DNA of 64,000 nt from Stieleria varia (GTDB lineage: Bacteria > Planctomycetota > Planctomycetia > Pirellulales > Pirellulaceae), in NCBI RefSeq assembly GCF_038443385.1, contig NZ_CP151726.1, forward strand, positions 124,001 to 188,000. The letters run 5' to 3'. Shown in pieces: positions 1-64,000 of this stretch; position 1 is the stretch's first letter, and the number at the start of each line of letters is the position of its first letter. The notes under the pieces are model-generated. The model saw nothing but the letters and a program-made list of their open reading frames with translations. It ran no database searches and was not told the DNA's origin. A program made the translations under genes and the position numbers.

Positions 1-2
1 CC

Positions 3-377
3 GGTGCGGATGACCCCGGCGTGCAGTCCGTCGGTCAGATTTACAACTACTACAAGAAATTCGGTTACGAGACCGAAGTCATGGGGGCCAGTTTCCGCAA
101 CACGGGCCAAATCACTGAGTTGGCCGGTTGCGATCTGCTGACGATCAGTCCCGACCTGTTGTCGCAACTGCATTCGTCCAATGAAACGATCGAGCGAAAG
201 CTGGATCCGGCGTCTGCCAAGCAGAGCGATCTGGAAAAGATCTCTCTGGATGAAAAGACATTCCGGTTCCAGCTCAACGAAGACGCCATGGCGACCGAAA
301 AAACCGCCGAAGGCATCCGCAAGTTCTCCGCCGACATCCGCAAGCTCGAAAAAGCAATCGCCGAGAAACTGGGTTGA
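3..377 (+). CDS. tal: Transaldolase, C-terminal part (gene begins before the window)
   Basis: The frame is open from the first bases and ends with TGA at 375-377, so only about 124 C-terminal residues are visible. The segment [20 protein letters not shown] followed by [10 protein letters not shown] is the conserved late part of the TalB-type transaldolase barrel. Transaldolase moves a dihydroxyacetone unit between sugar phosphates in the non-oxidative pentose phosphate pathway in the cytoplasm. The Schiff-base lysine lies upstream of the window. The C-terminal helices ([18 protein letters not shown]) fit the family. It converges on the DUF1080 gene, with a cruciform repeat between the two. 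Confidence 0.93.
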
Positions 378-441
378 TGCGATATCAATCGCATCCCTCA
401 AACGCGTCGGTGCTCAGCCACCTCCACCAAGGAACGAGACT

Positions 442-557
442 GCTGATTGAGTGCGTTACGTTCTTACTGTGAGCCGATGGCGCTAGCCACGGGCTTCGAA
501 GCATTTCGTCTTCACCACGAGGCCCGCCACTAGTGCCTTGCGGCTCACTCAATCAGC
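442..557. repeat. Cruciform/REP-like inverted repeat between convergent genes
   Basis: GCTGATTGAGTG at 442-453 is exactly complementary to CACTCAATCAGC at 546-557. An inner pair GTGAGCCG (469-476) / CGGCTCAC (541-548) continues the stem. It sits between two gene ends and may also end transcription. Similar GTGAGCC-type hairpins occur near 60.1 and 62.0 kb. Confidence 0.75.
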
Positions 558-606
558 GTTCTCCTGCGCCGTTGACACGCATCAGGCAACTCCATCGGCA
601 GCTATC

Positions 607-1374
607 TCACTCCGCGCTAAGCTCTTTCACGCGAATGTTCTTCCATAGCACGGTGCCTTTATTGCCCTTGTGGATCTGTAAACCAAAGAATCCTTTGGCG
701 TAGGTTCCGTCGTCGACCCAGTGCGCGACGGGGACTCCGTTGATCCAAGTCTTCACAACATTGCCTTTCGCAGAGATCGTCAACCGATTCCAACCTTCAC
801 GATCAAGCGCCGCGCGAGCCTCAGCGTGTTCTTTCAGCCACAACGGGTAGAAATAACCGCCGCAACTCTGGCCATAGATTCCTCCCGACCAGAAACGATC
901 CCCCGTGATGCCTTCCATCTCGGCTTGGGGGCCAAAGACGGTTTCGGAATTCTTTCCAGGCTTGGCTTGAGCGCGAAACATGACGCCGGAGTTCCCGTCG
1001 ACTTCCCATTTCATGTCACAGGTAAAGACAAAGTCAGTGAAGTCGGATTTGTCCGTGCACAGATAGGTGCTCGCTGAGCCTTTGACGCATTGTCCGACCA
1101 GCATTCCGTCTTGGACCTTGAATTCGCACTCACCACCCTTGGGGGTCCAGCCGGTCAAGTCCTTGCCGTTGAACAGACTGGTGAATCCGTCCGTCACATC
1201 AGGTTCCGAATCCGTGTTCAACAGCATCGCATCCGCTTTCGGAGCGTTCTGTTGCCCTTTGTATTTTTCGAACCAACTCTTCTGCGCCGGATCGATTTCG
1301 CCTGCCGTTGCGGTCAAGGATGCCAAGCAAACCAAGATCGCCAGGACGAACGATGTGATGGGTGAACGTGTCAT
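607..1374 (-). CDS. Secreted DUF1080 (3-keto-disaccharide hydrolase-type) protein
   Basis: 255 residues with a Sec signal peptide (a hydrophobic stretch ending near TATA-GE). The mature part carries a concanavalin-like fold of the DUF1080 family: FTSLFNGKDLTGW, NSGVMFRAQ, GWNRLTISAKG and WKNIRVKEL are typical. The family is abundant in planctomycetes and is linked to periplasmic glycan or 3-keto-sugar processing; the substrate here cannot be told. It starts 27 bases downstream of the lepA stop on the same strand, so it probably shares a transcript with ROK kinase and lepA, although its function is unrelated to translation. Confidence 0.88.
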   Translation of the reverse strand: MTRSPITSFVLAILVCLASLTATAGEIDPAQKSWFEKYKGQQNAPKADAMLLNTDSEPDVTDGFTSLFNGKDLTGWTPKGGECEFKVQDGMLVGQCVKGSASTYLCTDKSDFTDFVFTCDMKWEVDGNSGVMFRAQAKPGKNSETVFGPQAEMEGITGDRFWSGGIYGQSCGGYFYPLWLKEHAEARAALDREGWNRLTISAKGNVVKTWINGVPVAHWVDDGTYAKGFFGLQIHKGNKGTVLWKNIRVKELSAE

Positions 1375-1401
1375 GATGTGAGCTTCCTGATGGAGTGGGA
1401 A

Positions 1402-3201
1402 TCAATCGTTTTCGCTGTCGCTCAGGACGGCCATGAACGCTTTTTGGCTGATCTCGACATTGCCGATCGCCTTCATGCGTTTCTTGCCTTCCTTTTGCTT
1501 TTGCAACAGCTTGCGTTTCCGTGTGATGTCACCACCATAACACTTGGCGGTCACGTTTTTGCGCATGGCGGGGACGGTTTCTCGGGCAATCACTCGGCTG
1601 CCGATGGCGGCTTGCACGGCAACCTCGAACATGTGACGCTCGATCTCTTGCTTGAGCCGTTTGGCAACGGCGCGACCACGACGGTCAGCGTCGGCCCGGT
1701 TGCACACGACGCTCAACGCATCGACGCGTTTGCCATTGACCAAGATGTCGAGGCGGCACAAGTCGGCTGGTTCATAGCCTACCATCTCATAATCCAGCGT
1801 GCCGTATCCGCGGGTGCAACTCTTGATCTTGTCGTGCAAGTCATAGACGACTTCGGCCAACGGAATGTCGTACGTCAACATGGCACGCTGGGCGCCGAGG
1901 TATTCTTGGCTCTTTTGAATCCCGCGACGCTCTTGGCACAGTTTCATGACCGCGCCGATAAACTCACCGGGGACAATGACGTTGCATCGCACGATCGGTT
2001 GGCGAAACTCCTCGATGTCGCCGGGATCCGGAACATCCTGCGGTTTGTGAATCATCAAGGTCTCGCCACGCTTGTTGACGATCTCATACGTCACGTTGGG
2101 CGCGGTCTGGACAAGATCGATGTCGGATTCGTTCTCCAAACGCTGCTGCACGATCTCCATGTGCAGCAGTCCCAGGAACCCACAGCGAAATCCAAACCCC
2201 AACGCGTCGCTGGTTTCTGGCTCGAATTCAAAGCTCGGATCGTTGATCGCCAATCGCTCCAATGCTTCACGCAAGTCACTGAAATTTTGCCCGTCGCTGG
2301 GGAACAATCCGCAGTAAACCATCCGTTTGGGTCGCGAATAGCCGGGCAACGGTTTGGCCGCCGCATCACCAGGAATGCTGACCGTGTCGCCGATGTGAAC
2401 ATCACCCAAACTCTTGATATTGCAAATCAGGTAACCGACTTGGCCCGCGTGCAATTCCTCGCACGGCTGGCGGGCAGGGGCGAACTGACCCAGCTCGACG
2501 ATTTCGTGGTTGGCTCCCGCACGCAGAAAGCGAATCTTTTGTCCCTTGCGAACGGTCCCCTGCATGATGCGGACATAGGTGATCGCACCACGGTAATCGT
2601 CGTAGTTGGAGTCAAACACCATGGCTTGTAACACCGCCGACGGATCGCCCGTGGGTGCAGGTACATGTTCGATGATCGCGTCGATCAGGGCTTCGACGCC
2701 CTGTCCGGTTTTTGCGCTGACGCGGATGCACTCGTCGGGATCGGTGCCGAGTGAATTCATCATCTCCTCGGCCACTTCGTCAGGCCGGGCGTAGTCCAAG
2801 TCGATCTTGTTGATCACCGGAACGATTTTCAAATCGTGTTCCATGGCTGCGAACGCATTGGCAACGGTCTGAGCCTCGACGCCTTGGAAAGCATCGACCA
2901 ACAACAAAGCACCTTCACAACACGCCAGCGAACGGGAGACTTCGTATTGAAAGTCAACGTGCCCGGGCGTGTCGATCAAGTTCAGTTCGTAGTTCTGTCC
3001 GCCACGCTTGAACTTCATCACCACCGCGCGAGCTTTGATCGTGATCCCGCGTTGGCGTTCCAAATCCAAGTCGTCCAGCATCTGCGTTTTCAATTCGCGA
3101 TTGCTGACGGTGCCGGTCTGTTCCAACAAACGGTCGGCGAGCGTACTCTTTCCGTGATCGATGTGGGCAATGATGCAAAAGTTTCGAATATGGGTCGTCA
3201 T
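1402..3201 (-). CDS. lepA: Elongation factor 4 (LepA)
   Basis: 599 residues, the usual length for LepA. Seen directly: the GTP-binding motifs AHIDHGKST, DTPGHVDF and NKIDL, the effector segment RQRGITIKA, and the LepA-specific C-terminal part (GYGTLDYEMVGYEPADL; VIARETVPAMRKNVTAKCYGGDITRKRKLL). LepA is a ribosomal GTPase that acts on the elongation/initiation ribosome under stress. The start codon overlaps the stop of the upstream ROK kinase gene by four bases (ATGA), indicating translational coupling. Confidence 0.98.
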   Translation of the reverse strand: MTTHIRNFCIIAHIDHGKSTLADRLLEQTGTVSNRELKTQMLDDLDLERQRGITIKARAVVMKFKRGGQNYELNLIDTPGHVDFQYEVSRSLACCEGALLLVDAFQGVEAQTVANAFAAMEHDLKIVPVINKIDLDYARPDEVAEEMMNSLGTDPDECIRVSAKTGQGVEALIDAIIEHVPAPTGDPSAVLQAMVFDSNYDDYRGAITYVRIMQGTVRKGQKIRFLRAGANHEIVELGQFAPARQPCEELHAGQVGYLICNIKSLGDVHIGDTVSIPGDAAAKPLPGYSRPKRMVYCGLFPSDGQNFSDLREALERLAINDPSFEFEPETSDALGFGFRCGFLGLLHMEIVQQRLENESDIDLVQTAPNVTYEIVNKRGETLMIHKPQDVPDPGDIEEFRQPIVRCNVIVPGEFIGAVMKLCQERRGIQKSQEYLGAQRAMLTYDIPLAEVVYDLHDKIKSCTRGYGTLDYEMVGYEPADLCRLDILVNGKRVDALSVVCNRADADRRGRAVAKRLKQEIERHMFEVAVQAAIGSRVIARETVPAMRKNVTAKCYGGDITRKRKLLQKQKEGKKRMKAIGNVEISQKAFMAVLSDSEND

Positions 3202-4256
3202 AGCGATTGGTTTTCTTTTCTCGCGTATCCGGCTACACCGAGGTAGCCCGCATCGGGACCGAGCGACGCAAAGCCGATCGACGTCCCGTCATAAATGTTC
3301 TCAAACGTACGTGACTTGAACTCTTCGCGAATGCTCTGCAAGAACCGCTGTCCGATCGGGCAATCGTCTCCGCCAAAGTCCATCGCGCCGCCCAAAGCAA
3401 TGATGCCCGGGTCCACCGCGTGGACCAACGTCGTGATCCCGATGCCCAGCCATCTTGCCGTTTCATCGATGATCTCCAAAGCCAGCTTGTCGCCTTCGTT
3501 CTTCGCCGCCTCATAAATCTTCTTGGCCGTCAACTCGCTGTCCGAGCTGCCCAGCAAACCGCTCAAGCAACTCTCGGCACCCTCGGTCAACCGCTGACGG
3601 GTCCGCAACACGACGGCACTGGCCGACGCATAAGCCTCCAAGTGCCCGCGGCCGCCACCCCACACGCACAATTGCGCGGTCGGCGAGGGGTCGACGATCA
3701 TATGGCCGCATTCGCTGCCGCAACTGTTCACCCCGTTGACCAATTCGCCGTCGATCACGATCCCGCCGCCAACGCCGGTGCCCAGTGTCAACAAGACCAT
3801 CGACTCGGCATGGCGTCCGGTTCCCAGCCAAAATTCTCCAAACGCCGCCGCGTTGGCGTCGTTCAAGAACGAGACCGGTCGACCGGTCGCCTCGCCCACC
3901 GCGTCGCGAATATTGAATCCCCACCAGGATGGTAGTTGGGGCGGCGCGACCAACAAGCCTTTGGGCAGGTCCATCGGGCCGGGAGCCCCCAAGCCAATCT
4001 GTGGGACTTGGCCTACAATTCCAAGCGCCGACTCCGTTTTCGAGATGATGTCCGCGATCCGAGCCACGGCCGCAGACGCCCCCTCGGCTTCCCGAGTGGG
4101 TATCTTTTCGTACGCTACCGTCCGACCCAAATCGTCGACCAACCCGAGTTTGATCCCGGTCCCGCCGACATCGACACCCCAAAAGTAAGGGGCTTGAGCG
4201 TGTGAGATTTCGAGGAGTTGGGGTAGCGACATGGTCGTTGGGTTCCGCAGCGTCAA
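3198..4256 (-). CDS. ROK-family sugar kinase (glucokinase-like)
   Basis: 352 residues from ATG at 4256; an alternative start is the internal Met at 4232. The ATP-binding motif DVGGTGIKLGLVD is near residue 25, and a second phosphate motif (LTLGTGVGGGIVIDG) follows the catalytic region SFLNDANAAAFGE. ROK kinases phosphorylate glucose or related sugars in the cytoplasm. Odd: the usual zinc motif CxCGxxGCxE reads CVWGGGRGHLE, so two of the zinc cysteines are replaced by W and H. It is the first gene of a minus-strand operon with lepA and is divergent from the glycosyltransferase. Confidence 0.9.
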   Translation of the reverse strand: MTLRNPTTMSLPQLLEISHAQAPYFWGVDVGGTGIKLGLVDDLGRTVAYEKIPTREAEGASAAVARIADIISKTESALGIVGQVPQIGLGAPGPMDLPKGLLVAPPQLPSWWGFNIRDAVGEATGRPVSFLNDANAAAFGEFWLGTGRHAESMVLLTLGTGVGGGIVIDGELVNGVNSCGSECGHMIVDPSPTAQLCVWGGGRGHLEAYASASAVVLRTRQRLTEGAESCLSGLLGSSDSELTAKKIYEAAKNEGDKLALEIIDETARWLGIGITTLVHAVDPGIIALGGAMDFGGDDCPIGQRFLQSIREEFKSRTFENIYDGTSIGFASLGPDAGYLGVAGYARKENQSL

Positions 4257-4357
4257 TGGTATCGTCGGTCCGGCCTCTCCGGTACGGCATTCGTCAGGGA
4301 ATCTTTCCGCGCCGGAGTATAGAAACGCGTGGAAATTGCCACAACGAGATCAATTAC

Positions 4358-5683
4358 ATGAAAGTCGTCTTTTTGACCGCTGGCGCCGCCGGGATGTATT
4401 GCGGCAGTTGCATGCATGACAACGCATTGGCCAAAGCACTTCGTGATCTCGGCGTCGATTGCGTCCTGCAACCGGTCTACACCCCGATCCGGACCGATGA
4501 AGATAGCATTGCGGACGCCCATGTCTTTTTCGGTGGCATCCACGTCTACTTGCTCCAACAGATGCCCTGGCTGCGTTTCGTGCCGGGCCCCCTCCGCCGT
4601 GTCCTGGACTGGCCTCCACTGCTGAACTTTGCCACACGCCGTGTCGCCTCCACCGATCCAGGAAAACTCGGCGAGCTGTCCCTGTCCATGCTCCGCGGCG
4701 TTCACGGCCGTCAAGCCGACGAGTTTCGACGGCTGGTCGACTGGATGGCGGACGAAATGAAACCCGACGCGGTGATCTTTAGCAATCTGCTGATTGGCGG
4801 AGGGATCCCCGAACTGAAGTCGCGGTTGCCCGACACCAAACTGATCGTGCTGCTGCAGGGCGACGATATCTTTCTAGATCACTTGCACCCGGAAACCAGA
4901 CAGCAAGCGATCGAGCTGTGCACGGAGCTGATCGTCTCGCTCGATCACGCTTGCGCCCACAGCCAGTTCTACGCGAACAAGATGGGCGAGCTGCTGCAGA
5001 TCCCACACGAAAAACGCGTCGTCTCGCGACTCTCCATCGACACCTCTGCATTCCACCCCATCGCGAACGATGATCCGGCCGCGTCGAATCAGGCAGAATC
5101 AAATCCGTCGGATTCCTCACCTAAACCGTTTCGCTTAGGCTACCTCGCTCGTATCGCTCCCGAGAAAGGTTTCCACCGGCTGGTCGATGCGTTCTTGCAA
5201 ATCGCAAAGGATCCTGCAATGGATCACGTGCAATTGCATGCCGCCGGCTGGTTGGGTGAAAACAACCGAGCGTACTTTCAGTCGCAACTCAAGCGTCTGG
5301 AGCAAGCCGGAGTTGCCGACCGATTCGAGCATCACGGCAGCCCCGATCTGAAGCAGAAGATCGATTATCTGCGATCGCTGGATCTGCTGTGTGTCCCGAC
5401 CGAGTACGAGGACCCCAAAGGGCTGTTCGTGCTGGAGTCGCTCGCAGCGGGCACTCCGGTCGTGATGCCCGATCACGGCGCGTTCAGCGAACTGATCCGC
5501 AGCACGGGCGGAGGAATCTTGGTTCCACCGGGAGACACCGACGCGTTGTGTTCATCGATTCGAGAACTCGTACTGGACACTCCACGTCGTAGGCAACTGG
5601 CACGTGAAGGCCGAGAAGCGGTCCAGGAAAAACACTCCATCCAATCCGCCGCCCAAGCACTCCGAGACCTGATCGCAAGCTAA
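4358..5683 (+). CDS. Family 4-type glycosyltransferase
   Basis: I chose ATG 4358 because the protein then opens with MKVVFLTAGAAGMYCGSC, a normal first beta strand and glycine loop of a GT-B enzyme; the frame is open further upstream but that part has no homology-like character. 441 residues. The C-terminal domain has the nucleotide-sugar site: LGYLARIAPEKGFHRLVDAF and the EX7E-type region EYEDPKGLFVLESLAAGTPV. It transfers a sugar from a nucleotide donor, probably for cell-surface glycans. The gene stands alone and is divergent from the ROK/lepA operon. Confidence 0.88.
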   Translation: MKVVFLTAGAAGMYCGSCMHDNALAKALRDLGVDCVLQPVYTPIRTDEDSIADAHVFFGGIHVYLLQQMPWLRFVPGPLRRVLDWPPLLNFATRRVASTDPGKLGELSLSMLRGVHGRQADEFRRLVDWMADEMKPDAVIFSNLLIGGGIPELKSRLPDTKLIVLLQGDDIFLDHLHPETRQQAIELCTELIVSLDHACAHSQFYANKMGELLQIPHEKRVVSRLSIDTSAFHPIANDDPAASNQAESNPSDSSPKPFRLGYLARIAPEKGFHRLVDAFLQIAKDPAMDHVQLHAAGWLGENNRAYFQSQLKRLEQAGVADRFEHHGSPDLKQKIDYLRSLDLLCVPTEYEDPKGLFVLESLAAGTPVVMPDHGAFSELIRSTGGGILVPPGDTDALCSSIRELVLDTPRRRQLAREGREAVQEKHSIQSAAQALRDLIAS

Positions 5684-6080
5684 GGGCGTAAGGGTAATAA
5701 GTGTCACGAAATTTACGTAGCAATCATCGCTCCGCGTGATTTTTGCAAAGAGCCAGGACGCTAATTTTTCGCACGTCCCGAAGGGACCGAACATGAAAGC
5801 CCAGGGCAGAGCGCAGCGCCGCCCTGGGGCTATTTTGTCTTGTCCCTTCGGGACGGATTCGATGACGTCCCTTGCAAGCGGTTTTCGGGTCGTCGGGGAC
5901 AGGGTTGTCGGGAACACAGCACTTCACTGATTGCCGGGCGGGAATCACCGTGTTGACGCCCAAACCTGATTTTGTTTCTCATCGGTCCCGGGCACCGAAC
6001 GCAACTCTCGGAGTCGGCAATTCCGCGAAGTTTGTCCAACGTCAGCGGCAGAGAGAAAAGTGATCTGTTAAATCCGATCG

Positions 6081-6176
6081 ATGGGACCTATGGGACTTCT
6101 AGGACCGATGTGTCTTATTGGTCGTATTTGTCCTATTGCTCCCATTCAATTTGATCAGACGGAATCTCGCAGATGA
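6081..6176 (+). other. Repeat-borne micro-ORF A, copy 1 (31 codons, collagen-like)
   Basis: ATG at 6081, stop TGA at 6174. The peptide begins MGPMGLLGPM and ends QTESRR. The same 31-codon frame, with start and stop kept, occurs at 8429 and 16758. Its stop overlaps the start of micro-ORF B as ATGA. It may be an accident of a conserved repeat. Confidence 0.3.
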
Positions 6177-6325
6177 ATACCGATGTGAAATGCCATACGC
6201 CGCAACTCTCCTCGGTTGCAGCGACCGAAGCGGCTGGGGATTTCGGCAAATTGCGGGCGGTGTGTCCAGTGGGGCCGCGACTGATCAATCTGCGACCGCA
6301 GCAGGAGGCCGCTGCCGACGTGTAA
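6173..6325 (+). other. Repeat-borne micro-ORF B, copy 1 (50 codons)
   Basis: ATG 6173 overlaps the TGA of micro-ORF A. The peptide opens MNTDVKCHTPQLSSVA and ends with TAA at 6323. Related copies at 8521 and 16850 keep the opening residues but then diverge or shift frame; a partial copy at about 16040-16158 keeps the C-terminal half. Confidence 0.3.
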
Positions 6326-6377
6326 CGGTGTGCGTCAGCAATCGATTTGCGAGTCACGCGGAACGTGCGGGAAAGAG

Positions 6378-6635
6378 GTGTCACGAAATCCACGTAGCAA
6401 TCATCGCTCCGCGTGATTGTTGCAAGGAGCCAGGACGCTGGTTTTCCGCACGTCCCGAAGGGGCCGAACATGAAAGCCCAGGGCAGAGCGCAGCGCCGCC
6501 CTGAGCAACCTGATTGCTGGGCGGGAATCTTCGTTTCGACGCCCAAACCTGATTTGTTTCTCGTCGGTCCCAGGCACGGAACGCAACTCTCGGAGTCGGC
6601 AATTCCGCGAGGTTTGTCCAACCTGGGCGGCATAA
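6378..6635. repeat. Dispersed repeat, partial copy 2
   Basis: Near-copy of 5698-6040 with an internal deletion. The REP core at 6478-6503 matches the core at 5800-5828. It ends at the shared GGTTTGTCCAACCT segment. From here to 6892 I see nothing else convincing. Confidence 0.75.
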
Positions 6636-6892
6636 GAGTTTTGTCAATCTACGTTCGATGTTCACGGCTGACGCGTCGATCCGCGTGCTGACTCAAGCTG
6701 GGTGAGCGGAGGATCTTGGCAAAAAATGAAGCTCGACAAAGCACGAAACAATCGGGGCTTTCCCTGAAAGCGCAAATCGCGCTTCGTCGGGACTCTATTG
6801 CTCGCTAGAATTCCCAATTCGAAGCAGCCACTCATTGTAGGGCGTCTGTCGAAATCATTGAAATACGTAGTCATTGAAATACGGAGTGCCGG

Positions 6893-8029
6893 ATGTCTCA
6901 GATGGCTTTGCGATTCACGGTTTTGTTCATCGTGCTAATTCATCATGGCGTCAGCCTTGCAGACCAACCGGCTCAAATTGATCGAGTCACTTCAGAAAAA
7001 GCGATTTCTCGTGGGTTGATTTATCTGATCGACAGACAAAACCGTAACGGTAGTTGGTCTCTTCAGGGGCACGGGACGGATGTCCTGCTGCACAGCGACA
7101 GCGCAGCAACTGGATTATGTTTGCTCGCGTTTCTTGAGGCGCCAAACTCAATGCGGCAGAAGCACGATGCGGTCATTCAGTCCGGTATTGAGTACTTGGT
7201 CAACGTTCAAGACGAGGAAGGGAACCTATACGGAAGTGAAAATGATGTCTCGGACAATAGCGTAGCATTTTACAGCCACGCCATCGCGACGCGAGCTCTG
7301 TGCGATGCCTTGAGGATTCGCAAAGACCCAGCATTGGAGTCACCTGCTCAACGCGCAATCGACTACATCGCAGCCAGCCAGCATCGAATGAGGGGAGGGT
7401 GGCGATACACGCCACAGAAAAGCTCCGATACGAGCGTGACTTGTCAGATGGCGTTGGCCTGTGCTGCTGCCAAACGGGCAGACGTGCAGGTGCCGGCCGC
7501 AATTGATGAGGGGTTATTGCGGTGGATCAAGTTTTGTGAGATGCCCGGAACCCCGCAGCAGTATCGCTACAACCCTTTTGCACCCGACACAGACACGCAA
7601 CGTCATGGACGCTGGCCGTCGCCGTGCATGACGGCCGCAGGTGGGCTCATTCGCTTGTACGCGAACGGCAACATCCCCGACCAGCGGGACCGATCAAGTA
7701 GTGAGTTCATATTTCAATACCTTCCACAATTTCGTGTTCGGAGCTCGCCGCGCCGCGATGTCTACTATTGGTACCTTTCAACACTCTTTATGAACCGAAT
7801 CGGTGGCGAATATGCGAAGCGATGGCAAGACACATTGCTGCCTATGCTGTTGAATTCACAAGTTCGCACGGCAGCAGACACCAGCGGAGAACCGGGAGCA
7901 AGTTGGCAGATCGATTATCCAGATCCAGATCGTTGGGGCATGCATGCCGGGCCAATCTATTTGACAGCGATGCACGTCCTAACGATTGAGTCCATCATCG
8001 ATCAACGTTGGCCGAGCACGCCTGAGTGA
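6893..8029 (+). CDS. Secreted prenyltransferase/squalene-cyclase-like repeat protein
   Basis: 378 residues. The N-terminal hydrophobic segment followed by SLADQ is a Sec signal peptide. The mature part has alpha-alpha-barrel repeats of the squalene-cyclase/prenyltransferase type: RNGSWSLQGHGTD, then AATGLCLLAFLEA, GGWRYTPQKSSDTSVTCQMA, and PGASWQIDYPDPDRWGMH. This exported family is common in planctomycetes and is not thought to cyclise squalene; its function is unknown. It stands alone between repeat blocks. Confidence 0.8.
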   Translation: MSQMALRFTVLFIVLIHHGVSLADQPAQIDRVTSEKAISRGLIYLIDRQNRNGSWSLQGHGTDVLLHSDSAATGLCLLAFLEAPNSMRQKHDAVIQSGIEYLVNVQDEEGNLYGSENDVSDNSVAFYSHAIATRALCDALRIRKDPALESPAQRAIDYIAASQHRMRGGWRYTPQKSSDTSVTCQMALACAAAKRADVQVPAAIDEGLLRWIKFCEMPGTPQQYRYNPFAPDTDTQRHGRWPSPCMTAAGGLIRLYANGNIPDQRDRSSSEFIFQYLPQFRVRSSPRRDVYYWYLSTLFMNRIGGEYAKRWQDTLLPMLLNSQVRTAADTSGEPGASWQIDYPDPDRWGMHAGPIYLTAMHVLTIESIIDQRWPSTPE

Positions 8030-8374
8030 GAATCAGGAGCTGAGCATCCACCTCACCGTTAGGCAAACCGAATGCGAGGATCCCGGGGGCGTCGAAATCA
8101 ATCACCATGATGCGTCCCTCTTCCCGGACCTTCTCTAACGCCAATACACTTTGGTGACAAAGCCGACTCGGGGAACGTTATCGTGAAAGTGGCTAAAGTG
8201 AAGACAGGCACGGGCCAAAACTCGCATTCTTGAGCCGATCTGCGCCACACCGAAGTGAACTGCGGACTGCTGGCAGCGAGACTCTGAAGTCGGCCGCCGG
8301 TAGACGGAATTGGATCGACCGAAGTCGCGTCGGTCTCCGTCACCTCCTTCACGAAGGCGATCGCGCAAGCCCGA

Positions 8375-8660
8375 GCGGTTTGTCCAACCTCAGTGGGAGA
8401 AAGAAAAGAGATCTGTCAAATCCGACAGATGGGACCTTTGGGACTCTTAGGACCGATGGGGCTTATTGGTCACATTTGTCCTATTGGTCCTACTCAACTT
8501 GGTCTGACGGAATCTCGCCGATGAATGCCGATGTGAAATGCCATACGCCGCAACTCTCCTCGGTTGCATCGTCCTCGCTCAGTTCGGTCTGGCGAAGAAC
8601 TGCAGCGGTTGCTGCCCCGATTGCCGACCGACGCGAGTTCTGCGGTAGCCGACCGAGTTG
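8375..8660. repeat. Dispersed repeat, copy 3 (micro-ORF region)
   Basis: Copy of the 6030-6225 block. Micro-ORF A is intact (8429-8524). Micro-ORF B starts at 8521 but departs from the other copies after about 16 codons and ends at 8661. 8030-8374 holds no gene that I can support. Confidence 0.7.
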
Positions 8661-8735
8661 ATTCGGTTTCATCGACTGGTGCATAAAATGTCCGGCGACC
8701 CGAAGTCGGCCGCCGGAGCATGGAAGTGGGTAACT

Positions 8736-8954
8736 ATGAATGATGATCAGCCCCCCTGCAGGAATTACACAACCATCGAAAACGTAGGCGAAACGGAAGT
8801 ATCTGACGCGGTATGTGCAGTCTTGGGTGCAGCAAATAACAGCGAAGATTCACTTCGCGAACTGATCTCGATTCGGGAATGTGTTTCGCCCGATATTCGG
8901 CAGGAGATCCTTTCGATCGCACATGTGGGACAATGCAAGTCAAACCGTGAGTGA
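8736..8954 (+). CDS. Possible small hypothetical protein (72 aa)
   Basis: The frame from ATG 8736 gives MNDDQPPCRNYTTIENVGET onward, with an amphipathic acidic C-terminal part (SDAVCAVLGAANNSEDSLRELISIRECVSP). The composition is protein-like, but no family is recognised and there is no clear Shine-Dalgarno. It lies next to a repeat and could be a gene remnant. It is convergent with the large fusion gene. Confidence 0.35.
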   Translation: MNDDQPPCRNYTTIENVGETEVSDAVCAVLGAANNSEDSLRELISIRECVSPDIRQEILSIAHVGQCKSNRE

Positions 8955-9004
8955 GAAACGCAGCACGGCTGAACTTGATGCTTCAAACACTGAGCATCAC
9001 TTTG

Positions 9005-10987
9005 CTACTGGTTTGACGGCGCTGCTGACGTCGAACTGTCGGGTTCGTCTGGATAGCTACCGTACACAGCCATTTTCCATAGATCGCTGCCATAGGCCTC
9101 TTTGACAACTGACATTCGCATTACGTCGGTTGTGCCGTCCGCGATTCGCAATCCCATCAGATCTCGAACACGATCGCCGAGGTCGACGTCTCGGCTGTAG
9201 CCCATAGCGCCGTGGGCTCGCATTGCTGCATCGCATGCCGACAAGGCGATTTCAACGCCTTCGGCTTTCAAGCCGTTGATTAACGAACTGGCCGCTTCAT
9301 AGTCGCCATTGTCCAACAACTGAGCCGATTCTCGAGCAAGTGCCATCGCCATCAGCAGCTTGGTGTGATACTCGCCCAGCGGCTGCTGTAGGTGCGTGAA
9401 TCGACCGATTGGGGCGTAGAAAGCTTTTCGCGTCTTGAGACGTTCTGACATCCGGTTCAACGCGGTTTCGCCGCATCCGATCGCGGCGGCGGCTTGCATC
9501 AATCTCCAGTAAAGGAAATGCTCCGTGAAGATCTTTCCGCCCTCGCCGTCTTGACCGATTAAATGATCGCCGCTGACAAACATGTCATCGAACTCCAGTC
9601 CACCGAATGAATTGCCTGTCAAACCGTGTGCGTAGCGATCGACCACCCTCAATCCAGGATGGTCAATGGGAATGAGAAAAGCTGAACGCTTTCCAGTGTG
9701 CTCTGGGTCATCGGCTGCCAACGTATAAAGCACGACGTGCGTAGCTTGTCGCAAACGCGCATTCCACAGCTTGCGTCCTGTCAGCTTGAAGCCACGCTCA
9801 TATCGCACCGCTTTGCTTTGCATCTCCTTGGGGTTCGATCCCGCCATCGGCTCAGTGATCGAAACCGCAACATATGCTTCGCCTGCGACGATTTGCTCCA
9901 AGACCTTTCGTGCAATCGGAGAGTCGGACTTTACCAGTGGCCGAGCATGTGCCGCCCCCACGACATCACGCAGGTTTAAATTGATCTTTCCGCAGTGCCG
10001 AAACAGCTCGATAGTTTCGGTTGCCAAGTAACCACCGCCGCCAATACCCGTCGGCAAATCAACGCCAGGCAAGCCGAACTCGGCCCCCTCTCGCCGCCAT
10101 GTGTTCGGCGATGTCAGCTCACCCGATGACCGCAATCTTTCGGCGAGTTTGTCTATCTTCGCTTTCAAGTTTTCAACCCGTGACTCGACGCTCCTGCTAC
10201 CCTCCGCTGTTTCGGGCAATAACCGAACGGTGAATACAGTGTTAAGTTCGTAGGTCCGTTTCGACTTGTCTAAACCATCTGGCACACGAAAGAACACCTG
10301 CTGCTTAGTTGCAGTTGGCACGCCTCGAAACTCCACATCGAACATCCTTTTCTTTAGAGGCTTGCCAGGGTCGATGTATTGAATCCGGCCCGCGTTGTTC
10401 GTCTTCAGTAGCACAAAATGGCGGCCGAGGACCTTTCCGTCCTCGGTAGTCACCGTGTAAGCCAGGACCTTGAGTTCACCCGGGGCCGTGGTGAGGTCAG
10501 GCCCTGCGGTTTCAGACCATTTCTCGCCCAACGCGGCGTGAGGACTATTCGGCGCTGATAATGTGGATATCGCCACCGATGCCTTGGCCAAATCATCGCA
10601 AAGATAATCCAGCAGGATGACCATTCGGTCGTTACTGATTCGTCCTTGCAGCAGTTCCGGCTTCGATTGGAATACACGCAATGCGGTCCGGTGAGGGTAG
10701 GGATCCAAGGGGACACCGGACATAGCTCGTAGGCCTTGCGATGCGATCAAAGCGGCGGAGATCGGACACGCCCCACCGCCCTTGCAGTCGATCAGTTGGT
10801 CCAGTTCGCCCTGAGCCACCAGCACTGGAGTTGCCTCGGAGTGGCCTCGCTGAACTTTTTCCAGGGATTCGTTGGGATGCAAGAAGACCGATTGCGGGTC
10901 AAGTAGACGTGCAGTGTCGTCCGCAGAACAAATAGCCGAATTCCCGGCACAGAAGATGAAAACGAATAGTAGAGCTAGTGATCGCAT
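9005..10987 (-). CDS. Secreted fusion: cysteine-peptidase-like domain + acyl-CoA dehydrogenase
   Basis: 660 residues from ATG 10987, chosen because MRSLALLFVFIFCAG... is a good Sec signal peptide; a longer frame exists upstream. Residues about 50-220 resemble a papain/C39-like peptidase: Cys74 in GGGACPIS, His190 in GRHFVLL and Asp206 in QYIDPG would form the triad. After a coiled linker (VENLKAKIDKLAERL), residues about 280-640 are an acyl-CoA dehydrogenase: the FAD/substrate loop VSITEPMAGSNP, KLTGRKLWN, AAIGCGETALNRM, AHGAMGYSRD and the end motif RIADGTTDVMR. There Asp stands where many family members have the catalytic Glu. The fusion and export are unusual. The function is not known. Confidence 0.75.
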   Translation of the reverse strand: MRSLALLFVFIFCAGNSAICSADDTARLLDPQSVFLHPNESLEKVQRGHSEATPVLVAQGELDQLIDCKGGGACPISAALIASQGLRAMSGVPLDPYPHRTALRVFQSKPELLQGRISNDRMVILLDYLCDDLAKASVAISTLSAPNSPHAALGEKWSETAGPDLTTAPGELKVLAYTVTTEDGKVLGRHFVLLKTNNAGRIQYIDPGKPLKKRMFDVEFRGVPTATKQQVFFRVPDGLDKSKRTYELNTVFTVRLLPETAEGSRSVESRVENLKAKIDKLAERLRSSGELTSPNTWRREGAEFGLPGVDLPTGIGGGGYLATETIELFRHCGKINLNLRDVVGAAHARPLVKSDSPIARKVLEQIVAGEAYVAVSITEPMAGSNPKEMQSKAVRYERGFKLTGRKLWNARLRQATHVVLYTLAADDPEHTGKRSAFLIPIDHPGLRVVDRYAHGLTGNSFGGLEFDDMFVSGDHLIGQDGEGGKIFTEHFLYWRLMQAAAAIGCGETALNRMSERLKTRKAFYAPIGRFTHLQQPLGEYHTKLLMAMALARESAQLLDNGDYEAASSLINGLKAEGVEIALSACDAAMRAHGAMGYSRDVDLGDRVRDLMGLRIADGTTDVMRMSVVKEAYGSDLWKMAVYGSYPDEPDSSTSAAPSNQ

Positions 10988-11106
10988 TGGATTCTTTCGT
11001 CGCTTGGTAGGGGGCAATTGAGCTGATGTCCATTCGGTTGCGGCTGGCTGTTTTGGCCTCAACCCAAGATCATGATTATTGATTGGTTTGATTTAGCGTG
11101 CTGAAC

Positions 11107-12069
11107 CTATTTCAGATTCAGGAAGGCCTTTATGTCGTCGGCGTGGTGAGTAAAGCAGTGATCGGCGTGGGCAATCCAATCGTCTCCCTTGGATGTCTTG
11201 TCCATCGGAAGATAGGTGTCTGACTCAAAGTTCAGTCGAAGCACACTCGTCGCGTGCATCGGATTCTGGCCAAGCATAAGACACAACGAACTATGGGCGT
11301 TTTGAGATTGCAGCTCGAGTATCAAGTCAACCAACTTCCCGCTTTGCCAACGGGTCATCAGGCCCCAGCCCTGCAGCCACTTCCACACACGTGTCCACCG
11401 GGGCACTTCAGACCGAGGGTAAAACTGGCGCGATGTTCCGGTTCCAATTGAGAGCACCCTGATGTTCTCAAAGGGAATTCCAAGGCGGTAATTCGCATCA
11501 ATTGCAGCAACCATGCTTGGGTTGTTTGCCCACAGTCCACCATCAACGAGCTCGTAGCTGTCGACGATACGAGGATCGAAGTAGGTGGGGGCTGAGCACG
11601 ACGCTAGTACGGCATCACTTACCCGGACTTTGGGATCACGACAAAATCCCTGGTCATAGCGAGATTTGAGCACATGGACCTTGCCATTGCTAATGTCAAC
11701 CGATGGGATAATCAGCGGGCTGGTAACTTGCCCGAGTAGCGTTTCACCCAGCTTTTCGTCCAACAATTTCTTGAGCTCGACGCTCGAGTAGCGGCTCGTG
11801 AACAGCTTAAACGGATCAACCAATGCCCTTTTGCGGGGCTTGAAGATGATGTTCCCATGATCCTTGTAAAAATCGAGCAGGGCTTCTGCTCGCAAACCAC
11901 AAGCAAGTCCGGCAGCGAGAATCGATCCGGTGCTGGTTCCGGCAAATAATTTGAATGTCCCTTTCCACTGGATCCCAAATTGATCTTCCATTTTGGCGAG
12001 AATATGAGCGGCGAATATCCCACGATACCCTCCCCCATCTATCGAGAGAATGTAGAAGTTGTCGTTCAT
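11107..12069 (-). CDS. capV: Patatin-like phospholipase, CBASS effector (CapV-like)
   Basis: 320 residues from ATG 12069, which overlaps the E2 gene stop as TGATG; the frame extends upstream only inside the E2 gene. Patatin signatures are complete: oxyanion loop DGGGYRG (residues 11-17), nucleophile GTSTG (Ser46) and DGGLWANNP (Asp176) for the Ser-Asp dyad. In CBASS, CapV-type patatins are activated by cyclic dinucleotides and degrade membrane phospholipids, killing the infected cell. It is the last gene of the CD-NTase/E2/patatin operon, which supports this role over a housekeeping lipase. Confidence 0.9.
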   Translation of the reverse strand: MNDNFYILSIDGGGYRGIFAAHILAKMEDQFGIQWKGTFKLFAGTSTGSILAAGLACGLRAEALLDFYKDHGNIIFKPRKRALVDPFKLFTSRYSSVELKKLLDEKLGETLLGQVTSPLIIPSVDISNGKVHVLKSRYDQGFCRDPKVRVSDAVLASCSAPTYFDPRIVDSYELVDGGLWANNPSMVAAIDANYRLGIPFENIRVLSIGTGTSRQFYPRSEVPRWTRVWKWLQGWGLMTRWQSGKLVDLILELQSQNAHSSLCLMLGQNPMHATSVLRLNFESDTYLPMDKTSKGDDWIAHADHCFTHHADDIKAFLNLK

Positions 12070-12833
12070 CACTTTCGTCTTCCAATTAGCTTTTCGAGTT
12101 TTCGACGCCTGCGTCGGCGGTCTGTAGCAGGCATGAATGCACTTATGACTTTGATGTGGTCTTGCTGGAGACACCACGAGAGAATCCCAACCAGCTCGAT
12201 GCCGAACTCGCAGGGCTTAAGGCACTTGGACAGTTCCTTCAGATTTCCGTAGTGACAATCCCGTATCGAAATCCCTGATCCACAATGGCACTCAACCTGA
12301 CGTTCGATGTTTTTGTCCGCCAATATTTTCAACAAGCGTAGGGTTGGCTCAATCTCGGTGCCGAATCTCGTTTGGTAGTAGGCGAGGATTCCTTCATATC
12401 CGTGAGCCAGCTCCCCAAACGGGAGCGTCCCATGCTGTTCGCGATATTGAAAGTTAATGAGGAACGGGAGAACCAAATTTGACACGTATCCGTTTAGCGT
12501 TGGGTCGCCACGAAAGACCCGAACGACTTCGACTGGTGCAGCAAGGCATAGTTCTTGGGAGTCCGTAAACTTGTGAAATGAATCCGGAATCTTTGCGCTA
12601 GTCTCCTTCGCGGTCGGAGGCGTTGCCGGATACGACGCTGGGACCGCAACGGCGATTTGGTATTGGCCTTGAACTGGCTTGCCGTCGACCTGTGTGCCAA
12701 AGGACAGTTGGCCATCGAGCAGGTAACCACCATCACTTGCCATCGAGAGCTGGAAAGTGGGATATCTGAGCTGCAAGGTTTTAAACTGACTGAAGACTAG
12801 CTCTGCCAGCGCTTCGGTGGTTAGTTTCCCCAC
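12069..12833 (-). CDS. CBASS E2-like conjugation protein with SEC-C-like zinc motif
   Basis: 254 residues. The N-terminal part (about 10-130) has the layout of an E2 ubiquitin-conjugating fold: GQYQIAVAVPASYPATPP (the strand before the Pro-rich turn) and candidate active-site Cys96 in DSQELCLAAP. The C-terminal half has CHCGSG...RDCH (Cys182, Cys184, Cys193, His194), resembling a SEC-C zinc knuckle, and a basic tail. Short type II CBASS loci carry such an E2 without E1 or JAB proteins, and the E2 is known to act on the CD-NTase. The start overlaps the CD-NTase end by 13 bases, and its stop overlaps the effector start. No E1 partner is present in the window. Confidence 0.82.
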   Translation of the reverse strand: MGKLTTEALAELVFSQFKTLQLRYPTFQLSMASDGGYLLDGQLSFGTQVDGKPVQGQYQIAVAVPASYPATPPTAKETSAKIPDSFHKFTDSQELCLAAPVEVVRVFRGDPTLNGYVSNLVLPFLINFQYREQHGTLPFGELAHGYEGILAYYQTRFGTEIEPTLRLLKILADKNIERQVECHCGSGISIRDCHYGNLKELSKCLKPCEFGIELVGILSWCLQQDHIKVISAFMPATDRRRRRRKLEKLIGRRK

Positions 12834-14047
12834 GGCTGTGACCGCACGGTAGGTGTATTCACTATCGGCGTCGCGACGCTTGATTTAGCTGGAACCAAGA
12901 GCGTTGGAACTGATGCGTAACCCGCCGTACGTTTGGCAAGCTTTTTCATTGCCGCGTTGGCGGGACGCTCCCCGTACGCATTGGTGATTACTGCGCCAAC
13001 CTTGTCAAAGCCAGATTCCGTGAGCAAGTAGGTATGCTCGTGCTCAACTTGACGAAGCCAAGCGTCGAACACCTCGGCTTTCCTCGGTTCTTCCTCCCAC
13101 TTGTCGGCAAAGTTCTCGAGCGGATTCACCGGGTTGGGAACCCACAAAACCCCCTGCCGATCCTCGATCCAACTGCGCATCTTGGGAACAACATTTAGCA
13201 TCGCGACACCGAGGTCGGATTCATTGTCATAGGCCTGTGCCGCAAGCGTCGTGATGATGACTGATATTGGTCGATCGTCATCGTCACCAAAATTGACATC
13301 GCGATGGCGTTTCAGGAGCTGAACAAGGCGCTGCAAGGGAGTCCGTACTTCAAAGTCCTCTATCTCGGAGACTTCCGCCGCTCGCTTGGTCATGGCGAGC
13401 GATGACTTAAGTTGCTCCAGTTGCACCTCCATCCGTTCGCGGAAGAATTTCCCGTATCCGCTTGGATTGCTTCGGGTTGGATCATTCTTTAACGATGACA
13501 GCGGGGGCCAACCAGTCGCGTATTCCGGCGTCATTGAATCAGTAATTCGGATCGAATCCTTGATCCATTCGTTTTTCACATTGGCGGTCAAGGCATCAAG
13601 GCTGAGTGCCTCAACATCGGGGATCGCAGGGAGGACATCCAAATGAAAATGGGAAGTATCGGTGTATTGAATGGTCCAACAACGACGCCCGCCTTCTCTT
13701 GGTTCAATCATCTCTCGGTATCGACTGCTGGGACTCAATAAGCGATCGCCGACTAACTCTTTAAGCTCCTTCGGCACCAATCCCGCTGGCGGCGCCCGAA
13801 GGAGGAAAACGGAGTCGACATCGTATTCCCCACCGTTGATCGGTCGTGTCGCCGTACCGAGCGCAAACGATCCCTGTGGATAAACGAGTGGGTCGTAGTC
13901 TGCTAAACGGGGATCCTCTCCTAAAAATTCGCCGACTGCTTGGTAACGGCTTTTCGCGTCTTGGTATTTAGACGCGGGCACATCCAACTCATCGGACGTG
14001 TCCTCCAGTACGCGAGTCAATTCTCTAAAACGCCTCTGATTGCTCAT
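12821..14047 (-). CDS. CD-NTase (cyclic oligonucleotide synthase) of CBASS
   Basis: 408 residues. The nucleotidyltransferase core is clear: GSF at 59-61, catalytic EYDVDSV (Asp76, Asp78) and a third acid in FHLDVLP (Asp137). The helical C-terminal region fits OAS/cGAS-like CD-NTases. On phage infection such enzymes make a cyclic di- or trinucleotide that switches on the effector, here a patatin, which points to cGAMP-like or related cyclic dinucleotides by analogy only. The protein ends in PWGN. It is the first gene of the operon, with a 338-bp upstream region holding three palindromes shared with a toxin-antitoxin pair. Confidence 0.93.
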   Translation of the reverse strand: MSNQRRFRELTRVLEDTSDELDVPASKYQDAKSRYQAVGEFLGEDPRLADYDPLVYPQGSFALGTATRPINGGEYDVDSVFLLRAPPAGLVPKELKELVGDRLLSPSSRYREMIEPREGGRRCWTIQYTDTSHFHLDVLPAIPDVEALSLDALTANVKNEWIKDSIRITDSMTPEYATGWPPLSSLKNDPTRSNPSGYGKFFRERMEVQLEQLKSSLAMTKRAAEVSEIEDFEVRTPLQRLVQLLKRHRDVNFGDDDDRPISVIITTLAAQAYDNESDLGVAMLNVVPKMRSWIEDRQGVLWVPNPVNPLENFADKWEEEPRKAEVFDAWLRQVEHEHTYLLTESGFDKVGAVITNAYGERPANAAMKKLAKRTAGYASVPTLLVPAKSSVATPIVNTPTVRSQPWGN

Positions 14048-14223
14048 TACATTGTTCCCTATTCAGTCGCCCAACTCGGACGAGCAGGTTGACAAAGTTT
14101 CACATTCGTCCCGAGAATGGCGTCAAATTAGGGCCAATCCGGCTCAACGCAGCCATGCTGGCGACCTACCGGCACTGCGTCTTTTGCTGACCAGCAACGG
14201 AGCTGGCCAACGCGTCCCTTTTA

Positions 14224-14246
14224 TTATTGACCCTTAGGGTAATCAA
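14224..14246. promoter_or_regulatory. Palindromic operator-like site 1
   Basis: Core ACCCTTAGGGT (14230-14240) with flanking TTATTG and AATCAA. Same design as sites 2 and 3. Confidence 0.55.
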
Positions 14247-14271
14247 AGTCAACAGAGCAAGGCGAGTCTTT

Positions 14272-14290
14272 ATTTACCCTAGGGGTAAAT
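14272..14290. promoter_or_regulatory. Palindromic operator-like site 2
   Basis: ATTTACCC (14272-14279), spacer TAG, GGGTAAAT (14283-14290): a perfect 8-bp dyad. The following TTCAAGCGAA resembles the sequence after site 3 (GTTCAGGCGAA), so the repeated unit is longer than the palindrome. Confidence 0.65.
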
Positions 14291-14345
14291 TCAAGCGAAG
14301 ATTCATGCGGGGGGCTTGTTTTCCCAGTGTTTGATGCGATGCTGT

Positions 14346-14366
14346 TTATTGACCCTTGGGGTAAAG
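14346..14366. promoter_or_regulatory. Palindromic operator-like site 3
   Basis: TTATTGACCC-TTG-GGGTAAAG: core ACCC (14352-14355) / GGGT (14359-14362). It lies 20 bases before the toxin start codon, a usual place for autoregulation by a toxin-antitoxin pair. Confidence 0.6.
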
Positions 14367-14385
14367 TTCAGGCGAATAACCACCG

Positions 14386-14748
14386 ATGCTAATTGGGTAC
14401 GCGAACTCCAAACTGCAGAAGATGGCGACTCAAAGTGCGGTGGCGAAGAAAGAGCTTTCGGCCAGGTCCGCCGCTCTGGTAGTCCTGCGTCTCACGCAAC
14501 TTTCAGCATTTGAAAACCTGGGACAAATTCCCCCGCGAGCTGCACCGTTACATTTGCACTTACTAACCATGCAGCGAAAAGGTCGGAAGAATCAGCAAGG
14601 TCAATTCGTCATCAAATTGCACGGAGGGGACGGAATTGTTTTCCGGCCAGCAGGCGAATTCCAAAAACTTGACGACGGTACGCCTGATGCGAGCACCGTC
14701 ACTCAAGTTGAACTGGTCCTAATCGGTAACTATCACGGTAAGAAATGA
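14386..14748 (+). CDS. HigB-like (RelE/ParE superfamily) toxin
   Basis: 120 residues. MLIGYANSKLQKMATQ matches the opening of HigB/RelE-type host-inhibition toxins. The C-terminal half (KGRKNQQGQFVIKLHGGDGIVFRPAGEF ... VELVLIGNYHGKK) has the basic beta-sheet with the R-hydrophobic-F-P pattern and the final strand plus Tyr-His of the family. Such toxins cut mRNA on the ribosome. The stop overlaps the antitoxin start by four bases. The palindromes just upstream are the likely operator. Confidence 0.72.
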   Translation: MLIGYANSKLQKMATQSAVAKKELSARSAALVVLRLTQLSAFENLGQIPPRAAPLHLHLLTMQRKGRKNQQGQFVIKLHGGDGIVFRPAGEFQKLDDGTPDASTVTQVELVLIGNYHGKK

Positions 14749-15836
14749 CAGGCATTGCACCCGCACCCTACCGGCCGGATGTAGCGATACCGCCAGGGGA
14801 AACAATTCGAGAAATCCTCGAGTCCATGTCGATGACGCAAGCTGAGCTTGCCAATCGAATGGGGAGACCGACGAACAAGGTCAACGAAGTAATTCAGGGC
14901 AAACGCCAAATTACTGCTGACACAGCTCTTGAGTTGGAGCTGGCGTTAGGACTGCCGGCCAGCGTTTGGCTTAATCTTGAAAAAGATTATCAGCTTGCCA
15001 AAGCGAGACTGCAGGAAGAAAAACGCCTTAAAAGTGAAGCCAAAATGTTACGGCATTTTCCGGTTGCGGAAATGTGCCGCCTTAACTGGATTGAGAAGCG
15101 GCCTGACTTAATTGAACAGACTCATGAACTGCTCTCGTTTTTTGCCGTCACAAGTTTTGAAAAGCTTTGTGACTTAAAAACTCTTAAGCCAGCCTGGCGG
15201 AAGGCGAAAGAACGAGAAGCTTCCGATTACATGCTTGCGTCATGGCTCAACTACGGCATTCAACACTCGAAAGCAATGGAGGTTGCCGAATTTGACTTGG
15301 CAAAACTACGGTCAAGCATACCTCAAATCAGATCGTTCACTGCTGAAGGTTGTATCGCGGAAACGAAGCCTGCGTTGACGCAACTCTGCTCAGACCTAGG
15401 AATTGCACTGGTTCTGGTTCCGCATCTTAAAGGAAGCCAGGTTAATGGTGCAGCTTATCGTGCGTACGACAAAGTTATCATTCAGGTTAGTGATCGTGGT
15501 AAGTACGCGGATATTTTTTGGTTCACCTTCTTTCATGAACTGGGGCATGTCATTCTTCATTTATCGAAGAAGAACACGCCTTTTGTTGATTGCGGAGAAT
15601 TGCCAGCAGCCTCACAGAGGTTAGAGGATGAGGCAGATGAATTCGCACGCGATGCTTTGATTTCGCAGGACGATTTTCTTAGGTTGATGGAGCTGGACTA
15701 CGAAAAACCAGCCGTTGTAGAGCAATTTGCGGACAGCATTTCGACTCATCCAGGAATCGTTGCTGGCCGGTTGGCCAAAGGAAAGCCAAGGCTCTATGGC
15801 AAATTTGCAAAGCTTAGAGAGCAATTTGAGTTTTGA
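14745..15836 (+). CDS. HigA-type HTH antitoxin fused to ImmA/IrrE metallopeptidase
   Basis: 363 residues. Residues about 18-85 are an XRE/HigA helix-turn-helix (ETIREILESMSMTQAELANRMG ... VIQGKRQITADTALELE). After a helical linker, the C-terminal domain has the ImmA zinc-peptidase motif FFHELGHVILHL with a downstream acidic ligand (RLEDEADEFARDAL). The HTH should bind the palindromes and the toxin; the peptidase could cleave a repressor or itself under stress, as ImmA does in ICEBs1. It is coupled to the toxin by an ATGA overlap and divergent from the CBASS operon. Confidence 0.85.
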   Translation: MTGIAPAPYRPDVAIPPGETIREILESMSMTQAELANRMGRPTNKVNEVIQGKRQITADTALELELALGLPASVWLNLEKDYQLAKARLQEEKRLKSEAKMLRHFPVAEMCRLNWIEKRPDLIEQTHELLSFFAVTSFEKLCDLKTLKPAWRKAKEREASDYMLASWLNYGIQHSKAMEVAEFDLAKLRSSIPQIRSFTAEGCIAETKPALTQLCSDLGIALVLVPHLKGSQVNGAAYRAYDKVIIQVSDRGKYADIFWFTFFHELGHVILHLSKKNTPFVDCGELPAASQRLEDEADEFARDALISQDDFLRLMELDYEKPAVVEQFADSISTHPGIVAGRLAKGKPRLYGKFAKLREQFEF

Positions 15837-16029
15837 CCTGGGCTGAACGCCGCCGGCGTAGTCAGCTTGACCGAAGCGACTGATTCTTCCACCGCTTGCG
15901 ACCACTATGGAGTGCGGACGAAGAGACATACGCGGACGTTTTTTGGGAGTTTGGGAAAGGCCTTTGCCTGCACCGGTGGCCGACGCCGGAGTAGTTAGGA
16001 GATTTTCCAGACACCGACACAAGTTGGAA

Positions 16030-16345
16030 AACTCCAAACATGCGTCGGTTTCATCGACCGATGCGGCTGGGGATTTCGGCATATTGCGGGCGGTGTGTCC
16101 AGTGGGGCCGCGATGGATCAACCTGCAACCACAGCAGGATGCCGCTACCGACGCGTAACGGTGTGCGTCTGCAATCGATTTGCGAGTCTCGGGGAATGCG
16201 CGGGAAAACGGTGTCACGAAATCCACGAAGCAATCATCGCTCCGCGTGATTTTTGCAAAGAGCCAGGTGGCTAATTCTCCGCACGTCCCGAAGGGGCCGA
16301 ACATGAAAGCCCAGGGCAGAGCGCAGCGCCGCCCTGGGTAACCGA
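16030..16345. repeat. Dispersed repeat, partial copy 4
   Basis: 16040-16158 repeats the C-terminal half of micro-ORF B and its TAA. 16210-16338 repeats the 6380-6506 block, including the REP palindrome (16310-16338). 15837-16029 holds nothing I recognise. Confidence 0.75.
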
Positions 16346-16492
16346 GCACCTGGCTACTGCCCACTCGCCCTGAAAGGGCAAGACACGGTTCTCAATCCCA
16401 GACGTAGACGTACCGTTCATCAAACTCAAATTCGCGCCGAAAAACCGTTGTCGCGCCCGCTTCGGGGCTTGGTGGGGATTGACGCACAATAA

Positions 16493-17045
16493 CCCAGGGC
16501 GACGCTGCGCTTTGCCCTGGGCTATTCTGTCTTGTCCCTTCGGGACGGATTCGATGACCTCCTTTGGAAACGGTTTTCGGGTTGTCGGGGAAACAACGCT
16601 TCACTGATTGCAGGATGGGAATCAACGCGTCGACGCCCAAACCTGATTTTGTTTCTCATCGGTCCCAGGCACCGAACGCAACTCTCGGAGTCGGCAATTC
16701 CGCGAGGTTTGTCCAACCTCGGCGGCAGTGAGATAAGAGATCTGTCAAATCCGATAGATGAGACCTATGGGGCTCATCGGACCGATGGGGCTTATGGGTC
16801 GCATTTGTCCTATTGGTCCCACTCAGTTTGTTCAGACGGAATCTCGCCGATGAATGCCGACGTGAAATGCCATACGCCGCAACTCTCCTCGGTTGCATCG
16901 ACCGACGCGGATAGGGATTTCGGCGAATTGCGGACGGTGTGTCCATTGGGACGCGACTGATCAATCTGCGACCGCAGCAGGAGGCCGCTGCCGACGTGCA
17001 ACGATGTGCGTCAGCAATCGATTTGCGAGTCTCGGAGAGACTCGC
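16493..17045. repeat. Dispersed repeat, long copy 5
   Basis: REP palindrome 16493-16521, then a near-copy of 5830-6365. Micro-ORF A is intact at 16758-16853. Micro-ORF B (16850) is cut by a one-base loss near 16946 and stops at 16960. The copy runs to 10 bases from the end of the next gene. Confidence 0.8.
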
Positions 17046-17054
17046 CTATGTGCG

Positions 17055-18254
17055 CTACTGGGGTGTTTTCGCCGCGATGACTTGGAAATCTATGCTGCCG
17101 GTTTGCAGGGACAAATCAAAACCGGGGATGTCGTCGCGGCGTAGGCGGACGTAGCAACTCACCAGGTAATGACCCGGCGGCATGCCGTAGGTGTAGGGAG
17201 GGCGAAACTCGGTTTCAGCTGACTTCTGCTCCGCCACCCAGAATTCGACAGGCGTCAACTCCGGTGTGAAACCTTTGTCTTCATTGCCCTCGCGGAACTT
17301 GGGCAACTTGCCCGTGATCGGCTGAATCTCCAACGGCTCCAGCGTTGCGGAAAATGAACGCTGGGGACTGAACCCCGTCATGAAACCTTGGTGGGGCATG
17401 ATCGTGCTGCCATCGGAATCGACAATGTTCATTCCCCATCCGTCACATGGATGCGACAACATCAACTGACACTTGACTCTCGATCCAGACACATTCTGGA
17501 CGAACAATCCCAATCGAGCCAACTCGCCATGATGAAATACGGTTTCGACATTGGACTCATCACCCGCCGCCATCGTTCCGATTCTTAGTCCACCCACCGG
17601 GGTTCCCCAGCGAATCGGTAACGATCCCTTGGCATTGTCCATCGCCTGGGCTTGCTCCAGTCGATCGGGTTCGATTTTGCCAAACACCGGGGCGGGTAGC
17701 TTCAGTGACATCGGCAGACCGTGACTGGTCCCGATTCTTTCTTCGTCTCGAACAAAGACCGATGCCCCGAGGTGAACCGTGTAGTCGCCTGGCGAAAGCC
17801 CTTTGAGTGAAATCATCGATCGCCAGTGTCCCCGACCGATCACTTCGCCGGGGGCCAACTCCAGGTCGTCCTCCCATGATCCGCTGAAATGAACGTCGAT
17901 CCGGTTGCCTGCGGACAACGTCAACAGTGACGGATCCCTGCCGTGAATCGACAAATGTACTTGCTGTCGTTCTTCGCTTTCATTGCGAACCAAATGCTGA
18001 ATGATCATCGTCGGATCACCAGGCATCGGCCGGGAAAGGAAGCGAATACCAGCAGCCAGCCCGTCACGATCACGCGGTGACCAGTGAATGTCGTCCGCGT
18101 CGATGGTGTCCAGATTGGTTAGACGTATTGCCTGCTGAGTTGCCTGTGCCGATGCATGCGACGAACCGAACAATAGAAAGACAACGCCGATCACCACAGC
18201 CGCTGCCGGTCGGACAAAATGCCACCACTTACGTCGTTCAATGTTCGCTTGCAT
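17055..18254 (-). CDS. Secreted hypothetical protein, last gene of the bd-oxidase operon
   Basis: 399 residues with an N-terminal signal anchor or signal peptide (AAAVVIGVVFLLFGSSHASAQA). The mature part is beta-rich (HLVRNESEERQQVHLSIHG; GDYTVHLGASVFV; PPGHYLVSCYVRLRRDD), like Ig-like or C2-like modules of envelope proteins. No family is recognised. It lies 20 bases after cydB on the same strand, so it is probably co-transcribed and acts in the periplasm near the oxidase or efflux pump. Confidence 0.75.
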   Translation of the reverse strand: MQANIERRKWWHFVRPAAAVVIGVVFLLFGSSHASAQATQQAIRLTNLDTIDADDIHWSPRDRDGLAAGIRFLSRPMPGDPTMIIQHLVRNESEERQQVHLSIHGRDPSLLTLSAGNRIDVHFSGSWEDDLELAPGEVIGRGHWRSMISLKGLSPGDYTVHLGASVFVRDEERIGTSHGLPMSLKLPAPVFGKIEPDRLEQAQAMDNAKGSLPIRWGTPVGGLRIGTMAAGDESNVETVFHHGELARLGLFVQNVSGSRVKCQLMLSHPCDGWGMNIVDSDGSTIMPHQGFMTGFSPQRSFSATLEPLEIQPITGKLPKFREGNEDKGFTPELTPVEFWVAEQKSAETEFRPPYTYGMPPGHYLVSCYVRLRRDDIPGFDLSLQTGSIDFQVIAAKTPQ

Positions 18255-18274
18255 GGTTTCACCTCAGAAACATG

Positions 18275-19303
18275 TCAGTAACTGTGCGAGTCCAATTTGA
18301 CTTTGCCTCGAAAGATCCAATAGATGATCACGGTGTAGCTGAGCACGCACGGAATTCCGATGGCGGCGATGATCAGCATGGTCCCGAGTGTTTGCTGACT
18401 ACTGCGTGCATTCTGTATGTTCACGCTATACGCCGGGTCGATGGTGGACAACATAAAGTTTGGAAAGATTGCGACGCTGAACAAAGCTGCCAAAGCCAGG
18501 ATAACCATCGACGACGAGAAAAACGCATAGCCCGGCTTCCCCAGATGCATCGCACGAGGAATGTTCAACACGGCCAGGGCATTGAGAACCGGCACGATCC
18601 AAAGCACCGGGTAATCCGACAAGTTCGCCGTCGCGTGGGGAACATGCCACCAAGTTACCACGGTAACAACCGTGTATAAGGCGGCGAAAACATAGAACAA
18701 CGGCATGATCGCACGACGCACCCTTGCCTGCAGCTCGTGCTCCGTTTTGAGGAACAAATAGATCGCTCCGTGCAACGCGAACAACGACACGGTTAGGAAT
18801 CCGACCAACAGCGGATACCAGTACACCTGACTCAACAGGCTGCCCTGATAGACATACTTTGGCCCCAGTTCCATTCCCGCCATCACGTTTCCACCGGCAA
18901 TCCCCAGCAGCATCGCGGCCGTCAATGACGAGAGAAAGAATCCAAAGTCCCACATCCTTCGCCACGCAGGTGAATGGACCTTGGAACGAAACTCCAGACT
19001 CACCGCGCGCCCGATCAAACAGGTCAGCAGCAGAAAGAAAGCGGTGTAGAAGCTGCTGAACACGGTCGCGTAGGCAACGGGAAACGCGGCGAACAACGCC
19101 CCGCCAAATGTCACCAGCCAGACTTCGTTGCCGTCCCACAACGGTCCGATGGAATTCATCACCAGTCGCCGCTCCTGGTCGTCCTTGGCAATGAAGGGAT
19201 GCAGGATTCCAACGCCCAAATCGAAACCGTCCAAGATCGCGTAGCCGCACAACAGCACGCCGAGTAGGACAAACCAAATCAACGTGAGGAGTTCGTAGCT
19301 CAT
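18275..19303 (-). CDS. cydB: Cytochrome bd oxidase subunit II
   Basis: 342 residues with about eight transmembrane helices. The opening LTLIWFVLLGVLLCGYAILDGFDLGVG is the CydB signature, followed by RRLVMNSIGPLWDGNEVWLV. It forms the structural partner of CydA in the quinol oxidase. The start overlaps the cydA stop (TGATG). Confidence 0.97.
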   Translation of the reverse strand: MSYELLTLIWFVLLGVLLCGYAILDGFDLGVGILHPFIAKDDQERRLVMNSIGPLWDGNEVWLVTFGGALFAAFPVAYATVFSSFYTAFFLLLTCLIGRAVSLEFRSKVHSPAWRRMWDFGFFLSSLTAAMLLGIAGGNVMAGMELGPKYVYQGSLLSQVYWYPLLVGFLTVSLFALHGAIYLFLKTEHELQARVRRAIMPLFYVFAALYTVVTVVTWWHVPHATANLSDYPVLWIVPVLNALAVLNIPRAMHLGKPGYAFFSSSMVILALAALFSVAIFPNFMLSTIDPAYSVNIQNARSSQQTLGTMLIIAAIGIPCVLSYTVIIYWIFRGKVKLDSHSY

Positions 19304-20772
19304 CAGTTGTCGTCCTCCATCATCCCGCCGGCACGCGATGTCCCGTGTTGACCGAACGCCTCGGCCATGGACTGTCCAGCCAACTTTCGTTTGTGCTCCA
19401 GCAACTGATCAACTGATTCGGGGCCGTGCTGAATCTTGTGATTCAGCACAAATACCCATACTGCGAACAACAACGAGTAGATGATTCCGAACAAGATGAT
19501 CGAGCTGAGCACTTGCTCGGCGGTCACCGACTCGCTCAAGCCCTCGGACGTTCGCAACCCCATCATCTCGACGCCGTTTTGGACTGATGGATATACGATC
19601 CACGGTTGTCGACCGACTTCTGCTGTGATCCAACCCGCTTGATTGGCCGTCATCGCAGCGATCGGCATGAAAACGATTGCCCACAGCAACCATCGGCGTT
19701 GCAACAGCACGTCGCGGTACCAAGACCAGCAGGCGAGCATCGACACCCCGATCATCATGGTGCCCAGTCCCACCATCAAATGAAAGGTCTGAAAGGGCAA
19801 CCAAACCGGTGGTCGTTCGTCTTCAGGAATTTGATCCATCGCCGGTACGGGTTGCATAGGATCGTTGTAGACCATCAAGCTCAACAGGTTGGGAACCTGG
19901 ACACCGAAGTGCACTTGCTCCGTCTCTGCGTCTGGCCATCCAAACAGGTACAAACCGGTCGGGTCGTCGGTGGAATGAAAATGTGCCTCCATTGCCGCCA
20001 ACTTGGCCGGCTGTGTCTCCACCAACTGCTGAGCAGAATGGTGGCCAGACATCGCCGCAGCGATCGTGAACAGCAGCGAGGTGGGCAAGGAAATCGAAAG
20101 ACAGCGTTTGGCGATTTCATCGTGGCGTCCCTTCAGCAAGTAGTACGCACACACCGAGGCGACGAAGAACGCTCCGAGGACAAAGGCACCGATCAAGGTG
20201 TGCGTCAATCGGTCCACGGAGGATGGATTGAACACCATTGCCCAGAAATCGGTGACTTCCGCGCGAGGCATCATTTCGCCTTGCACGTCGTGCCAAACGA
20301 TCTCGTACCCCGCCGGCGTCTGTTGCCAACTGTTGGCAACCACGATCCACACGGCGCTGAACACAGAACCAAGAAACACCATCAACGTGCTCAGCAAGTG
20401 CATCGTGGGACCGACACGATCCCAGCCGAACACCAGTACTGCCAAGAAACCGCTCTCCAGGAAGAACGCAAAGATACCCTCTGCGGCAAGCGCCGAGCCG
20501 AACACGTCACCGACGAATCGTGAATAAGCCGCCCAGTTGGTCCCAAACTCAAACTCCATGACGATGCCCGTGGCAACGCCCATGGCAAAGTTCACCGCGA
20601 ACACTCGAGTCCAGAACCGAGCCGCTGCTTCCCATGCGGGATTGCGAGTGCGATAAAACGCCAGCTCGCAGAGAAACAACTGCAGCCCCAAGCCGATCGA
20701 AAGCGGCGGGAACAGATAATGGAACATGATCGTGCCGGCAAACTGCAGCCGGCTGAGAAGTTCAACGTCCAT
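19303..20772 (-). CDS. cydA: Cytochrome bd oxidase subunit I
   Basis: 489 residues. Haem ligands are visible: His18 (MFHYLFPP), His191 (DRLTHTLIG) and Met333 ([11 protein letters not shown]). The [15 protein letters not shown] motif is intact. The Q-loop is short, as in CIO/bd-II-like enzymes. The enzyme oxidises quinol and reduces O2 in the inner membrane. Bd oxidases are known to withstand sulfide, cyanide and NO, which fits the rhodanese and flavoprotein genes upstream in the same gene run. No cydX or cydCD is seen. Confidence 0.97.
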
Positions 20773-20819
20773 TAGGGTTCCATTCGCTATCGCGTGGCGG
20801 CTGATGTGTCAGACGGTTC

Positions 20820-21551
20820 CTACGATTTGGGTTTGGTGAACCGCAACAAGTAATTCTCTTCAAATGCGTCGATGGTCACTTCATCTTCGAACTGAAATCC
20901 TGACTTCACGATTTCCGCTTGAAAGACTTCTTTGGGGGCACGGATATGTCCGAGCAAAAACTCCCGTGATTTGCCGGGGATCCGATTGAAATCGATCAAC
21001 ACGAGCCGCCCTCCAGGTTTCAGCGCCCGATAGATAGATGCTAACGACTCTGCGGGACTTTCAAAATGGTGATAAGTGTCGCAGATGAAAACGAGATCAA
21101 CGGATTCGGGCGGTAGCCGAATGGAAACATCAGTCCCCAGAACAGTGGTCAAGTTCTCGATGCCGTCCGCAGTTGCACGTTTTGCGATGTGTTGCAGGAA
21201 ACTGGGCGCGATATCGACGCTGTAGACCCACCCGCCCCATCCGGTCGTTTTGGCAAAGAGGCGACTGTAAAACCCCGTGCCTGCACCGACATCGGCGATG
21301 CGATCGCCCGGCTTGATTCGGCAAGCTTTCAAAACTTCGTTGCGTGCGGAATAGACCTCGCGACTCTCCACCTCAAATTTTCCGATCCACTCGTCGACGT
21401 TCAGATCGGGCTTCTTGAAATTGTCATTGATGCCCTCGGGGACTTTAGTCACCCCGGCATCCGGTTGGTCCACGACGGCTTCTTGAGCAAAGGTGGGTCT
21501 GACCAGCTGGATCAGCAGGATCGCGAGCAAACTGAATCGAAAAGTTTTCAT
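20820..21551 (-). CDS. Exported SAM-dependent methyltransferase
   Basis: 243 residues. The class I methyltransferase core is complete: motif I RIADVGAGTGFYS, acidic motif VYSVDIAPS, VDLVFICDTYHHFES and LKPGGRLVLIDFNR. The N-terminus (FRFSLLAILLIQLVRPTFAQ) is a signal peptide, which is odd for an enzyme using a cytoplasmic cofactor, although exported versions recur in planctomycetes. ATGA overlap with the RND pump gene upstream; 47 bases before cydA. The substrate is unknown; thiol or metalloid methylation would fit the operon, as inference. Confidence 0.82.
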   Translation of the reverse strand: MKTFRFSLLAILLIQLVRPTFAQEAVVDQPDAGVTKVPEGINDNFKKPDLNVDEWIGKFEVESREVYSARNEVLKACRIKPGDRIADVGAGTGFYSRLFAKTTGWGGWVYSVDIAPSFLQHIAKRATADGIENLTTVLGTDVSIRLPPESVDLVFICDTYHHFESPAESLASIYRALKPGGRLVLIDFNRIPGKSREFLLGHIRAPKEVFQAEIVKSGFQFEDEVTIDAFEENYLLRFTKPKS

Positions 21552-24500
21552 GATGATGTTCCATTCTCAGGAGTTTGACGTGGTTGATACAGGAGCCAAT
21601 ATGCCGCCGGGATCACGATCAGTGTGAATCCCGTCGACGTGACGATGCCGAATATGATTGCCCATGCGAGTCCTGAAAACACAGGGTCCAACGTGATCAC
21701 CCAGTTGGCCAACAGCGTCGTTCCCGCCGTCAACAGGATCGGCCGGGTTCGCACGGATACGGACCGAATGATCGATTCTCGCAAATCGTGTCCTTCGTTT
21801 TGGGCGATGTGGATGAAGTCGATCAGGACGACCGAATTGCGTACCACAATCCCTGCCAACGCGATCATCCCGATCATGGCGGTCGCCGTAAAGAATACCG
21901 GATTGGGGTGACCGCCGATGGGCTTGTCCATGATCCAATTCAAAAGCCAAAAACCGGGCATGATGCCGATCATCGTCAGCGGGATCGCAGTCATGATCAG
22001 CACCGGCAACAATCGCGAACCGGTCTGAAACATCAGGATCACAAAAATCCCCAACAACGCGGCACCGAACGCCAAACCCAAGTCGCGAAACACATCCAAC
22101 GTGATGTCCCACTCGCCCTCGCCCGACCAAACGACCGAGTATCCGTCGGGCACCGCCCACGGTACGCCGCCGCCCATCGCCAGCCATGATCTTTCGCTCA
22201 GCGGGATCGGTGCTGGATTTGAATTCGCCGCTTGTGCCAAGTCAGAATCAGCGACTCGGTCGAACTCAATGTCCATGATCGCATCGGCCGGTGGACGACC
22301 GGCGACTTCCGCGTACACATAGACGACACGTTTCAGGTTCTTGTGGTAGATGGTTTTGTCTTCGACCTGTTCCTTGAATTGGCCCAGCGATCCTAGTTGG
22401 ACCACCTGTCCGTTGTTGCCCTGCACATAGACCTCCTGCAGATCATCCAACGCCGAACGGCTGCTGCGTGGCAAACGTAACTCGATCCACAACGGATCGA
22501 CTTCGCCGGGCAAGTGCAACACGGTCGCCTTGTTGCCACTGAGCATGGTCGCGATCGTGTCGGAAATGGTTTTGGTCGAGATCCCAGAAAGCGACGCTTT
22601 GGCTTTGTCAGTCTCAAAGACGTACCGCAGTTGGTCGTCCTCCGTGCTGACATCCAAGTCGACCAGCCCCGGCTCGGACGCCAATCGCTTTTCCACGCGG
22701 CGGGCCAAAGCGATCTGATCGGCGTAGTCTCCTTCGGGCGGTCCGTAGACTTCCGCGGTAATCGACGACAGCACCGGCGGACCAGGGGGAACCTCGACCA
22801 ACTTGACGTTCGCACCCAACGAGTCCGCCAATCGCTTGATGTCGTCGCGGATTCGCAGTATCAACTCGTGCGACTGCTGCACCCGGTGATCTTTGTCGAC
22901 CAAGTTGATTCGGATATCGGCGACATGGGGTCCTCGTCGCAAAAAGTAGTGTCGCACCAAGCCGTTGAAATCGATCGGCGATGCTAAACCGACAAACACT
23001 TCGTAATCGCGAACTTCCGAGAGTCCGCCCAGATACACACCCAGTCGCCTCGCGACCGCATCAGTGCGTTCCAAGGTCGTCCCCTCAGGCATGTCCACGA
23101 TCACTTGAAACTCGTTCTTGTTGTCGTACGGCAACATCTTCACCGGCACCATGCGAAAAACCGGCAACAACATCGCAGCGACCAACATCACGCCAATGGC
23201 CAGCAATACCAGCCAAGCCATCAACCGACCCTTGAGAATCGGCATCAAGACGAACCGAGACATTCGATACAACGGCTGACGCGTCAGGTCATACTCGTTC
23301 TCGGGCGTTGCATCGAGTTGCTTCAACGAAACCATCGCCAGCCAGGGCGTGATGACAAACGCCACCAGTGTCGATATCGAAACCGTCAGCGGCACATTCA
23401 ATGCCATCGGACCCATGTACGGCCCCATCATGCCCGTGATGAACGCCAAGGGCAGAAAGCTGGCGATGATGGCCAGCGTCGATAGCAACAACGCCGGTCG
23501 GACTTCCTGAACGGCACGCAAGACAGATTCACGCGGCGGCAACACCCGCATCGCAAAGTATCTGGCGATGTTTTCCACGTCGGTGATCGGGTCGTCCACC
23601 AACAGTCCCAACGCCAGGATCAAGGCGAACATGGTGACCCGATTGATCGAGTATCCGACCATCAAGTTGATGAACAATGTCAGGCTGTAGCAAACAGGAA
23701 TCGCCAACGCGATCACCAACGCGGGTCGCCAGCCCATGGTCAGACCGATCAATCCGATCACGGTCAAGACGGCAACAACAAGCCCCTCGACCAACTCGTT
23801 GACTTTGTCGTTGGCCGTTTCGCCGTAGTCACGGGTGATGCGGTACGAAATCCCCGCGGGCAAATGCGTTTGGGCAAGTTCCTCCATCTTGGTTTCAACC
23901 GCCTTAGCAACATGAACCGCATTGGTCCCTTTGCGTTTCGCGATCGAGATATTGACGGCCGGATACACGGTCGCTGTGCGGGTTTCGCTGGCTCGTTCAT
24001 CGCTGGGTTCTGAATCGTCGGCGTGCTCGGATTGCCCAAAGCCGATCCAGCTGTAGCTCTCCGATTCGGCCGGGCCGTCAATCACCGTGGCCACGTTCTT
24101 GAGATACACGGGACGGTTACCCGCTACGTTGACGACGAGTTCCTCCAGGTCCCGTACGCCACCGAGAAACGTGCCGGTTTCGACGAGGAACGACTGGTTC
24201 TGTTGTTCGAACTGGCCGTTTCGCTGTGTCACGTTACTGACTTGCAGGGCCGCGGCTACTTGCAAGGGCGATGTTTGATGCGCCGCCAAACGCTGGGAAT
24301 TGAGCACCACATTGATACGACGCGGACGACCACCGATCACTTCCACACGATTGGTGTTGGGGATCGATTGCAACTCGTGCTGGATTTCTTCCGCGATGCG
24401 ACGAAGTTCATGGTCGCCATATCGCTCGGTATCCTTGGCCCACAAGGTGGCGATCGAGATGGGCACGTCGTCCACCTCAATCGGCTTGACCACCCAAGAA

Positions 24501-24910
24501 CTGACCGAGGGAGGGATCAAGTCCGTCGAGGAGTTGATCTTGTTGTACAGCTTGACCAACGAGTCCTCGCGATCCTCGCCGACATAAAACCGCACGGTGA
24601 CGATGCAGGAACCCGGCTGAGACATCGAGTACACGTATTCGACGCCATCGATTTGGTAGAGCAGCTTCTCGATGCGATCGGTCACTGTGCGTTCGACTTC
24701 GGCGGCCGACAATCCAGGTGCGTTGACCATCACATCGGCCATCGGAACCACAATTTGAGGCTCTTCCTCTCGCGGCGTCAGCACCAGTGCGGCGGCGCCC
24801 AGCAGCAACGAAAGTATGATCAGCATGATCGCGACGTCGCCGCGCAAGAAGACTTCGACGATCCGAGTCAGCAGCGGTGAACTGTCCTGCAGATTATTTT
24901 CATCACTCAT
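21548..24910 (-). CDS. RND efflux transporter (inner-membrane pump)
   Basis: 1120 residues from ATG 24910 (MSDENNLQDSS); the frame runs further upstream into the adaptor gene. Typical AcrB/NolG-like layout: a first TM helix, two large periplasmic loops and two six-helix bundles. The proton-relay acids are present (LALGLLVDDPITDVENI). The TM10 lysine position is Arg (GIVVRNSVVLIDF). The substrate is unknown. Its start overlaps the adaptor stop by 8 bases. No TolC-type outer-membrane gene is in the window. Confidence 0.93.
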   Translation of the reverse strand: MSDENNLQDSSPLLTRIVEVFLRGDVAIMLIILSLLLGAAALVLTPREEEPQIVVPMADVMVNAPGLSAAEVERTVTDRIEKLLYQIDGVEYVYSMSQPGSCIVTVRFYVGEDREDSLVKLYNKINSSTDLIPPSVSSWVVKPIEVDDVPISIATLWAKDTERYGDHELRRIAEEIQHELQSIPNTNRVEVIGGRPRRINVVLNSQRLAAHQTSPLQVAAALQVSNVTQRNGQFEQQNQSFLVETGTFLGGVRDLEELVVNVAGNRPVYLKNVATVIDGPAESESYSWIGFGQSEHADDSEPSDERASETRTATVYPAVNISIAKRKGTNAVHVAKAVETKMEELAQTHLPAGISYRITRDYGETANDKVNELVEGLVVAVLTVIGLIGLTMGWRPALVIALAIPVCYSLTLFINLMVGYSINRVTMFALILALGLLVDDPITDVENIARYFAMRVLPPRESVLRAVQEVRPALLLSTLAIIASFLPLAFITGMMGPYMGPMALNVPLTVSISTLVAFVITPWLAMVSLKQLDATPENEYDLTRQPLYRMSRFVLMPILKGRLMAWLVLLAIGVMLVAAMLLPVFRMVPVKMLPYDNKNEFQVIVDMPEGTTLERTDAVARRLGVYLGGLSEVRDYEVFVGLASPIDFNGLVRHYFLRRGPHVADIRINLVDKDHRVQQSHELILRIRDDIKRLADSLGANVKLVEVPPGPPVLSSITAEVYGPPEGDYADQIALARRVEKRLASEPGLVDLDVSTEDDQLRYVFETDKAKASLSGISTKTISDTIATMLSGNKATVLHLPGEVDPLWIELRLPRSSRSALDDLQEVYVQGNNGQVVQLGSLGQFKEQVEDKTIYHKNLKRVVYVYAEVAGRPPADAIMDIEFDRVADSDLAQAANSNPAPIPLSERSWLAMGGGVPWAVPDGYSVVWSGEGEWDITLDVFRDLGLAFGAALLGIFVILMFQTGSRLLPVLIMTAIPLTMIGIMPGFWLLNWIMDKPIGGHPNPVFFTATAMIGMIALAGIVVRNSVVLIDFIHIAQNEGHDLRESIIRSVSVRTRPILLTAGTTLLANWVITLDPVFSGLAWAIIFGIVTSTGFTLIVIPAAYWLLYQPRQTPENGTSS

Positions 24911-26048
24911 CTTTGCCGTCCTTTTCGCCATCCTTGACCGTGCTGCTGGACTGATTCGCGGTATGCAATACCACTTGCTCGCCGACATCCACTCCACTGA
25001 GCACTTCTTGGCGTCCGGGCATGCCCAGGCTGCCGCTCTTGATCATTCGTCGCTCGATTGTTTGATCGGGCAAGACGACGTCGACAAACTCCAACTGTCC
25101 GATTCGGACGATGGCATCCGTGTTGAGACACAGGTGCCGACGCTCACCGGAGGGAATCAGCAAACGCCCAAACATGCCTTCGTACAAGTCGTCGGACTTG
25201 GGCAAACTGGCTTTGACGAGAAACGATCGGCTCGGCGCGTCGGCTTGCGGGACGATCTCGTCGACGGTTGCCTTGAACTGACGATTCAACGCGTCAACGA
25301 AAACGTCCAACTCGTCACCCGACTTCAACTTCACTGCCAAATGTTCCATCACGGGAGCCTCCAGACGCAGAGAATTGGCATCGTAAAGCGTCAGGATCGG
25401 CTGTCCCGGTTGCGCGATGTCGCCCGGTTCGGCGCTGCGATCGACGATCCTGCCACTCTTGGCGGCATTGATCGTCGCGTAGGAAAGCATGACCTCCGCT
25501 TCGCGAACCGCTTGCATCGCCCGGGCCTCTTCTGCCACCGTCACTTGCACATCTCGACTGGCGTTGTCGAAATCCGATCGCGACGCAGCATTCTGACGCT
25601 GCAACTGCTGGACCCGCGAGAACTGCTTCTCGGCTTGTTCACGGTTGGCCGTGGCAGCCTCCAAGGCACGCTTGGCTTGCGCCAACCTGCTCTGGTATTC
25701 CTTGTCGTCCATGCGAACCAACACCTGCCCGGTCTCGACCTCGTCTCCCGCGACGACGGTGATTTCTTCGATCGACGAGAGCAACTTGGACGAAACGATC
25801 GTGCGACTGGATGCCTTGAGCGTGCCGATCGCCTCCTCGACATACGACTTCTCCACCTCATGCACCACATCGGTCGCTTGGCCGGTCAGACGCAGTCCAT
25901 CAGACTGATTCCAGCCCGGCTGGATCTTGTCCTCGAACATCCCCGACAACCATGCGATCGTGATGATCAACACGCCCATCGATACGATCACGACGCCCAG
26001 CTTTGATAGGCCACGCAACCATTTCAGTGCGGCTTGCTTACCCTTCAT
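24903..26048 (-). CDS. RND membrane-fusion (adaptor) protein
   Basis: 381 residues. An N-terminal TM anchor (LGVVIVSMGVLIITIAWLSG) is followed by a lipoyl half (SSIEEITVVAGDEVETGQVLVRMDD), a coiled-coil hairpin (LAQAKRALEAATANREQAEKQF ...), the second lipoyl half (INAAKSGRIVDRSAEPGDI) and the beta-barrel. It bridges the pump to an outer-membrane channel. It is coupled to the flavoprotein gene upstream (ATGA). Confidence 0.93.
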   Translation of the reverse strand: MKGKQAALKWLRGLSKLGVVIVSMGVLIITIAWLSGMFEDKIQPGWNQSDGLRLTGQATDVVHEVEKSYVEEAIGTLKASSRTIVSSKLLSSIEEITVVAGDEVETGQVLVRMDDKEYQSRLAQAKRALEAATANREQAEKQFSRVQQLQRQNAASRSDFDNASRDVQVTVAEEARAMQAVREAEVMLSYATINAAKSGRIVDRSAEPGDIAQPGQPILTLYDANSLRLEAPVMEHLAVKLKSGDELDVFVDALNRQFKATVDEIVPQADAPSRSFLVKASLPKSDDLYEGMFGRLLIPSGERRHLCLNTDAIVRIGQLEFVDVVLPDQTIERRMIKSGSLGMPGRQEVLSGVDVGEQVVLHTANQSSSTVKDGEKDGKDE

Positions 26049-27208
26049 GACTCTGCCCTTTGTTCCGCATTGTTGAGAGCTTCATTGATTTGAAACTCGC
26101 CGATAAACCGTTTGTCGATCCATGTCTTCAAGTGCCAGCACCAGCCTGCGTGAAACGTCAACGGTCCGTACTCCAGTAACGCCTTTCCATCGCCGGTGTT
26201 GAGCAGTTTCAGAAAGTCCTTCTGTGGCGTGAACCTTTGCAGCGAAGCGTTTGACAAAAACGCACGCAAGTTGCCCCAGAGGATGGGACACTGACGCACG
26301 GCGTACACACCTGCCTTAGGCGACGGCGATTCGATGATCGTTCCCGAATCGCCCACGGCAAAGATGCGTGGATCCGAAAGCGATTGCAGCGTGTCACGCG
26401 TTGCAACGAATCCGCGTTCGTCGCTTTGCAGCCCAAGGTGCTCCAGTACCGGCGGAGCAGCAGCGCCGGTGGCCCAGATCACGCAGTCCACTGCATGCCG
26501 CGTGCCATCGGCGGTGGTCAAATCGCTTTCGCCGACGTCCGTCACCCGCATGCCCGACCGAACAGTGATGCCCCGTTTTCGCAACAACCGCTCGATACGG
26601 TCCACGCTGCGTGGCTTCATGCCTTCAGCAACACGCTGGCTACTGGTGAAGATCTCGATCTCCAACTCACACTGAAAATCTCGCTTGCCACACTGTTGCT
26701 GCAAACAGAACGCGATCTCCACACTCGCTACGCCTCCGCCGACGATCGCGACCTTGGCGTGTTCGCGTTTCTGTCGCGTGACGGACTCCAGATGCGTATT
26801 CAGTCGTTGCAAAAAGTTCTGCATGGGCTTGATCGGAACCAGCAAGGGCGAATCGGCGTGTTCTCGCCAGCCGGCCGGCATCGATCCCACCCCGATCGAC
26901 AACACGTCAAAGGGAATCGGCTCGTGATCCGAAAAGCGGATCATGCCCGACTCCAGATCGAGCCCGTTGGTGTCGGCTAAGATCAATGATGCCCCGGCGT
27001 TGGCCGCCAGCGCCGCCAAGTCGATCCGCATCTCGTCGTCGCTGAATTGCCAGCCAAGGGTACCGGGCAGCATGCCGGAGTACGTTGCGGTGGGGAACTT
27101 GCTGATGCAGGTCAACGTGCAACCAGGAATCGGATCGCTGGCCCACTGCTTGACCACGTGAGCATTCGTGTGGCCGATCCCCAACAGCACGACATTCTTT
27201 GTGTTCAC
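26045..27208 (-). CDS. FAD/NAD(P)-dependent oxidoreductase (NDH-2/SQR/SelD-N-like)
   Basis: 387 residues, start GTG at 27208 overlapping the preceding stop (TAGTG). Dinucleotide-binding motifs: NVVLLGIGHTNAHVV at the N-terminus and KVAIVGGGVASVEIA in the middle; FAD-binding end motif DPRIFAVGDSG. The PTATYSGMLPG segment resembles the flavoprotein domain found fused to some SelD proteins. The SQR-type catalytic cysteines are not obvious to me, so sulfide:quinone reductase is only one option; NADH:quinone reductase is another. Neighbours: rhodanese genes upstream, efflux genes and bd oxidase downstream. Confidence 0.85.
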   Translation of the reverse strand: MNTKNVVLLGIGHTNAHVVKQWASDPIPGCTLTCISKFPTATYSGMLPGTLGWQFSDDEMRIDLAALAANAGASLILADTNGLDLESGMIRFSDHEPIPFDVLSIGVGSMPAGWREHADSPLLVPIKPMQNFLQRLNTHLESVTRQKREHAKVAIVGGGVASVEIAFCLQQQCGKRDFQCELEIEIFTSSQRVAEGMKPRSVDRIERLLRKRGITVRSGMRVTDVGESDLTTADGTRHAVDCVIWATGAAAPPVLEHLGLQSDERGFVATRDTLQSLSDPRIFAVGDSGTIIESPSPKAGVYAVRQCPILWGNLRAFLSNASLQRFTPQKDFLKLLNTGDGKALLEYGPLTFHAGWCWHLKTWIDKRFIGEFQINEALNNAEQRAES

Positions 27209-27753
27209 TACTGTGTGACCTGTTCGTACTTCGCCGGGACACGGTAACGATCACTGTACGTGTGCACGCGGTTGGTGGGCTGGCCTTGCAGTGTGACCAG
27301 TGGTAACTCGGCGTCGACCCACTTCAGGATGCTACCCTTGTAGTTCCTGACCTTCACACCCTTGCCCGCTAGCTGGCTGGCATAGCTGCCGCTGCGACCG
27401 CCGACGGTGCAGTAAGGGATGACCAGCTTGCCTCGATACTTGGCTTGGTTTTTCTCAAATTGAGACTTAGTGATCGCACCCGGAATGATCGATACGCTCA
27501 CCTCCTTGTCCGTGCGAACGTCGACCAGGACAAAGTCTGCCTCGGGCGTTGGTTGACCGGCCTCTCTGGCCGCATCTGCGACTCGGCGCTGCTGAGCAAG
27601 CATCTTGCTCAGCTCAGCGGTCTCGATGGTTTCAATCTTGGGGCCACGCCCGAAAAGCCCTCCAAATTGCGCGTTGGCGGTAACACCATTCAAACATCCA
27701 ATCGCAATCAAAACCACCAACAAGGAACTTGTTTTCATCATGAATCTGTCCAT
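27208..27753 (-). CDS. Exported single-domain rhodanese
   Basis: 181 residues from Met at 27753 (MDRFMMKTSS); Met at 27741 or 27738 is also possible. A longer frame would run into the upstream rhodanese gene. Signal peptide: LLVVLIAIGCLNGVTANA. Rhodanese-fold segments: DFVLVDVRTDKEVSVSIIPGAI and the active-site loop IPYCTVGGRSGSYASQL with the catalytic Cys. It would move sulfane sulfur in the periplasm. Confidence 0.87.
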   Translation of the reverse strand: MDRFMMKTSSLLVVLIAIGCLNGVTANAQFGGLFGRGPKIETIETAELSKMLAQQRRVADAAREAGQPTPEADFVLVDVRTDKEVSVSIIPGAITKSQFEKNQAKYRGKLVIPYCTVGGRSGSYASQLAGKGVKVRNYKGSILKWVDAELPLVTLQGQPTNRVHTYSDRYRVPAKYEQVTQ

Positions 27754-27793
27754 CGAGGGATTGTGTGGCAACGAAACAAAAAACGTTTCGTCA

Positions 27794-28342
27794 CTAGGTG
27801 GTACTGCAACAACTGCCGCCGTCGCTGCATTGATTCCAAGGCATCTTGGCGATGAAGGATGCCATCGGACATAAACCGGTGATTCCGGCAAACATCAGTC
27901 CTGCGCCCACGAATGCCGACAGCCCGATGAAATAGGGATGCAATAAACTTAGCGCGACACCGAGCACGACCAAGAATCCCGCCGTGATTTGAACTTGCTG
28001 CATCAATGGCAGCGACTTCTTGCCACGCACCACCGGCAGGCCCGCTTTCTCCCAGGCCATCGTGCCGCCTTCGACGTTGACGACGTTTTCAAATCCGGCG
28101 TCAAGGAACTTTTGGCAAGCTTGGCTGGAACGATTGCCGCTGCGGCAGATCACATACAGCGGATGGCCGGCGTTTCCGTTGCGTGACGCCATCACCGCCG
28201 CCGGATCGAGTGACTCCAGCGGAACACTGCGAGCGCACTCCGCGTGCACTTCTCGGAACTCGGTCGGCATGCGGACATCGATCAAATCGATCTCGCCGCC
28301 GCTGCGTTTCTCGGACAACTGTTTGACATCAATGGTTTGCAT
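27794..28342 (-). CDS. Membrane rhodanese (YgaP-like: rhodanese + DUF2892)
   Basis: 182 residues. The N-terminal rhodanese domain (IDLIDVRMPTEFREVHAECA) has catalytic loop VICRSGNRSSQAC. A linker with MQQVQITAGFLVVLGVALSL starts two TM helices of the inner-membrane DUF2892 type, and the C-terminus is Cys-rich (WNQCSDGGSCCSTT). YgaP in E. coli is an inner-membrane sulfurtransferase controlled by the ArsR protein YgaV, the same pairing as here. Confidence 0.92.
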   Translation of the reverse strand: MQTIDVKQLSEKRSGGEIDLIDVRMPTEFREVHAECARSVPLESLDPAAVMASRNGNAGHPLYVICRSGNRSSQACQKFLDAGFENVVNVEGGTMAWEKAGLPVVRGKKSLPLMQQVQITAGFLVVLGVALSLLHPYFIGLSAFVGAGLMFAGITGLCPMASFIAKMPWNQCSDGGSCCSTT

Positions 28343-28487
28343 GGAAATCCTCTTTCCTGATCATTCTGTTTAAAAAACTTCGCGGGGCGTCGGCCCGTTC
28401 ACTTGAACAAGCACCACGCCCGTCATATCGACACCTCGATAGCCGACGAGGTATTTTCTCAAAAAAAGTGGCCGTGGTCCACACCGT

Positions 28488-28847
28488 TTATTTGTGACGT
28501 TTCTCGGGGGTCGCCAGGAAGCGGCCCTCGATACACGCCATCAGCTTCTCTAGATGCGGTTCAGCGATTTGGTAATAAACACGGCGGCCTTCGCGTTCAC
28601 TGGACAGAAACCCGCAGCGCTGCAGCAGTCGGAGGTGCTCCGAAGCTACATGGTCTTGGATTTCGCAATCGGCAGCCAGTTCGCCGACGGTGTAGCGTCC
28701 GTGGAGCAGAAGTTGAACGACACGAAGCCGCACCGGGTGCGCCAGCGTTTTCAGACACTCCGCCGCTTGAGCAAAATCGTGGACGGTCCCCCGCGGCTTG
28801 CCCGCCGCCGAATCACCGCGTTTCTTGGTGGTCGTTTTCGTCGCCAT
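28488..28847 (-). CDS. ArsR-family transcriptional regulator
   Basis: 119 residues. Winged helix: CLKTLAHPVRLRVVQLLLHG, recognition helix DHVASEHLRLLQRCGFL and wing SEREGRRVYYQI. Cysteines at 31, 61, 78 and 105 could sense metal or sulfane sulfur; the spacing does not match the BigR/SqrR pair exactly. It is first in the operon and divergent from nothing, so it likely represses itself and the genes below. Confidence 0.92.
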   Translation of the reverse strand: MATKTTTKKRGDSAAGKPRGTVHDFAQAAECLKTLAHPVRLRVVQLLLHGRYTVGELAADCEIQDHVASEHLRLLQRCGFLSSEREGRRVYYQIAEPHLEKLMACIEGRFLATPEKRHK

Positions 28848-29014
28848 AAAGTTCCTTCATGTCACCCCGAGTACTTTAATATATCGGAACATCGCGACAT
28901 GTCAATGAATGTTTCCATGGATTTTTGTGCAGCAAGGCAATCATTCCCAGCGCCATCACAATCGGCCCTCATCACAGCCCGGCCGCTCCTGCCGACGTCC
29001 GGCGTTCCCAAGTC

Positions 29015-29335
29015 GCGACGTGACCTGTCTTTTTGGTGCCACCGTTTTGTTCCCCCCTGTCACCTGCACCAAGGCACTTGGGGGAGGTCGAGCAGAGCCG
29101 TTCAGGCGAATGCGAGGGAGGGGGCATGCGTGAAGCAAACGGCGTCGCTGTAGAGAACGATTTAGAAAGGGTGCTGATTGCGGCAAACTTGCTGTTTTTT
29201 CTTAGTCCGATGGGATCAGATCGCGGATGCGGCGGGTCAGACGGAAGCGACGCTTGGCTTAGCGACTGCGATGCTCGTCCACCTCGCAAGTGAGCCTTAC
29301 CGTGATGTGTGACCAAGAGCGATGATGATCAAACG
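29015..29335. repeat. Dispersed repeat family C, copy 1
   Basis: Shares a long near-identical stretch with 31284-31726 and 43786-44232: a stem of CCAAG...CTTGGGGGAGGTC, GGCGAATGCGAGGGAGG, the GATGGGATCAGATCGCGGATG segment, and the ending CGATGATGATCA. No coding function is visible. 28848-29014 and 29336-29427 hold nothing else recognised. Confidence 0.8.
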
Positions 29336-29427
29336 GCAGTTGAATCAAACGCCGTCGAAAACCCAATGCAAGGCCTTACCGCAGCGAGGCTTTCCCACTC
29401 AACGTCTGCGCGTTGGGATGAGGGTCT

Positions 29428-29727
29428 GGGTTTTAAGAAGTGAACGCTCCCACCATGGAGAGCCGCGGAGGCGGCGGAAGCGTAAAGCCTGGGACGTAAG
29501 TCCCAGGTCTCGTTTCGCAGCGAACCCGATCAAGCCCCGAAGGCGGCGACAGATTGTGGGTGATACCCTCGCGTCTCTGTCGCCGCTTCGCGGCTTCGCT
29601 GACGTGGCAATGTGGCACCCCATGGGGCTGACGCCCCATGCTTTATGCTGCCGTCGCATCCGTGACTGTGCACGAGCACCGATGTTGAAAGGCGTCATCA
29701 GTGACTCGATCAGCTTTTAAAACCCCC
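29428..29727. mobile_element. MITE-like element, copy 1
   Basis: 300 bp bounded by GGGTTTTAAG (29428) and CTTTTAAAACCCCC (29714-29727), an imperfect terminal inverted repeat. Copy 2 at 32027-32317 is the same apart from a 9-bp deletion and point changes. It contains an internal hairpin around CCCATGGGGCTGACGCCCCAT. No ORF. Confidence 0.6.
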
Positions 29728-29861
29728 TTCCCTTTATTGCTCGTTCGATGCAGATTCACGCTTAATACGGTGATTCCGCCGCGTTCTATGCGGGACGCTC
29801 TCCAAAAGGAGTGGTGCGAGATGTGACGTCCAAGAGGAGGTGACTGAGGCCGGAGTGCCAT

Positions 29862-30212
29862 CTATGGCATGCCGGGCAATTCGACGATGCTGCGAATCTC
29901 CGTCGTTCCTCGTTTGGTACCGGGGATGCTGGCCGCCACCGCGATCGCTTCGTCGAGATTGGCAACGTCGATCAAAAAATATCCGGCCAATTGTTCCTTC
30001 GTTTCCGCGTACGGTCCGTCAGACACTGTTCGTTGTCCGTCGCGAACTCGAACGCAGGTCGCTGTGGAAGCAGGATGCAACGGCGCTGCACCTAAATAGT
30101 GGCCTTGTTTGTCCAATTCGTGACACAGCTGCACTGACTCTTCGCGAGCGACTTCCAACTCGTCCGGCGGCCACACTCCCTCTTCGGAGTAAATCAATAA
30201 AATGTACTTCAT
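29862..30212 (-). CDS. YCII-related (DGPF domain) protein
   Basis: 116 residues: MKYILLIYSEEGVWPP opening, and the family motif VSDGPYAETKEQLAGYFLIDV with the DGP(F/Y) signature. These small ferredoxin-fold proteins are of unknown activity and often sit beside ECF sigma factors or SRPBCC genes. Here the neighbours are VOC and SRPBCC genes. A close copy is at 60339-60686, and even the downstream flank (29750-29861) is duplicated there. Confidence 0.9.
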   Translation of the reverse strand: MKYILLIYSEEGVWPPDELEVAREESVQLCHELDKQGHYLGAAPLHPASTATCVRVRDGQRTVSDGPYAETKEQLAGYFLIDVANLDEAIAVAASIPGTKRGTTEIRSIVELPGMP

Positions 30213-30270
30213 CGTGTTCTCGTTGTCTTAGATGTTGTTCACTAACGGGACGATTGCTGACGCGATACGT

Positions 30271-30678
30271 CTACTCAGTGGGCATAGCCGACATGTCCAT
30301 CCAGAACATCTCCCAGATGTGGCCGTCCAAGTCAGCCAGGTTGCGGTTGTACATGAAACCAAGATCTTGCTTTGGATTGATATCGGCAATGCCACCATGC
30401 GTTGCCGCCAACTCGTTCAATTTGTCAACCGTTGCGCGATCATCGCAGGACAGAGCCAGCATGACCTCACTCGATGATTTCGGCGGGATCGGGCGACTGG
30501 TGAATGTACGCCACTTGTCGTGAGTCAGTAGCATCACATGAATGGCTTCGCTCCAAACCATGCATGCTGCCGTTTCATCAGTGAAGCGAGGGTTGTTCTC
30601 AAAGCCAAGTGCCTCGTAAAACGCCATTGAAGATTTCAGGTCGGCGACTGGCAAATTAACAAAGATCATTTTGGACAT
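30271..30678 (-). CDS. VOC-superfamily (glyoxalase/bleomycin-resistance-like) protein
   Basis: 135 residues: IFVNLPVADLKSSMAFYEALGF opening and GFMYNRNLADLDGHIWEMFWMD ending, typical of PhnB-like VOC proteins. Enzymatic role unknown. Middle gene of the trio. It is not a copy of the middle gene in the 60-kb trio. Confidence 0.9.
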   Translation of the reverse strand: MSKMIFVNLPVADLKSSMAFYEALGFENNPRFTDETAACMVWSEAIHVMLLTHDKWRTFTSRPIPPKSSSEVMLALSCDDRATVDKLNELAATHGGIADINPKQDLGFMYNRNLADLDGHIWEMFWMDMSAMPTE

Positions 30679-30737
30679 TGGAGTACTTTCTTCCTACGGG
30701 TTTTAAAGGATGGCTGATTCGATTCCGATGGACGAGA

Positions 30738-31208
30738 TCAGGACGGCGTTTCTGCATCGCCCGGAATCTCGTGTTCGACAAGATGTGCCAATTGCAAGAG
30801 TGACTCTTGCCAGCCGAGATAGCACATTTCAGCGGGGATGAACGCTGGGAGTCCTTCGTGCAGAATCTCCATCTCGGTGCCGCAGCTGACCGTTCGCAAG
30901 GCAATCGTCTTGGTCATTTCAGCCGCCCAATCCGGGTCATCGAATGTGTCGGCCATACGAATGCGTTGATAGGGGACGAGCTCGACGAACTTACTTTCAA
31001 AGCTGTGGTGATGGCCGTTCTCAAAGTTAGTGAATGTCATGTGGTAACTGCCGCCCACTCGGGCGTCCATTCGGTCAATGGTTCCCAGAAAACCGTACGG
31101 CGGCAGCCACCGAATCAGGGCATCAGGTTCGAGAAATGCCCTGTAGACGCGTTCGGCAGGGGCTCGCAGCACGCGATGCAGGCGGACGGTGCTTGACGAA
31201 TCAGTCAT
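30738..31208 (-). CDS. SRPBCC (AHSA1-like) domain protein
   Basis: 156 residues from Met 31208 (MTDSSSTVRLHRVLRAPAERVYRAF); the longer frame upstream is not protein-like. The motif DALIRWLPPYGFLGTIDRMD and the end GWQESLLQLAHLVEHE are typical of AHSA1-like lipid/ligand-binding folds. First gene of the SRPBCC/VOC/YCII trio. The copy at 61179-61649 is very similar. Confidence 0.9.
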   Translation of the reverse strand: MTDSSSTVRLHRVLRAPAERVYRAFLEPDALIRWLPPYGFLGTIDRMDARVGGSYHMTFTNFENGHHHSFESKFVELVPYQRIRMADTFDDPDWAAEMTKTIALRTVSCGTEMEILHEGLPAFIPAEMCYLGWQESLLQLAHLVEHEIPGDAETPS

Positions 31209-31283
31209 GGTGAGATTCTCCAGATTGTGAGTGGCTGATTGATGGATAGTCGAACGGAGACCCCGCGGTTCGACATCTCTTTC

Positions 31284-31726
31284 CAATCTTTTGGCCAAGC
31301 ACGATCCGGGAGGAGGCCTGCGCTGGATTGCTCAAAGTTTGGTGCTGACCCGTCTTTTCGAAGCAACCGTTCTTTCCCCGTGTCACCGTCCCCGAGGAAC
31401 TTGGGGGAGGTCGAATAGAGCCGGTCAGGCGAATGCGAGGGAGGGGCTCGCGTGAAGCAAGCGGCGTCGCTGTAGAGAACGATCTAGAAAGAATACTGAT
31501 TGCGGCAAACTTGCTGTTTTTTCTTAGTCCGATGGGATCAGATCGCGGATGCGGCGGGTCAGACGGAAGCGAAGCTTGATTTGGCGACTGTGATATTTGT
31601 CCACCTCGCAAGTGAGCCTTACCGTGATGTGTGAGCAAAAGCGATGATGATCAGATGACGCGTTTCGTTTTGTCACCCCAGACGACACAGTCAATCCTCG
31701 ATAAAGTGCTTGTCCCCAGAAGCCAC
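31284..31726. repeat. Dispersed repeat family C, copy 2
   Basis: Near-copy of 43786-44232, from CCAATCTTTT to the GTCCCCAGAAGC end. 31727-32026 holds only a short AT-rich stretch and the CGAAGACGCAAAGGCGCGAAG hairpin near 31775-31830. Confidence 0.8.
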
Positions 31727-32026
31727 CATCTGAGGTGGTGCTGTTCCTGTTTCCGCTTCCCTCAAGTTTGCTCACGCGAAGACGCAAAGGCGCGAAGAAA
31801 GATGCTCCCTCCTTCGCGTCTTAGCGCCTTCGCGTGCGAACAACCAAACCCAATTTAAAAACCCCCTTGCTCTTTTCGCATTAGTCTCGATCGAGCGAAC
31901 AGCAACGCATTGGTTACCCAAGTCACACTGGGCAGTCTTGGCAACCAGGTGAACCAGCAAGCTCTCGCTGGTAACGCCCCAAAGAAAGAAACCTCACTCA
32001 ACGTCTGCGCGTTGGGATGAGGGTCT

Positions 32027-32317
32027 GGGTTTTAAGAAGTGAACGCTCCCACCATGGAGAGCCGCGGAAGCGGCGGAAGCGTAAAGCCTGGGACGTAAGT
32101 CCCAGGTCTCGTTTCGCAGCGAACCCGATCAAGCCCCGAAGGCGGCGACAGATTGTGAGTGATACCCTCGCGTCTCTGTCGCCGCTTCGCTGACATGGCA
32201 ATGTGGCACCCCATGGGGCTGACGCCCCATTCTTTATGCTCCCGTCGCATCCGCGACGGTCACGGGCGCCAAAGTTGATTGGCGACATCAGTCACTTTGA
32301 TCAGCTTTTAAAACCCC
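32027..32317. mobile_element. MITE-like element, copy 2
   Basis: 291 bp, GGGTTTTAAG (32027) to CTTTTAAAACCCC (32317). It differs from copy 1 by loss of one of two CGGCTTCGC-type units near 32190. The flanks of the two copies also share CTCAACGTCTGCGCGTTGGG on the left. Confidence 0.6.
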
Positions 32318-32385
32318 ATTCCCATTATTACTCGTCAAGATCCCTCGGCTACGCCAAGAATTGACTTGCCATTCCATAAATTTTG

Positions 32386-32477
32386 GCTTAACGGTGCGGT
32401 TCAGCGGGTGGCGGCGAGCGATTTAGCCATTGCGAAAACGGTCACTACCGCCACCCCGTTGCAACCGATGGTTCGCC
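32386..32477 (-). repeat. attC-like recombination site (cluster 1, a)
   Basis: Boxes GCTTAAC (32386-32392) and GTTCGCC (32471-32477). The stems CGGTTCAGCGG.GTGGCGG and CCGCCACCCCGTTGCAACCG pair except for two extra bases in the right arm, the extrahelical pattern of integron attC sites. The cassette on its right begins with the matching GGCGAAC at 32909. Confidence 0.65.
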
Positions 32478-32818
32478 GTTCTTTTCGAGTTTGTAGTCGC
32501 GTACGGATCGACGCCAGCGGATCGGAGCCCCGATTTCCAAGCGGCGTACATCAAATATATGAAGCCGATCTGGGGAATCCAAGCACAAACTGTCCCGGGC
32601 ACAACCCCGATAGCGGACGTCGGGGAATCAAGTATCGCCGCCACCGAATACGCAATGCACAGCATTAACACCAATACACTCGTCGCAATGCCGTATCGAG
32701 TGTTCCGTGTCGTGCCGTACCGAGAAATCGTGAAGGCAATGGCTGGGCCAAAAATATACGTTATTGCTAGGGCCGTCACTGTTCCGGGCAAGCCAAGCAT
32801 TCGAGCGATCGCAAACAC
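32423..32818 (-). CDS. Small membrane protein in an attC-bounded cassette
   Basis: 131 residues from GTG 32818. At least two or three TM helices (VTALAITYIFGPAIAFTIS; SVLVLMLCIAYSVAAIL; GFIYLMYAAW). The open frame continues upstream in coding-like fashion (QFRIHHLLVATTVLA), but the only candidate start there is CTG at 32893, so the true start is unclear. The last 20 or so residues are encoded by the attC-like site itself. Function unknown. Confidence 0.6.
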   Translation of the reverse strand: MFAIARMLGLPGTVTALAITYIFGPAIAFTISRYGTTRNTRYGIATSVLVLMLCIAYSVAAILDSPTSAIGVVPGTVCAWIPQIGFIYLMYAAWKSGLRSAGVDPYATTNSKRTANHRLQRGGGSDRFRNG

Positions 32819-32908
32819 CGTTGCAAGGACGGTAGTTGCAACAAGTAAGTGGTGGATACGGAACTGAGTCGGACGAGCGATGTGTTCGTTCAGTGCATGT
32901 CCTTTGTC

Positions 32909-33000
32909 GGCGAACGTTACCGATCACCCGGTCGGCGCGGTTGATCTTCCACTGCCGAATCGCCCCGACTCGCCGACTCGGGTGCATCGGCTGGATTGCC
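32909..33000 (-). repeat. attC-like recombination site (cluster 1, b)
   Basis: Box GGCGAAC (32909-32915). The stem CCGATCACCCGGTCGGCG pairs with CGCCGACTCGGGTGCATCGG apart from two extra bases on the right arm. The right box GATTGCC (32994-33000) is degenerate (GAT instead of GTT). Confidence 0.6.
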
Positions 33001-33426
33001 CACTTGGTCTGCTAGCGGCGGGAGATAGTCTACCATCTCGTGAGACCATCGCGGATCACCGTCCGAATGTTCAATTGGAGATTCAGAGATTGAGTGGATG
33101 TATCGGTCGACGAGGACATCATAGTCGTCGCGCGTCTCGTATGTCGGCCGGAAATCGTCACGCAGTACCCGTAGTTGTGTGAGAACATTGTCGACGTTGT
33201 CGTTTTCCAGTTCAACGATCGTGTTTTGAATCAAGTCTTTGGTCGCTTCTGAGAAGTAAACATTGGATTGGACGCGATCCAGGGATCCGACGATCCATGC
33301 AACCCCGAACGACATTGCGATCGCACAGATCCCCAACGTGATTCGTGTGGTGCGGTTGTCGTAGAACTCGGAGATCAACCAAGCGATGGGCAAAGCGACG
33401 ACGAGCAGCAGGATCAATTCGAGCAT
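32917..33426 (-). CDS. Membrane-anchored hypothetical protein in a cassette
   Basis: 169 residues. Two N-terminal TM helices (LELILLLVVALPIAWLI; ITLGICAIAMSFGVAWIVG), then an acidic soluble part with helices (LIQNTIVELENDNVDNVLTQL) and a proline/charge-rich tail. About 27 C-terminal residues are read from the attC-like site because its box lacks the usual TAA. No family recognised. Confidence 0.7.
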   Translation of the reverse strand: MLELILLLVVALPIAWLISEFYDNRTTRITLGICAIAMSFGVAWIVGSLDRVQSNVYFSEATKDLIQNTIVELENDNVDNVLTQLRVLRDDFRPTYETRDDYDVLVDRYIHSISESPIEHSDGDPRWSHEMVDYLPPLADQVGNPADAPESASRGDSAVEDQPRRPGDR

Positions 33427-33461
33427 CGGCTGGCACTGTCGTTAAAGTCACTATCTCGTTC

Positions 33462-33551
33462 GACGAACGGTAGACATCACGGGGGACGGACGAAAGATTT
33501 TCCATTCGAGCAAAGCTGCAAGCCGTCCTCCCGTGCATGTCATGGTTCGCT
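33462..33551 (-). repeat. attC-like recombination site (cluster 1, c)
   Basis: Boxes GACGAAC (33462-33468) and GTTCGCT (33545-33551). Stem GACATCACGGGGGACGG pairs with CCGTCCTCCCGTGCATGTC except for two extra right-arm bases. It lies about 100 bases left of the IS110 element. Confidence 0.7.
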
Positions 33552-33623
33552 GCATTCTAGCTGGACGGAAAAGGCTTCGGCAGGCAAAACCTGTTTTAAA
33601 ACCCCCTTCCCCTGGTATGTCCC

Positions 33624-33643
33624 CTAGATCAAAAAAAATCTAG
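33624..33643. terminator. Short A-rich hairpin upstream of the transposase
   Basis: CTAGAT (33624-33629), eight A, ATCTAG (33638-33643). It may block read-through into the element. Confidence 0.35.
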
Positions 33644-33662
33644 AGAAAGGACCATCCAAACG

Positions 33663-33700
33663 CTCCATTGGAAGAGCTTTTTACCTTCCAACCAATGGAG
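33663..33700 (+). promoter_or_regulatory. Hairpin covering the transposase ribosome-binding site
   Basis: CTCCATTGGAAG (33663-33674) pairs with CTTCCAACCAATGGAG (33685-33700, with a small bulge). The GGAG of the Shine-Dalgarno, eight bases before ATG 33709, lies in the stem, so translation is probably damped. Confidence 0.5.
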
Positions 33701-33708
33701 CAATTCAG

Positions 33709-35274
33709 ATGGTCTCTCGTACCAAGTCTACCAGAAAGAACAGCAACAAGTCTTCCAAACGACGCTACATCGGCAAGCCCGGTGGCGTCATCCAGGAAAG
33801 AGTCCTGAAGGTCGGTCCGCAACGATTTGGGATCGTTGCGGTCGACTGTGCAAAGCGGCGATCCAAATGGATGCTCTGCGATTTCTACGGACGTGTCATC
33901 ATCGAACCGACCGAAGTGGATCACGAACGTGGGACGCTCGATGCAATGGTCATGCGAGTCCTCGAAGCTTGCCAAGCAGAAGGAATACAGGACTCTATCG
34001 TCGCCGTCGAAATGACCGGTATCTACCACAAGCCGGTGCAACGTGCGTTTCGCAAGGCGGGCTTTGACACACGCACGGTTCATCCCTTCGCATCGGCACA
34101 CTACAGAGGAGCACTGCACCCGGACAACAAAACCGATGACAACGATCTCGAAGCGATCTTCCTCGCCGCTGCCGCTGGATACGGACTGTCGGTGTTTCCA
34201 GTCGACGAGACCTATCGTTCGCTCCAAAGGCTCGCACGTCACCGCCGTAACTTGGTCAAGCAGCGTTCCAGACTGAATGTTCAAATCAGAGTTCTCATGC
34301 ATCAGACGATGCCAGGCTACGCGGACCTTTGGGAAGAAGACAAACTGTTCAGCCACTCGGTTGCAATGCTGATCGCAAAAAACTTCTCGTCGGCCGAGTC
34401 GATCAAGAAAGCCAAACAGGCCGGCTTGGCAAAATACTTGCGACGCTCCAAAACACGATTCCAAGAACGCACGCTCGACAAGATTTATGCATGGAGCCTG
34501 CAAGCGGCCGAGCCCGATCCACTTATCGAACTATTAACCGAGCAGTGGAAGCAACTGCTGGAGTTGCGTGACATGCTTTCTGCACAGATCACTCAAACGG
34601 AAAGGCAATCGGCATCATTTCTCGCTAAAACGCCGTACATTCTGCTGCTTTCGATCAAAGGCATCAACGTTGTCTCAGCATCGGAGTATGCCGGCGAAGC
34701 AGGTCCGATTGAGCACTATGCTTCCGCCACCGCAATCAACGGTCGTGCTGGTCTTTATCCGTCACGATACCAAAGTGACGAAGTCGACCGCACCGACACG
34801 GTTGCCAAGAACTGCAACCGACGACTCCGCGCGGCTTGCATCTTGTTGGCCAAGAACCTCATCAAGTGCCATCCCTACTACCGCGGGTTATCGGCCGTCT
34901 GGGCGACGCGAAACATTAAAACTCAAGATCGCAATTGTCGAATGGCCAACCGGGCCAATCGGATGGTATTTCAGATCGTCAGCGGTCGCCAAGTGTGGCG
35001 TGGCAGAGGCATTGATTGCGAGGCGATTCTGTTCAAGCTACGTGAATTCCATCACGCGCACGCGACGCCACTGGATCAAACCGTCGCTCACATGAACGAG
35101 GCTTATCAATGGCTTCCCAAGTCGGTGCATCAAACCGAAGGCAAGCCGTTAGCAGAGCTGGCGGGCAAGAAGCGGCGGGGCACCTCATCGATCGGCGAAT
35201 TACTGATCCCACTTCTTATTCGACTTGGAGTTCGCGAAGCGAGCGAGTTAGAATCAAAGACGTCCGAAGCTTAG
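33709..35274 (+). CDS. IS110-family transposase
   Basis: 521 residues, long for the family, which is usually about 340-450. N-terminal RuvC-like DEDD domain: Asp46 (GIVAVDCAKRRSKW), Glu101 (VAVEMTGIYHKPV), Asp143 and Asp146 (KTDDNDLEA). C-terminal Transposase_20 part: LLLSIKGINVVSASEYAGEAG and GRAGLYPSRYQSDEV with the likely catalytic Ser. Recombination in this family is guided by a bridge RNA from a non-coding end. A basic N-terminal extension (about 35 residues) and a long C-terminal tail are unusual. The frame is intact. Confidence 0.93.
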   Translation: MVSRTKSTRKNSNKSSKRRYIGKPGGVIQERVLKVGPQRFGIVAVDCAKRRSKWMLCDFYGRVIIEPTEVDHERGTLDAMVMRVLEACQAEGIQDSIVAVEMTGIYHKPVQRAFRKAGFDTRTVHPFASAHYRGALHPDNKTDDNDLEAIFLAAAAGYGLSVFPVDETYRSLQRLARHRRNLVKQRSRLNVQIRVLMHQTMPGYADLWEEDKLFSHSVAMLIAKNFSSAESIKKAKQAGLAKYLRRSKTRFQERTLDKIYAWSLQAAEPDPLIELLTEQWKQLLELRDMLSAQITQTERQSASFLAKTPYILLLSIKGINVVSASEYAGEAGPIEHYASATAINGRAGLYPSRYQSDEVDRTDTVAKNCNRRLRAACILLAKNLIKCHPYYRGLSAVWATRNIKTQDRNCRMANRANRMVFQIVSGRQVWRGRGIDCEAILFKLREFHHAHATPLDQTVAHMNEAYQWLPKSVHQTEGKPLAELAGKKRRGTSSIGELLIPLLIRLGVREASELESKTSEA

Positions 35275-35784
35275 GGCCCACATTGGTTTGTCATCGCTGC
35301 GCAAGCGGCGCACTGACAACATCGATCCTTCCCCGAGGGCAGGCGTGGCTTTTCGAAGCTGCAGTCAATAAGCCCGTGGAAAAAGCGTGATGCTCTGTCA
35401 GCGGTTCCAACGCCGGATAAGACAGTGTGAGGCTTCTAAGCTTCGGATATCTACCAGGGTGGCGAGACGGAACCATCCAAGCTGCCAGAGACGTGCCTAG
35501 GCAGCGGACAAACCATTGGACTTTGAGTTCAAAAAAAGTTACCGTGAGGTAATGCCGATGGAGGTACGCGCGTATCTCGCCAAGGCGGCCAAATCAAAGT
35601 TCGACCATGACAGTGCTTTTCGAACCTGTTTCTTCCCCTTTTCGCGTTCTTCGAAACAGCGGCAAGCAAAAACCAAGTGAGCTAGTCAAACCACTTGGCA
35701 GGACCGCGGGCTTCTTGAACATCGGCTGCGTTCGTTCCTCACTCCCCGATGTCAAATCCTTATTGGTTATCCGGCTTTTCTGCG

Positions 35785-36675
35785 TTAGAGCCCCACTTGT
35801 TCACGAAGATGACTGACATCAAGGCCACAGTAATCTGCTTGATCGAACATCTCTTGTGCATATTCATGATCCATTTCGACACCGTCGCCAGTCGCGTAAA
35901 TCACGGCCAGACCGGCCATTGCAGATGGGTTTCCAGCATCGGCAGCTCGCTCATACCATTTGACGGCTTCCGGCATGTTTTTCGGCGTTCCACGTCCAGT
36001 CGCGTTGAATGCACCAAGGTTATACATGGCCCGAGAATGTCCGGCATTCGCGGCACGTTGACAGGCATTGAATGCCAGTTCTTCGTCTACAGGAACACCG
36101 AGGCCATTCGCATGGTGGGCATAAATCTCAAACATGGCGTCAGCGTTGCCAAGATCAGCCGAGCGTTCTTGCAATTCAAATCCTGATTCAGGTGAGGCAG
36201 CAACGCCAAAGCCGTGCGTTGTCAGCAATGCAAGAATGTAGATTGCATCAGCGTCGTCAGGATCGGATGCAACAACTTCGGAAACGAATTGATACGCCTG
36301 TTGTGTTTCGGACTCAGTAGCGGAATCGCGTTTGAAGAACCAGCGAATCTTGGCGAGTTCAAGTTTCGCATTCTCGACGTTGGCATCAATCGCCGCCGCA
36401 ATTGCGTATTCGGCAGACTTGAGATCGGGTTCGCCGAAATCGGGATAAGCGTGCCACCAAGCAAGCGTTACCCACGCGCTGGGTTCCCCATGTTGCGCAG
36501 CGGTTTGATACGCCACGGGAATCTTCGCGACTTCGTCGAATGTTAGGATGCCGAGCATCATATCGCCACGAGCGATTTGATTGCGAGTTAAATCGGCCCA
36601 CGCAACGAGTTGGCCAGCGACAGCATTCGATGGCGTGCTTTGCAGAAGAGCGTCAATGTCTGGCGTGTCACTCAT
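35785..36675 (-). CDS. Sel1-repeat (TPR-like) protein
   Basis: 296 residues without a signal peptide. At least four Sel1 repeats are visible: EPSAWVTLAWWHAYPDFGEP, AYQFVSEVVASDPDDADAIY, NADAMFEIYAHHANGLGVP and HSRAMYNLGAFNATGRGTP, then NPSAMAGLAVIYATGDGVE. Such solenoids mediate protein contacts; the partner is unknown. The gene lies between GTTATCC (35766) and GGATAAC (36690), a complementary box pair like those of cassettes elsewhere in the window, so it may be an integron-type cassette. 35501-35784 holds no other feature. Confidence 0.85.
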   Translation of the reverse strand: MSDTPDIDALLQSTPSNAVAGQLVAWADLTRNQIARGDMMLGILTFDEVAKIPVAYQTAAQHGEPSAWVTLAWWHAYPDFGEPDLKSAEYAIAAAIDANVENAKLELAKIRWFFKRDSATESETQQAYQFVSEVVASDPDDADAIYILALLTTHGFGVAASPESGFELQERSADLGNADAMFEIYAHHANGLGVPVDEELAFNACQRAANAGHSRAMYNLGAFNATGRGTPKNMPEAVKWYERAADAGNPSAMAGLAVIYATGDGVEMDHEYAQEMFDQADYCGLDVSHLREQVGL

Positions 36676-36689
36676 CGCGGTGGTTGTTG

Positions 36690-36751
36690 CGGGATAACGA
36701 ATTGCGATCTATGCAGGCACGGGACGTGCATGCATAGATCGGGCGTTGAAC
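36690..36751 (-). repeat. Possible short attC-like site
   Basis: Boxes GGATAAC and GTTGAAC flank a 15-bp stem GATCTATGCA-GCACG / CGTGC-TGCATAGATC with one mismatch. No clear extrahelical bases, so weaker than the other sites. Confidence 0.35.
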
Positions 36752-36804
36752 TTTGTCGGAGGCTGGCAGTCCCGGAAGACTTGGATCGGAGCGTCCAATC
36801 CGCC

Positions 36805-37080
36805 TCAAAAAGATTCTATCTCGAACGACACTCCCGGTGTCAAACCTGGCCCACTGCCAATCCGAAACGGTACATCTGGATCGCCCGGCCCCGTTTCCTT
36901 TGCGACTTCTACCTGCGTTTCCAGGTTCACGTCGTAATCATCCGAACCGTACTGGGCCGTCCATAACTCTCGGTGTGACTCCCGCTGACGCTCCGCGTAC
37001 CACTCCAGACACGTCTCACTCTCCCGCCAAAACAACTCTTTCCATGTCGGGAAAAGCTTCGCCGGGGTCAGGATTTGCAT
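36805..37080 (-). CDS. Hypothetical protein (91 aa)
   Basis: ATG 37080. Composition is protein-like with aromatic and charged residues (FPTWKELFWRESETCLEWYAERQRES) and a proline/glycine-rich end. No family recognised. It may belong to the same cassette series as the Sel1 gene, since a possible short attC lies just after its stop. Confidence 0.55.
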   Translation of the reverse strand: MQILTPAKLFPTWKELFWRESETCLEWYAERQRESHRELWTAQYGSDDYDVNLETQVEVAKETGPGDPDVPFRIGSGPGLTPGVSFEIESF

Positions 37081-37145
37081 TGGGTTTTCAGTTGTAGTCT
37101 GTCCTCAATCGAAGTCGTCCGTCGCCGCCACGTCGGCGACTGGGC

Positions 37146-37428
37146 ACAGGGATTACAGGGACAGGATTACAGGGACAGAACGCATTGCTGGGGTGGATGG
37201 CATTGGCCCCTTTGGTGACTTGGGTCAACGATCGGTCACGGAATGCGTTTCGCCTGCGTTGATCGACGTGGTGAGATGCTTTCGCCAGTGAAGTTGAGTA
37301 TCTGCCAACGGAATCGAGCCCCAACACCGTTATAGGTGCCGGGACTCGAACGGAGACAGTCGGGGGAAGGCGGGAAGGTTAGAAGGAACTCATTTATAGG
37401 GCGATTGTGATCCCTCAGCGTTGGTGGT
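37146..37428. repeat. Decayed copy of the 53.3-53.6 kb region
   Basis: Matches 53311-53590 over CAGGGATTACAGGGACAGG, the GGCCCCTTTGGTGA stretch and CCAACGGAATCGAGCCCCAACACC. The right end (37383-37428) resembles the last codons of the gene at 53528 but with stops, so it looks like the tail of a lost paralogue. 37429-37687 holds a weak family-C-like stretch only. Confidence 0.6.
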
Positions 37429-37687
37429 TGTGCTGGGCCGTTTTGCCTGATTTGGGATGACGTGCGGTCACGCGCGGGGCTTCACTGGTTTCGTTTCGTC
37501 TTGTCACTCTCGATGGAACCGTCAACCCTTGTTGAAGTTGCTGCACCCCGAGAAGTCTGCCCGCCTCAGAAAACATGCTAGATGTCGAACGAGCAAGGTT
37601 GGAATGTGATAAGCTCGTTTTTTTCCAGTCGGGGAGAATTGCCTCATAATGCAACTCTGACCCGCAACGGTTGCTCTATTTGGCGGG

Positions 37688-40600
37688 GTGCTGACGTTGC
37701 CTATTTCAATATCTTGTCCCAACGGGCATTCCATTCTGGTCGATGCCCGACTGCAGGGGACCCGTGTGCAGTGCCCTCAGTGCGGAAGCGTTTTCATAGC
37801 AACAACCAGCACACCTTCCCACCAGTCCGTACCACCAGAGAACCGACAACGCAATGACGAGGCCTTGAAGCCTTCTGCTTCTGACGCGCGCGTCGCAAAT
37901 GGCTCAAAAGCTGTCCTCCCGATCGCTGCCGGATTGTCCTCGCTAGCGTCTGTCCTGATCGGTTTGAGCGTCACGATCTGGTTGCTGGTTCTGCCCAGTC
38001 CCCCGACGATACCTGTTACCCAAGCTGGGCCACAACCAGAGCGGGGCTACGAGTTTGCCGACGATTTTGAATCTCAGGGAACGGATCCAAACGACCGTCC
38101 GCCAGTCACCATTGATGTCTTCGCCGAAGAAGTCCCCGAGGACGAAAAGCTGGCGATCAAGGCCCGAGAAGAACGAGAAAGGCAACGAAAGTTACGGGAA
38201 GACAAACGCCAACAAAAACTCCGAGACGAATCGTACGCGCGGGCGCAGAGCTACGCGAAATCAATCTCATTCCAAGGAAAAATCGTCGAGCTTCCCATGC
38301 CTGCGGTGAGAGCGGCATTGGACGAGAGCACCGGAGACATCGTGATCACCGGCTCGGACAAGCCAGCCCTCATGCTGCGATCCGCTTGGTTTGATGGAAC
38401 GGCTCCGGTCGAACAGATTGACGTTTCCGCGTTTCCGGCAAACAAGCTCCCTGGTGTTCAATTCAAACGTCTGAAAGATCAAACCCTTCTTGTGACCTTT
38501 GAAGCCAAACTATTGGGCACAGCTCCCCACGGCGTTGTTCGGTTGCTTGATGCGAAAACGCTTGAGCCAATCGATCCCGAGACGACGGGCTTGCGGCAGC
38601 AATTCCCAGTCTTTGGCAGGGAAATATACACCTCCAAGAACCCGAAAGATCTTTCGATCTTCACCGACAATGGTCGGTTCTTTCTCGATCGCCCCCTCTC
38701 AGATCCTCCCTCCGCGTCCTATCAGAGAAGAATTCACGGAGTCAGCGAGTCGGGAAGGATAGTGCAAGATACTTTCGCGCTCCATCTGCAAGCACCACCG
38801 GGATTTCCGAAGGGCCGCGCCTGGAAGGATGCCGATGAGAGAGACGGAGTTTTAGATCCCCTCGACCAATACTATCACTATGGCTACCCGATTTTTGGCG
38901 AAGGAAAAAAGGAACGCATTGATTCACTCGCAGAAGTTCAGTTCTTTTTTCCAGATCGGGACTTGGTGCTTCTGAAGTACGGCAGATTCAAAGACAATCG
39001 AAGGCTCCGTCTGATCCGTCGCGACGGCGAGTACATCCATGAAACCTGGATGCGTATGCCTTCGGATTTCGGTTTGAATCCTCAAGGAAATATATACCCT
39101 TACAAGACACTTCTCGATCGGCTTCATCAACGAGTCGTCGTGATCGCGGGCGACGAAGCAGCCTTGATCCCGTTTTCAGCCTTGCCAGACGACACTGAGA
39201 TACCTTCTATCACACTCGATGATTTGCCAACTTACATTGAGCCTCGCAAGGAGCTTTCGGTGGACGTATCGTCCCATAGGAAAGGGACCGAAGTTACGCT
39301 GACCGAAAAGCCAGACGGAGTGCAGTTTCTGGACCACAAACTAAAGTGGACTCCCACGCCAGACCAGATCGGCATTCACCGCCTCACTTTCCAATTGAAA
39401 CTCGGCGAGAAAGAATCGGAACAATCCTACGACATCGTCGTCAGTGAACGCGGTCTGTCGCTGCCGTTTGATTGCCACAGGTTTTTCTTGAGCAAAGATG
39501 GCGGCGAAGCGATTGTGGTCTCATTGGGAGCAACCACACGATTTGCGATCATCAATACGAAAACGCGGGAGACGACGGTCAGCGAGCCCTTTCCTTGGGA
39601 AGCAAAGCAACCTCGAATTCTCCGCGATGAAGACCAGCTTTTTGTGGTCGACAATGAATTCATCGTTCACACCATCGATGCAAAGACTCTCAAGGAAACT
39701 CATCGCGTTGCGATTCCCTTGGATCCCAGTCTTACGGAGTTCGAACGTGAGCAGCTACGTTGGTCGGTTGAGGCAAATTGCCTGACCGGCTCAATGAACC
39801 AAAATACACTTCGGTTCGTGCTCCCGGATCTCCAAACGCTCACGCCACCGACCGGCCTCGGAATTGACAACCAACCTCTTCGCGTCATCAACAACGGACG
39901 CTTCTCCATCGGTCCAGCGGTGCTCGATGAATTTTCCCAAAAAGTGGATTACTTGCTTGAGATCCCCGGTGCCGTACCACTGGTTCCTCGCGCCCCCACA
40001 GGTTTAGAGACTCAGTGGCGAATGCGAAACAATTCCAGGCAAAAGAAACTCGTCTTCAGGGGAGAGGAGACCCAGTCGGGTGACGTCATTGTCCATATGG
40101 AATCAGATGGTCAACCGCCTCTGGCACGAAAGATCACCCACCTCACCGCGAGCAAGAAAATCCGCTACTCAACAAATTTCGTCCAGTGCATCTACGAAGC
40201 CGGAACGCTTGGCGTGACCTGTCGTGGGGTTTTCTTTCTGTTCCGACCAGCCGAGATGGGGTGGCTGAAAGAAATGCCCAGCACGAGCGCTGAGCCGATC
40301 AAAGTGACTCCAAGGGACCCACCCTTAGTCATCACGCCAACTGGGAAAACGAAAGTCACCTATTCCCTATCGGGAGGCCAAGACCCCGCGTGCGCCATGC
40401 GTCTGTACACGGGCACTACGAAGCCCCCGGAGACCCCAGCAATCAAACCGTTGCCAAACCCCGGTGACTTCGAAGTCGATGGATCAGCCTTGGTGAAAAT
40501 GATCCTCTCCAACAGAACGGCTATCGATGCGCTCAAACGCAAGATTTCGATGCAGGGTGCGAGATTGACTCCGCGAGACATCGAGTTGTTTGCCAAAAAC

Positions 40601-40795
40601 TACCGAGACGAGATTCGTCTCTCGCTGGGAGAGCACTTTCAACCCAAGCTCTCTGGAATACCGATCTCGGTAACCTTTCAAGTGGTTGCTGGTAGCCGGG
40701 AGGACAACCAGATGATTTTCCATGCGATGCTGGTGGATGTGCCGACCAAAATGCTCTTTGCACCACTGAGCACCAACAGCCAGCAACAGCGATAA
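37688..40795 (+). CDS. Zinc-ribbon/TM/beta-propeller-like protein A
   Basis: 1035 residues. An N-terminal MJ0042-type zinc ribbon (SCPNGH ... VQCPQCGSVF, residues about 9-38) is followed by a single TM helix near residue 90 (VLIGLSVTIWLLVLP) and a charged coiled stretch (DEKLAIKAREERERQRKLR). The long C-terminal part has WD/PQQ-like blades and an Ig-like PIG domain (VQFLDHKLKWTPTPDQIGIHRLTFQ). The topology is a cytoplasmic zinc ribbon with a large external domain. Function unknown. First of three genes sharing this design, nine bases before gene B. Confidence 0.8.
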   Translation: MLTLPISISCPNGHSILVDARLQGTRVQCPQCGSVFIATTSTPSHQSVPPENRQRNDEALKPSASDARVANGSKAVLPIAAGLSSLASVLIGLSVTIWLLVLPSPPTIPVTQAGPQPERGYEFADDFESQGTDPNDRPPVTIDVFAEEVPEDEKLAIKAREERERQRKLREDKRQQKLRDESYARAQSYAKSISFQGKIVELPMPAVRAALDESTGDIVITGSDKPALMLRSAWFDGTAPVEQIDVSAFPANKLPGVQFKRLKDQTLLVTFEAKLLGTAPHGVVRLLDAKTLEPIDPETTGLRQQFPVFGREIYTSKNPKDLSIFTDNGRFFLDRPLSDPPSASYQRRIHGVSESGRIVQDTFALHLQAPPGFPKGRAWKDADERDGVLDPLDQYYHYGYPIFGEGKKERIDSLAEVQFFFPDRDLVLLKYGRFKDNRRLRLIRRDGEYIHETWMRMPSDFGLNPQGNIYPYKTLLDRLHQRVVVIAGDEAALIPFSALPDDTEIPSITLDDLPTYIEPRKELSVDVSSHRKGTEVTLTEKPDGVQFLDHKLKWTPTPDQIGIHRLTFQLKLGEKESEQSYDIVVSERGLSLPFDCHRFFLSKDGGEAIVVSLGATTRFAIINTKTRETTVSEPFPWEAKQPRILRDEDQLFVVDNEFIVHTIDAKTLKETHRVAIPLDPSLTEFEREQLRWSVEANCLTGSMNQNTLRFVLPDLQTLTPPTGLGIDNQPLRVINNGRFSIGPAVLDEFSQKVDYLLEIPGAVPLVPRAPTGLETQWRMRNNSRQKKLVFRGEETQSGDVIVHMESDGQPPLARKITHLTASKKIRYSTNFVQCIYEAGTLGVTCRGVFFLFRPAEMGWLKEMPSTSAEPIKVTPRDPPLVITPTGKTKVTYSLSGGQDPACAMRLYTGTTKPPETPAIKPLPNPGDFEVDGSALVKMILSNRTAIDALKRKISMQGARLTPRDIELFAKNYRDEIRLSLGEHFQPKLSGIPISVTFQVVAGSREDNQMIFHAMLVDVPTKMLFAPLSTNSQQQR

Positions 40796-40804
40796 GAGAA
40801 CGTA

Positions 40805-42325
40805 ATGAGTACAAAGAAACTTACTGTGGTGTCACTCTCGGTCGCTGGGGTCTCCCTAGTGATTTGGACGCTCGTCATTGCGATGATCATCAGCAGAAGA
40901 ACACAGACGGCATCCGATGGATTGGTCGCGTCCGAATCGACAACCATGTCCGCAAGCCCAAAGTCAACGGATCCCGAGAGCAAACCGGATTTGGAGACGA
41001 TTGCAAAGAAAGCCGCGAGTGAATTACGAAAAATTCCGACGCCCAGCAAGAGTCGACTCGCCGGCGCGTTGGAAGGAAAATTTCCCTTCCTTCGATTTTG
41101 GGAGTCTTCGCTCGATTGGGCTTACGACGACGTATCGGGCAACATGGCAATGTTCGGGTACGAGAAATATGTTGCCATCTTTGATCTCTCTAAGCTCAAC
41201 GGAAAAGACATTCCGCCGACCGAGATCGACCTGACTTTCAAACCGCAGGCCATTGGGCTCAAGAAATTCGCTGACAAAAGCTACTTCTTGGTTGTGGGAG
41301 AGCGAGATCTCATGCTGATTGATGCTCATACCAAAAAGGTCGTCAAAACCGGCAGGATATCCTTCGGCGACTTCGTCCATGTGTTCGATTGCGTTGATCG
41401 GAAAGACCCGACAATTCTTGCCAAAAAAGTCGGCATGTCGAGATACGATAATTTAGCCACACCCATTCAAAAAGTCGAAGGTCGGCATGGGAGTTCGAAT
41501 ACCATCGCAATCAATATCGAAACGCTTGAAAAAACTCGTGCAGTCTTCGGCCTTGTCTTCGGTGTTTCTCCAGATCGCAGTGAATGCTTGTTCATAACAG
41601 AGACTCCCAAGCCCAAGCAAATGCGTCTTGGATACTGGCCCAAGGACCCGACCAAAATGTTCAAGGCAACCGCTTCGACGGAAAAATGGCCTGACTCGGC
41701 GTCCATCCGACTCATTGGCGACGTCGTTGCGTTCGACAACGTGCTCTACAACCGTGACCTCCAGGAGATTGGCAAAACCGCGTTTCCTGCTCAAGCTCAA
41801 ATGCCAGGCACCGCCTATCTCGCCTGCAGTGACGGATTCACTTTCGAGATTGTGTCGGTAAACGATCTCAAGCCGCTTTTCACCTACCGACTGCCAAAAG
41901 GTTGGGATGAGATCCTTGAGCAATCGCCGACTCGTGAAGTATCTCCTCGCGTGATCTGCGATGCCAAGTACAGACGTTTTCTGTTCTATCGGCGCGGCCA
42001 TCTGATTGCATTTCCGCTGGATCAGCTGGGGCTGGCTCCGCTGTCAAGTGTGCACTTCACTTGGCGTGATCACACGCAGCTTGAGGCCGATTCGCCTTGG
42101 CAACTGCAACTCACCGGCAACGGCGAGTTGGGTGATCTCTCACTTGAAGACGCTCCCAGCGGTTTAACGATTGATGGCTCGACACTCGCCTGGGTGCCAA
42201 CCTCCCAGCAGCTCGGAACGCATACTTTCTCGATCATTCACAAATTGGGTCAGTCGCAACAGAAACGCTCCATGACTTTGACCGTTCAACAGGACCCGGT
42301 CCAGGTGGAGAAGGATTCATTATGA
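40805..42325 (+). CDS. TM/beta-propeller-like protein B
   Basis: 506 residues. N-terminal TM helix (VVSLSVAGVSLVIWTLVIAMI), then a propeller-like body (ENFPFL, YEKYVAIFDLSKLNGK, YFLVVGERDLMLIDAHTKKVV) and a C-terminal Ig-like PIG domain (LSLEDAPSGLTIDGSTLAW). It looks like a version of protein A without the zinc ribbon. Its stop overlaps the start of gene C (ATGA). Confidence 0.8.
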   Translation: MSTKKLTVVSLSVAGVSLVIWTLVIAMIISRRTQTASDGLVASESTTMSASPKSTDPESKPDLETIAKKAASELRKIPTPSKSRLAGALEGKFPFLRFWESSLDWAYDDVSGNMAMFGYEKYVAIFDLSKLNGKDIPPTEIDLTFKPQAIGLKKFADKSYFLVVGERDLMLIDAHTKKVVKTGRISFGDFVHVFDCVDRKDPTILAKKVGMSRYDNLATPIQKVEGRHGSSNTIAINIETLEKTRAVFGLVFGVSPDRSECLFITETPKPKQMRLGYWPKDPTKMFKATASTEKWPDSASIRLIGDVVAFDNVLYNRDLQEIGKTAFPAQAQMPGTAYLACSDGFTFEIVSVNDLKPLFTYRLPKGWDEILEQSPTREVSPRVICDAKYRRFLFYRRGHLIAFPLDQLGLAPLSSVHFTWRDHTQLEADSPWQLQLTGNGELGDLSLEDAPSGLTIDGSTLAWVPTSQQLGTHTFSIIHKLGQSQQKRSMTLTVQQDPVQVEKDSL

Positions 42326-43704
42326 AAATCACAGTTTCCTGTCCAAACGGGCACAAGATCTCTGCGACCGCTCGATCCGAGAAACGGCGAGTGAAATGCC
42401 CAAAATGTGGAGCGCCCTTTGAGATACCAAGCGCAACGGTGCCTGAGTCTCTTTCTACTGAGCCGCTTTCTACTGAGCCAGTGCCCCCCGAACCAATGCC
42501 CTCTGAGCCAGTGCCCCCCGAGTCAGCACCGTTGGAGGTCGCGTCTCTCGCTTCAAGTTCAGAATGGGCATCGGTCCCGGGTCACGATTTGTCCGATGAC
42601 AATCTATTTGGCAAGTCATTTGAGCCGTTGTTCGACTCCAATGCGAACTCCCCGGCAGCGTTTCCCGATCCATTGGCGGCAACGTTCCCAGAAGTATCGG
42701 CCAGCGCGTTCCCGATGGCTCCTGCCGCAACGTTCCCCGTTCCACAGGTTCAACCCGAGCCTGCTCAGCCGAGCCCCGGCAAAGAGGATGCGCAGCAAAA
42801 GCAACGATTGGCTCCTCTGTGGTTGATCGGTTCTCTTTTGGGAAGCTCACTTTCTCTGATCGCTGGACTTACCGCGTTGCTATTTGTATTGACCCATCCG
42901 CAACTGGGGCGACCACAGATCAATCCCATTTTGCGTTGGAATTTCGGTGTCGGAGATCACTTTGAGGTTTTCACCAAGAACTCAGACATCACACGCAATG
43001 TCACGCTCGATGTATCGACCAAAAGCAATGTCAGTATCTGGGAGCGGTGGCAGGTGACGGATGTGGATCCGGCGGGAAACGCTACGATCGAATCGGCGAT
43101 CACCAGGATGGTGATCGAAGTTGAATCGCCAGGAAACGTTTTCATTTTCGATACCAACGAGGAAGATGTGACGTCGAAACACGAGACGTTGGGTGCGAAC
43201 ATTCGCCCGGCGATTGGGCAAGCGGTTCCTCGAACGGTCAGTCCCCAAGGAGAAGTGTCCAACGTTCAACCGCCCGAACGCCTCCGGTCACTCAATCTGA
43301 TCGGTAATCTGACTCTCGAAAAACACGCCACCTCGTTCATGATGAAGACGCCCCAGGGTTCAGTCTCTCCAGGTGATCAGTGGCAGAGCGAGGAACCAAA
43401 AGAGTTCTCGGGGGTTCATATCACGAGGTTAAACGAATACACGTATAAGGGTGCTCAGCAGCAAGCTGATAAGATTCTCCACGCTGTGACATCCAGTCAG
43501 AAAACCCGAATTGATCAAGTCCCTGAGGGTAGCTCCTTAAAAATCGTCGGCGAAGACTCCACGGGAGAATACCTTTACGATTTGCAAGCAGGCCACTTGG
43601 TTCGATTCACATCCACCGCATCGGCAACTCAAGTGGTTGGTGAAAATCCTCCGACAGAAGTAAACATGCAAACGCAGATCCTGATGACGGTAGAAAAGCG
43701 ATAG
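42322..43704 (+). CDS. Zinc-ribbon/TM protein C
   Basis: 460 residues. The MJ0042-type ribbon (VSCPNGHKI ... VKCPKCGAPF) is followed by a Pro/Glu/Ser-rich repeat linker (EPVPPEPMPSEPVPPES and similar), one TM helix near residue 175 (LLGSSLSLIAGLTALLFVL) and a beta-rich external domain, DUF6263-like in feel (ERWQVTDVDPAGNATIESAITRM). Function unknown. Last gene of the A-B-C operon. Confidence 0.82.
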   Translation: MKITVSCPNGHKISATARSEKRRVKCPKCGAPFEIPSATVPESLSTEPLSTEPVPPEPMPSEPVPPESAPLEVASLASSSEWASVPGHDLSDDNLFGKSFEPLFDSNANSPAAFPDPLAATFPEVSASAFPMAPAATFPVPQVQPEPAQPSPGKEDAQQKQRLAPLWLIGSLLGSSLSLIAGLTALLFVLTHPQLGRPQINPILRWNFGVGDHFEVFTKNSDITRNVTLDVSTKSNVSIWERWQVTDVDPAGNATIESAITRMVIEVESPGNVFIFDTNEEDVTSKHETLGANIRPAIGQAVPRTVSPQGEVSNVQPPERLRSLNLIGNLTLEKHATSFMMKTPQGSVSPGDQWQSEEPKEFSGVHITRLNEYTYKGAQQQADKILHAVTSSQKTRIDQVPEGSSLKIVGEDSTGEYLYDLQAGHLVRFTSTASATQVVGENPPTEVNMQTQILMTVEKR

Positions 43705-43785
43705 CACCCCGACGCCTCCTCCCTCCGACGGCTTCACGCGATAACACGAACGCGTCGAGCTGATACGACAGCGGTTCGAGGTCTC

Positions 43786-44232
43786 TTTCCAATCTTTTCG
43801 CCAAACACGATCCGGCAGGAAGCATGCGCTGGATCGCTCAAAGTTCGGCATTGACCCGTCTTTTTCGTGCCACCGTTCTACTCCCCGTGTCACCTCCCCC
43901 AAGAAATCTGGGGGAGGTCGCGTTTAGCCGTTCAGGCGAATGCGAGGGAGGGTGCTCGCGTGAAGCAAGCGGCGGCGCTGTGGCGAAAAATTTAGAAAGG
44001 ATACCGATTGCGGCAAACTTGCTGTTTTTTCTTAGTCCGATGGGATCAGATCGCGGATGTGGCGGGTCAGACGGAAGCGACGTTTGGTTTGGCGACTGGG
44101 ATGCTCGTCCACCGCGAGAGTGAGCCTTCCCGTGGTGTGTGACCAAAAGCGATGATGATCAGATGACGCGTTTCGTTTTGTCACCCAGACGACACGGTCA
44201 ATCCTCGATAAACTGCTTTGTCCCCAGAAGCA
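43786..44232. repeat. Dispersed repeat family C, copy 3
   Basis: Near-copy of 31284-31726. It includes the CCCCCAAGAAATCTGGGGGAG hairpin near 43900. Confidence 0.8.
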
Positions 44233-44267
44233 AGGCTCATGCGGGTTGACCGGGGCCGAGCGAAAGA

Positions 44268-44669
44268 TCAACCATCACCGACGATCTCAATGCCGATTGC
44301 TTCCTGCGCGAGTGCAAACAGTTTCTTTGCCGGTTCGCTGTCGGAATCAAACGCGTAAGAAATCTCGGCTCCGCCGCACAAGCCAAAAAGATTGTTGCAT
44401 CGCCAACAGACCGACGCTTCAAGATAGACGGTTCCGTCAACAATGAATCGCAATCCAATCGGTGGCACGTGACATCGCGCCGACTGACCGGGCGTGAGAG
44501 CACGCCACGCATCTGCAAACGGTCGTGCGGATTCACCATCAACCCAAACGCTGGTCTCGTCGACAGCATTTTGCATGTACTGCGAGACCCGATTCGCATC
44601 GACGCGTCGAATGTCAACGACTTCTATCGCGTCCACATGCGGTAGCGAATTCGGATCATAGTCATCCAT
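44268..44669 (-). CDS. Hypothetical protein (133 aa)
   Basis: MDDYDPNSLPHVDAIEVVDIR start with an AT-rich leader; a protein-like sequence with three clustered cysteines (CWRCNNLFGLCGG) that could bind metal. No family recognised. It is isolated between repeats, like the cassette genes of the next region. Confidence 0.65.
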   Translation of the reverse strand: MDDYDPNSLPHVDAIEVVDIRRVDANRVSQYMQNAVDETSVWVDGESARPFADAWRALTPGQSARCHVPPIGLRFIVDGTVYLEASVCWRCNNLFGLCGGAEISYAFDSDSEPAKKLFALAQEAIGIEIVGDG

Positions 44670-44971
44670 TATAATCTACTTCGGAGGACGGCGGCGATCA
44701 CGCGGTCGCCGCAAGTGATCATCCACTTCAACAACCATGACTCGTCGGCGAGTAGGCCGAGGTCTCTTTGGTTTAGGTTACGGTTTGTTTTCCCTGTCTG
44801 CCACCCGTTTGCTCTGGTGGTGTCACAATACGGTAACCATGCCGCATTGATCCCCGGCCCCTCTCAGATCCGGACGTGCCGTGTTTTAGCATCCGGCTTC
44901 CAGATGTCACTTGTCTGCCGCACGCACTGGCTGCCGGGATATCGCGATCAGGTCCCTCAATCGAAAAGCAA

Positions 44972-45003
44972 CCGTAGGTCATGCTCTGCATGACAAAATA
45001 CGG
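44972..45003. repeat. Hairpin repeat GTCATGC...GCATGAC, copy 1
   Basis: CCGTAGGTCATGC-TCT-GCATGACAAAATACGG. Copy 2 at 45187-45218 differs at few positions. 44670-44971 holds no gene. Confidence 0.6.
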
Positions 45004-45143
45004 CACGTCCTGCCTTCACGCTTGACCGCTTGGATTCGGGCAATACTCCTGCCGAGGTTCGATGCTACCCAGTTGCGATGAACGGATGGTGTCGCCTACA
45101 GCAGCCCTAATGGATGGCCGCTAAATCACAGAACAGACAGTTG

Positions 45144-45429
45144 GGGCAAAAAAATGTGCGGGCAAAAAAATACAGGACCAAAATAACCGTAGGTCATGCT
45201 GTGCATGACGAAATACGGGCCGCCCATCTCCACGGTTGGCCGCCCGGATTGGGGAAGACATCTGCTGACGACCGATGTTGCCGACTTGCGATAGACAATT
45301 ACCGGCATGCAAACCATGACCTACAGCAACTGCCGGACAAACGCTGCGTCAGAGAACCGACAGCGAAAGCCCAAGAATGGAGCATCAGAATGAACAGGAG
45401 CATTTTTTTGCCCTTCCATTTTTTTGCCC
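45144..45429. repeat. MITE-like unit with inverted GGGCAAAAAAAT ends
   Basis: Two copies of GGGCAAAAAAAT (45144, 45160) on the left face two copies of ATTTTTTTGCCC (45402, 45418) on the right. The second GTCATGC hairpin (45187-45218) lies inside. A similar double motif without the inverted partner is at about 61845-61868. Confidence 0.45.
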
Positions 45430-45983
45430 AAACTTCTCGCACCGAGGTGTCTCTGGGTCGATCTGGCAACCTGGAAGTATCGATCGATCAGACTCGACTT
45501 TGTTCCACTTGATTGGCTTTCAAGCTTCAACGGTAGCATTCGGTCGTCCGAATCCCTGAGTGCCATTTGTCGTCGTCGCTCACTCCACTTCTGGGGCATA
45601 CTCGAATCGGCACGACTGGATGCCGTGGTCGATCAAGAACCTCAGGGTCCTCACCGGTTACCTGATTGACGTGATGTGTAGCGTGCGTGAGCCGACCAAG
45701 GCGAACAGCAAGCGTTCTTCGGGGCGCCGACTCCGGGTCTCTCCACGAAGCTCGCCAATGACGCGTCGCGGAGTGCTGCCTTGGGGCATGCACAAACCTT
45801 GGGCACTGTAAACCACTGGATAGGGGCCAACAGGTACCAAATTTCGGAGCGATTCCCGTTCACAGCCGCGCACACCACCCACAGTCCATTCATCCTCACT
45901 CCCTTTCTGCCTGCCTCGTTGTAGAAAGCCAGGGCTTCAACGACTGACTTCGCCCACCGGTCTTATACAGCCGCTGCAACACT

Positions 45984-46043
45984 CAATACTGGGCCTGTCA
46001 ATACTGGGCCTGTCAATACTGGGCCTGTCAATACTGGGCCTGT
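45984..46043. repeat. Tandem repeat, 4 x 15 bp
   Basis: Four perfect copies of CAATACTGGGCCTGT. 45430-45983 holds no gene that I can support; a minus-strand frame at 45651-45899 is Cys/Trp/Pro-rich and unconvincing. Confidence 0.9.
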
Positions 46044-46133
46044 GGTTAGCAGTTACCCAGGTGGGATCTCCCCCGCTCGTCAATCAGACCTTGCCAGTCC
46101 GCACGTGCAACGGTTTGTTCTGCCGTGTCCTTG

Positions 46134-46535
46134 TTAGCTGACTTCAAATCGAAACTGCGCGTACTCGTTACGCGCAATCCGCAAGCAGTTTGCCAGTGAT
46201 TCAAGAACTGAGCAAATGCAATCGGGTTCTTCGAAGCGTCCAGCCATTTTGGGATCGGTCTTGATCGCAGCGATCATACCATCAATTGTTTCAAGGCCAT
46301 CATCAATCGAAAACCATTCGTCCCATTCACCCAGTATTTCGTCAAGTTCGTCAGGATCGCCGTCAAAGTCTTCGGGAACGTCACGGTTGTCGCCAAAGGC
46401 TGTAAAGGGAGTGAGGCTGAGTTCTCGCGCGATGCTGTCGAGTGCGGCATGTTCACGCAACAAGAGTTTACCGTCAGCGTCAAATGACGCGGCAGGGACT
46501 CGCGGATGGAAAACGGGGTAAACTTCAGCACCCAC
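46134..46535 (-). CDS. Cassette hypothetical protein (133 aa)
   Basis: Start GTG 46535, seven bases after a strong GGAGG; an ATG just upstream is out of frame. Acidic protein (VPEDFDGDPDELDEILGEWDEWFSID). The stop TAA lies in AGCTAAC (46133-46139), as in other cassette genes, but no full attC stem follows, so the left edge of the array is decayed. No family recognised. Confidence 0.7.
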   Translation of the reverse strand: MGAEVYPVFHPRVPAASFDADGKLLLREHAALDSIARELSLTPFTAFGDNRDVPEDFDGDPDELDEILGEWDEWFSIDDGLETIDGMIAAIKTDPKMAGRFEEPDCICSVLESLANCLRIARNEYAQFRFEVS

Positions 46536-46553
46536 GACATGGCCTCCTCAAAG

Positions 46554-46642
46554 GCAGAACGGCGGCGTTGACCGAGCGACGCCATTGTGGTGTCCATGTT
46601 CATCCGGCCGATGCGTCGCTTCGGTCCAACGCATGGTTCTGT
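46554..46642 (-). repeat. attC-like site 1 of the main array
   Basis: Boxes GCAGAAC / GTTCTGT. Stem GCGTTGACCGAGCGACGC pairs with GCGTCGCTTCGGTCCAACGC, leaving two extra bases in the right arm. Confidence 0.75.
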
Positions 46643-46975
46643 CGTCTTCTTTAGCGGCACTGTACCGCTGGGATGCGACCATTGGATTGTATCGCATGCT
46701 CGGACCGCACTGCAATTCGAGCCCTGATTTCGCTCCTGATTTCGTCCCGCCGACGATGTGGCCGAAGTCGAATGCTGAGGCCGGACCGTCACACGCGATC
46801 CAATGGCAACAGATGATGATACGAGTCCTGGATCGCCAGCACACGATCTCATGCACAACAGTTCGGCGAGAGGACGCATTGCCGAAGTCAACAACATGCT
46901 GTCGGCCCCAAGATCTGCCAACTCATTCGACTGGTCGATCACTACATCGAGACGCGACGATCGAGCACTGTAACG

Positions 46976-47064
46976 ACAGAACGGCGGCGTTGACCGAGCG
47001 ACGCCATTGTGGTGTCCATGTTCATCCGGCCGATGCGTCGCTTCGGTCCAACGCATGGTTCTGT
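46976..47064 (-). repeat. attC-like site 2
   Basis: Boxes ACAGAAC / GTTCTGT; same stem as site 1. 46643-46975 is the body of a repeated cassette with no convincing gene. Confidence 0.75.
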
Positions 47065-47394
47065 CGTCTTCTTTAGCGGCACTCTACCGCTGGGATGCGA
47101 CCATTGGATTGTATCGCATGCTCGGACCGCACTGCAATTCGAGTCCTGGTTTCGTTTCTGAATATGTCCCGCCGACGATGTGGCCGAAGTCGAATGCTGA
47201 GGCCGGACCGTCACACGTGTTCCAATGGCAACAAGTGGTTCGAGCATCCGGTCGACCACACTCCATTTCACTCGCAACAGTTCGGCGAGAGGACGCATTG
47301 CCGAAGCCAACAACATGCTGTCGGCCCCAATATCTGCCAACTCATTCGACTGGTAGATCACTACATCGACACGCGACGCTCGAGCACCGTAACG

Positions 47395-47485
47395 ACAGAA
47401 CGCAGAGATCACCCAGCCGCGGCGGTGGTCTCTTGTGGTATGTAACGACGACACCCGCGGCTTGGGTGCATCGACATGGATCATC
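47395..47485 (-). repeat. attC-like site 3 (218-bp cassette type)
   Basis: Left box ACAGAAC, right box GATCATC (degenerate). Stem GATCACCCAGCCGCGG pairs with CCGCGGCTTGGGTGCATC with extra right-arm bases. Confidence 0.6.
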
Positions 47486-47836
47486 GCGGTACAAGGAGCG
47501 ACGGTTGGGAAGCATCGCCGCCCGTTGCCATTGTACCGGTTGAACTCGACCGTGGGCAATTCGATCACTCTGATCAGTGCCTGCCTCCACTCTGCACTCG
47601 ATCACTAGCCGCGTTGATCGCAGAGATCACCCAGCCGCGGCGGTGGTCTCTTGTGGTATGTAACGACGACACCCGCGGCTTGGGTGCATCGACATGGATC
47701 ATCGCGGTACAAGGAGCGACGGTTGGGAAGCATCGCCGCCCGTTGCCATTGTACCGGTTGAACTCGACCGTGGGCAATTCGATCACTCTGATCAGTGCCT
47801 GCCTCCACTCTGCACTCGATCACTAGCCGCGTTGAT
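47401..47836. repeat. Tandem duplication of a 218-bp cassette
   Basis: 47401-47618 and 47619-47836 are the same sequence. A third copy with a few changes is at 51409-51626. Only short frames are open. Confidence 0.85.
47613..47703 (-). repeat. attC-like site 4 (218-bp cassette type)
   Basis: Second tandem copy of site 3; left box is GTTGATC instead of ACAGAAC. Confidence 0.6.
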
Positions 47837-47919
47837 CGGCGGCGTTGACCGAGCGACGCCATTGTGGTTTCCATGTTCATCCGCCCGATGCGTCGCTTCG
47901 GTCCAACGCATGGTTCTGT
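47831..47919 (-). repeat. attC-like site 5
   Basis: Left box GTTGATC, right box GTTCTGT; stem as site 1. Confidence 0.7.
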
Positions 47920-48252
47920 CGTCTTCCGAGGCGGCACCGTACCGCCGGGATGCGACCATTGGATTGTATCGCATGTTCAGACCGCACTGCAATTCGAGCC
48001 CTGATTTCGCTCCTGATTTCGTCCCGCCGACGATGTGGCCGAAGTCGAATGCCGAGGCCGGACCGTCACACGCGATCCAATGGCAACAGATGATGATACG
48101 AGTCCTGGATCGCCAGCACACGATCTCATGCACAACAGTTCGGCGAGAGGACGCATTGCCGAAGTCAACAACATGCTGTCGGCCCCAAGATCTGCCAACT
48201 CATTCGACTGGTCGATCACTACATCGAGACGCGACGATCGAGCACTGTAACG

Positions 48253-48344
48253 ACAGAACGTTGGCGTTGACCGGGCCGCCGCCAATCAACATTGACTTCA
48301 AGAACGACGCGACCGGCGGCTCCGCGTCCAACGCTTTGTTCGTC
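48253..48344 (-). repeat. attC-like site 6
   Basis: Boxes ACAGAAC / GTTCGTC. A different stem (GCGTTGACC...GCCGCC with GGCGGC...GTCCAACGC), again with an extra right-arm base. It follows the four-helix-bundle gene. Confidence 0.7.
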
Positions 48345-48361
48345 AGGCCTTCCGAGTTCGG

Positions 48362-48676
48362 TCATTGGGCATCGTACTCGTACTCAGCATCGCGGTACTC
48401 GTACTCGTAAACACGCAAGACATCGTGGATCGAAGCACATTCGAGTGCCGAACCGCGAGCGATTTCGAAGAAGCGATTCTTGTCCTTGAGGCTTTGTTTG
48501 CCGTTGCCCTCTGCGATGTTCAGTGGAATCGACTGGGCCGCTCGGAGCCATTGGTCATGCGCCGGTCGATTCATTCCGGTTAGGCCTTTGGCGATGCCGT
48601 ATGAGAACGCGACGTAGTCAATCGAGAGGCGATAGACGTCCAGTCGTTCATGGTCGAAAGTCGGTTGCGCCATCAC
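48362..48676 (-). CDS. Four-helix-bundle (23S rRNA intervening-sequence-type) protein in a cassette
   Basis: 104 residues; Met 48676 or the next Met 48673. ERLDVYRLSIDYVAFSYGIA, then HDQWLRAAQSIPLNIAEGNGK and KNRFFEIARGSALECASIHDVL match the S23/IVP four-helix-bundle family. Some members sit inside rRNA intervening sequences, others in mobile contexts; the role is unknown. The C-terminus turns into a YEYEYRDAEYEYD tail from a GTA-CGA repeat that also occurs at the other end of the cassette (48690-48725). The cassette is bounded by GACGAAC/GTTCGTC. Confidence 0.88.
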   Translation of the reverse strand: MMAQPTFDHERLDVYRLSIDYVAFSYGIAKGLTGMNRPAHDQWLRAAQSIPLNIAEGNGKQSLKDKNRFFEIARGSALECASIHDVLRVYEYEYRDAEYEYDAQ

Positions 48677-48733
48677 GCTCCTTTCGAGTACGAGTACGAG
48701 TACCGTTGCACTGAGTACGAGTACGACTTGCCT

Positions 48734-48824
48734 GACGAACGATAGGGTTCAGCGGGGCCGCGCGAGCGACTGACCACTTCAAAAAACGTCAACTCGCGGC
48801 CTCCGTTGCAACCCATGGTTATTT
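48734..48824 (-). repeat. attC-like site 7
   Basis: Boxes GACGAAC / GTTATTT. Stem GGGTTCAGCGGGGCCGCG pairs with CGCGGCCTCCGTTGCAACCC with extra right-arm bases. It belongs to the DinB-like cassette. Confidence 0.75.
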
Positions 48825-49394
48825 GGCGTTCTCTTCGTCGGCGAAAACGCTGCGACTGGCCTTGGTGCCCCAAGTTCGGTTGTTGTGATCGCCAGACAAA
48901 CCGGGCGCAATTGTTAGCCAGCGCCACTCGCCATCGTGGACCATGCGTGCGATCATCACAATCTGGCCGACGTGATATGTCAAATGAGTTACGGAGCGAG
49001 TGAGTGCTGCCGCGATTGTATGCGATTCACCCCTAATGAATATGGTCTGACCGACGTTCTCAGCGTCAATTGATTCGATCGCGTTGACAAACGCTGACCA
49101 ACCGCGATCAAAGTACTCGATCAGCGATTGCCGGTCTCCATCCCAATCAAGAAACTCGGCATCACGATTTCGGTCAGGCTTTTCTCCGTCGGTGGTCAGG
49201 TAGTCTGTCCATCGGCTTTGAAGGTTGCCTCCAAGGTGGCGCAGGATTATCGCGACCGAGTTAGAGTCCTCCTTTGGACGCGAGTGGAGTTCGGCATCGG
49301 TCAATTGTGCGATGGTGGCGTCGATCATACGTCGGTAGGACGCAACCGTCTCACGCATCGCATCGAGCCATGTTGTCGAGTCGCACATTTTCAT
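48819..49394 (-). CDS. DinB/DUF1572-like protein in a cassette
   Basis: 191 residues. WLDAMRETVASYRRMIDATI start, HLGGNLQSRWTDYLTTDGEKP and THLTYHVGQIVMIARM end: the DinB-like four-helix fold with metal-binding His (HLGGN; THLTYHVGQI). Members are thiol transferases or of unknown function. The TAA stop lies inside the AAATAAC box of attC site 7, and the gene starts 13 bases after the matching GTTATTT at its other end, so gene and cassette coincide almost exactly. Confidence 0.92.
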   Translation of the reverse strand: MKMCDSTTWLDAMRETVASYRRMIDATIAQLTDAELHSRPKEDSNSVAIILRHLGGNLQSRWTDYLTTDGEKPDRNRDAEFLDWDGDRQSLIEYFDRGWSAFVNAIESIDAENVGQTIFIRGESHTIAAALTRSVTHLTYHVGQIVMIARMVHDGEWRWLTIAPGLSGDHNNRTWGTKASRSVFADEENAK

Positions 49395-49402
49395 CGTGAG
49401 CC

Positions 49403-49491
49403 AAATAACGGCGGCGTTGACCGAGCGACGCCATTGTGGTGTCCATGTTCATCCGGCCGATGCGTCGCTTCGGTCCAACGCATGGTTCTGT
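49403..49491 (-). repeat. attC-like site 8
   Basis: Boxes AAATAAC / GTTCTGT; stem as site 1. Confidence 0.75.
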
Positions 49492-49822
49492 CGTCTTCCG
49501 TGGCGGCACTGTACCGCTCGGATGCGACCTTTGGATTGTATCGCATGCTCGGGCCACACTGCAATTCGAGCCCTGGATTCCGCTCCTGATTTTGCCCCGC
49601 CGACGATGTGGCCGAAGTCGAATGCCGAGGCCGGACCGTCACACGTGATCCAATGGCAACAAGTTGTTCGAGCATCCAGTCGACCACAATCCATTTCACG
49701 CGCAACAGTTCGGCGAGAGGACGCATTGCCGAAGCCAACAATATGCTGTCGGCCCCAAGATCTGCCAACTCATTCGACTGGTCGATCACTACATCGACAC
49801 GCGACGATCGAGCACTGTAACG

Positions 49823-49912
49823 ACAGAACGCTTGCCGTCAGCGGGCGGCGACGAAAGATTTACCATTCGTGCAACGGCAACTTCGCCGCTCCGTTGCACG
49901 GCATTGTTATGC
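49823..49912 (-). repeat. attC-like site 9
   Basis: Boxes ACAGAAC / GTTATGC. Stem GCCGTCAGCGGGCGGCGA pairs with TCGCCGCTCCGTTGCACGGC with two extra right-arm bases. Confidence 0.78.
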
Positions 49913-49931
49913 GGCGTTTGGGATTGAATCA

Positions 49932-50186
49932 ATGAAGATCACGTCATTTACAGATACATGGTATCCAGAGTGCATGAACCAAGTGCGTTCATCTTTTAGC
50001 GATGATGTGTCGCTAGATGCGGCGGCAATCGCAGATGCGATCATGGTTGCGGGAGCGTTTATTGCACAGTCGATTGACAACAGCATCGGACACACGGCAG
50101 AGGGTGGGAATGGTAGCACGTTGCTTGATGCGATCAACAATCTTGGGAGAGAGCTAAACGACATCGCTGACAAGTTTGTCGAGTGA
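49932..50186 (+). CDS. Cassette hypothetical protein (84 aa), copy 1
   Basis: MKITSFTDTWYPECMNQVRS, then an acidic helical body (DAAAIADAIMVAGAFIAQSID; LLDAINNLGRELNDIADKFVE). It fills the cassette: ATG 20 bases after GTTATGC, stop 8 bases before the next box. Its strand is opposite to the attC polarity inferred from the unpaired bases. The opposite strand is also open from box to box, but that translation is Ser/Ala/Pro-rich and less convincing. No family recognised. Confidence 0.6.
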   Translation: MKITSFTDTWYPECMNQVRSSFSDDVSLDAAAIADAIMVAGAFIAQSIDNSIGHTAEGGNGSTLLDAINNLGRELNDIADKFVE

Positions 50187-50193
50187 TTCGTCC

Positions 50194-50283
50194 GCATAAC
50201 GCTTGCCGTCAGCGGGCGGCGACGAAAGATTTACCATTCGTGCAACGGCAACTTCGCCGCTCCGTTGCACGGCATTGTTATGC
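50194..50283 (-). repeat. attC-like site 10
   Basis: Boxes GCATAAC / GTTATGC, perfectly complementary; stem as site 9. It separates two identical 371-bp cassettes. Confidence 0.8.
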
Positions 50284-50302
50284 GGCGTTTGGGATTGAAT
50301 CA

Positions 50303-50557
50303 ATGAAGATCACGTCATTTACAGATACATGGTATCCAGAGTGCATGAACCAAGTGCGTTCATCTTTTAGCGATGATGTGTCGCTAGATGCGGCGGCAAT
50401 CGCAGATGCGATCATGGTTGCGGGAGCGTTTATTGCACAGTCGATTGACAACAGCATCGGACACACGGCAGAGGGTGGGAATGGTAGCACGTTGCTTGAT
50501 GCGATCAACAATCTTGGGAGAGAGCTAAACGACATCGCTGACAAGTTTGTCGAGTGA
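50303..50557 (+). CDS. Cassette hypothetical protein (84 aa), copy 2
   Basis: Identical in protein sequence to the copy at 49932-50186, with a period of 371 bp, so the duplication is recent. Confidence 0.6.
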   Translation: MKITSFTDTWYPECMNQVRSSFSDDVSLDAAAIADAIMVAGAFIAQSIDNSIGHTAEGGNGSTLLDAINNLGRELNDIADKFVE

Positions 50558-50564
50558 TTCGTCC

Positions 50565-50653
50565 GCATAACGGCGGCGTTGACCGAGCGACGCCATTGTG
50601 GTTTCCATGTTCATCCGCCCGATGCGTCGCTTCGGTCCAACGCATGGTTCTGT
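50565..50653 (-). repeat. attC-like site 11
   Basis: Boxes GCATAAC / GTTCTGT; stem as site 1. Confidence 0.75.
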
Positions 50654-50983
50654 CGTCTTCCGAGGCGGCACCGTACCGCTGGGATGCGACCATTGGATTG
50701 TATCGCATGCTCGGACCGCACTGCAATTCGAGCCCTGGTTTCGCTCCTGATTTTGTCCCACCGACGATGTGGCCGAAGTCGAATGCTGAGGCCGGACCGT
50801 CACACGTGTTCCAATGGCAACAGATGACTCGAACATCCGGTCGACCGCACTCCATTTCACGCGCAACAGTTCGGCGAGAGGACGCATTGCCGAAGCCAAC
50901 AACATGCTGTCGGCCACAAGATCTGCCAACTCATTCGAGTGGTCGATCGCTACATCGACACGCGACAATCGAGCACTGTAACG

Positions 50984-51072
50984 ACAGAACGGTGGCGTTG
51001 ACCGAGCGACGCCATTGTGGTTTCCATGTTCATCCGCCCGATGCGTCGCTTCGGTCCAACGCATGGTTCTGT
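50984..51072 (-). repeat. attC-like site 12
   Basis: Boxes ACAGAAC / GTTCTGT; stem as site 1. Confidence 0.75.
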
Positions 51073-51402
51073 CGTCTTCTCTAGCGGCACCGTACCGCCG
51101 GGATGCGACCATTGGATTGTATCGCATGTTCAGACTGCACTGCAATTCGAGCCCTGGCTTCGCGCCTGATTTCGTCCCGCCGACGATGTGGCCGAAGTCG
51201 AATGCCGAGGCCGGACCGTCACACGTGTTCCAATGGCAACAGATGACTCGACCATCCGGTCGACCGCACTCCATTTCGCGCGCAACAGTTCGGCGAGAGG
51301 TCGCATTGCCGAAGCCAACAATATGCTGTCGGCCCCAAGACCTGCCAACTCATTCGACTGGTCGATCACTACATCGACACGCGACGATCGAGCACTGTAA
51401 CG

Positions 51403-51493
51403 ACAGAACGCAGAGATCACCCAGCCGCGGCGGTGGTCTCTTGTGGTACGTAACGACGACACCCGCGGCGTGGGTGCATCGACATTGATCATC
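51403..51493 (-). repeat. attC-like site 13 (218-bp cassette type)
   Basis: Left box ACAGAAC, right box GATCATC; stem as site 3 with small changes. Confidence 0.6.
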
Positions 51494-51620
51494 GCGGTAC
51501 AAGGAGCGACGGCTGGGAAGCATCGCCGCCCGTTGCCATTGTACCGGTTGAACTCGACCGTGGGCAAATCGATCACTCTGATCAGTGCCTGCCTCCACTC
51601 TGCACTCGATCACTAGCCGC

Positions 51621-51709
51621 GTTGATCGGCGGCGTTGACCGAGCGACGCCATTGTGGTTTCCATGTTCATCCGCCCGATGCGTCGCTTCGGTCCAACGCA
51701 TGGTTCTGT
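51621..51709 (-). repeat. attC-like site 14
   Basis: Left box GTTGATC, right box GTTCTGT; stem as site 1. The following cassette ends at ACAGAAC 52040-52046, the right edge of the array. Confidence 0.7.
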
Positions 51710-52053
51710 CGTCTTCCGAGGCGGCACCGTACCGCTGGGATGCGACCATTGGATTGTATCGCATGCTCGGACCGCACTGCAATTCGAGCCCTGGTTTCGC
51801 TCCTGATTTTGTCCCACCGACGATGTGGCCGAAGTCGAATGCTGAGGCCGGACCGTCACACGTGTTCCAATGGCAACAGATGACTCGAACATCCGGTCGA
51901 CCGCACTCCATTTCACGCGCAACAGTTCGGCGAGAGGACGCATTGCCGAAGCCAACAACATGCTGTCGGCCACAAGATCTGCCAACTCATTCGAGTGGTC
52001 GATCGCTACATCGACACGCGACAATCGAGCACTGTAACGACAGAACTACTAAG

Positions 52054-52174
52054 TTAAACCCTACTCACCCAGTGATATATCTGGATTTCGGGTAATATCA
52101 CCTAATCAAGTAGGGGTTAATACCTGAGAACACTCGTCTCGTCAAGTTGAGTGATATTACTCTTTTCACTCAAC
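52054..52174. promoter_or_regulatory. Nested inverted repeats at the right edge of the cassette array
   Basis: TTAAACCCTACT (52054) / AGTAGGGGTTAA (52109), inside it GTGATAT (52072) / ATATCAC (52095), then GTTGAGTG (52146) / CACTCAAC (52167). AT-rich and unlike the cassettes. It lies where an attI site and cassette promoter would be. 52175-53310 holds no gene I can support; a REP copy (GTGGGGCTGACGCCCCAC) is at about 52633. Confidence 0.4.
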
Positions 52175-53310
52175 TGAAGCAAGACGCACCGTCTTAGGAT
52201 CAATCGGATGACACTTTCAAGCTTTGAGGTCATGATGACATCGGCCGAGAATAATGTCGACGAGAACGACCGGGTCTGGTTCCCCAAATGGCTGCGGAGG
52301 TATGTGATGATGTTTCGCAATGGCGATGACGGACGAATTGACCGTCAATCTTGACTCGACACTGCGATTTTCTCGAATGCTGTTAGCCTCGGGTGCTCCC
52401 GCGTGGCAGCGTTGGCAAGCGGTGAGGGCGGTTGAATGAGGTGTGTGAGACGTTACGCAATCCTAAAACTTGCCCAACAAAAGGGAGGGCCTGCAATGCC
52501 GGAAGGCAATCTCAGGACGCCCGAATCGGACCTGGAGGAGCGTGGACACATTGACCCCAGGGAACCATCTAACGAATTTTGCAGTATCTGTCGCTGCCTC
52601 CGCAGCTTGATGAGATGTTTGTCGGTTGGACGTGGGGCTGACGCCCCACGCTTTATGCTGTCGCTGCCTCCGCAGCTGGAAGCGGTCACACGCAGAGGAA
52701 GTTTTCTTGTTCGATGGTCAACATCCATCGGCACGTTTGACCAACGCAGCAAAGTGCTGTGTCCCCCGGATCGTTTCCTAAGGACATTGAAACGACGATG
52801 AAGTACGTGCATGTCGAAGTGGGATTTGATGGCCGCTTGCAGAGTCCGATCGATCGGTTGCTGCAGGAAGGAGGTTGTCTTGGTGGTGGCAATTCAGATC
52901 GCGTATCGTCGGTGTGATATCAGACGTAGATTCGACGTGTTGGATGACGCCGGGTTGCCGAGTAGAGATGTGAGAACCGGACGTTCTCTATCGCGTGGCG
53001 GCTGATGGGTGCAGCTTGTTTGTTGAAGACGCATGGGGGGACTGCTCGCTTTGCTCGCCGGGTTAGCGTCTCGGAGAGACTCTGCGATGAATAAGTTCCC
53101 GCTTGCGGATTGTCGTTCGACTCTCCGAGTCGACAACGTACAGCGGAGAACGCTATCGACTTGGAAAGTCGAGCGACAATTGTTGACCGCACGTCCCGAG
53201 AGACGCTGCCACGTGGGTTGCCAGGATTTTTCGGGGGAAGGTGGGGGTGGCTTGGGGAGTGCAGTGCCCAGTGCAGTGCTGAGCGGCTGAAGCCTGGACT
53301 CCAACTCGTG

Positions 53311-53527
53311 CAGGGATTACAGGGACAGGGCACTTTGCTGGAGTGGATGTCACTGGCCCCTTTGGTGATTTGGGTCAACGATCGGTCGCGGGATGCGTTT
53401 TGCTTGCGTTGATCGACGTGATGAGATGCTTTCGCCAGTGAAGTTGAGTATCTGCCAACGGAATCGAGCCCCAACACCGATGTAGGCGTCAGGGCTCGAA
53501 GTGAGAGAGTTGTGCAAGGCAGGACGG
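53311..53527. repeat. Dispersed repeat shared with 37.1-37.3 kb
   Basis: Same order of short segments as 37146-37345, immediately downstream of the gene at 53528-54160. Confidence 0.65.
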
Positions 53528-54160
53528 TTAAAAGTAGCTCATGTATTGGGCGATCGTCATCCAGACGGCGTTGGCGGTGGTATTGGATGGAGCAACGTCG
53601 TTTCCGTCTTCAAATTGTTGGCTGACGGGGACCAAGTTCCAATCAACCAGATAGAAGACGGCGATGCGTGCTTGGTCTCGACCGCGTCCGCCGATCACTT
53701 CGCCTTCAAGTGGGTCGTCGCCTGGATCAAGGATGTCGTTGCCGTTGTTGCCACGTAGGAAGTCCTTGCCTTCGCCACCATACAGGTAATCCCATCGACT
53801 GCCCCCGTAGAGTATGTCGTTGCCGCCGTAGCTGTAGGCGATAGAGGGCTTTGCGGTGAGGTTGTAGAATTCGTCCCGATCGTCGTCGCCGTCAAACTCA
53901 ACGTAGACAAAGCTGGATAGGCCGTAGGCGTTGACCACTTGGAACGGCCCGTTATCGACGGCGTACTCGATGATCATGTAGTCGTCGTATTGGCCTTGAT
54001 ACTCCGTCAAGCGAATGCGTTCTTTCGCTCCCGCGACGTTTGATTGAAGTCGGACGACGCCGCCGGATCGGTTCATGATCAGGTCGGCGGAAGCCGTGTT
54101 GGCGAAGCCGACGGCGGCGATTGCGGCGACGATCAGAGCATTGAGTAAGGTCCGAGACAT
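53528..54160 (-). CDS. Small secreted protein with RTX-like calcium repeats
   Basis: 210 residues from Met 54160 (MSRTLLNALIVAAIAAVGFANTASA is a signal peptide). The middle part has nonapeptide-like repeats (GGNDILYGGSRWDYLYGGEGKDFLRGNNGNDILDPG; short runs of GGxGxD), as in RTX/hemolysin-type calcium-binding rolls. Ends QYMSYF. The role is probably in the envelope or exported; no partner gene is evident. A decayed tail of a paralogue is at 37.38-37.43 kb. Confidence 0.8.
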   Translation of the reverse strand: MSRTLLNALIVAAIAAVGFANTASADLIMNRSGGVVRLQSNVAGAKERIRLTEYQGQYDDYMIIEYAVDNGPFQVVNAYGLSSFVYVEFDGDDDRDEFYNLTAKPSIAYSYGGNDILYGGSRWDYLYGGEGKDFLRGNNGNDILDPGDDPLEGEVIGGRGRDQARIAVFYLVDWNLVPVSQQFEDGNDVAPSNTTANAVWMTIAQYMSYF

Positions 54161-54524
54161 GGTCGTTCTTTCTTTCGGCGTTGCAGAGGAAACTGGTTTG
54201 TCGGTGTGACACTCTGCTGAGCGTGCCAACACCCGAGATGTGACAGGATTTTCCGAAATTCTCTTGCGCGATCGAAAACAGCCGGCGCCGATTGGTTCTC
54301 GTCTCGTGTTTTCCGGCGACAATGGTTTCGATTCGACGTAAGCAGCACAAACCGTTCGACCAGTGATTCACCAACGCACTACCGGTGAACACCAAACACA
54401 CGGCGTGCAAATCCACTTGATCGTAGATCAACGAGACGAATGCCAATACGCTATCTTGTGTCGAAGACACTATCGATGTCGCCAGCCTCAGGGCCACGTT
54501 CACTAGATCACGTTGAGCAGGACC

Positions 54525-57500
54525 ATGGAAACGATACGAATCAGAAAACGTGAACGCCCTGTCATTCGTGTCTTCGTAAGCTCAACGTTCTCGGATTTTC
54601 GATTCGAACGCAATGCCTTGCACCGTTATGTCTTCACCGAGTTGGAACGACGGTGCCTTGGAGAAGGTTTTCATTTTCAGGCGATCGATTTGCGATGGGG
54701 TGTTTCCACGGAAGCGGGCCTTGATCATCGAACAATGAAAATCTGCTTTGAGGAAGTACGGCGTTCGCAGTACGTATCGCCCCAGCCTAATTTTCTCATC
54801 CTATTGGGCAACCGCTACGGCTGGCGCCCGCTGCCCGAAGAGATTTCGGAGCAAGAATTCGACCTCTTGGTTGCTGCGGCGCAATCCGTCCACGAGCAGG
54901 GAAGTGTAAGTCCCAGCATCCACGGTAAGTCGCCGGAGCAGATTCTCCGAGATTGGTACCGATGTGATCACAATGTTCTGATCAGAAGTCCCCACGAAAA
55001 CCACTCCGATCGCACGACGCTCAACTACATCCTGCAATCGCGCAGGCAGGACCTCGGTGACGGGCGGGATTACACGCAAACGTCGGCGAAGCCGCCGACC
55101 GACACGAACGACTGGTGCGATGTCCAAGAGATGTTGTGGGCAATCATCAATGCCGCGTTTCCACCCACGCAGCTCGCAAAACGGTTTCTCGACATGGACT
55201 GGCAGCATCATCTTTCAGAGGTCCATGATCCGCAAAGTCCGAAACGCGCGGTGCCTCAGATCGTTCGGTTCCAAGGTTCCGCAACGGAACAGGAGATCTG
55301 GGCGGGAGCGTTTTCAGTTCCCAATGCCGGCGAGCATGTTATCGCGTTGTTTCGAGAGTTTGACAGTTGTGACATTCGCTATGGCCGAAGCCGAGCCAAA
55401 GATTTCTTTGATCTCACGCGCGAAGGTGATATCGACTCTGATGCGTCTGCGGCTCAGCAGGCATTGAAGACAGCACTCCGCGAACGTCTCGGGCAAGACG
55501 CGATTGTGAACTTACCCACTTCGATTTTGACGCATGCAGCAAATGGCCCAGCCGTCGCCGACGGTACCAAACATGGCATGAGGGCTTTCTGTGACAAATT
55601 GGTCAACGACACGCTGTGGCCAATCATTCAGCAACAGATGGACGATTGGAAGGAATCTGCCCACCGAGTCGCCAGCACATCGCAGTCCGACAGCCCGTTG
55701 ACGGCGTCCGATACGCCCGTTGGTAAGATCTCTCCAGAACGCGAGTTGGAGATTGAGCGAGAAGAACACAGGCGGATCGCAGAGCACCATACAGCCAACT
55801 TCGTTGGCCGAAATGAGCCGGATGGTCCACTCCAGAAGATAGCCGAGTATCTGCAGAGTGATTCGAAACAGCCTTTTGTACTTTACGGGGACTCTGGTTG
55901 CGGAAAAACGGCCTTGATGGCGAAGGCATTTCAAGTAGTGCCACCGAATCAAAGCCACATCATCCGTTTTCTTGGCGTGACTCCCCAGTCATCAGATTTG
56001 CGATCTTTGCTTACCAATCTATGCCTTGAGCTTCGCCAAGATCATCCGTTGGATGCACCTGTCCCCCAGGAAGTTGCTGAATTGCAGCGGGAGTTCCGGC
56101 AACATCTTGTGGCCGCGTCGGATGCCTGCCGATCAATCATCCTTTTTCTGGACGGGCTCGACCAATTGGAAGATTGCGATTCCGGCTTGCAACTCAATTG
56201 GCTTCCTGGTGGGCCCACGAACCTTTTGCCCCAGCAAGTCAAGGTCGTCGTATCCTGCTTAGCCGATCGAGCCGAGGATGATCCGGCCGGACAGCCCTTC
56301 GCGATACTCAACCATCGAGGGCTGATCAACAAGGATATGTACCGGCTTGGACCGCTTTTGATCGAACAGGCAAAGAGATTGTTCTTTGATGTGTGGCTGC
56401 GAGATGCAGGACGAACGCTGGATGGGAATCGTGACTACCAGACAACTCAGCGCAATCAAATCGAGAGCCGACTGACGGCGAACGAGAATTCTCTTCACCC
56501 TCTATTTCTGAAGTTCCTGTTCGAGGATGTCCGGCTGTGGCGTTCCTACGACGATCGAAACAGCGACTTGCCGGATACTGTTGATGCGTTGCTAGAACAA
56601 TTCTTTGCACGTCTTAGTCTGAAAGTGAACCACGGACCATTATTGGTGCGTCGCGTGCTAGCTTATCTCGCCGCCGCGCGACGGGGCCTTCGTGAAGCAG
56701 AGATACTTGAGGTGCTATTTAAGGATCGAGAGTTTCGTCGCGCCCTGCTTCGGAAGAGCCTTGCCACTGGACATCGAATGCATCGCCGGCCTAAACGCAT
56801 TCCCATTGCGATTTGGGCTCGACTCCGTTTTGACTTGAACCCGTTTCTGACAGAACGTTTAGCACCGGGGGCGAGTGTCCTCACATGGTATCACCGGCAG
56901 GTCGCCGATTGGGTTGATGCAGAAGTAGGACGAGAATCCGATTCGAGCCATGGTGCGAGTGATCAACGAGCATTCCACCTGACGCTGGCGGATTACTTTG
57001 GGACGGGCAAATTCGTCAGTGATTCCAATGATTGCAAACAATCGCAACGACAAACCTCAACCGAGATTTCTAGTCTGACTCGCGGGATGGACGAGATCGC
57101 ATGGCAATTAACCCATGCAGAGTGCTGGCTCAAATTAGAATGCCTACTTCGACACCCAGGATTTATCGAGTGCAAAAGGAACTGCGGGTTATCGTACGAC
57201 TTGCTGCATGACTACGAACGTGCATTGGCGAGTTGGGGCGGTAACTCAAATGGCCAAAAGAACATCGCTGACTGGTCTTCATTTCTTCACAGATTCCTTG
57301 GCGATCTCCGCAACGCAAGACAATCGGTGTATCAGCTGGCTCACAACAGTGCAGACTCGGGCTCTGTCGTAGAATCCGTTGAGCGGCTTCTCGAAGAGGG
57401 TAAATGGCCGAACGAGCCTTGGGTGCGATTACTGAATCGACCTTCGTTGCTACAGTCCGCCGCCTGCATGACCACAGCGTTCTACCCAAGAATCGACGCC

Positions 57501-59540
57501 GCAAGTGTAGACTCGACCGGGCGTTTCATGCTGATGGCAGGTCGAGATGATTCGATTCGAAGGGCGGACCTCCACACAGGCGAAGTCCTCGATGTTGTCG
57601 AATTGGAGATCAAGGGCCATCTCGTGCGCCTTTCAATGACTCCAGATGGAGCGAAGGCAATCATCGTTGCTGCCTACTTTGCATGGATTTGGGATTTTAC
57701 GGACAACCATCTTGAGCGTGTCGTTGGCACATTTGATGGTAGATTGTCGTCTGTTTCGATCGAAGATTCGGGACGCTTCGCGATCGCGGGAGATCTCGAC
57801 GGGACGCTCTATTGGATTGATGTCAGCAGTCGGATCATCATAAACAAGTGCTCCGCACATAGCGATGTCACGACCCTCGCACTTTCTCCTGATGGGGCGA
57901 GCTTGATCACCGGAGGTGGAGACGACTGCCTCGTCAAGCTTTGGTCGACTGGATCATTGCACTGCGTTTCAGAACTCAGCGGTCATGAAAGTCCCGTATT
58001 TGCATCCTGTGTTACCCCGGACGGCAATTGGGCAGCGACTGGCAGCAAAGATGGATCCGTCCGTGTTTGGGACTTGCGTGAACCGAAGTGTCAAGCAGAA
58101 CTGCGAATTCACAACAGCACGGTAAACGGATTGGCGATCACGTCTGACGGACAAACAGTGATTTCCGGTGGATTCGACAAGAGAATTTGCGTCTGGGATG
58201 TTGCCACCAAGGAATGTACGGGTGAATCAGAATCCCATTCGCGGGCAATTACCAATCTCTTTTTGTGCGATGACCAAAAGCGTTTGATTTCGACTTCATG
58301 GGATGGCGCGGTGAAAGTCTGGAGCACCGAGGATCTTCGCAACGTCAAGGCGAGTCGTGACGTCTATCAGGTCACCTCCATGGCAAAACTAACCGACCAC
58401 TTCATCGCTGTCGGTGATACCGAAGGCCGGGTAAAACTGGTGGATGTCTCTTCACGGAAATCAAGGCTTTCGATTAACGCGCATGACGGATCGGTCTTGG
58501 CGCTCGGGGTTCAGCCTCATACCGGTCATTTAGTCTCGTTGGGAAAAGACAAGAACATCTCCGTTTGGAATCCCGATACCGGTACCAATATCACGACTTT
58601 TGGCAAAGATCTGTTCGAGCAAGCAGACCAGTGTCCTGTGAGTCTCGATTGCATCACGGATGGGGCAGGCGTTCTTTGTGGAAGCCTCGAAGGTGTCGTC
58701 ATTGGCTGGAATGTCGAGGCAGCAACGCCAGCCAGCGTTTGGAGAACGCCACCATTGGACCTGCTTGGCTTTACCGCGACGTTTGCTTGCCGTGACGCGC
58801 AGGACGAAGACGTTTTTTTCTCGCGGCGTCCAAGCGGAGCCAACTCGGTCGATTGCATCGCGGCTTTGCCAGATGGTTGGCGAGCGGCTACCGCAGGGCC
58901 CGACGGTCGGATCACCCTTTGGAACGTGTTCAACGGCGAATCACTCGACACCATGCGTGTCGCCAATGGAAGGCTCTTTTCACTTGCCGTGTCGCCAGAC
59001 GGTCAATGGATTGCGGCGGCCAATCGAAACTCCGTCTCCATTATCCGAGTCGATCACAACGCTGAACCAGAGTTCCTCGGAATCCATGATGGTATCTGTC
59101 GCTGCATCGTTTTTCGTAATGATCAAAGGTGGATTGCTTCCTGCGGCGATGACGGCTACCTGAATCTGCTGTCGATGAATGCTCAGTGTGCCGAATCAGG
59201 GTTCTCGCACACGGTGAGTTACCGAACCAATCAAGGCACGCCGAGGGCGGTTGTCTTCGCGGACGAGCTTGTCCTTGGGACGACAAACGGACTGGAGTTC
59301 CTGAAGCTCGAGGGAGTCCCTGAAGCAGAACCGGCTCTCCTCACACCGACCGTCCGTTGGCGAGCCAATGAGCGTGGCGGATTCGGAAGCTGGGATCGCC
59401 GTCTAACCGTTCGCTGCCCCCATTGTGGCACCATCATGCAGGTGCAAGAAGGAAACACCGAAGTCCGATGCGGCTGTGGTCAGCCGATGCGGTTGAATCC
59501 ATTCTATTGCGACAACCGCACTCGCATTCTTGGCCAATAG
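54525..59540 (+). CDS. Giant STAND-type protein: DUF4062 + NTPase + WD40 repeats + zinc ribbon
   Basis: 1671 residues from ATG 54525 (a TTG at 54513 is an alternative). Residues about 10-115: DUF4062 (RVFVSSTFSDFRFERNAL; DLRWGVSTE; PNFLILLGNRYGWRPLP), a TIR-like domain. Residues about 440-720: NACHT/AAA NTPase with Walker A GDSGCGKTAL (near 455) and Walker B SIILFLDGLDQLED (near 537). Residues about 980-1600: WD40 blades (LITGGGDDCLVKLWS; WAATGSKDGSVRVWD; VISGGFDKRICVWD). Last 60 residues: zinc ribbon CPHCG ... CGCG. This order resembles eukaryotic NWD1-type and bacterial STAND sensors, many of which defend against phage. Single gene. Confidence 0.88.
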   Translation: METIRIRKRERPVIRVFVSSTFSDFRFERNALHRYVFTELERRCLGEGFHFQAIDLRWGVSTEAGLDHRTMKICFEEVRRSQYVSPQPNFLILLGNRYGWRPLPEEISEQEFDLLVAAAQSVHEQGSVSPSIHGKSPEQILRDWYRCDHNVLIRSPHENHSDRTTLNYILQSRRQDLGDGRDYTQTSAKPPTDTNDWCDVQEMLWAIINAAFPPTQLAKRFLDMDWQHHLSEVHDPQSPKRAVPQIVRFQGSATEQEIWAGAFSVPNAGEHVIALFREFDSCDIRYGRSRAKDFFDLTREGDIDSDASAAQQALKTALRERLGQDAIVNLPTSILTHAANGPAVADGTKHGMRAFCDKLVNDTLWPIIQQQMDDWKESAHRVASTSQSDSPLTASDTPVGKISPERELEIEREEHRRIAEHHTANFVGRNEPDGPLQKIAEYLQSDSKQPFVLYGDSGCGKTALMAKAFQVVPPNQSHIIRFLGVTPQSSDLRSLLTNLCLELRQDHPLDAPVPQEVAELQREFRQHLVAASDACRSIILFLDGLDQLEDCDSGLQLNWLPGGPTNLLPQQVKVVVSCLADRAEDDPAGQPFAILNHRGLINKDMYRLGPLLIEQAKRLFFDVWLRDAGRTLDGNRDYQTTQRNQIESRLTANENSLHPLFLKFLFEDVRLWRSYDDRNSDLPDTVDALLEQFFARLSLKVNHGPLLVRRVLAYLAAARRGLREAEILEVLFKDREFRRALLRKSLATGHRMHRRPKRIPIAIWARLRFDLNPFLTERLAPGASVLTWYHRQVADWVDAEVGRESDSSHGASDQRAFHLTLADYFGTGKFVSDSNDCKQSQRQTSTEISSLTRGMDEIAWQLTHAECWLKLECLLRHPGFIECKRNCGLSYDLLHDYERALASWGGNSNGQKNIADWSSFLHRFLGDLRNARQSVYQLAHNSADSGSVVESVERLLEEGKWPNEPWVRLLNRPSLLQSAACMTTAFYPRIDAASVDSTGRFMLMAGRDDSIRRADLHTGEVLDVVELEIKGHLVRLSMTPDGAKAIIVAAYFAWIWDFTDNHLERVVGTFDGRLSSVSIEDSGRFAIAGDLDGTLYWIDVSSRIIINKCSAHSDVTTLALSPDGASLITGGGDDCLVKLWSTGSLHCVSELSGHESPVFASCVTPDGNWAATGSKDGSVRVWDLREPKCQAELRIHNSTVNGLAITSDGQTVISGGFDKRICVWDVATKECTGESESHSRAITNLFLCDDQKRLISTSWDGAVKVWSTEDLRNVKASRDVYQVTSMAKLTDHFIAVGDTEGRVKLVDVSSRKSRLSINAHDGSVLALGVQPHTGHLVSLGKDKNISVWNPDTGTNITTFGKDLFEQADQCPVSLDCITDGAGVLCGSLEGVVIGWNVEAATPASVWRTPPLDLLGFTATFACRDAQDEDVFFSRRPSGANSVDCIAALPDGWRAATAGPDGRITLWNVFNGESLDTMRVANGRLFSLAVSPDGQWIAAANRNSVSIIRVDHNAEPEFLGIHDGICRCIVFRNDQRWIASCGDDGYLNLLSMNAQCAESGFSHTVSYRTNQGTPRAVVFADELVLGTTNGLEFLKLEGVPEAEPALLTPTVRWRANERGGFGSWDRRLTVRCPHCGTIMQVQEGNTEVRCGCGQPMRLNPFYCDNRTRILGQ

Positions 59541-59633
59541 ACGCGGCCCCAGGGCCTTGAGGGAGCGTCGCGGGGTCGGGCATCGTGTTCGGTGTTCAGC
59601 TTGAGGATTGTTTCAATCTACTCCGCTGTCAAT

Positions 59634-59825
59634 CACCTAGCAGCCGATTGCTTGACTGCGCCCACCGCCAGAAAGTGATTCACCGCAACGTCACACCCGA
59701 CCATTTGATTCAACGAAAATATGACAAAGTGGTCAAACTCTGTGATCTGATGTTGGCCAAGGCGCTCGAAGGCACTCAGGCGAGACAAGTCACTTCGCCC
59801 GGTCAGCTGATCGGTAACGTTGTTC
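59634..59825 (+). pseudogene. Fragment of a Ser/Thr protein kinase
   Basis: The frame reads LLDCAHRQKVIHRNVTPDHL and then VVKLCDLMLAKALEGTQ and GQLIGNV. This matches kinase subdomains VIb (HRDxKPxN, here HRNVTPDH) and VII (DFG/DLGLA, here DLMLA), with the catalytic Asp lost. No N- or C-lobe remains. It passes directly into a piece of repeat family C. Confidence 0.6.
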
Positions 59826-59875
59826 GACAAGTGACCTGTGTTTTCATGATTTTTGCCGAAGCTTGTCATTTCCCT

Positions 59876-59942
59876 TTCACGGATGCGGCGAGTCAGACGG
59901 AAGCGACGTTTGGTTTGGCGACTGCGATGCTCGTCCACCGCA
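59876..59942. repeat. Partial copy of repeat family C
   Basis: CGGATGCGGCGAGTCAGACGG onward matches 29222-29285 and the other family C copies. Confidence 0.6.
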
Positions 59943-60082
59943 CAGGAATGCCGGCGACCGTTCTGAAGTGCTTGCAAAGCCCGCTACCAACTCGCACCAG
60001 ACTGAGGGCTCCCAACCGAGTCGCTAAAAAGAGCGAAGCGCTTCGCATGGTGGTGTTATCAAACGCTCGGTGGTGTCATAGA

Positions 60083-60177
60083 CCCTGAGCCGCTGGCCGT
60101 CAGGCCACGGGTTTTACGCTCTGAAATGGATGCTCGATGCGTGCAAGACCCGTCCGCTGACGCGTCGCGGCTCAGGG
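60083..60177. repeat. REP-like hairpin
   Basis: CCCTGAGCCGC (60083-60093) / GCGGCTCAGGG (60167-60177), 73 bases apart. Then 60219-60350 repeats 29750-29881 almost exactly. Confidence 0.6.
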
Positions 60178-60338
60178 CGTTCGGTAGCGTCATCGCTTAG
60201 ATACGTCGAGCTGCTGGGGATTCGATGCAGATTCACGCTTAATACGGTGATTCCGCCGCGTTCTATGCGGGACGCTCTCCAAAAGGAGTGGTGCGAGATG
60301 TGACGTCCAAGAGGAGGTGACTGAGGCCGGAGTGCCAT

Positions 60339-60686
60339 CTACGGCATGCCGGGCAACTCGATGATGCTCCGAATCTCCGTTGTGCCACGTCGGGTACCGG
60401 GAATGCTGGCCGCCACCCTGATCGCCTCGTCGAGACTGGCAACGTCGATCAGGAAATAGCCCGCCAATTGTTCTTTTGTTTCCGCGTACGGTCCGTCTGA
60501 TACAGTGCGTTGCCCGTCGCGAACTCGAACGCAAGTCGCTGTGGAAGCAGGATGCAATGGCGCTGCACCTAAATAGTGGCCTTGTTTGTCCAGTTCGTGA
60601 CACAACTGAACTGACTCGTCGCGAGCGACTGCCAGTTCGTCCGGCGGCCAGACTCCCTCTTCGGAATAGATCAATAGGATGTACTT
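60339..60686 (-). CDS. YCII-related (DGPF domain) protein, second copy
   Basis: 115 residues from Met 60686 (MKYILLIYSEEGVWPPDEL). Very close to the 29862 gene, with scattered conservative changes (for example EVAREE to AVARDE). VSDGPYAETKEQLAGYFL is intact. Last gene of the second trio. Confidence 0.9.
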   Translation of the reverse strand, partial: KYILLIYSEEGVWPPDELAVARDESVQLCHELDKQGHYLGAAPLHPASTATCVRVRDGQRTVSDGPYAETKEQLAGYFLIDVASLDEAIRVAASIPGTRRGTTEIRSIIELPGMP

Positions 60687-60708
60687 CATCTTGCTCTCGT
60701 TTCCTGTG

Positions 60709-61092
60709 CTATTGCATTGAGTGCAGGCCGACCATGTTGCCTTCGGTGTCATTCACCAAAGCAATGAAACCATACTGGCCAATCGACATTTTCGGTTTGC
60801 AAATTTTGCCGCCAGCCGCTTCCACGCGCGATGCCTCGTTCGCGCAGTCGTCGCACGCAAAGTAGACGAGCGTGCCCATCCCGCCGGACGGACAATCCTT
60901 CATCTTTGCCAATGCGCCCGAGGCGCCACCGGCTTCCATGTTCATGGGAAACGCCTGCATTTCGAGTTCAGGATCCGGCGAATCGAGTTGCGTCAGCTCA
61001 ACTTGGAGGACCGTTTCGTAGAATTTCTTTGCACGTTCCATGTCTTGAACATAAATTTCAAACCAGACAACGGGGTTGCGAGTCATCATCAA
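60709..61092 (-). CDS. VOC-superfamily protein (different subfamily from the first trio)
   Basis: 127 residues; start at 61092 or Met 61086 (MTRNPVVWFEIYVQDMERAKKFYETVL). Ends GQYGFIALVNDTEGNMVGLHS. The metal-binding VOC pattern is plausible (Glu in the first strand, Glu in EGNMVGLHS). It is not a recent copy of the VOC gene at 30271. Confidence 0.9.
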   Translation of the reverse strand: MMMTRNPVVWFEIYVQDMERAKKFYETVLQVELTQLDSPDPELEMQAFPMNMEAGGASGALAKMKDCPSGGMGTLVYFACDDCANEASRVEAAGGKICKPKMSIGQYGFIALVNDTEGNMVGLHSMQ

Positions 61093-61178
61093 TCTCCGGC
61101 TAAGGGGTTACTTGGGATAGAATCAAGCCTGTCATCCATTGCCCAAGGGGCGGGCTGCTCAAGGCATCAGGAAAGAAG

Positions 61179-61649
61179 CTACGCGGGCGTTTCTGTATCG
61201 CGCGGCATCTCGTGTTCGACAAGATGTGCCAATTGGATGAGAGACTCTTGCCAGCCGAGATAGCACATTTCAGCGGGGATGAACTCGGGGAGTCCCTCGT
61301 GCAAAATCTCCAGTTCGGTACCACAGCTTACCGTTCGCAATGTGATCGTCTTGGTCATATCGGCCGCCCAACCCGGGTCATCGAATTTGTCGGCCACGCG
61401 AATGCGTTGATGGGGAACGAGATCGACGAACTTGCTTTCAAAGCTGTGACTATGGCCATTCTCAAAGTTGGTGAATGTCATGTGGTAGCTGCCGCCAACT
61501 CGGGCGTCAAATCGGTCAATTTTTCCGAGAAAACCGTACGGCGGCAGCCACCGGCACAAGGCATCGGCATCTAGAAATGCCTTGTAGACACGTTCGGCAG
61601 GGGCACGCAGCACGCGATGCAGGTGGACGATGCTCGATGAATCAGTCAT
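61179..61649 (-). CDS. SRPBCC (AHSA1-like) protein, second copy
   Basis: 156 residues from Met 61649 (MTDSSSIVHLHRVLRAPAER). It differs from the 30738 copy by scattered substitutions (DALCRWLPPYGFLGKIDRFD). First gene of the second SRPBCC/VOC/YCII trio. The short region upstream (61650-61730) is also shared with 31209-31290. Confidence 0.9.
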   Translation of the reverse strand: MTDSSSIVHLHRVLRAPAERVYKAFLDADALCRWLPPYGFLGKIDRFDARVGGSYHMTFTNFENGHSHSFESKFVDLVPHQRIRVADKFDDPGWAADMTKTITLRTVSCGTELEILHEGLPEFIPAEMCYLGWQESLIQLAHLVEHEMPRDTETPA

Positions 61650-61992
61650 GGTACGGTTCTCCAGTTTGTTAACGGCTGTTTGATGGATAGTCGAACGGGG
61701 AGCCGTGGGTTCGACATCGATTTCCAATCTTTTCCACCTCCATCACTGCTTCTGTCAGTGTGTTTGAGTCAATTCCATCGACCGGTTGTCCCTCAAGGGG
61801 GCATTCAGGGAACGGGAAGTGACGGCAGAGGCATGTTTGGGCAAAAAATTGTTTGGGCAAAAAAATGGCGGCATACGCAAACGCGGTTGAACTTGCGGAT
61901 TCTTCTATAGAGCGAATGACAACGTGTTACATAACGTTTGGTGTTGACATTGTTTTTTCAGTCCATGTTTTTTTTCCATGCATTGCAATCAA

Positions 61993-62100
61993 AGTGAGCC
62001 TCAGGCGCTAGCCGTGGGCGGGCACCACAGTGGGCGGGCACCACAGTGGGCGGGCACCACAATCCGCCTGAGGCCCACGGCCAACGCCTGAGGCTCACTG
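61993..62100. repeat. Large inverted repeat with a 3 x 16 bp tandem repeat inside
   Basis: AGTGAGCCTCAGGCG... (from 61993) faces ...CGCCTGAGGCTCACT (to 62100) with few mismatches over about 27 bases. Between the arms are three perfect copies of GTGGGCGGGCACCACA (62014-62061). 61731-61992 and 62101-62400 hold no gene that I can support. Confidence 0.8.
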
Positions 62101-62400
62101 GGGGCCGGCAGTAGGGACGTCGATGGCGATCACGACACCGACTGCAAGATCGATGGAATTGGGGCGATATCGCTGAAGTCTGAGTTCGTCAAGAAAGCCT
62201 GATGTCCCCGCATGTTCGTCGTGGTGTTGTGTAATACTTTGCCAGCTGTCTCCGTCCAATACCCAGCTTGTTTGAAACACTGCGGCATTGAAACCGTCCC
62301 TGGACGCACTTGACGGATGTCGAAACTCGCGTAATCAGGTCATCGCACACAATGGATAGGACATTGGATCTCTCGGCACGATAAACCAAAGTTGAGTTGA

Positions 62401-64000
62401 TCAGTGATCTTCGTTTTGCAACTCGTCAAAGGCGTTCTGGAGTTGTTGACGTGCAGTGCGTATGTCGTCCGATTTGATGTCCACGAGTGGCTGTGCCGGT
62501 GGCTCCCATAGTTCGACCACCGGGCGGAATTCTCCGATGTCGTTCAAGATGTAATCTTGGCTTCGTAGGTGCCTTGCGTTTTGATGCTGAACATGAACCC
62601 ATGCTCTCTGATTACCAGGGTTGCCAAGCAGCTGAGGCAAGAAGCTACGGCCATGGATTCCCTCGCTCGGAAGTGGCGCGCCGGACAACTCGCAAAGCGT
62701 GGGAAGCAAGTCCGAAAAATCGACCATGTCCTTACAGATTGTTCCTGCGGGGATATGACCGGGCCAACGCACGATCAAGGGAACATGAGTGCCTCGATCG
62801 GTCATCGTACCCTTGCCGCCTTGGATTGCTTTTTCGTCGCCCCATAGGTTGGTCAGGTCTCGGTCGGTGCCATTGTCTGCCAAGAAGAAGACAACAGTGC
62901 GATCGGCAACGCCCTGGTCCTGCAATGTTCTCAGGAGCCGACCAACACATTTGTCCAGGTACTGCACCATGTCGGGAAAGTACTTGGGGTCGCCTTTGTG
63001 TTCATTGTGCGGTTTGCGATAGCTCTGGTCTTCTGAGTCCGGCGTTGGCTCCCACGGGAAGTGCGGCAGCGGGGTCGCGAAGTACGCGAGAAACGGCGTA
63101 TGCTGCCTGACGCTCGCCTGGATGAACTCCATTAGAAATTCGACATCCACGTCGGGGCCATATCGATCATGAACCTCCTCGGCAACGACCGAACCGTTTC
63201 GATTAGTGTGCGGTTGCCAGTACCGTCGCGTCTTGTTGCCCTGGCTGTCGAAAATCTGCCAGACTTGATACTGATCAAACCCGAACGCGTTGACGGTGTT
63301 GTGTTGATGCAGCAACGACATGTGCCACTTGCCAGCGATGCCGGTGGCATAACCCTGCGTCTTCAACTGACGAGCAAAACTAGGTTGGGCAGGCGACAGA
63401 AAAATGTTCTCTTGCCGCCGACTGTGAAGCACATCCGTCAGTCCGTTCTTGAAGGGGTAGCGTCCCGTCAAGAGGCTCGCTCGCGAGGGTGAACAGAAGG
63501 GGTTGGAAAAACAATGGGTGAATCGCATCCCTTGGTCCGCAAGATCGTCGATGTTAGGCGTCGCATGCTTCCCCCCATAAGCCGAAAGGCACTCGATGCC
63601 CATGTCATCCGCAAGGATAACAAGGATGTTTGGCTTCGTTGCAAGACCCGACGCTGGAGTATGAGTTGAAGCATCTGGTTCTGAAACACGGACCACTCGC
63701 ACCGCATCGGCGATCACGTACCCATCGGTCCCCTCAGTGCTGATTTGGACAACGGCAGGCTGTTGACTCGAAAACGCAAATCGCCCCAGGGAGTGCCAAC
63801 CACCGTTGGTGGGCTTGCGTTTCTGATCGACAACGACTTTGGATTCTCCGTTGGCATGATGGATCACAACAGGAACGTTCCAGGCCCGGTTGCGATACGG
63901 AGTGTAAGCGATATCGACGTCGTACAGGCCCGTTTTCAAACCGGTCCATTCAAAGCGAATCTTCTTGTCACCTTTGCCACTATCGTTGTCGTGCAAATAC
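62401..64000 (-). CDS. Sulfatase with N-terminal golvesin/CBD-like domain (5' end beyond the window)
   Basis: About 533 residues visible; the frame is still open at the window edge. Residues about 10-95 form a beta-sandwich like golvesin or xanthan-lyase CBD domains (KTGLYDVDIAYTPYRNRAWNV; GYVIADAVRVVRV). Then a type I sulfatase: metal site NILVILADDMG, formylglycine motif FCSPSRASLLTGRYP, GIAGKWHMSLL, and FFLADNGTDR for the second metal side. It acts on sulfated polysaccharides outside the cytoplasm, typical of marine planctomycetes. It needs a formylglycine-generating enzyme, not in this window. Confidence 0.93.
   Translation of the reverse strand, partial: YLHDNDSGKGDKKIRFEWTGLKTGLYDVDIAYTPYRNRAWNVPVVIHHANGESKVVVDQKRKPTNGGWHSLGRFAFSSQQPAVVQISTEGTDGYVIADAVRVVRVSEPDASTHTPASGLATKPNILVILADDMGIECLSAYGGKHATPNIDDLADQGMRFTHCFSNPFCSPSRASLLTGRYPFKNGLTDVLHSRRQENIFLSPAQPSFARQLKTQGYATGIAGKWHMSLLHQHNTVNAFGFDQYQVWQIFDSQGNKTRRYWQPHTNRNGSVVAEEVHDRYGPDVDVEFLMEFIQASVRQHTPFLAYFATPLPHFPWEPTPDSEDQSYRKPHNEHKGDPKYFPDMVQYLDKCVGRLLRTLQDQGVADRTVVFFLADNGTDRDLTNLWGDEKAIQGGKGTMTDRGTHVPLIVRWPGHIPAGTICKDMVDFSDLLPTLCELSGAPLPSEGIHGRSFLPQLLGNPGNQRAWVHVQHQNARHLRSQDYILNDIGEFRPVVELWEPPAQPLVDIKSDDIRTARQQLQNAFDELQNEDH

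Follow-up and report, generated by a model that had tools for sequence, protein, structure and literature searches.

The array and its cassette borders

An integron is a row of swappable gene cassettes. In the window, the whole 64,000-nucleotide stretch of the Stieleria varia chromosome that we analyzed, one such array runs from right to left on the minus strand, from an attI site through 15 cassettes (Table 1). Its right end, at 52044 to 52046, is the attI crossover as well as the last box. The fifteenth cassette is one further cassette, to the left of the span delimited earlier from the sequence alone. Its terminal attC looks truncated, against a flank common to other arrays, and its outer end gave no match to our attC covariance model; 24 relatives of its 133-residue protein were found. 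Models of defense systems matched none of five cassette open reading frames (ORFs).

Table 1. Features of the array and of the adjoining integrase remnants
Feature	Position	Strand	Details
Cassette 15, distal; 133-aa protein without assigned function, ORF 46134-46535	46117..46560	-	complementary boxes GTTCTGCC/GGCAGAAC
Cassettes 14 and 13, 419-bp type	46561-46982, 46983-47401	-	attC 46554-46642, 46976-47064; 46983 copy identical to I2 copy
Cassettes 12 and 11, identical tandem 218-bp copies, GATC start	47402..47837	-	attC 47395-47485, 47613-47703
Cassette 10, 419-bp type (422 bp)	47838..48259	-	attC 47831-47919
Cassette 9, four-helix-bundle protein, ORF 48362-48676	48260..48740	-	attC 48253-48344; PF05635, E 4.2e-17; TIGR02436
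Cassette 8, DUF1572/DinB-like protein, ORF 48819-49394	48741..49409	-	attC 48734-48824; Pfam PF07609, E 1.8e-67
Cassette 7, 419-bp type (420 bp)	49410..49829	-	attC 49403-49491
Cassette 6, 371-bp, second copy	49830..50200	-	attC 49823-49912; identical to cassette 5
Cassette 5, 371-bp; 84-aa ORF on + strand	50201..50571	-	attC 50194-50283; identical to I2 cassette
Cassette 4, 419-bp type	50572..50990	-	attC 50565-50653; identical to I2 copy
Cassette 3, 419-bp type	50991..51409	-	attC 50984-51072; identical over 419 bases to C1:5362854-5363272 in I2
Cassette 2, 218-bp type, GATC start	51410..51627	-	attC 51403-51493
Cassette 1, apparently gene-less 419-bp type, adjoins attI	51628..52046	-	attC 51621-51709; identical to copies in integrons I2 and I4
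attI region, crossover G^TT at 52046-52044	52044..52157	-	alignment with four other loci
Predicted cassette promoter (Pc), TTGACG-17-TATTAA	52117..52145	-	read by eye from alignment
intI remnant, N-terminal part, residues 6-80, two frames	52208..52436	+	tblastn with intact intI L003
Replacement of intI codons 81-422: piece like other intI type plus dispersed repeat	52437..52779	+	sequence comparison
intI remnant, last 45 codons, 84% identical	52780..52914	+	tblastn with intact intI L003

The sequence-only reading had counted about fourteen attC-like hairpins and had made their identity depend on a covariance model. We built such a model from 34 attC sites, none of them from the window: 6 of 67 non-redundant sites were dropped and 34 of the remaining 61 aligned, the sites most like those of the window being among those omitted. 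Compensatory changes occur in 15 of the 17 stem pairs of this source alignment. The hairpins scored as attC, with 14 sites between 46554 and 51709, all on the minus strand and all at E ≤ 2.7e-8. The two extra bases that had been described as always lying on one arm are on the 5' arm of the minus strand in 14 of 14. Scores range from 69 to 83 bits for 11 of these sites and from 38 to 45 bits for those of the 218-bp cassettes (47395, 47613 and 51403), whose core is GAT/ATC in place of GTT/AAC. Three additional sites lie at 32386 to 33551 of the window. As a control, the model gave no match at E ≤ 1 in 306,553 bases from 26 of 34 loci, the control loci being those with titles lacking Pirellulaceae, with L035 excluded.

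Most sites follow the box rule proposed earlier, R'' ending in AAC and R' beginning with GTT. The rule fails for the three 218-bp cassettes; in their family, 25 of 26 copies have GAT (GATC) at the core where GTT would be expected. The earlier reading had also noted that a cassette has complementary boxes at its ends. Among cassettes shorter than 1200 bp, with sites taken from a hairpin finder in loci L014 to L023, the end boxes were exactly complementary (7/7) in 103 of 115, compared with a mean of 15.6 and a maximum of 26 after shuffling. A neighboring gene (42322 to 43701) was searched for in 13 further genomes of the genus and matched none at E ≤ 1e-20, so no empty site was found, and the comparison of cassette borders was kept to the arrays of one genome. 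There, borders fell at the box as predicted. All 41 full-length 419-bp copies have GTT or GAT at the expected base beyond their end, and 40 of the 41 alignments begin at the GTT box (13 of 54 matches were partial and are excluded from these border counts and from the neighbor counts below).

A decayed integrase gene beside attI

At other loci, the attI block lies between the array and intI. Over 114 bases, the block differs at 6, 6, 6 and 9 positions from its counterparts in four intact integrons elsewhere on the chromosome (92 to 95% identical), and the sequences diverge after GTT. The predicted Pc ends in TATTAA here and in TATTAT at four other loci; it was not listed by the promoter scan, whose rule requires a final T. 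Fragments of intI start about 50 bp past the attI block, and the gene has suffered five lesions or replacements, including a frameshift, the loss of codons 81 to 422 and foreign sequence. Differences in the C-terminal fragment are distributed 6/1/10 over the codon positions, implying that much of the divergence arose in a functional gene and that the loss of intI may be young. A profile search for intI found no match in the window. The earlier statement that no integrase lies within 10 kb thus stands for a working gene and falls for fragments, which adjoin attI.

A CALIN is defined in PMC9024848 by at least two attC sites and the absence of an integron-integrase, and CALINs are described as mobilizable in trans in PMC12444791. 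The label of CALIN without integrase, given to this array at first, is apt in that the array has at least two attC sites and no profile-detected intI. Unlike a CALIN, however, it keeps attI, a Pc-like promoter and intI fragments, from which its origin is known, and it has 14 attC sites where PMC9024848 gives an average of almost 6. It resembles a complete integron in that attI adjoins the first cassette and differs from one in that only intI fragments lie beside attI. The array is a once-complete integron that retained attI while its intI decayed, not an array without an integrase from the outset. A near-identical functional integrase and pseudogene within one genome are described in PMC2426708; unlike such duplicated-intI pseudogenes, ours has an internal replacement of codons 81 to 422 and stands beside cassettes identical to those of an intact integron. 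The evidence favors the sequence-only reading of a chromosomal integron cassette array mobilized from elsewhere, amended to a complete integron with decayed intI.

Cassettes shared with other integrons of the chromosome

A search for intI on the same replicon, as suggested earlier, found six uninterrupted genes above the TIGR02249 cut-off in the 9.72-Mb chromosome, and the covariance model gave 227 attC matches in the chromosome loci fetched. The intI genes of L006 and L003 show 6 differences in 939. Integron I2 has another intI type, 35% identical. The system is like a sedentary chromosomal integron: it has attI, each intact locus has a divergent intI, attC sites are alike along long arrays, and many cassettes are without assigned function. 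It is unlike one in that six intact and several decayed loci on one chromosome draw on one cassette pool, and in that the local intI is dead. Several decayed integron-like loci have flanks in common. An integron-sized mobile unit was considered, flanks recurring at many loci, but was set aside with no ends worked out.

The window has seven copies of the 419-bp cassette, and for four of them I2, 5.2 Mb away, contains an identical copy beside different neighbors. Likewise, the 371-bp cassette is identical in the window and in I2 and lies between unrelated cassettes in each. For 6 of the 41 copies of the 419-bp cassette, the closest relative lies in the same array, against 5.3 expected by shuffling. 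Identical single cassettes beside different neighbors imply that cassettes move singly between arrays, and their presence in another integron of the chromosome implies that uptake of cassettes by this array likely continues, by way of integrases from elsewhere. On the whole, we are fairly confident that this is an integron array of attI and 15 minus-strand cassettes, with its own integrase gene in fragments, and that it likely goes on gaining cassettes via integrases encoded elsewhere on the same chromosome.

Judging from sequence comparison, movement between arrays probably proceeds through integrases acting in trans. IntI from the intact loci would act on the folded bottom strand of attC, exchanging cassettes at G^TT or G^AT, and such exchange would have continued after the local intI was lost. 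What counts against this service is that I2, where the identical copies lie, has the other intI type, whose action here is putative. The dispersed repeat inside the dead intI matches its nearest copy at no more than 93% identity, whereas the shared cassettes show 0 differences, so the integrase was probably lost before the cassettes were exchanged.

Whether an integrase-less array is a dead relic or is served in trans is hard to tell from its presence alone. Because a single chromosome combines six intact integrons with an array whose intI is dead, and identical single cassettes occur among them, the question becomes directly testable. If intI was lost only recently, the local integrase could have inserted all cassettes beforehand, and the array would no longer be changing. 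The codon pattern of the remnant suggests, as this account expects, that the gene diverged while still working, and intI pseudogenes are common according to PMC2426708; yet five lesions or replacements lie beside cassettes with 0 differences from their I2 copies, and we regard an array frozen in this way as unlikely. A different objection comes from positions 50647 to 52157, which are collinear with the intI end of I4 at 91% identity, the first cassette being the same in both, so that part of the array may stem from integron duplication instead of insertion. Could whole-integron duplication, together with homologous recombination or gene conversion between arrays, explain the sharing without an integrase in trans? 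The repeated families offer ample homology, and the decayed loci with common flanks agree with it besides this 1.5 kb. However, identity ends at cassette borders with unlike neighbors beyond, as for the 371-bp cassette between its unrelated neighbors, all 41 of the 419-bp copies stop at a G(T/A)T core, and these copies do not cluster by array. We therefore consider recombination and duplication alone quite improbable.

Two further accounts would deny that an integron was ever present. A distant integrase could have dropped cassettes at a chance site, a route to CALINs published in PMC8618304, but attI and intI remnants in proper place and order already contradict this, and we give it very little credence. 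Nor can we seriously doubt that the hairpins are attC. One hairpin does occur in many near-identical array copies, as it might if spread by a transposon or as some other repeat, but a single stem-and-bulge plan is common to hairpins of unlike sequence, and the 246 matches in 24 loci (most of them loci picked for intI or the repeated cassette) point in one direction within each locus. An Rfam scan of the window matched no family at the array, its one match, Acido-Lenti-1 RNA, lying elsewhere.

Apparently gene-less cassette families

The two commonest cassette families appear to have no gene. In the fetched loci, the 419-bp family has 41 full copies and the 218-bp family 26 (one match shorter than 150 bases was dropped), the latter in 20 upstream contexts. 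A coding role for the 419-bp cassette was unsupported, with no shared ORF and no codon periodicity (p = 0.38); single copies hold antisense ORFs of up to 128 codons. The longest ORF of the 218-bp family, 57 codons and also antisense, is found in 9 of 26 copies. The 419-bp body gave no clear RNA structure (consensus energy of -62 versus -54 ± 5 for shuffled columns, from 26 of 41 copies). All three 218-bp copies of the window contain promoter-like matches, although the region totals only 5 against 2.6 expected.

In Vibrio superintegrons, most of 29 gene-less cassettes tested were sense-strand promoters (PMC11014356). The cassettes described here likewise appear to lack a gene. They differ in that two families have grown to 41 full copies and to 26 copies, in that chance ORFs of some copies exceed the 210-bp limit stated in PMC11014356, and in that a promoter role is putative. 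They may be promoter suppliers or mere hitchhikers, both being candidate roles. At secondary sites of IntI1, GAT is cleaved between G and A, and GNT is reported as the minimal motif (PMC10127599, PMC4618277). Whereas GAT sites are off-target in those reports, here an amplified cassette family has GAT as its fixed core. The amplified families, apparently gene-less and in one case built around GAT, offer a natural test of attC requirements and of cassette selfishness. We tentatively suggest a shared cassette economy, in which at least seven arrays, the one with dead intI among them, draw on six integrases of two types, and selfish gene-less cassettes gain most. A family whose core has changed from GTT/AAC to GAT/ATC at both ends would still move, so that the triplet taken to define attC would not be required.

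Outside this genome, the 419-bp cassette was sought in 13 others of the genus; one of them matched, over the attC part only. In the family, 240 other genomes were searched for the 218-bp cassette, with scoring limited to three candidates in each; the one match was weak and 91 bases long, and the site there has canonical boxes.

Direction of the array and a model of attC sites

We gathered hairpins with AAC...GTT ends from fetched loci of the Stieleria varia chromosome (C1; one contig of 9,719,866 bases, of which the window is C1:124001-188000), and built a covariance model on an alignment of 34 dissimilar examples, all taken from outside the window. Its consensus has 17 pairs, of which 15 show two-sided changes that preserve pairing, and a one-sided change (G-U) occupies a single cell among 34 sequences by 17 pairs. 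The stems vary almost solely through Watson-Crick exchanges; this near-absence of G-U is what selection on the hairpin as DNA, not RNA, might produce.

About 14 attC-like hairpins had been claimed from the sequence alone, and the model recovered 14 in the array, each of them on the minus strand, with E between 1e-20 and 2.7e-8. As a control, it gave zero matches at E <= 1 in 306,553 bases (26 loci with titles lacking Pirellulaceae). Across 24 loci it found 246 sites at E <= 0.001, uniform in direction within each locus; by count, 227 are on C1, three of these marked as truncated at a locus end, and relatives account for the other 19. A whole-genome search gave at least 150 matches in about twenty clusters. 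A small group of three more attC sites in the window (70 to 79 bits, with ORFs in between) adjoins an IS110-type transposase gene and an Acido-Lenti-1 RNA.

Read on the minus strand, each site has two unpaired bases on its 5′ arm, one mostly G and the other always A, spaced about six bases apart. We take this arm to be the L′′ side, making minus the cassette strand. That strand also carries the ORFs of the DinB-like, four-helix and 133-aa cassettes, and intI is directed away from the array at four other C1 loci. Together these observations indicate that the array reads from right to left. The 371-bp cassette carries an 84-aa ORF against this direction, for which one relative was found (75% identity).

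Coordinates of the array and associated features (window positions unless marked C1)
Feature	Position	Strand or remark
14 attC sites	46554-51709	minus
Three further attC sites	32386-33551	minus
IS110-type transposase gene	33709-35274	
Acido-Lenti-1 RNA	32060-32106	
84-aa ORF, 371-bp cassettes	49932-50186; 50303-50557	plus
Half attC with common flank	45480-46123	similar near C1:5352687, 8350978, 7672792
Tandem 15-base units	45983-46042	four copies of TCAATACTGGGCCTG
Segment collinear with I4	50647-52157	91%
Bases right of crossover	52044-52157	114 bases
intI remnant, residues 6-80	52208-52436	two frames; beyond attI
intI remnant, last 45 codons	52780-52914	84% identical; beyond attI
Closest intact intI	C1:42807-43745	about 126 kb off
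IS91-like copies	C1:5359073, 6846482, 6838780, 6992186, 8772592, 8767840, 8749724, 1295197	loci L015, L017, L027, L019, L022, L021, L025
Extra attC clusters or shared flanks	C1 about 369-385 kb; 1.29, 2.55, 5.74, 7.18, 7.67 Mb	some with short intI pieces

Cassettes as mobile units of a common pool

The sequence-only reading held that a cassette's two end boxes are complementary, and this was borne out: complementarity is exact in 103 of 115 cassettes, against a shuffled mean of 15.6 (maximum, 26). Within a composite site, exact complementarity between its two boxes holds in just 19 of 140. Among 54 matches to the 419-bp cassette in the fetched loci, 41 are full; the cassette starts at the GTT box in 40 of 41 alignments, and GTT or GAT follows its end in all 41. 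Cassette borders also carry an IS91-like element that encodes a tyrosine recombinase and a Y2 transposase (PF04986, PF14319; one copy tested), with GTT directly after the element end in 8 of 8 copies. Several arrays end distally in a half attC fused, inside the site and not at GTT, to one common flank starting GCACGTGCGGACTGGCAAGG; in the window, tandem 15-base units adjoin this end.

The nearest relative of a 419-bp copy lies within its own array for 6 of the 41, where shuffling predicts 5.3, which argues that the arrays draw on one cassette pool. Of the window's seven copies, four match three copies of I2, an integron about 5.2 Mb away on the same contig, without a difference over 419 bases, and the two window copies of the 371-bp cassette are identical to an I2 copy; the neighbors of these shared cassettes differ between the two arrays. 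Two of the same four 419-bp copies are also identical to the first cassette of I4, another integron of C1, and this first cassette adjoins attI in I4 and in the window alike. This arrangement and the collinearity with I4 speak against single insertions as the array's sole history, and a portion of the array probably came with a duplicated integron.

attI and the decayed integrase

The bases right of the crossover differ at 6, 6, 6 and 9 positions from the array-intI spacer of four other loci. We placed the crossover at the end of TTAGTAGTT, because the five attI sequences agree up to there but continue into first cassettes of three kinds. Inspection by eye gave a promoter-like TTGACG-17-TATTAT directed into the arrays at the four other loci; the window's candidate copy has TATTAA and was not among the matches of a promoter scan of the region. 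Beyond attI, intI codons 81 to 422 have been lost and replaced by a piece resembling the other intI type plus a dispersed repeat. The earlier statement that no integrase lies nearby stands insofar as an integrase profile search gave no match within the window, but fails for the two intI fragments, which such a search evidently overlooks.

The repeat inside the dead intI shares no more than 93% identity with its nearest copy, while the cassettes common to the window and I2 show zero differences, which favors loss of intI before the exchanges. Differences in the C-terminal fragment fall 6/1/10 by codon position, so much of its divergence is older than the loss. The likely order is thus intI loss first and cassette exchange later, in which case the array would necessarily have been served by integrases elsewhere.

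Six intI genes of C1 exceed the TIGR02249 cut-off (376 to 408 bits versus 265) and have no internal stop. Four are of one type (three differ among themselves at 5 to 12 of 939 positions, the fourth from the first at 6) and two of another (17 differences of 978), the types being ~35% identical. By integrase, the closest named records are from Pirellulaceae, e.g., Aporhodopirellula, Neorhodopirellula and Rhodopirellula. In a family survey, 104 of 199 genomes had an intI match above the cut-off; at E <= 1e-60 the present genome had the most matches (six), followed by genomes with 5 and then 4, some of whose matches fall below the cut-off. The extra clusters on C1 are apparently more decayed integrons.

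Apparently gene-less families and a GAT core

Passages of published papers already describe CALINs (PMC9024848, PMC8618304), their mobilization in trans (PMC12444791), intI pseudogenes (PMC2426708), several intI per genome, gene-less cassettes (PMC11014356) and GAT cleavage (PMC10127599, PMC4618277). In the integron literature on Planctomycetes or Pirellulaceae, with subscription papers mostly outside the scope, no listed title named the present case. Three features add to the interest of the array: its shared pool, the extent to which apparently gene-less cassettes have been amplified, and the GAT core.

No ORF is common to the copies of the 419-bp family, which also lacks codon periodicity (p = 0.38) and any clear RNA structure. 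Of the 218-bp family, the fetched loci hold 26 copies, in 20 different 16-base upstream contexts. This cassette starts with GATC in 25 copies and GTTC in one, and the opposite box is GATGATC in all 26, indicating that GTT/AAC has become GAT/ATC on both sides; complementarity is kept at six of seven box positions. The triplet's second base is described as loosely constrained, and GAT as cleavable (PMC10127599). The GAT form may be derived, since the boxes are canonical at a site of weak similarity in a further genome of the genus. All three window copies of the 218-bp family contain promoter-like matches; the region holds 5 in total, near the 2.6 expected.
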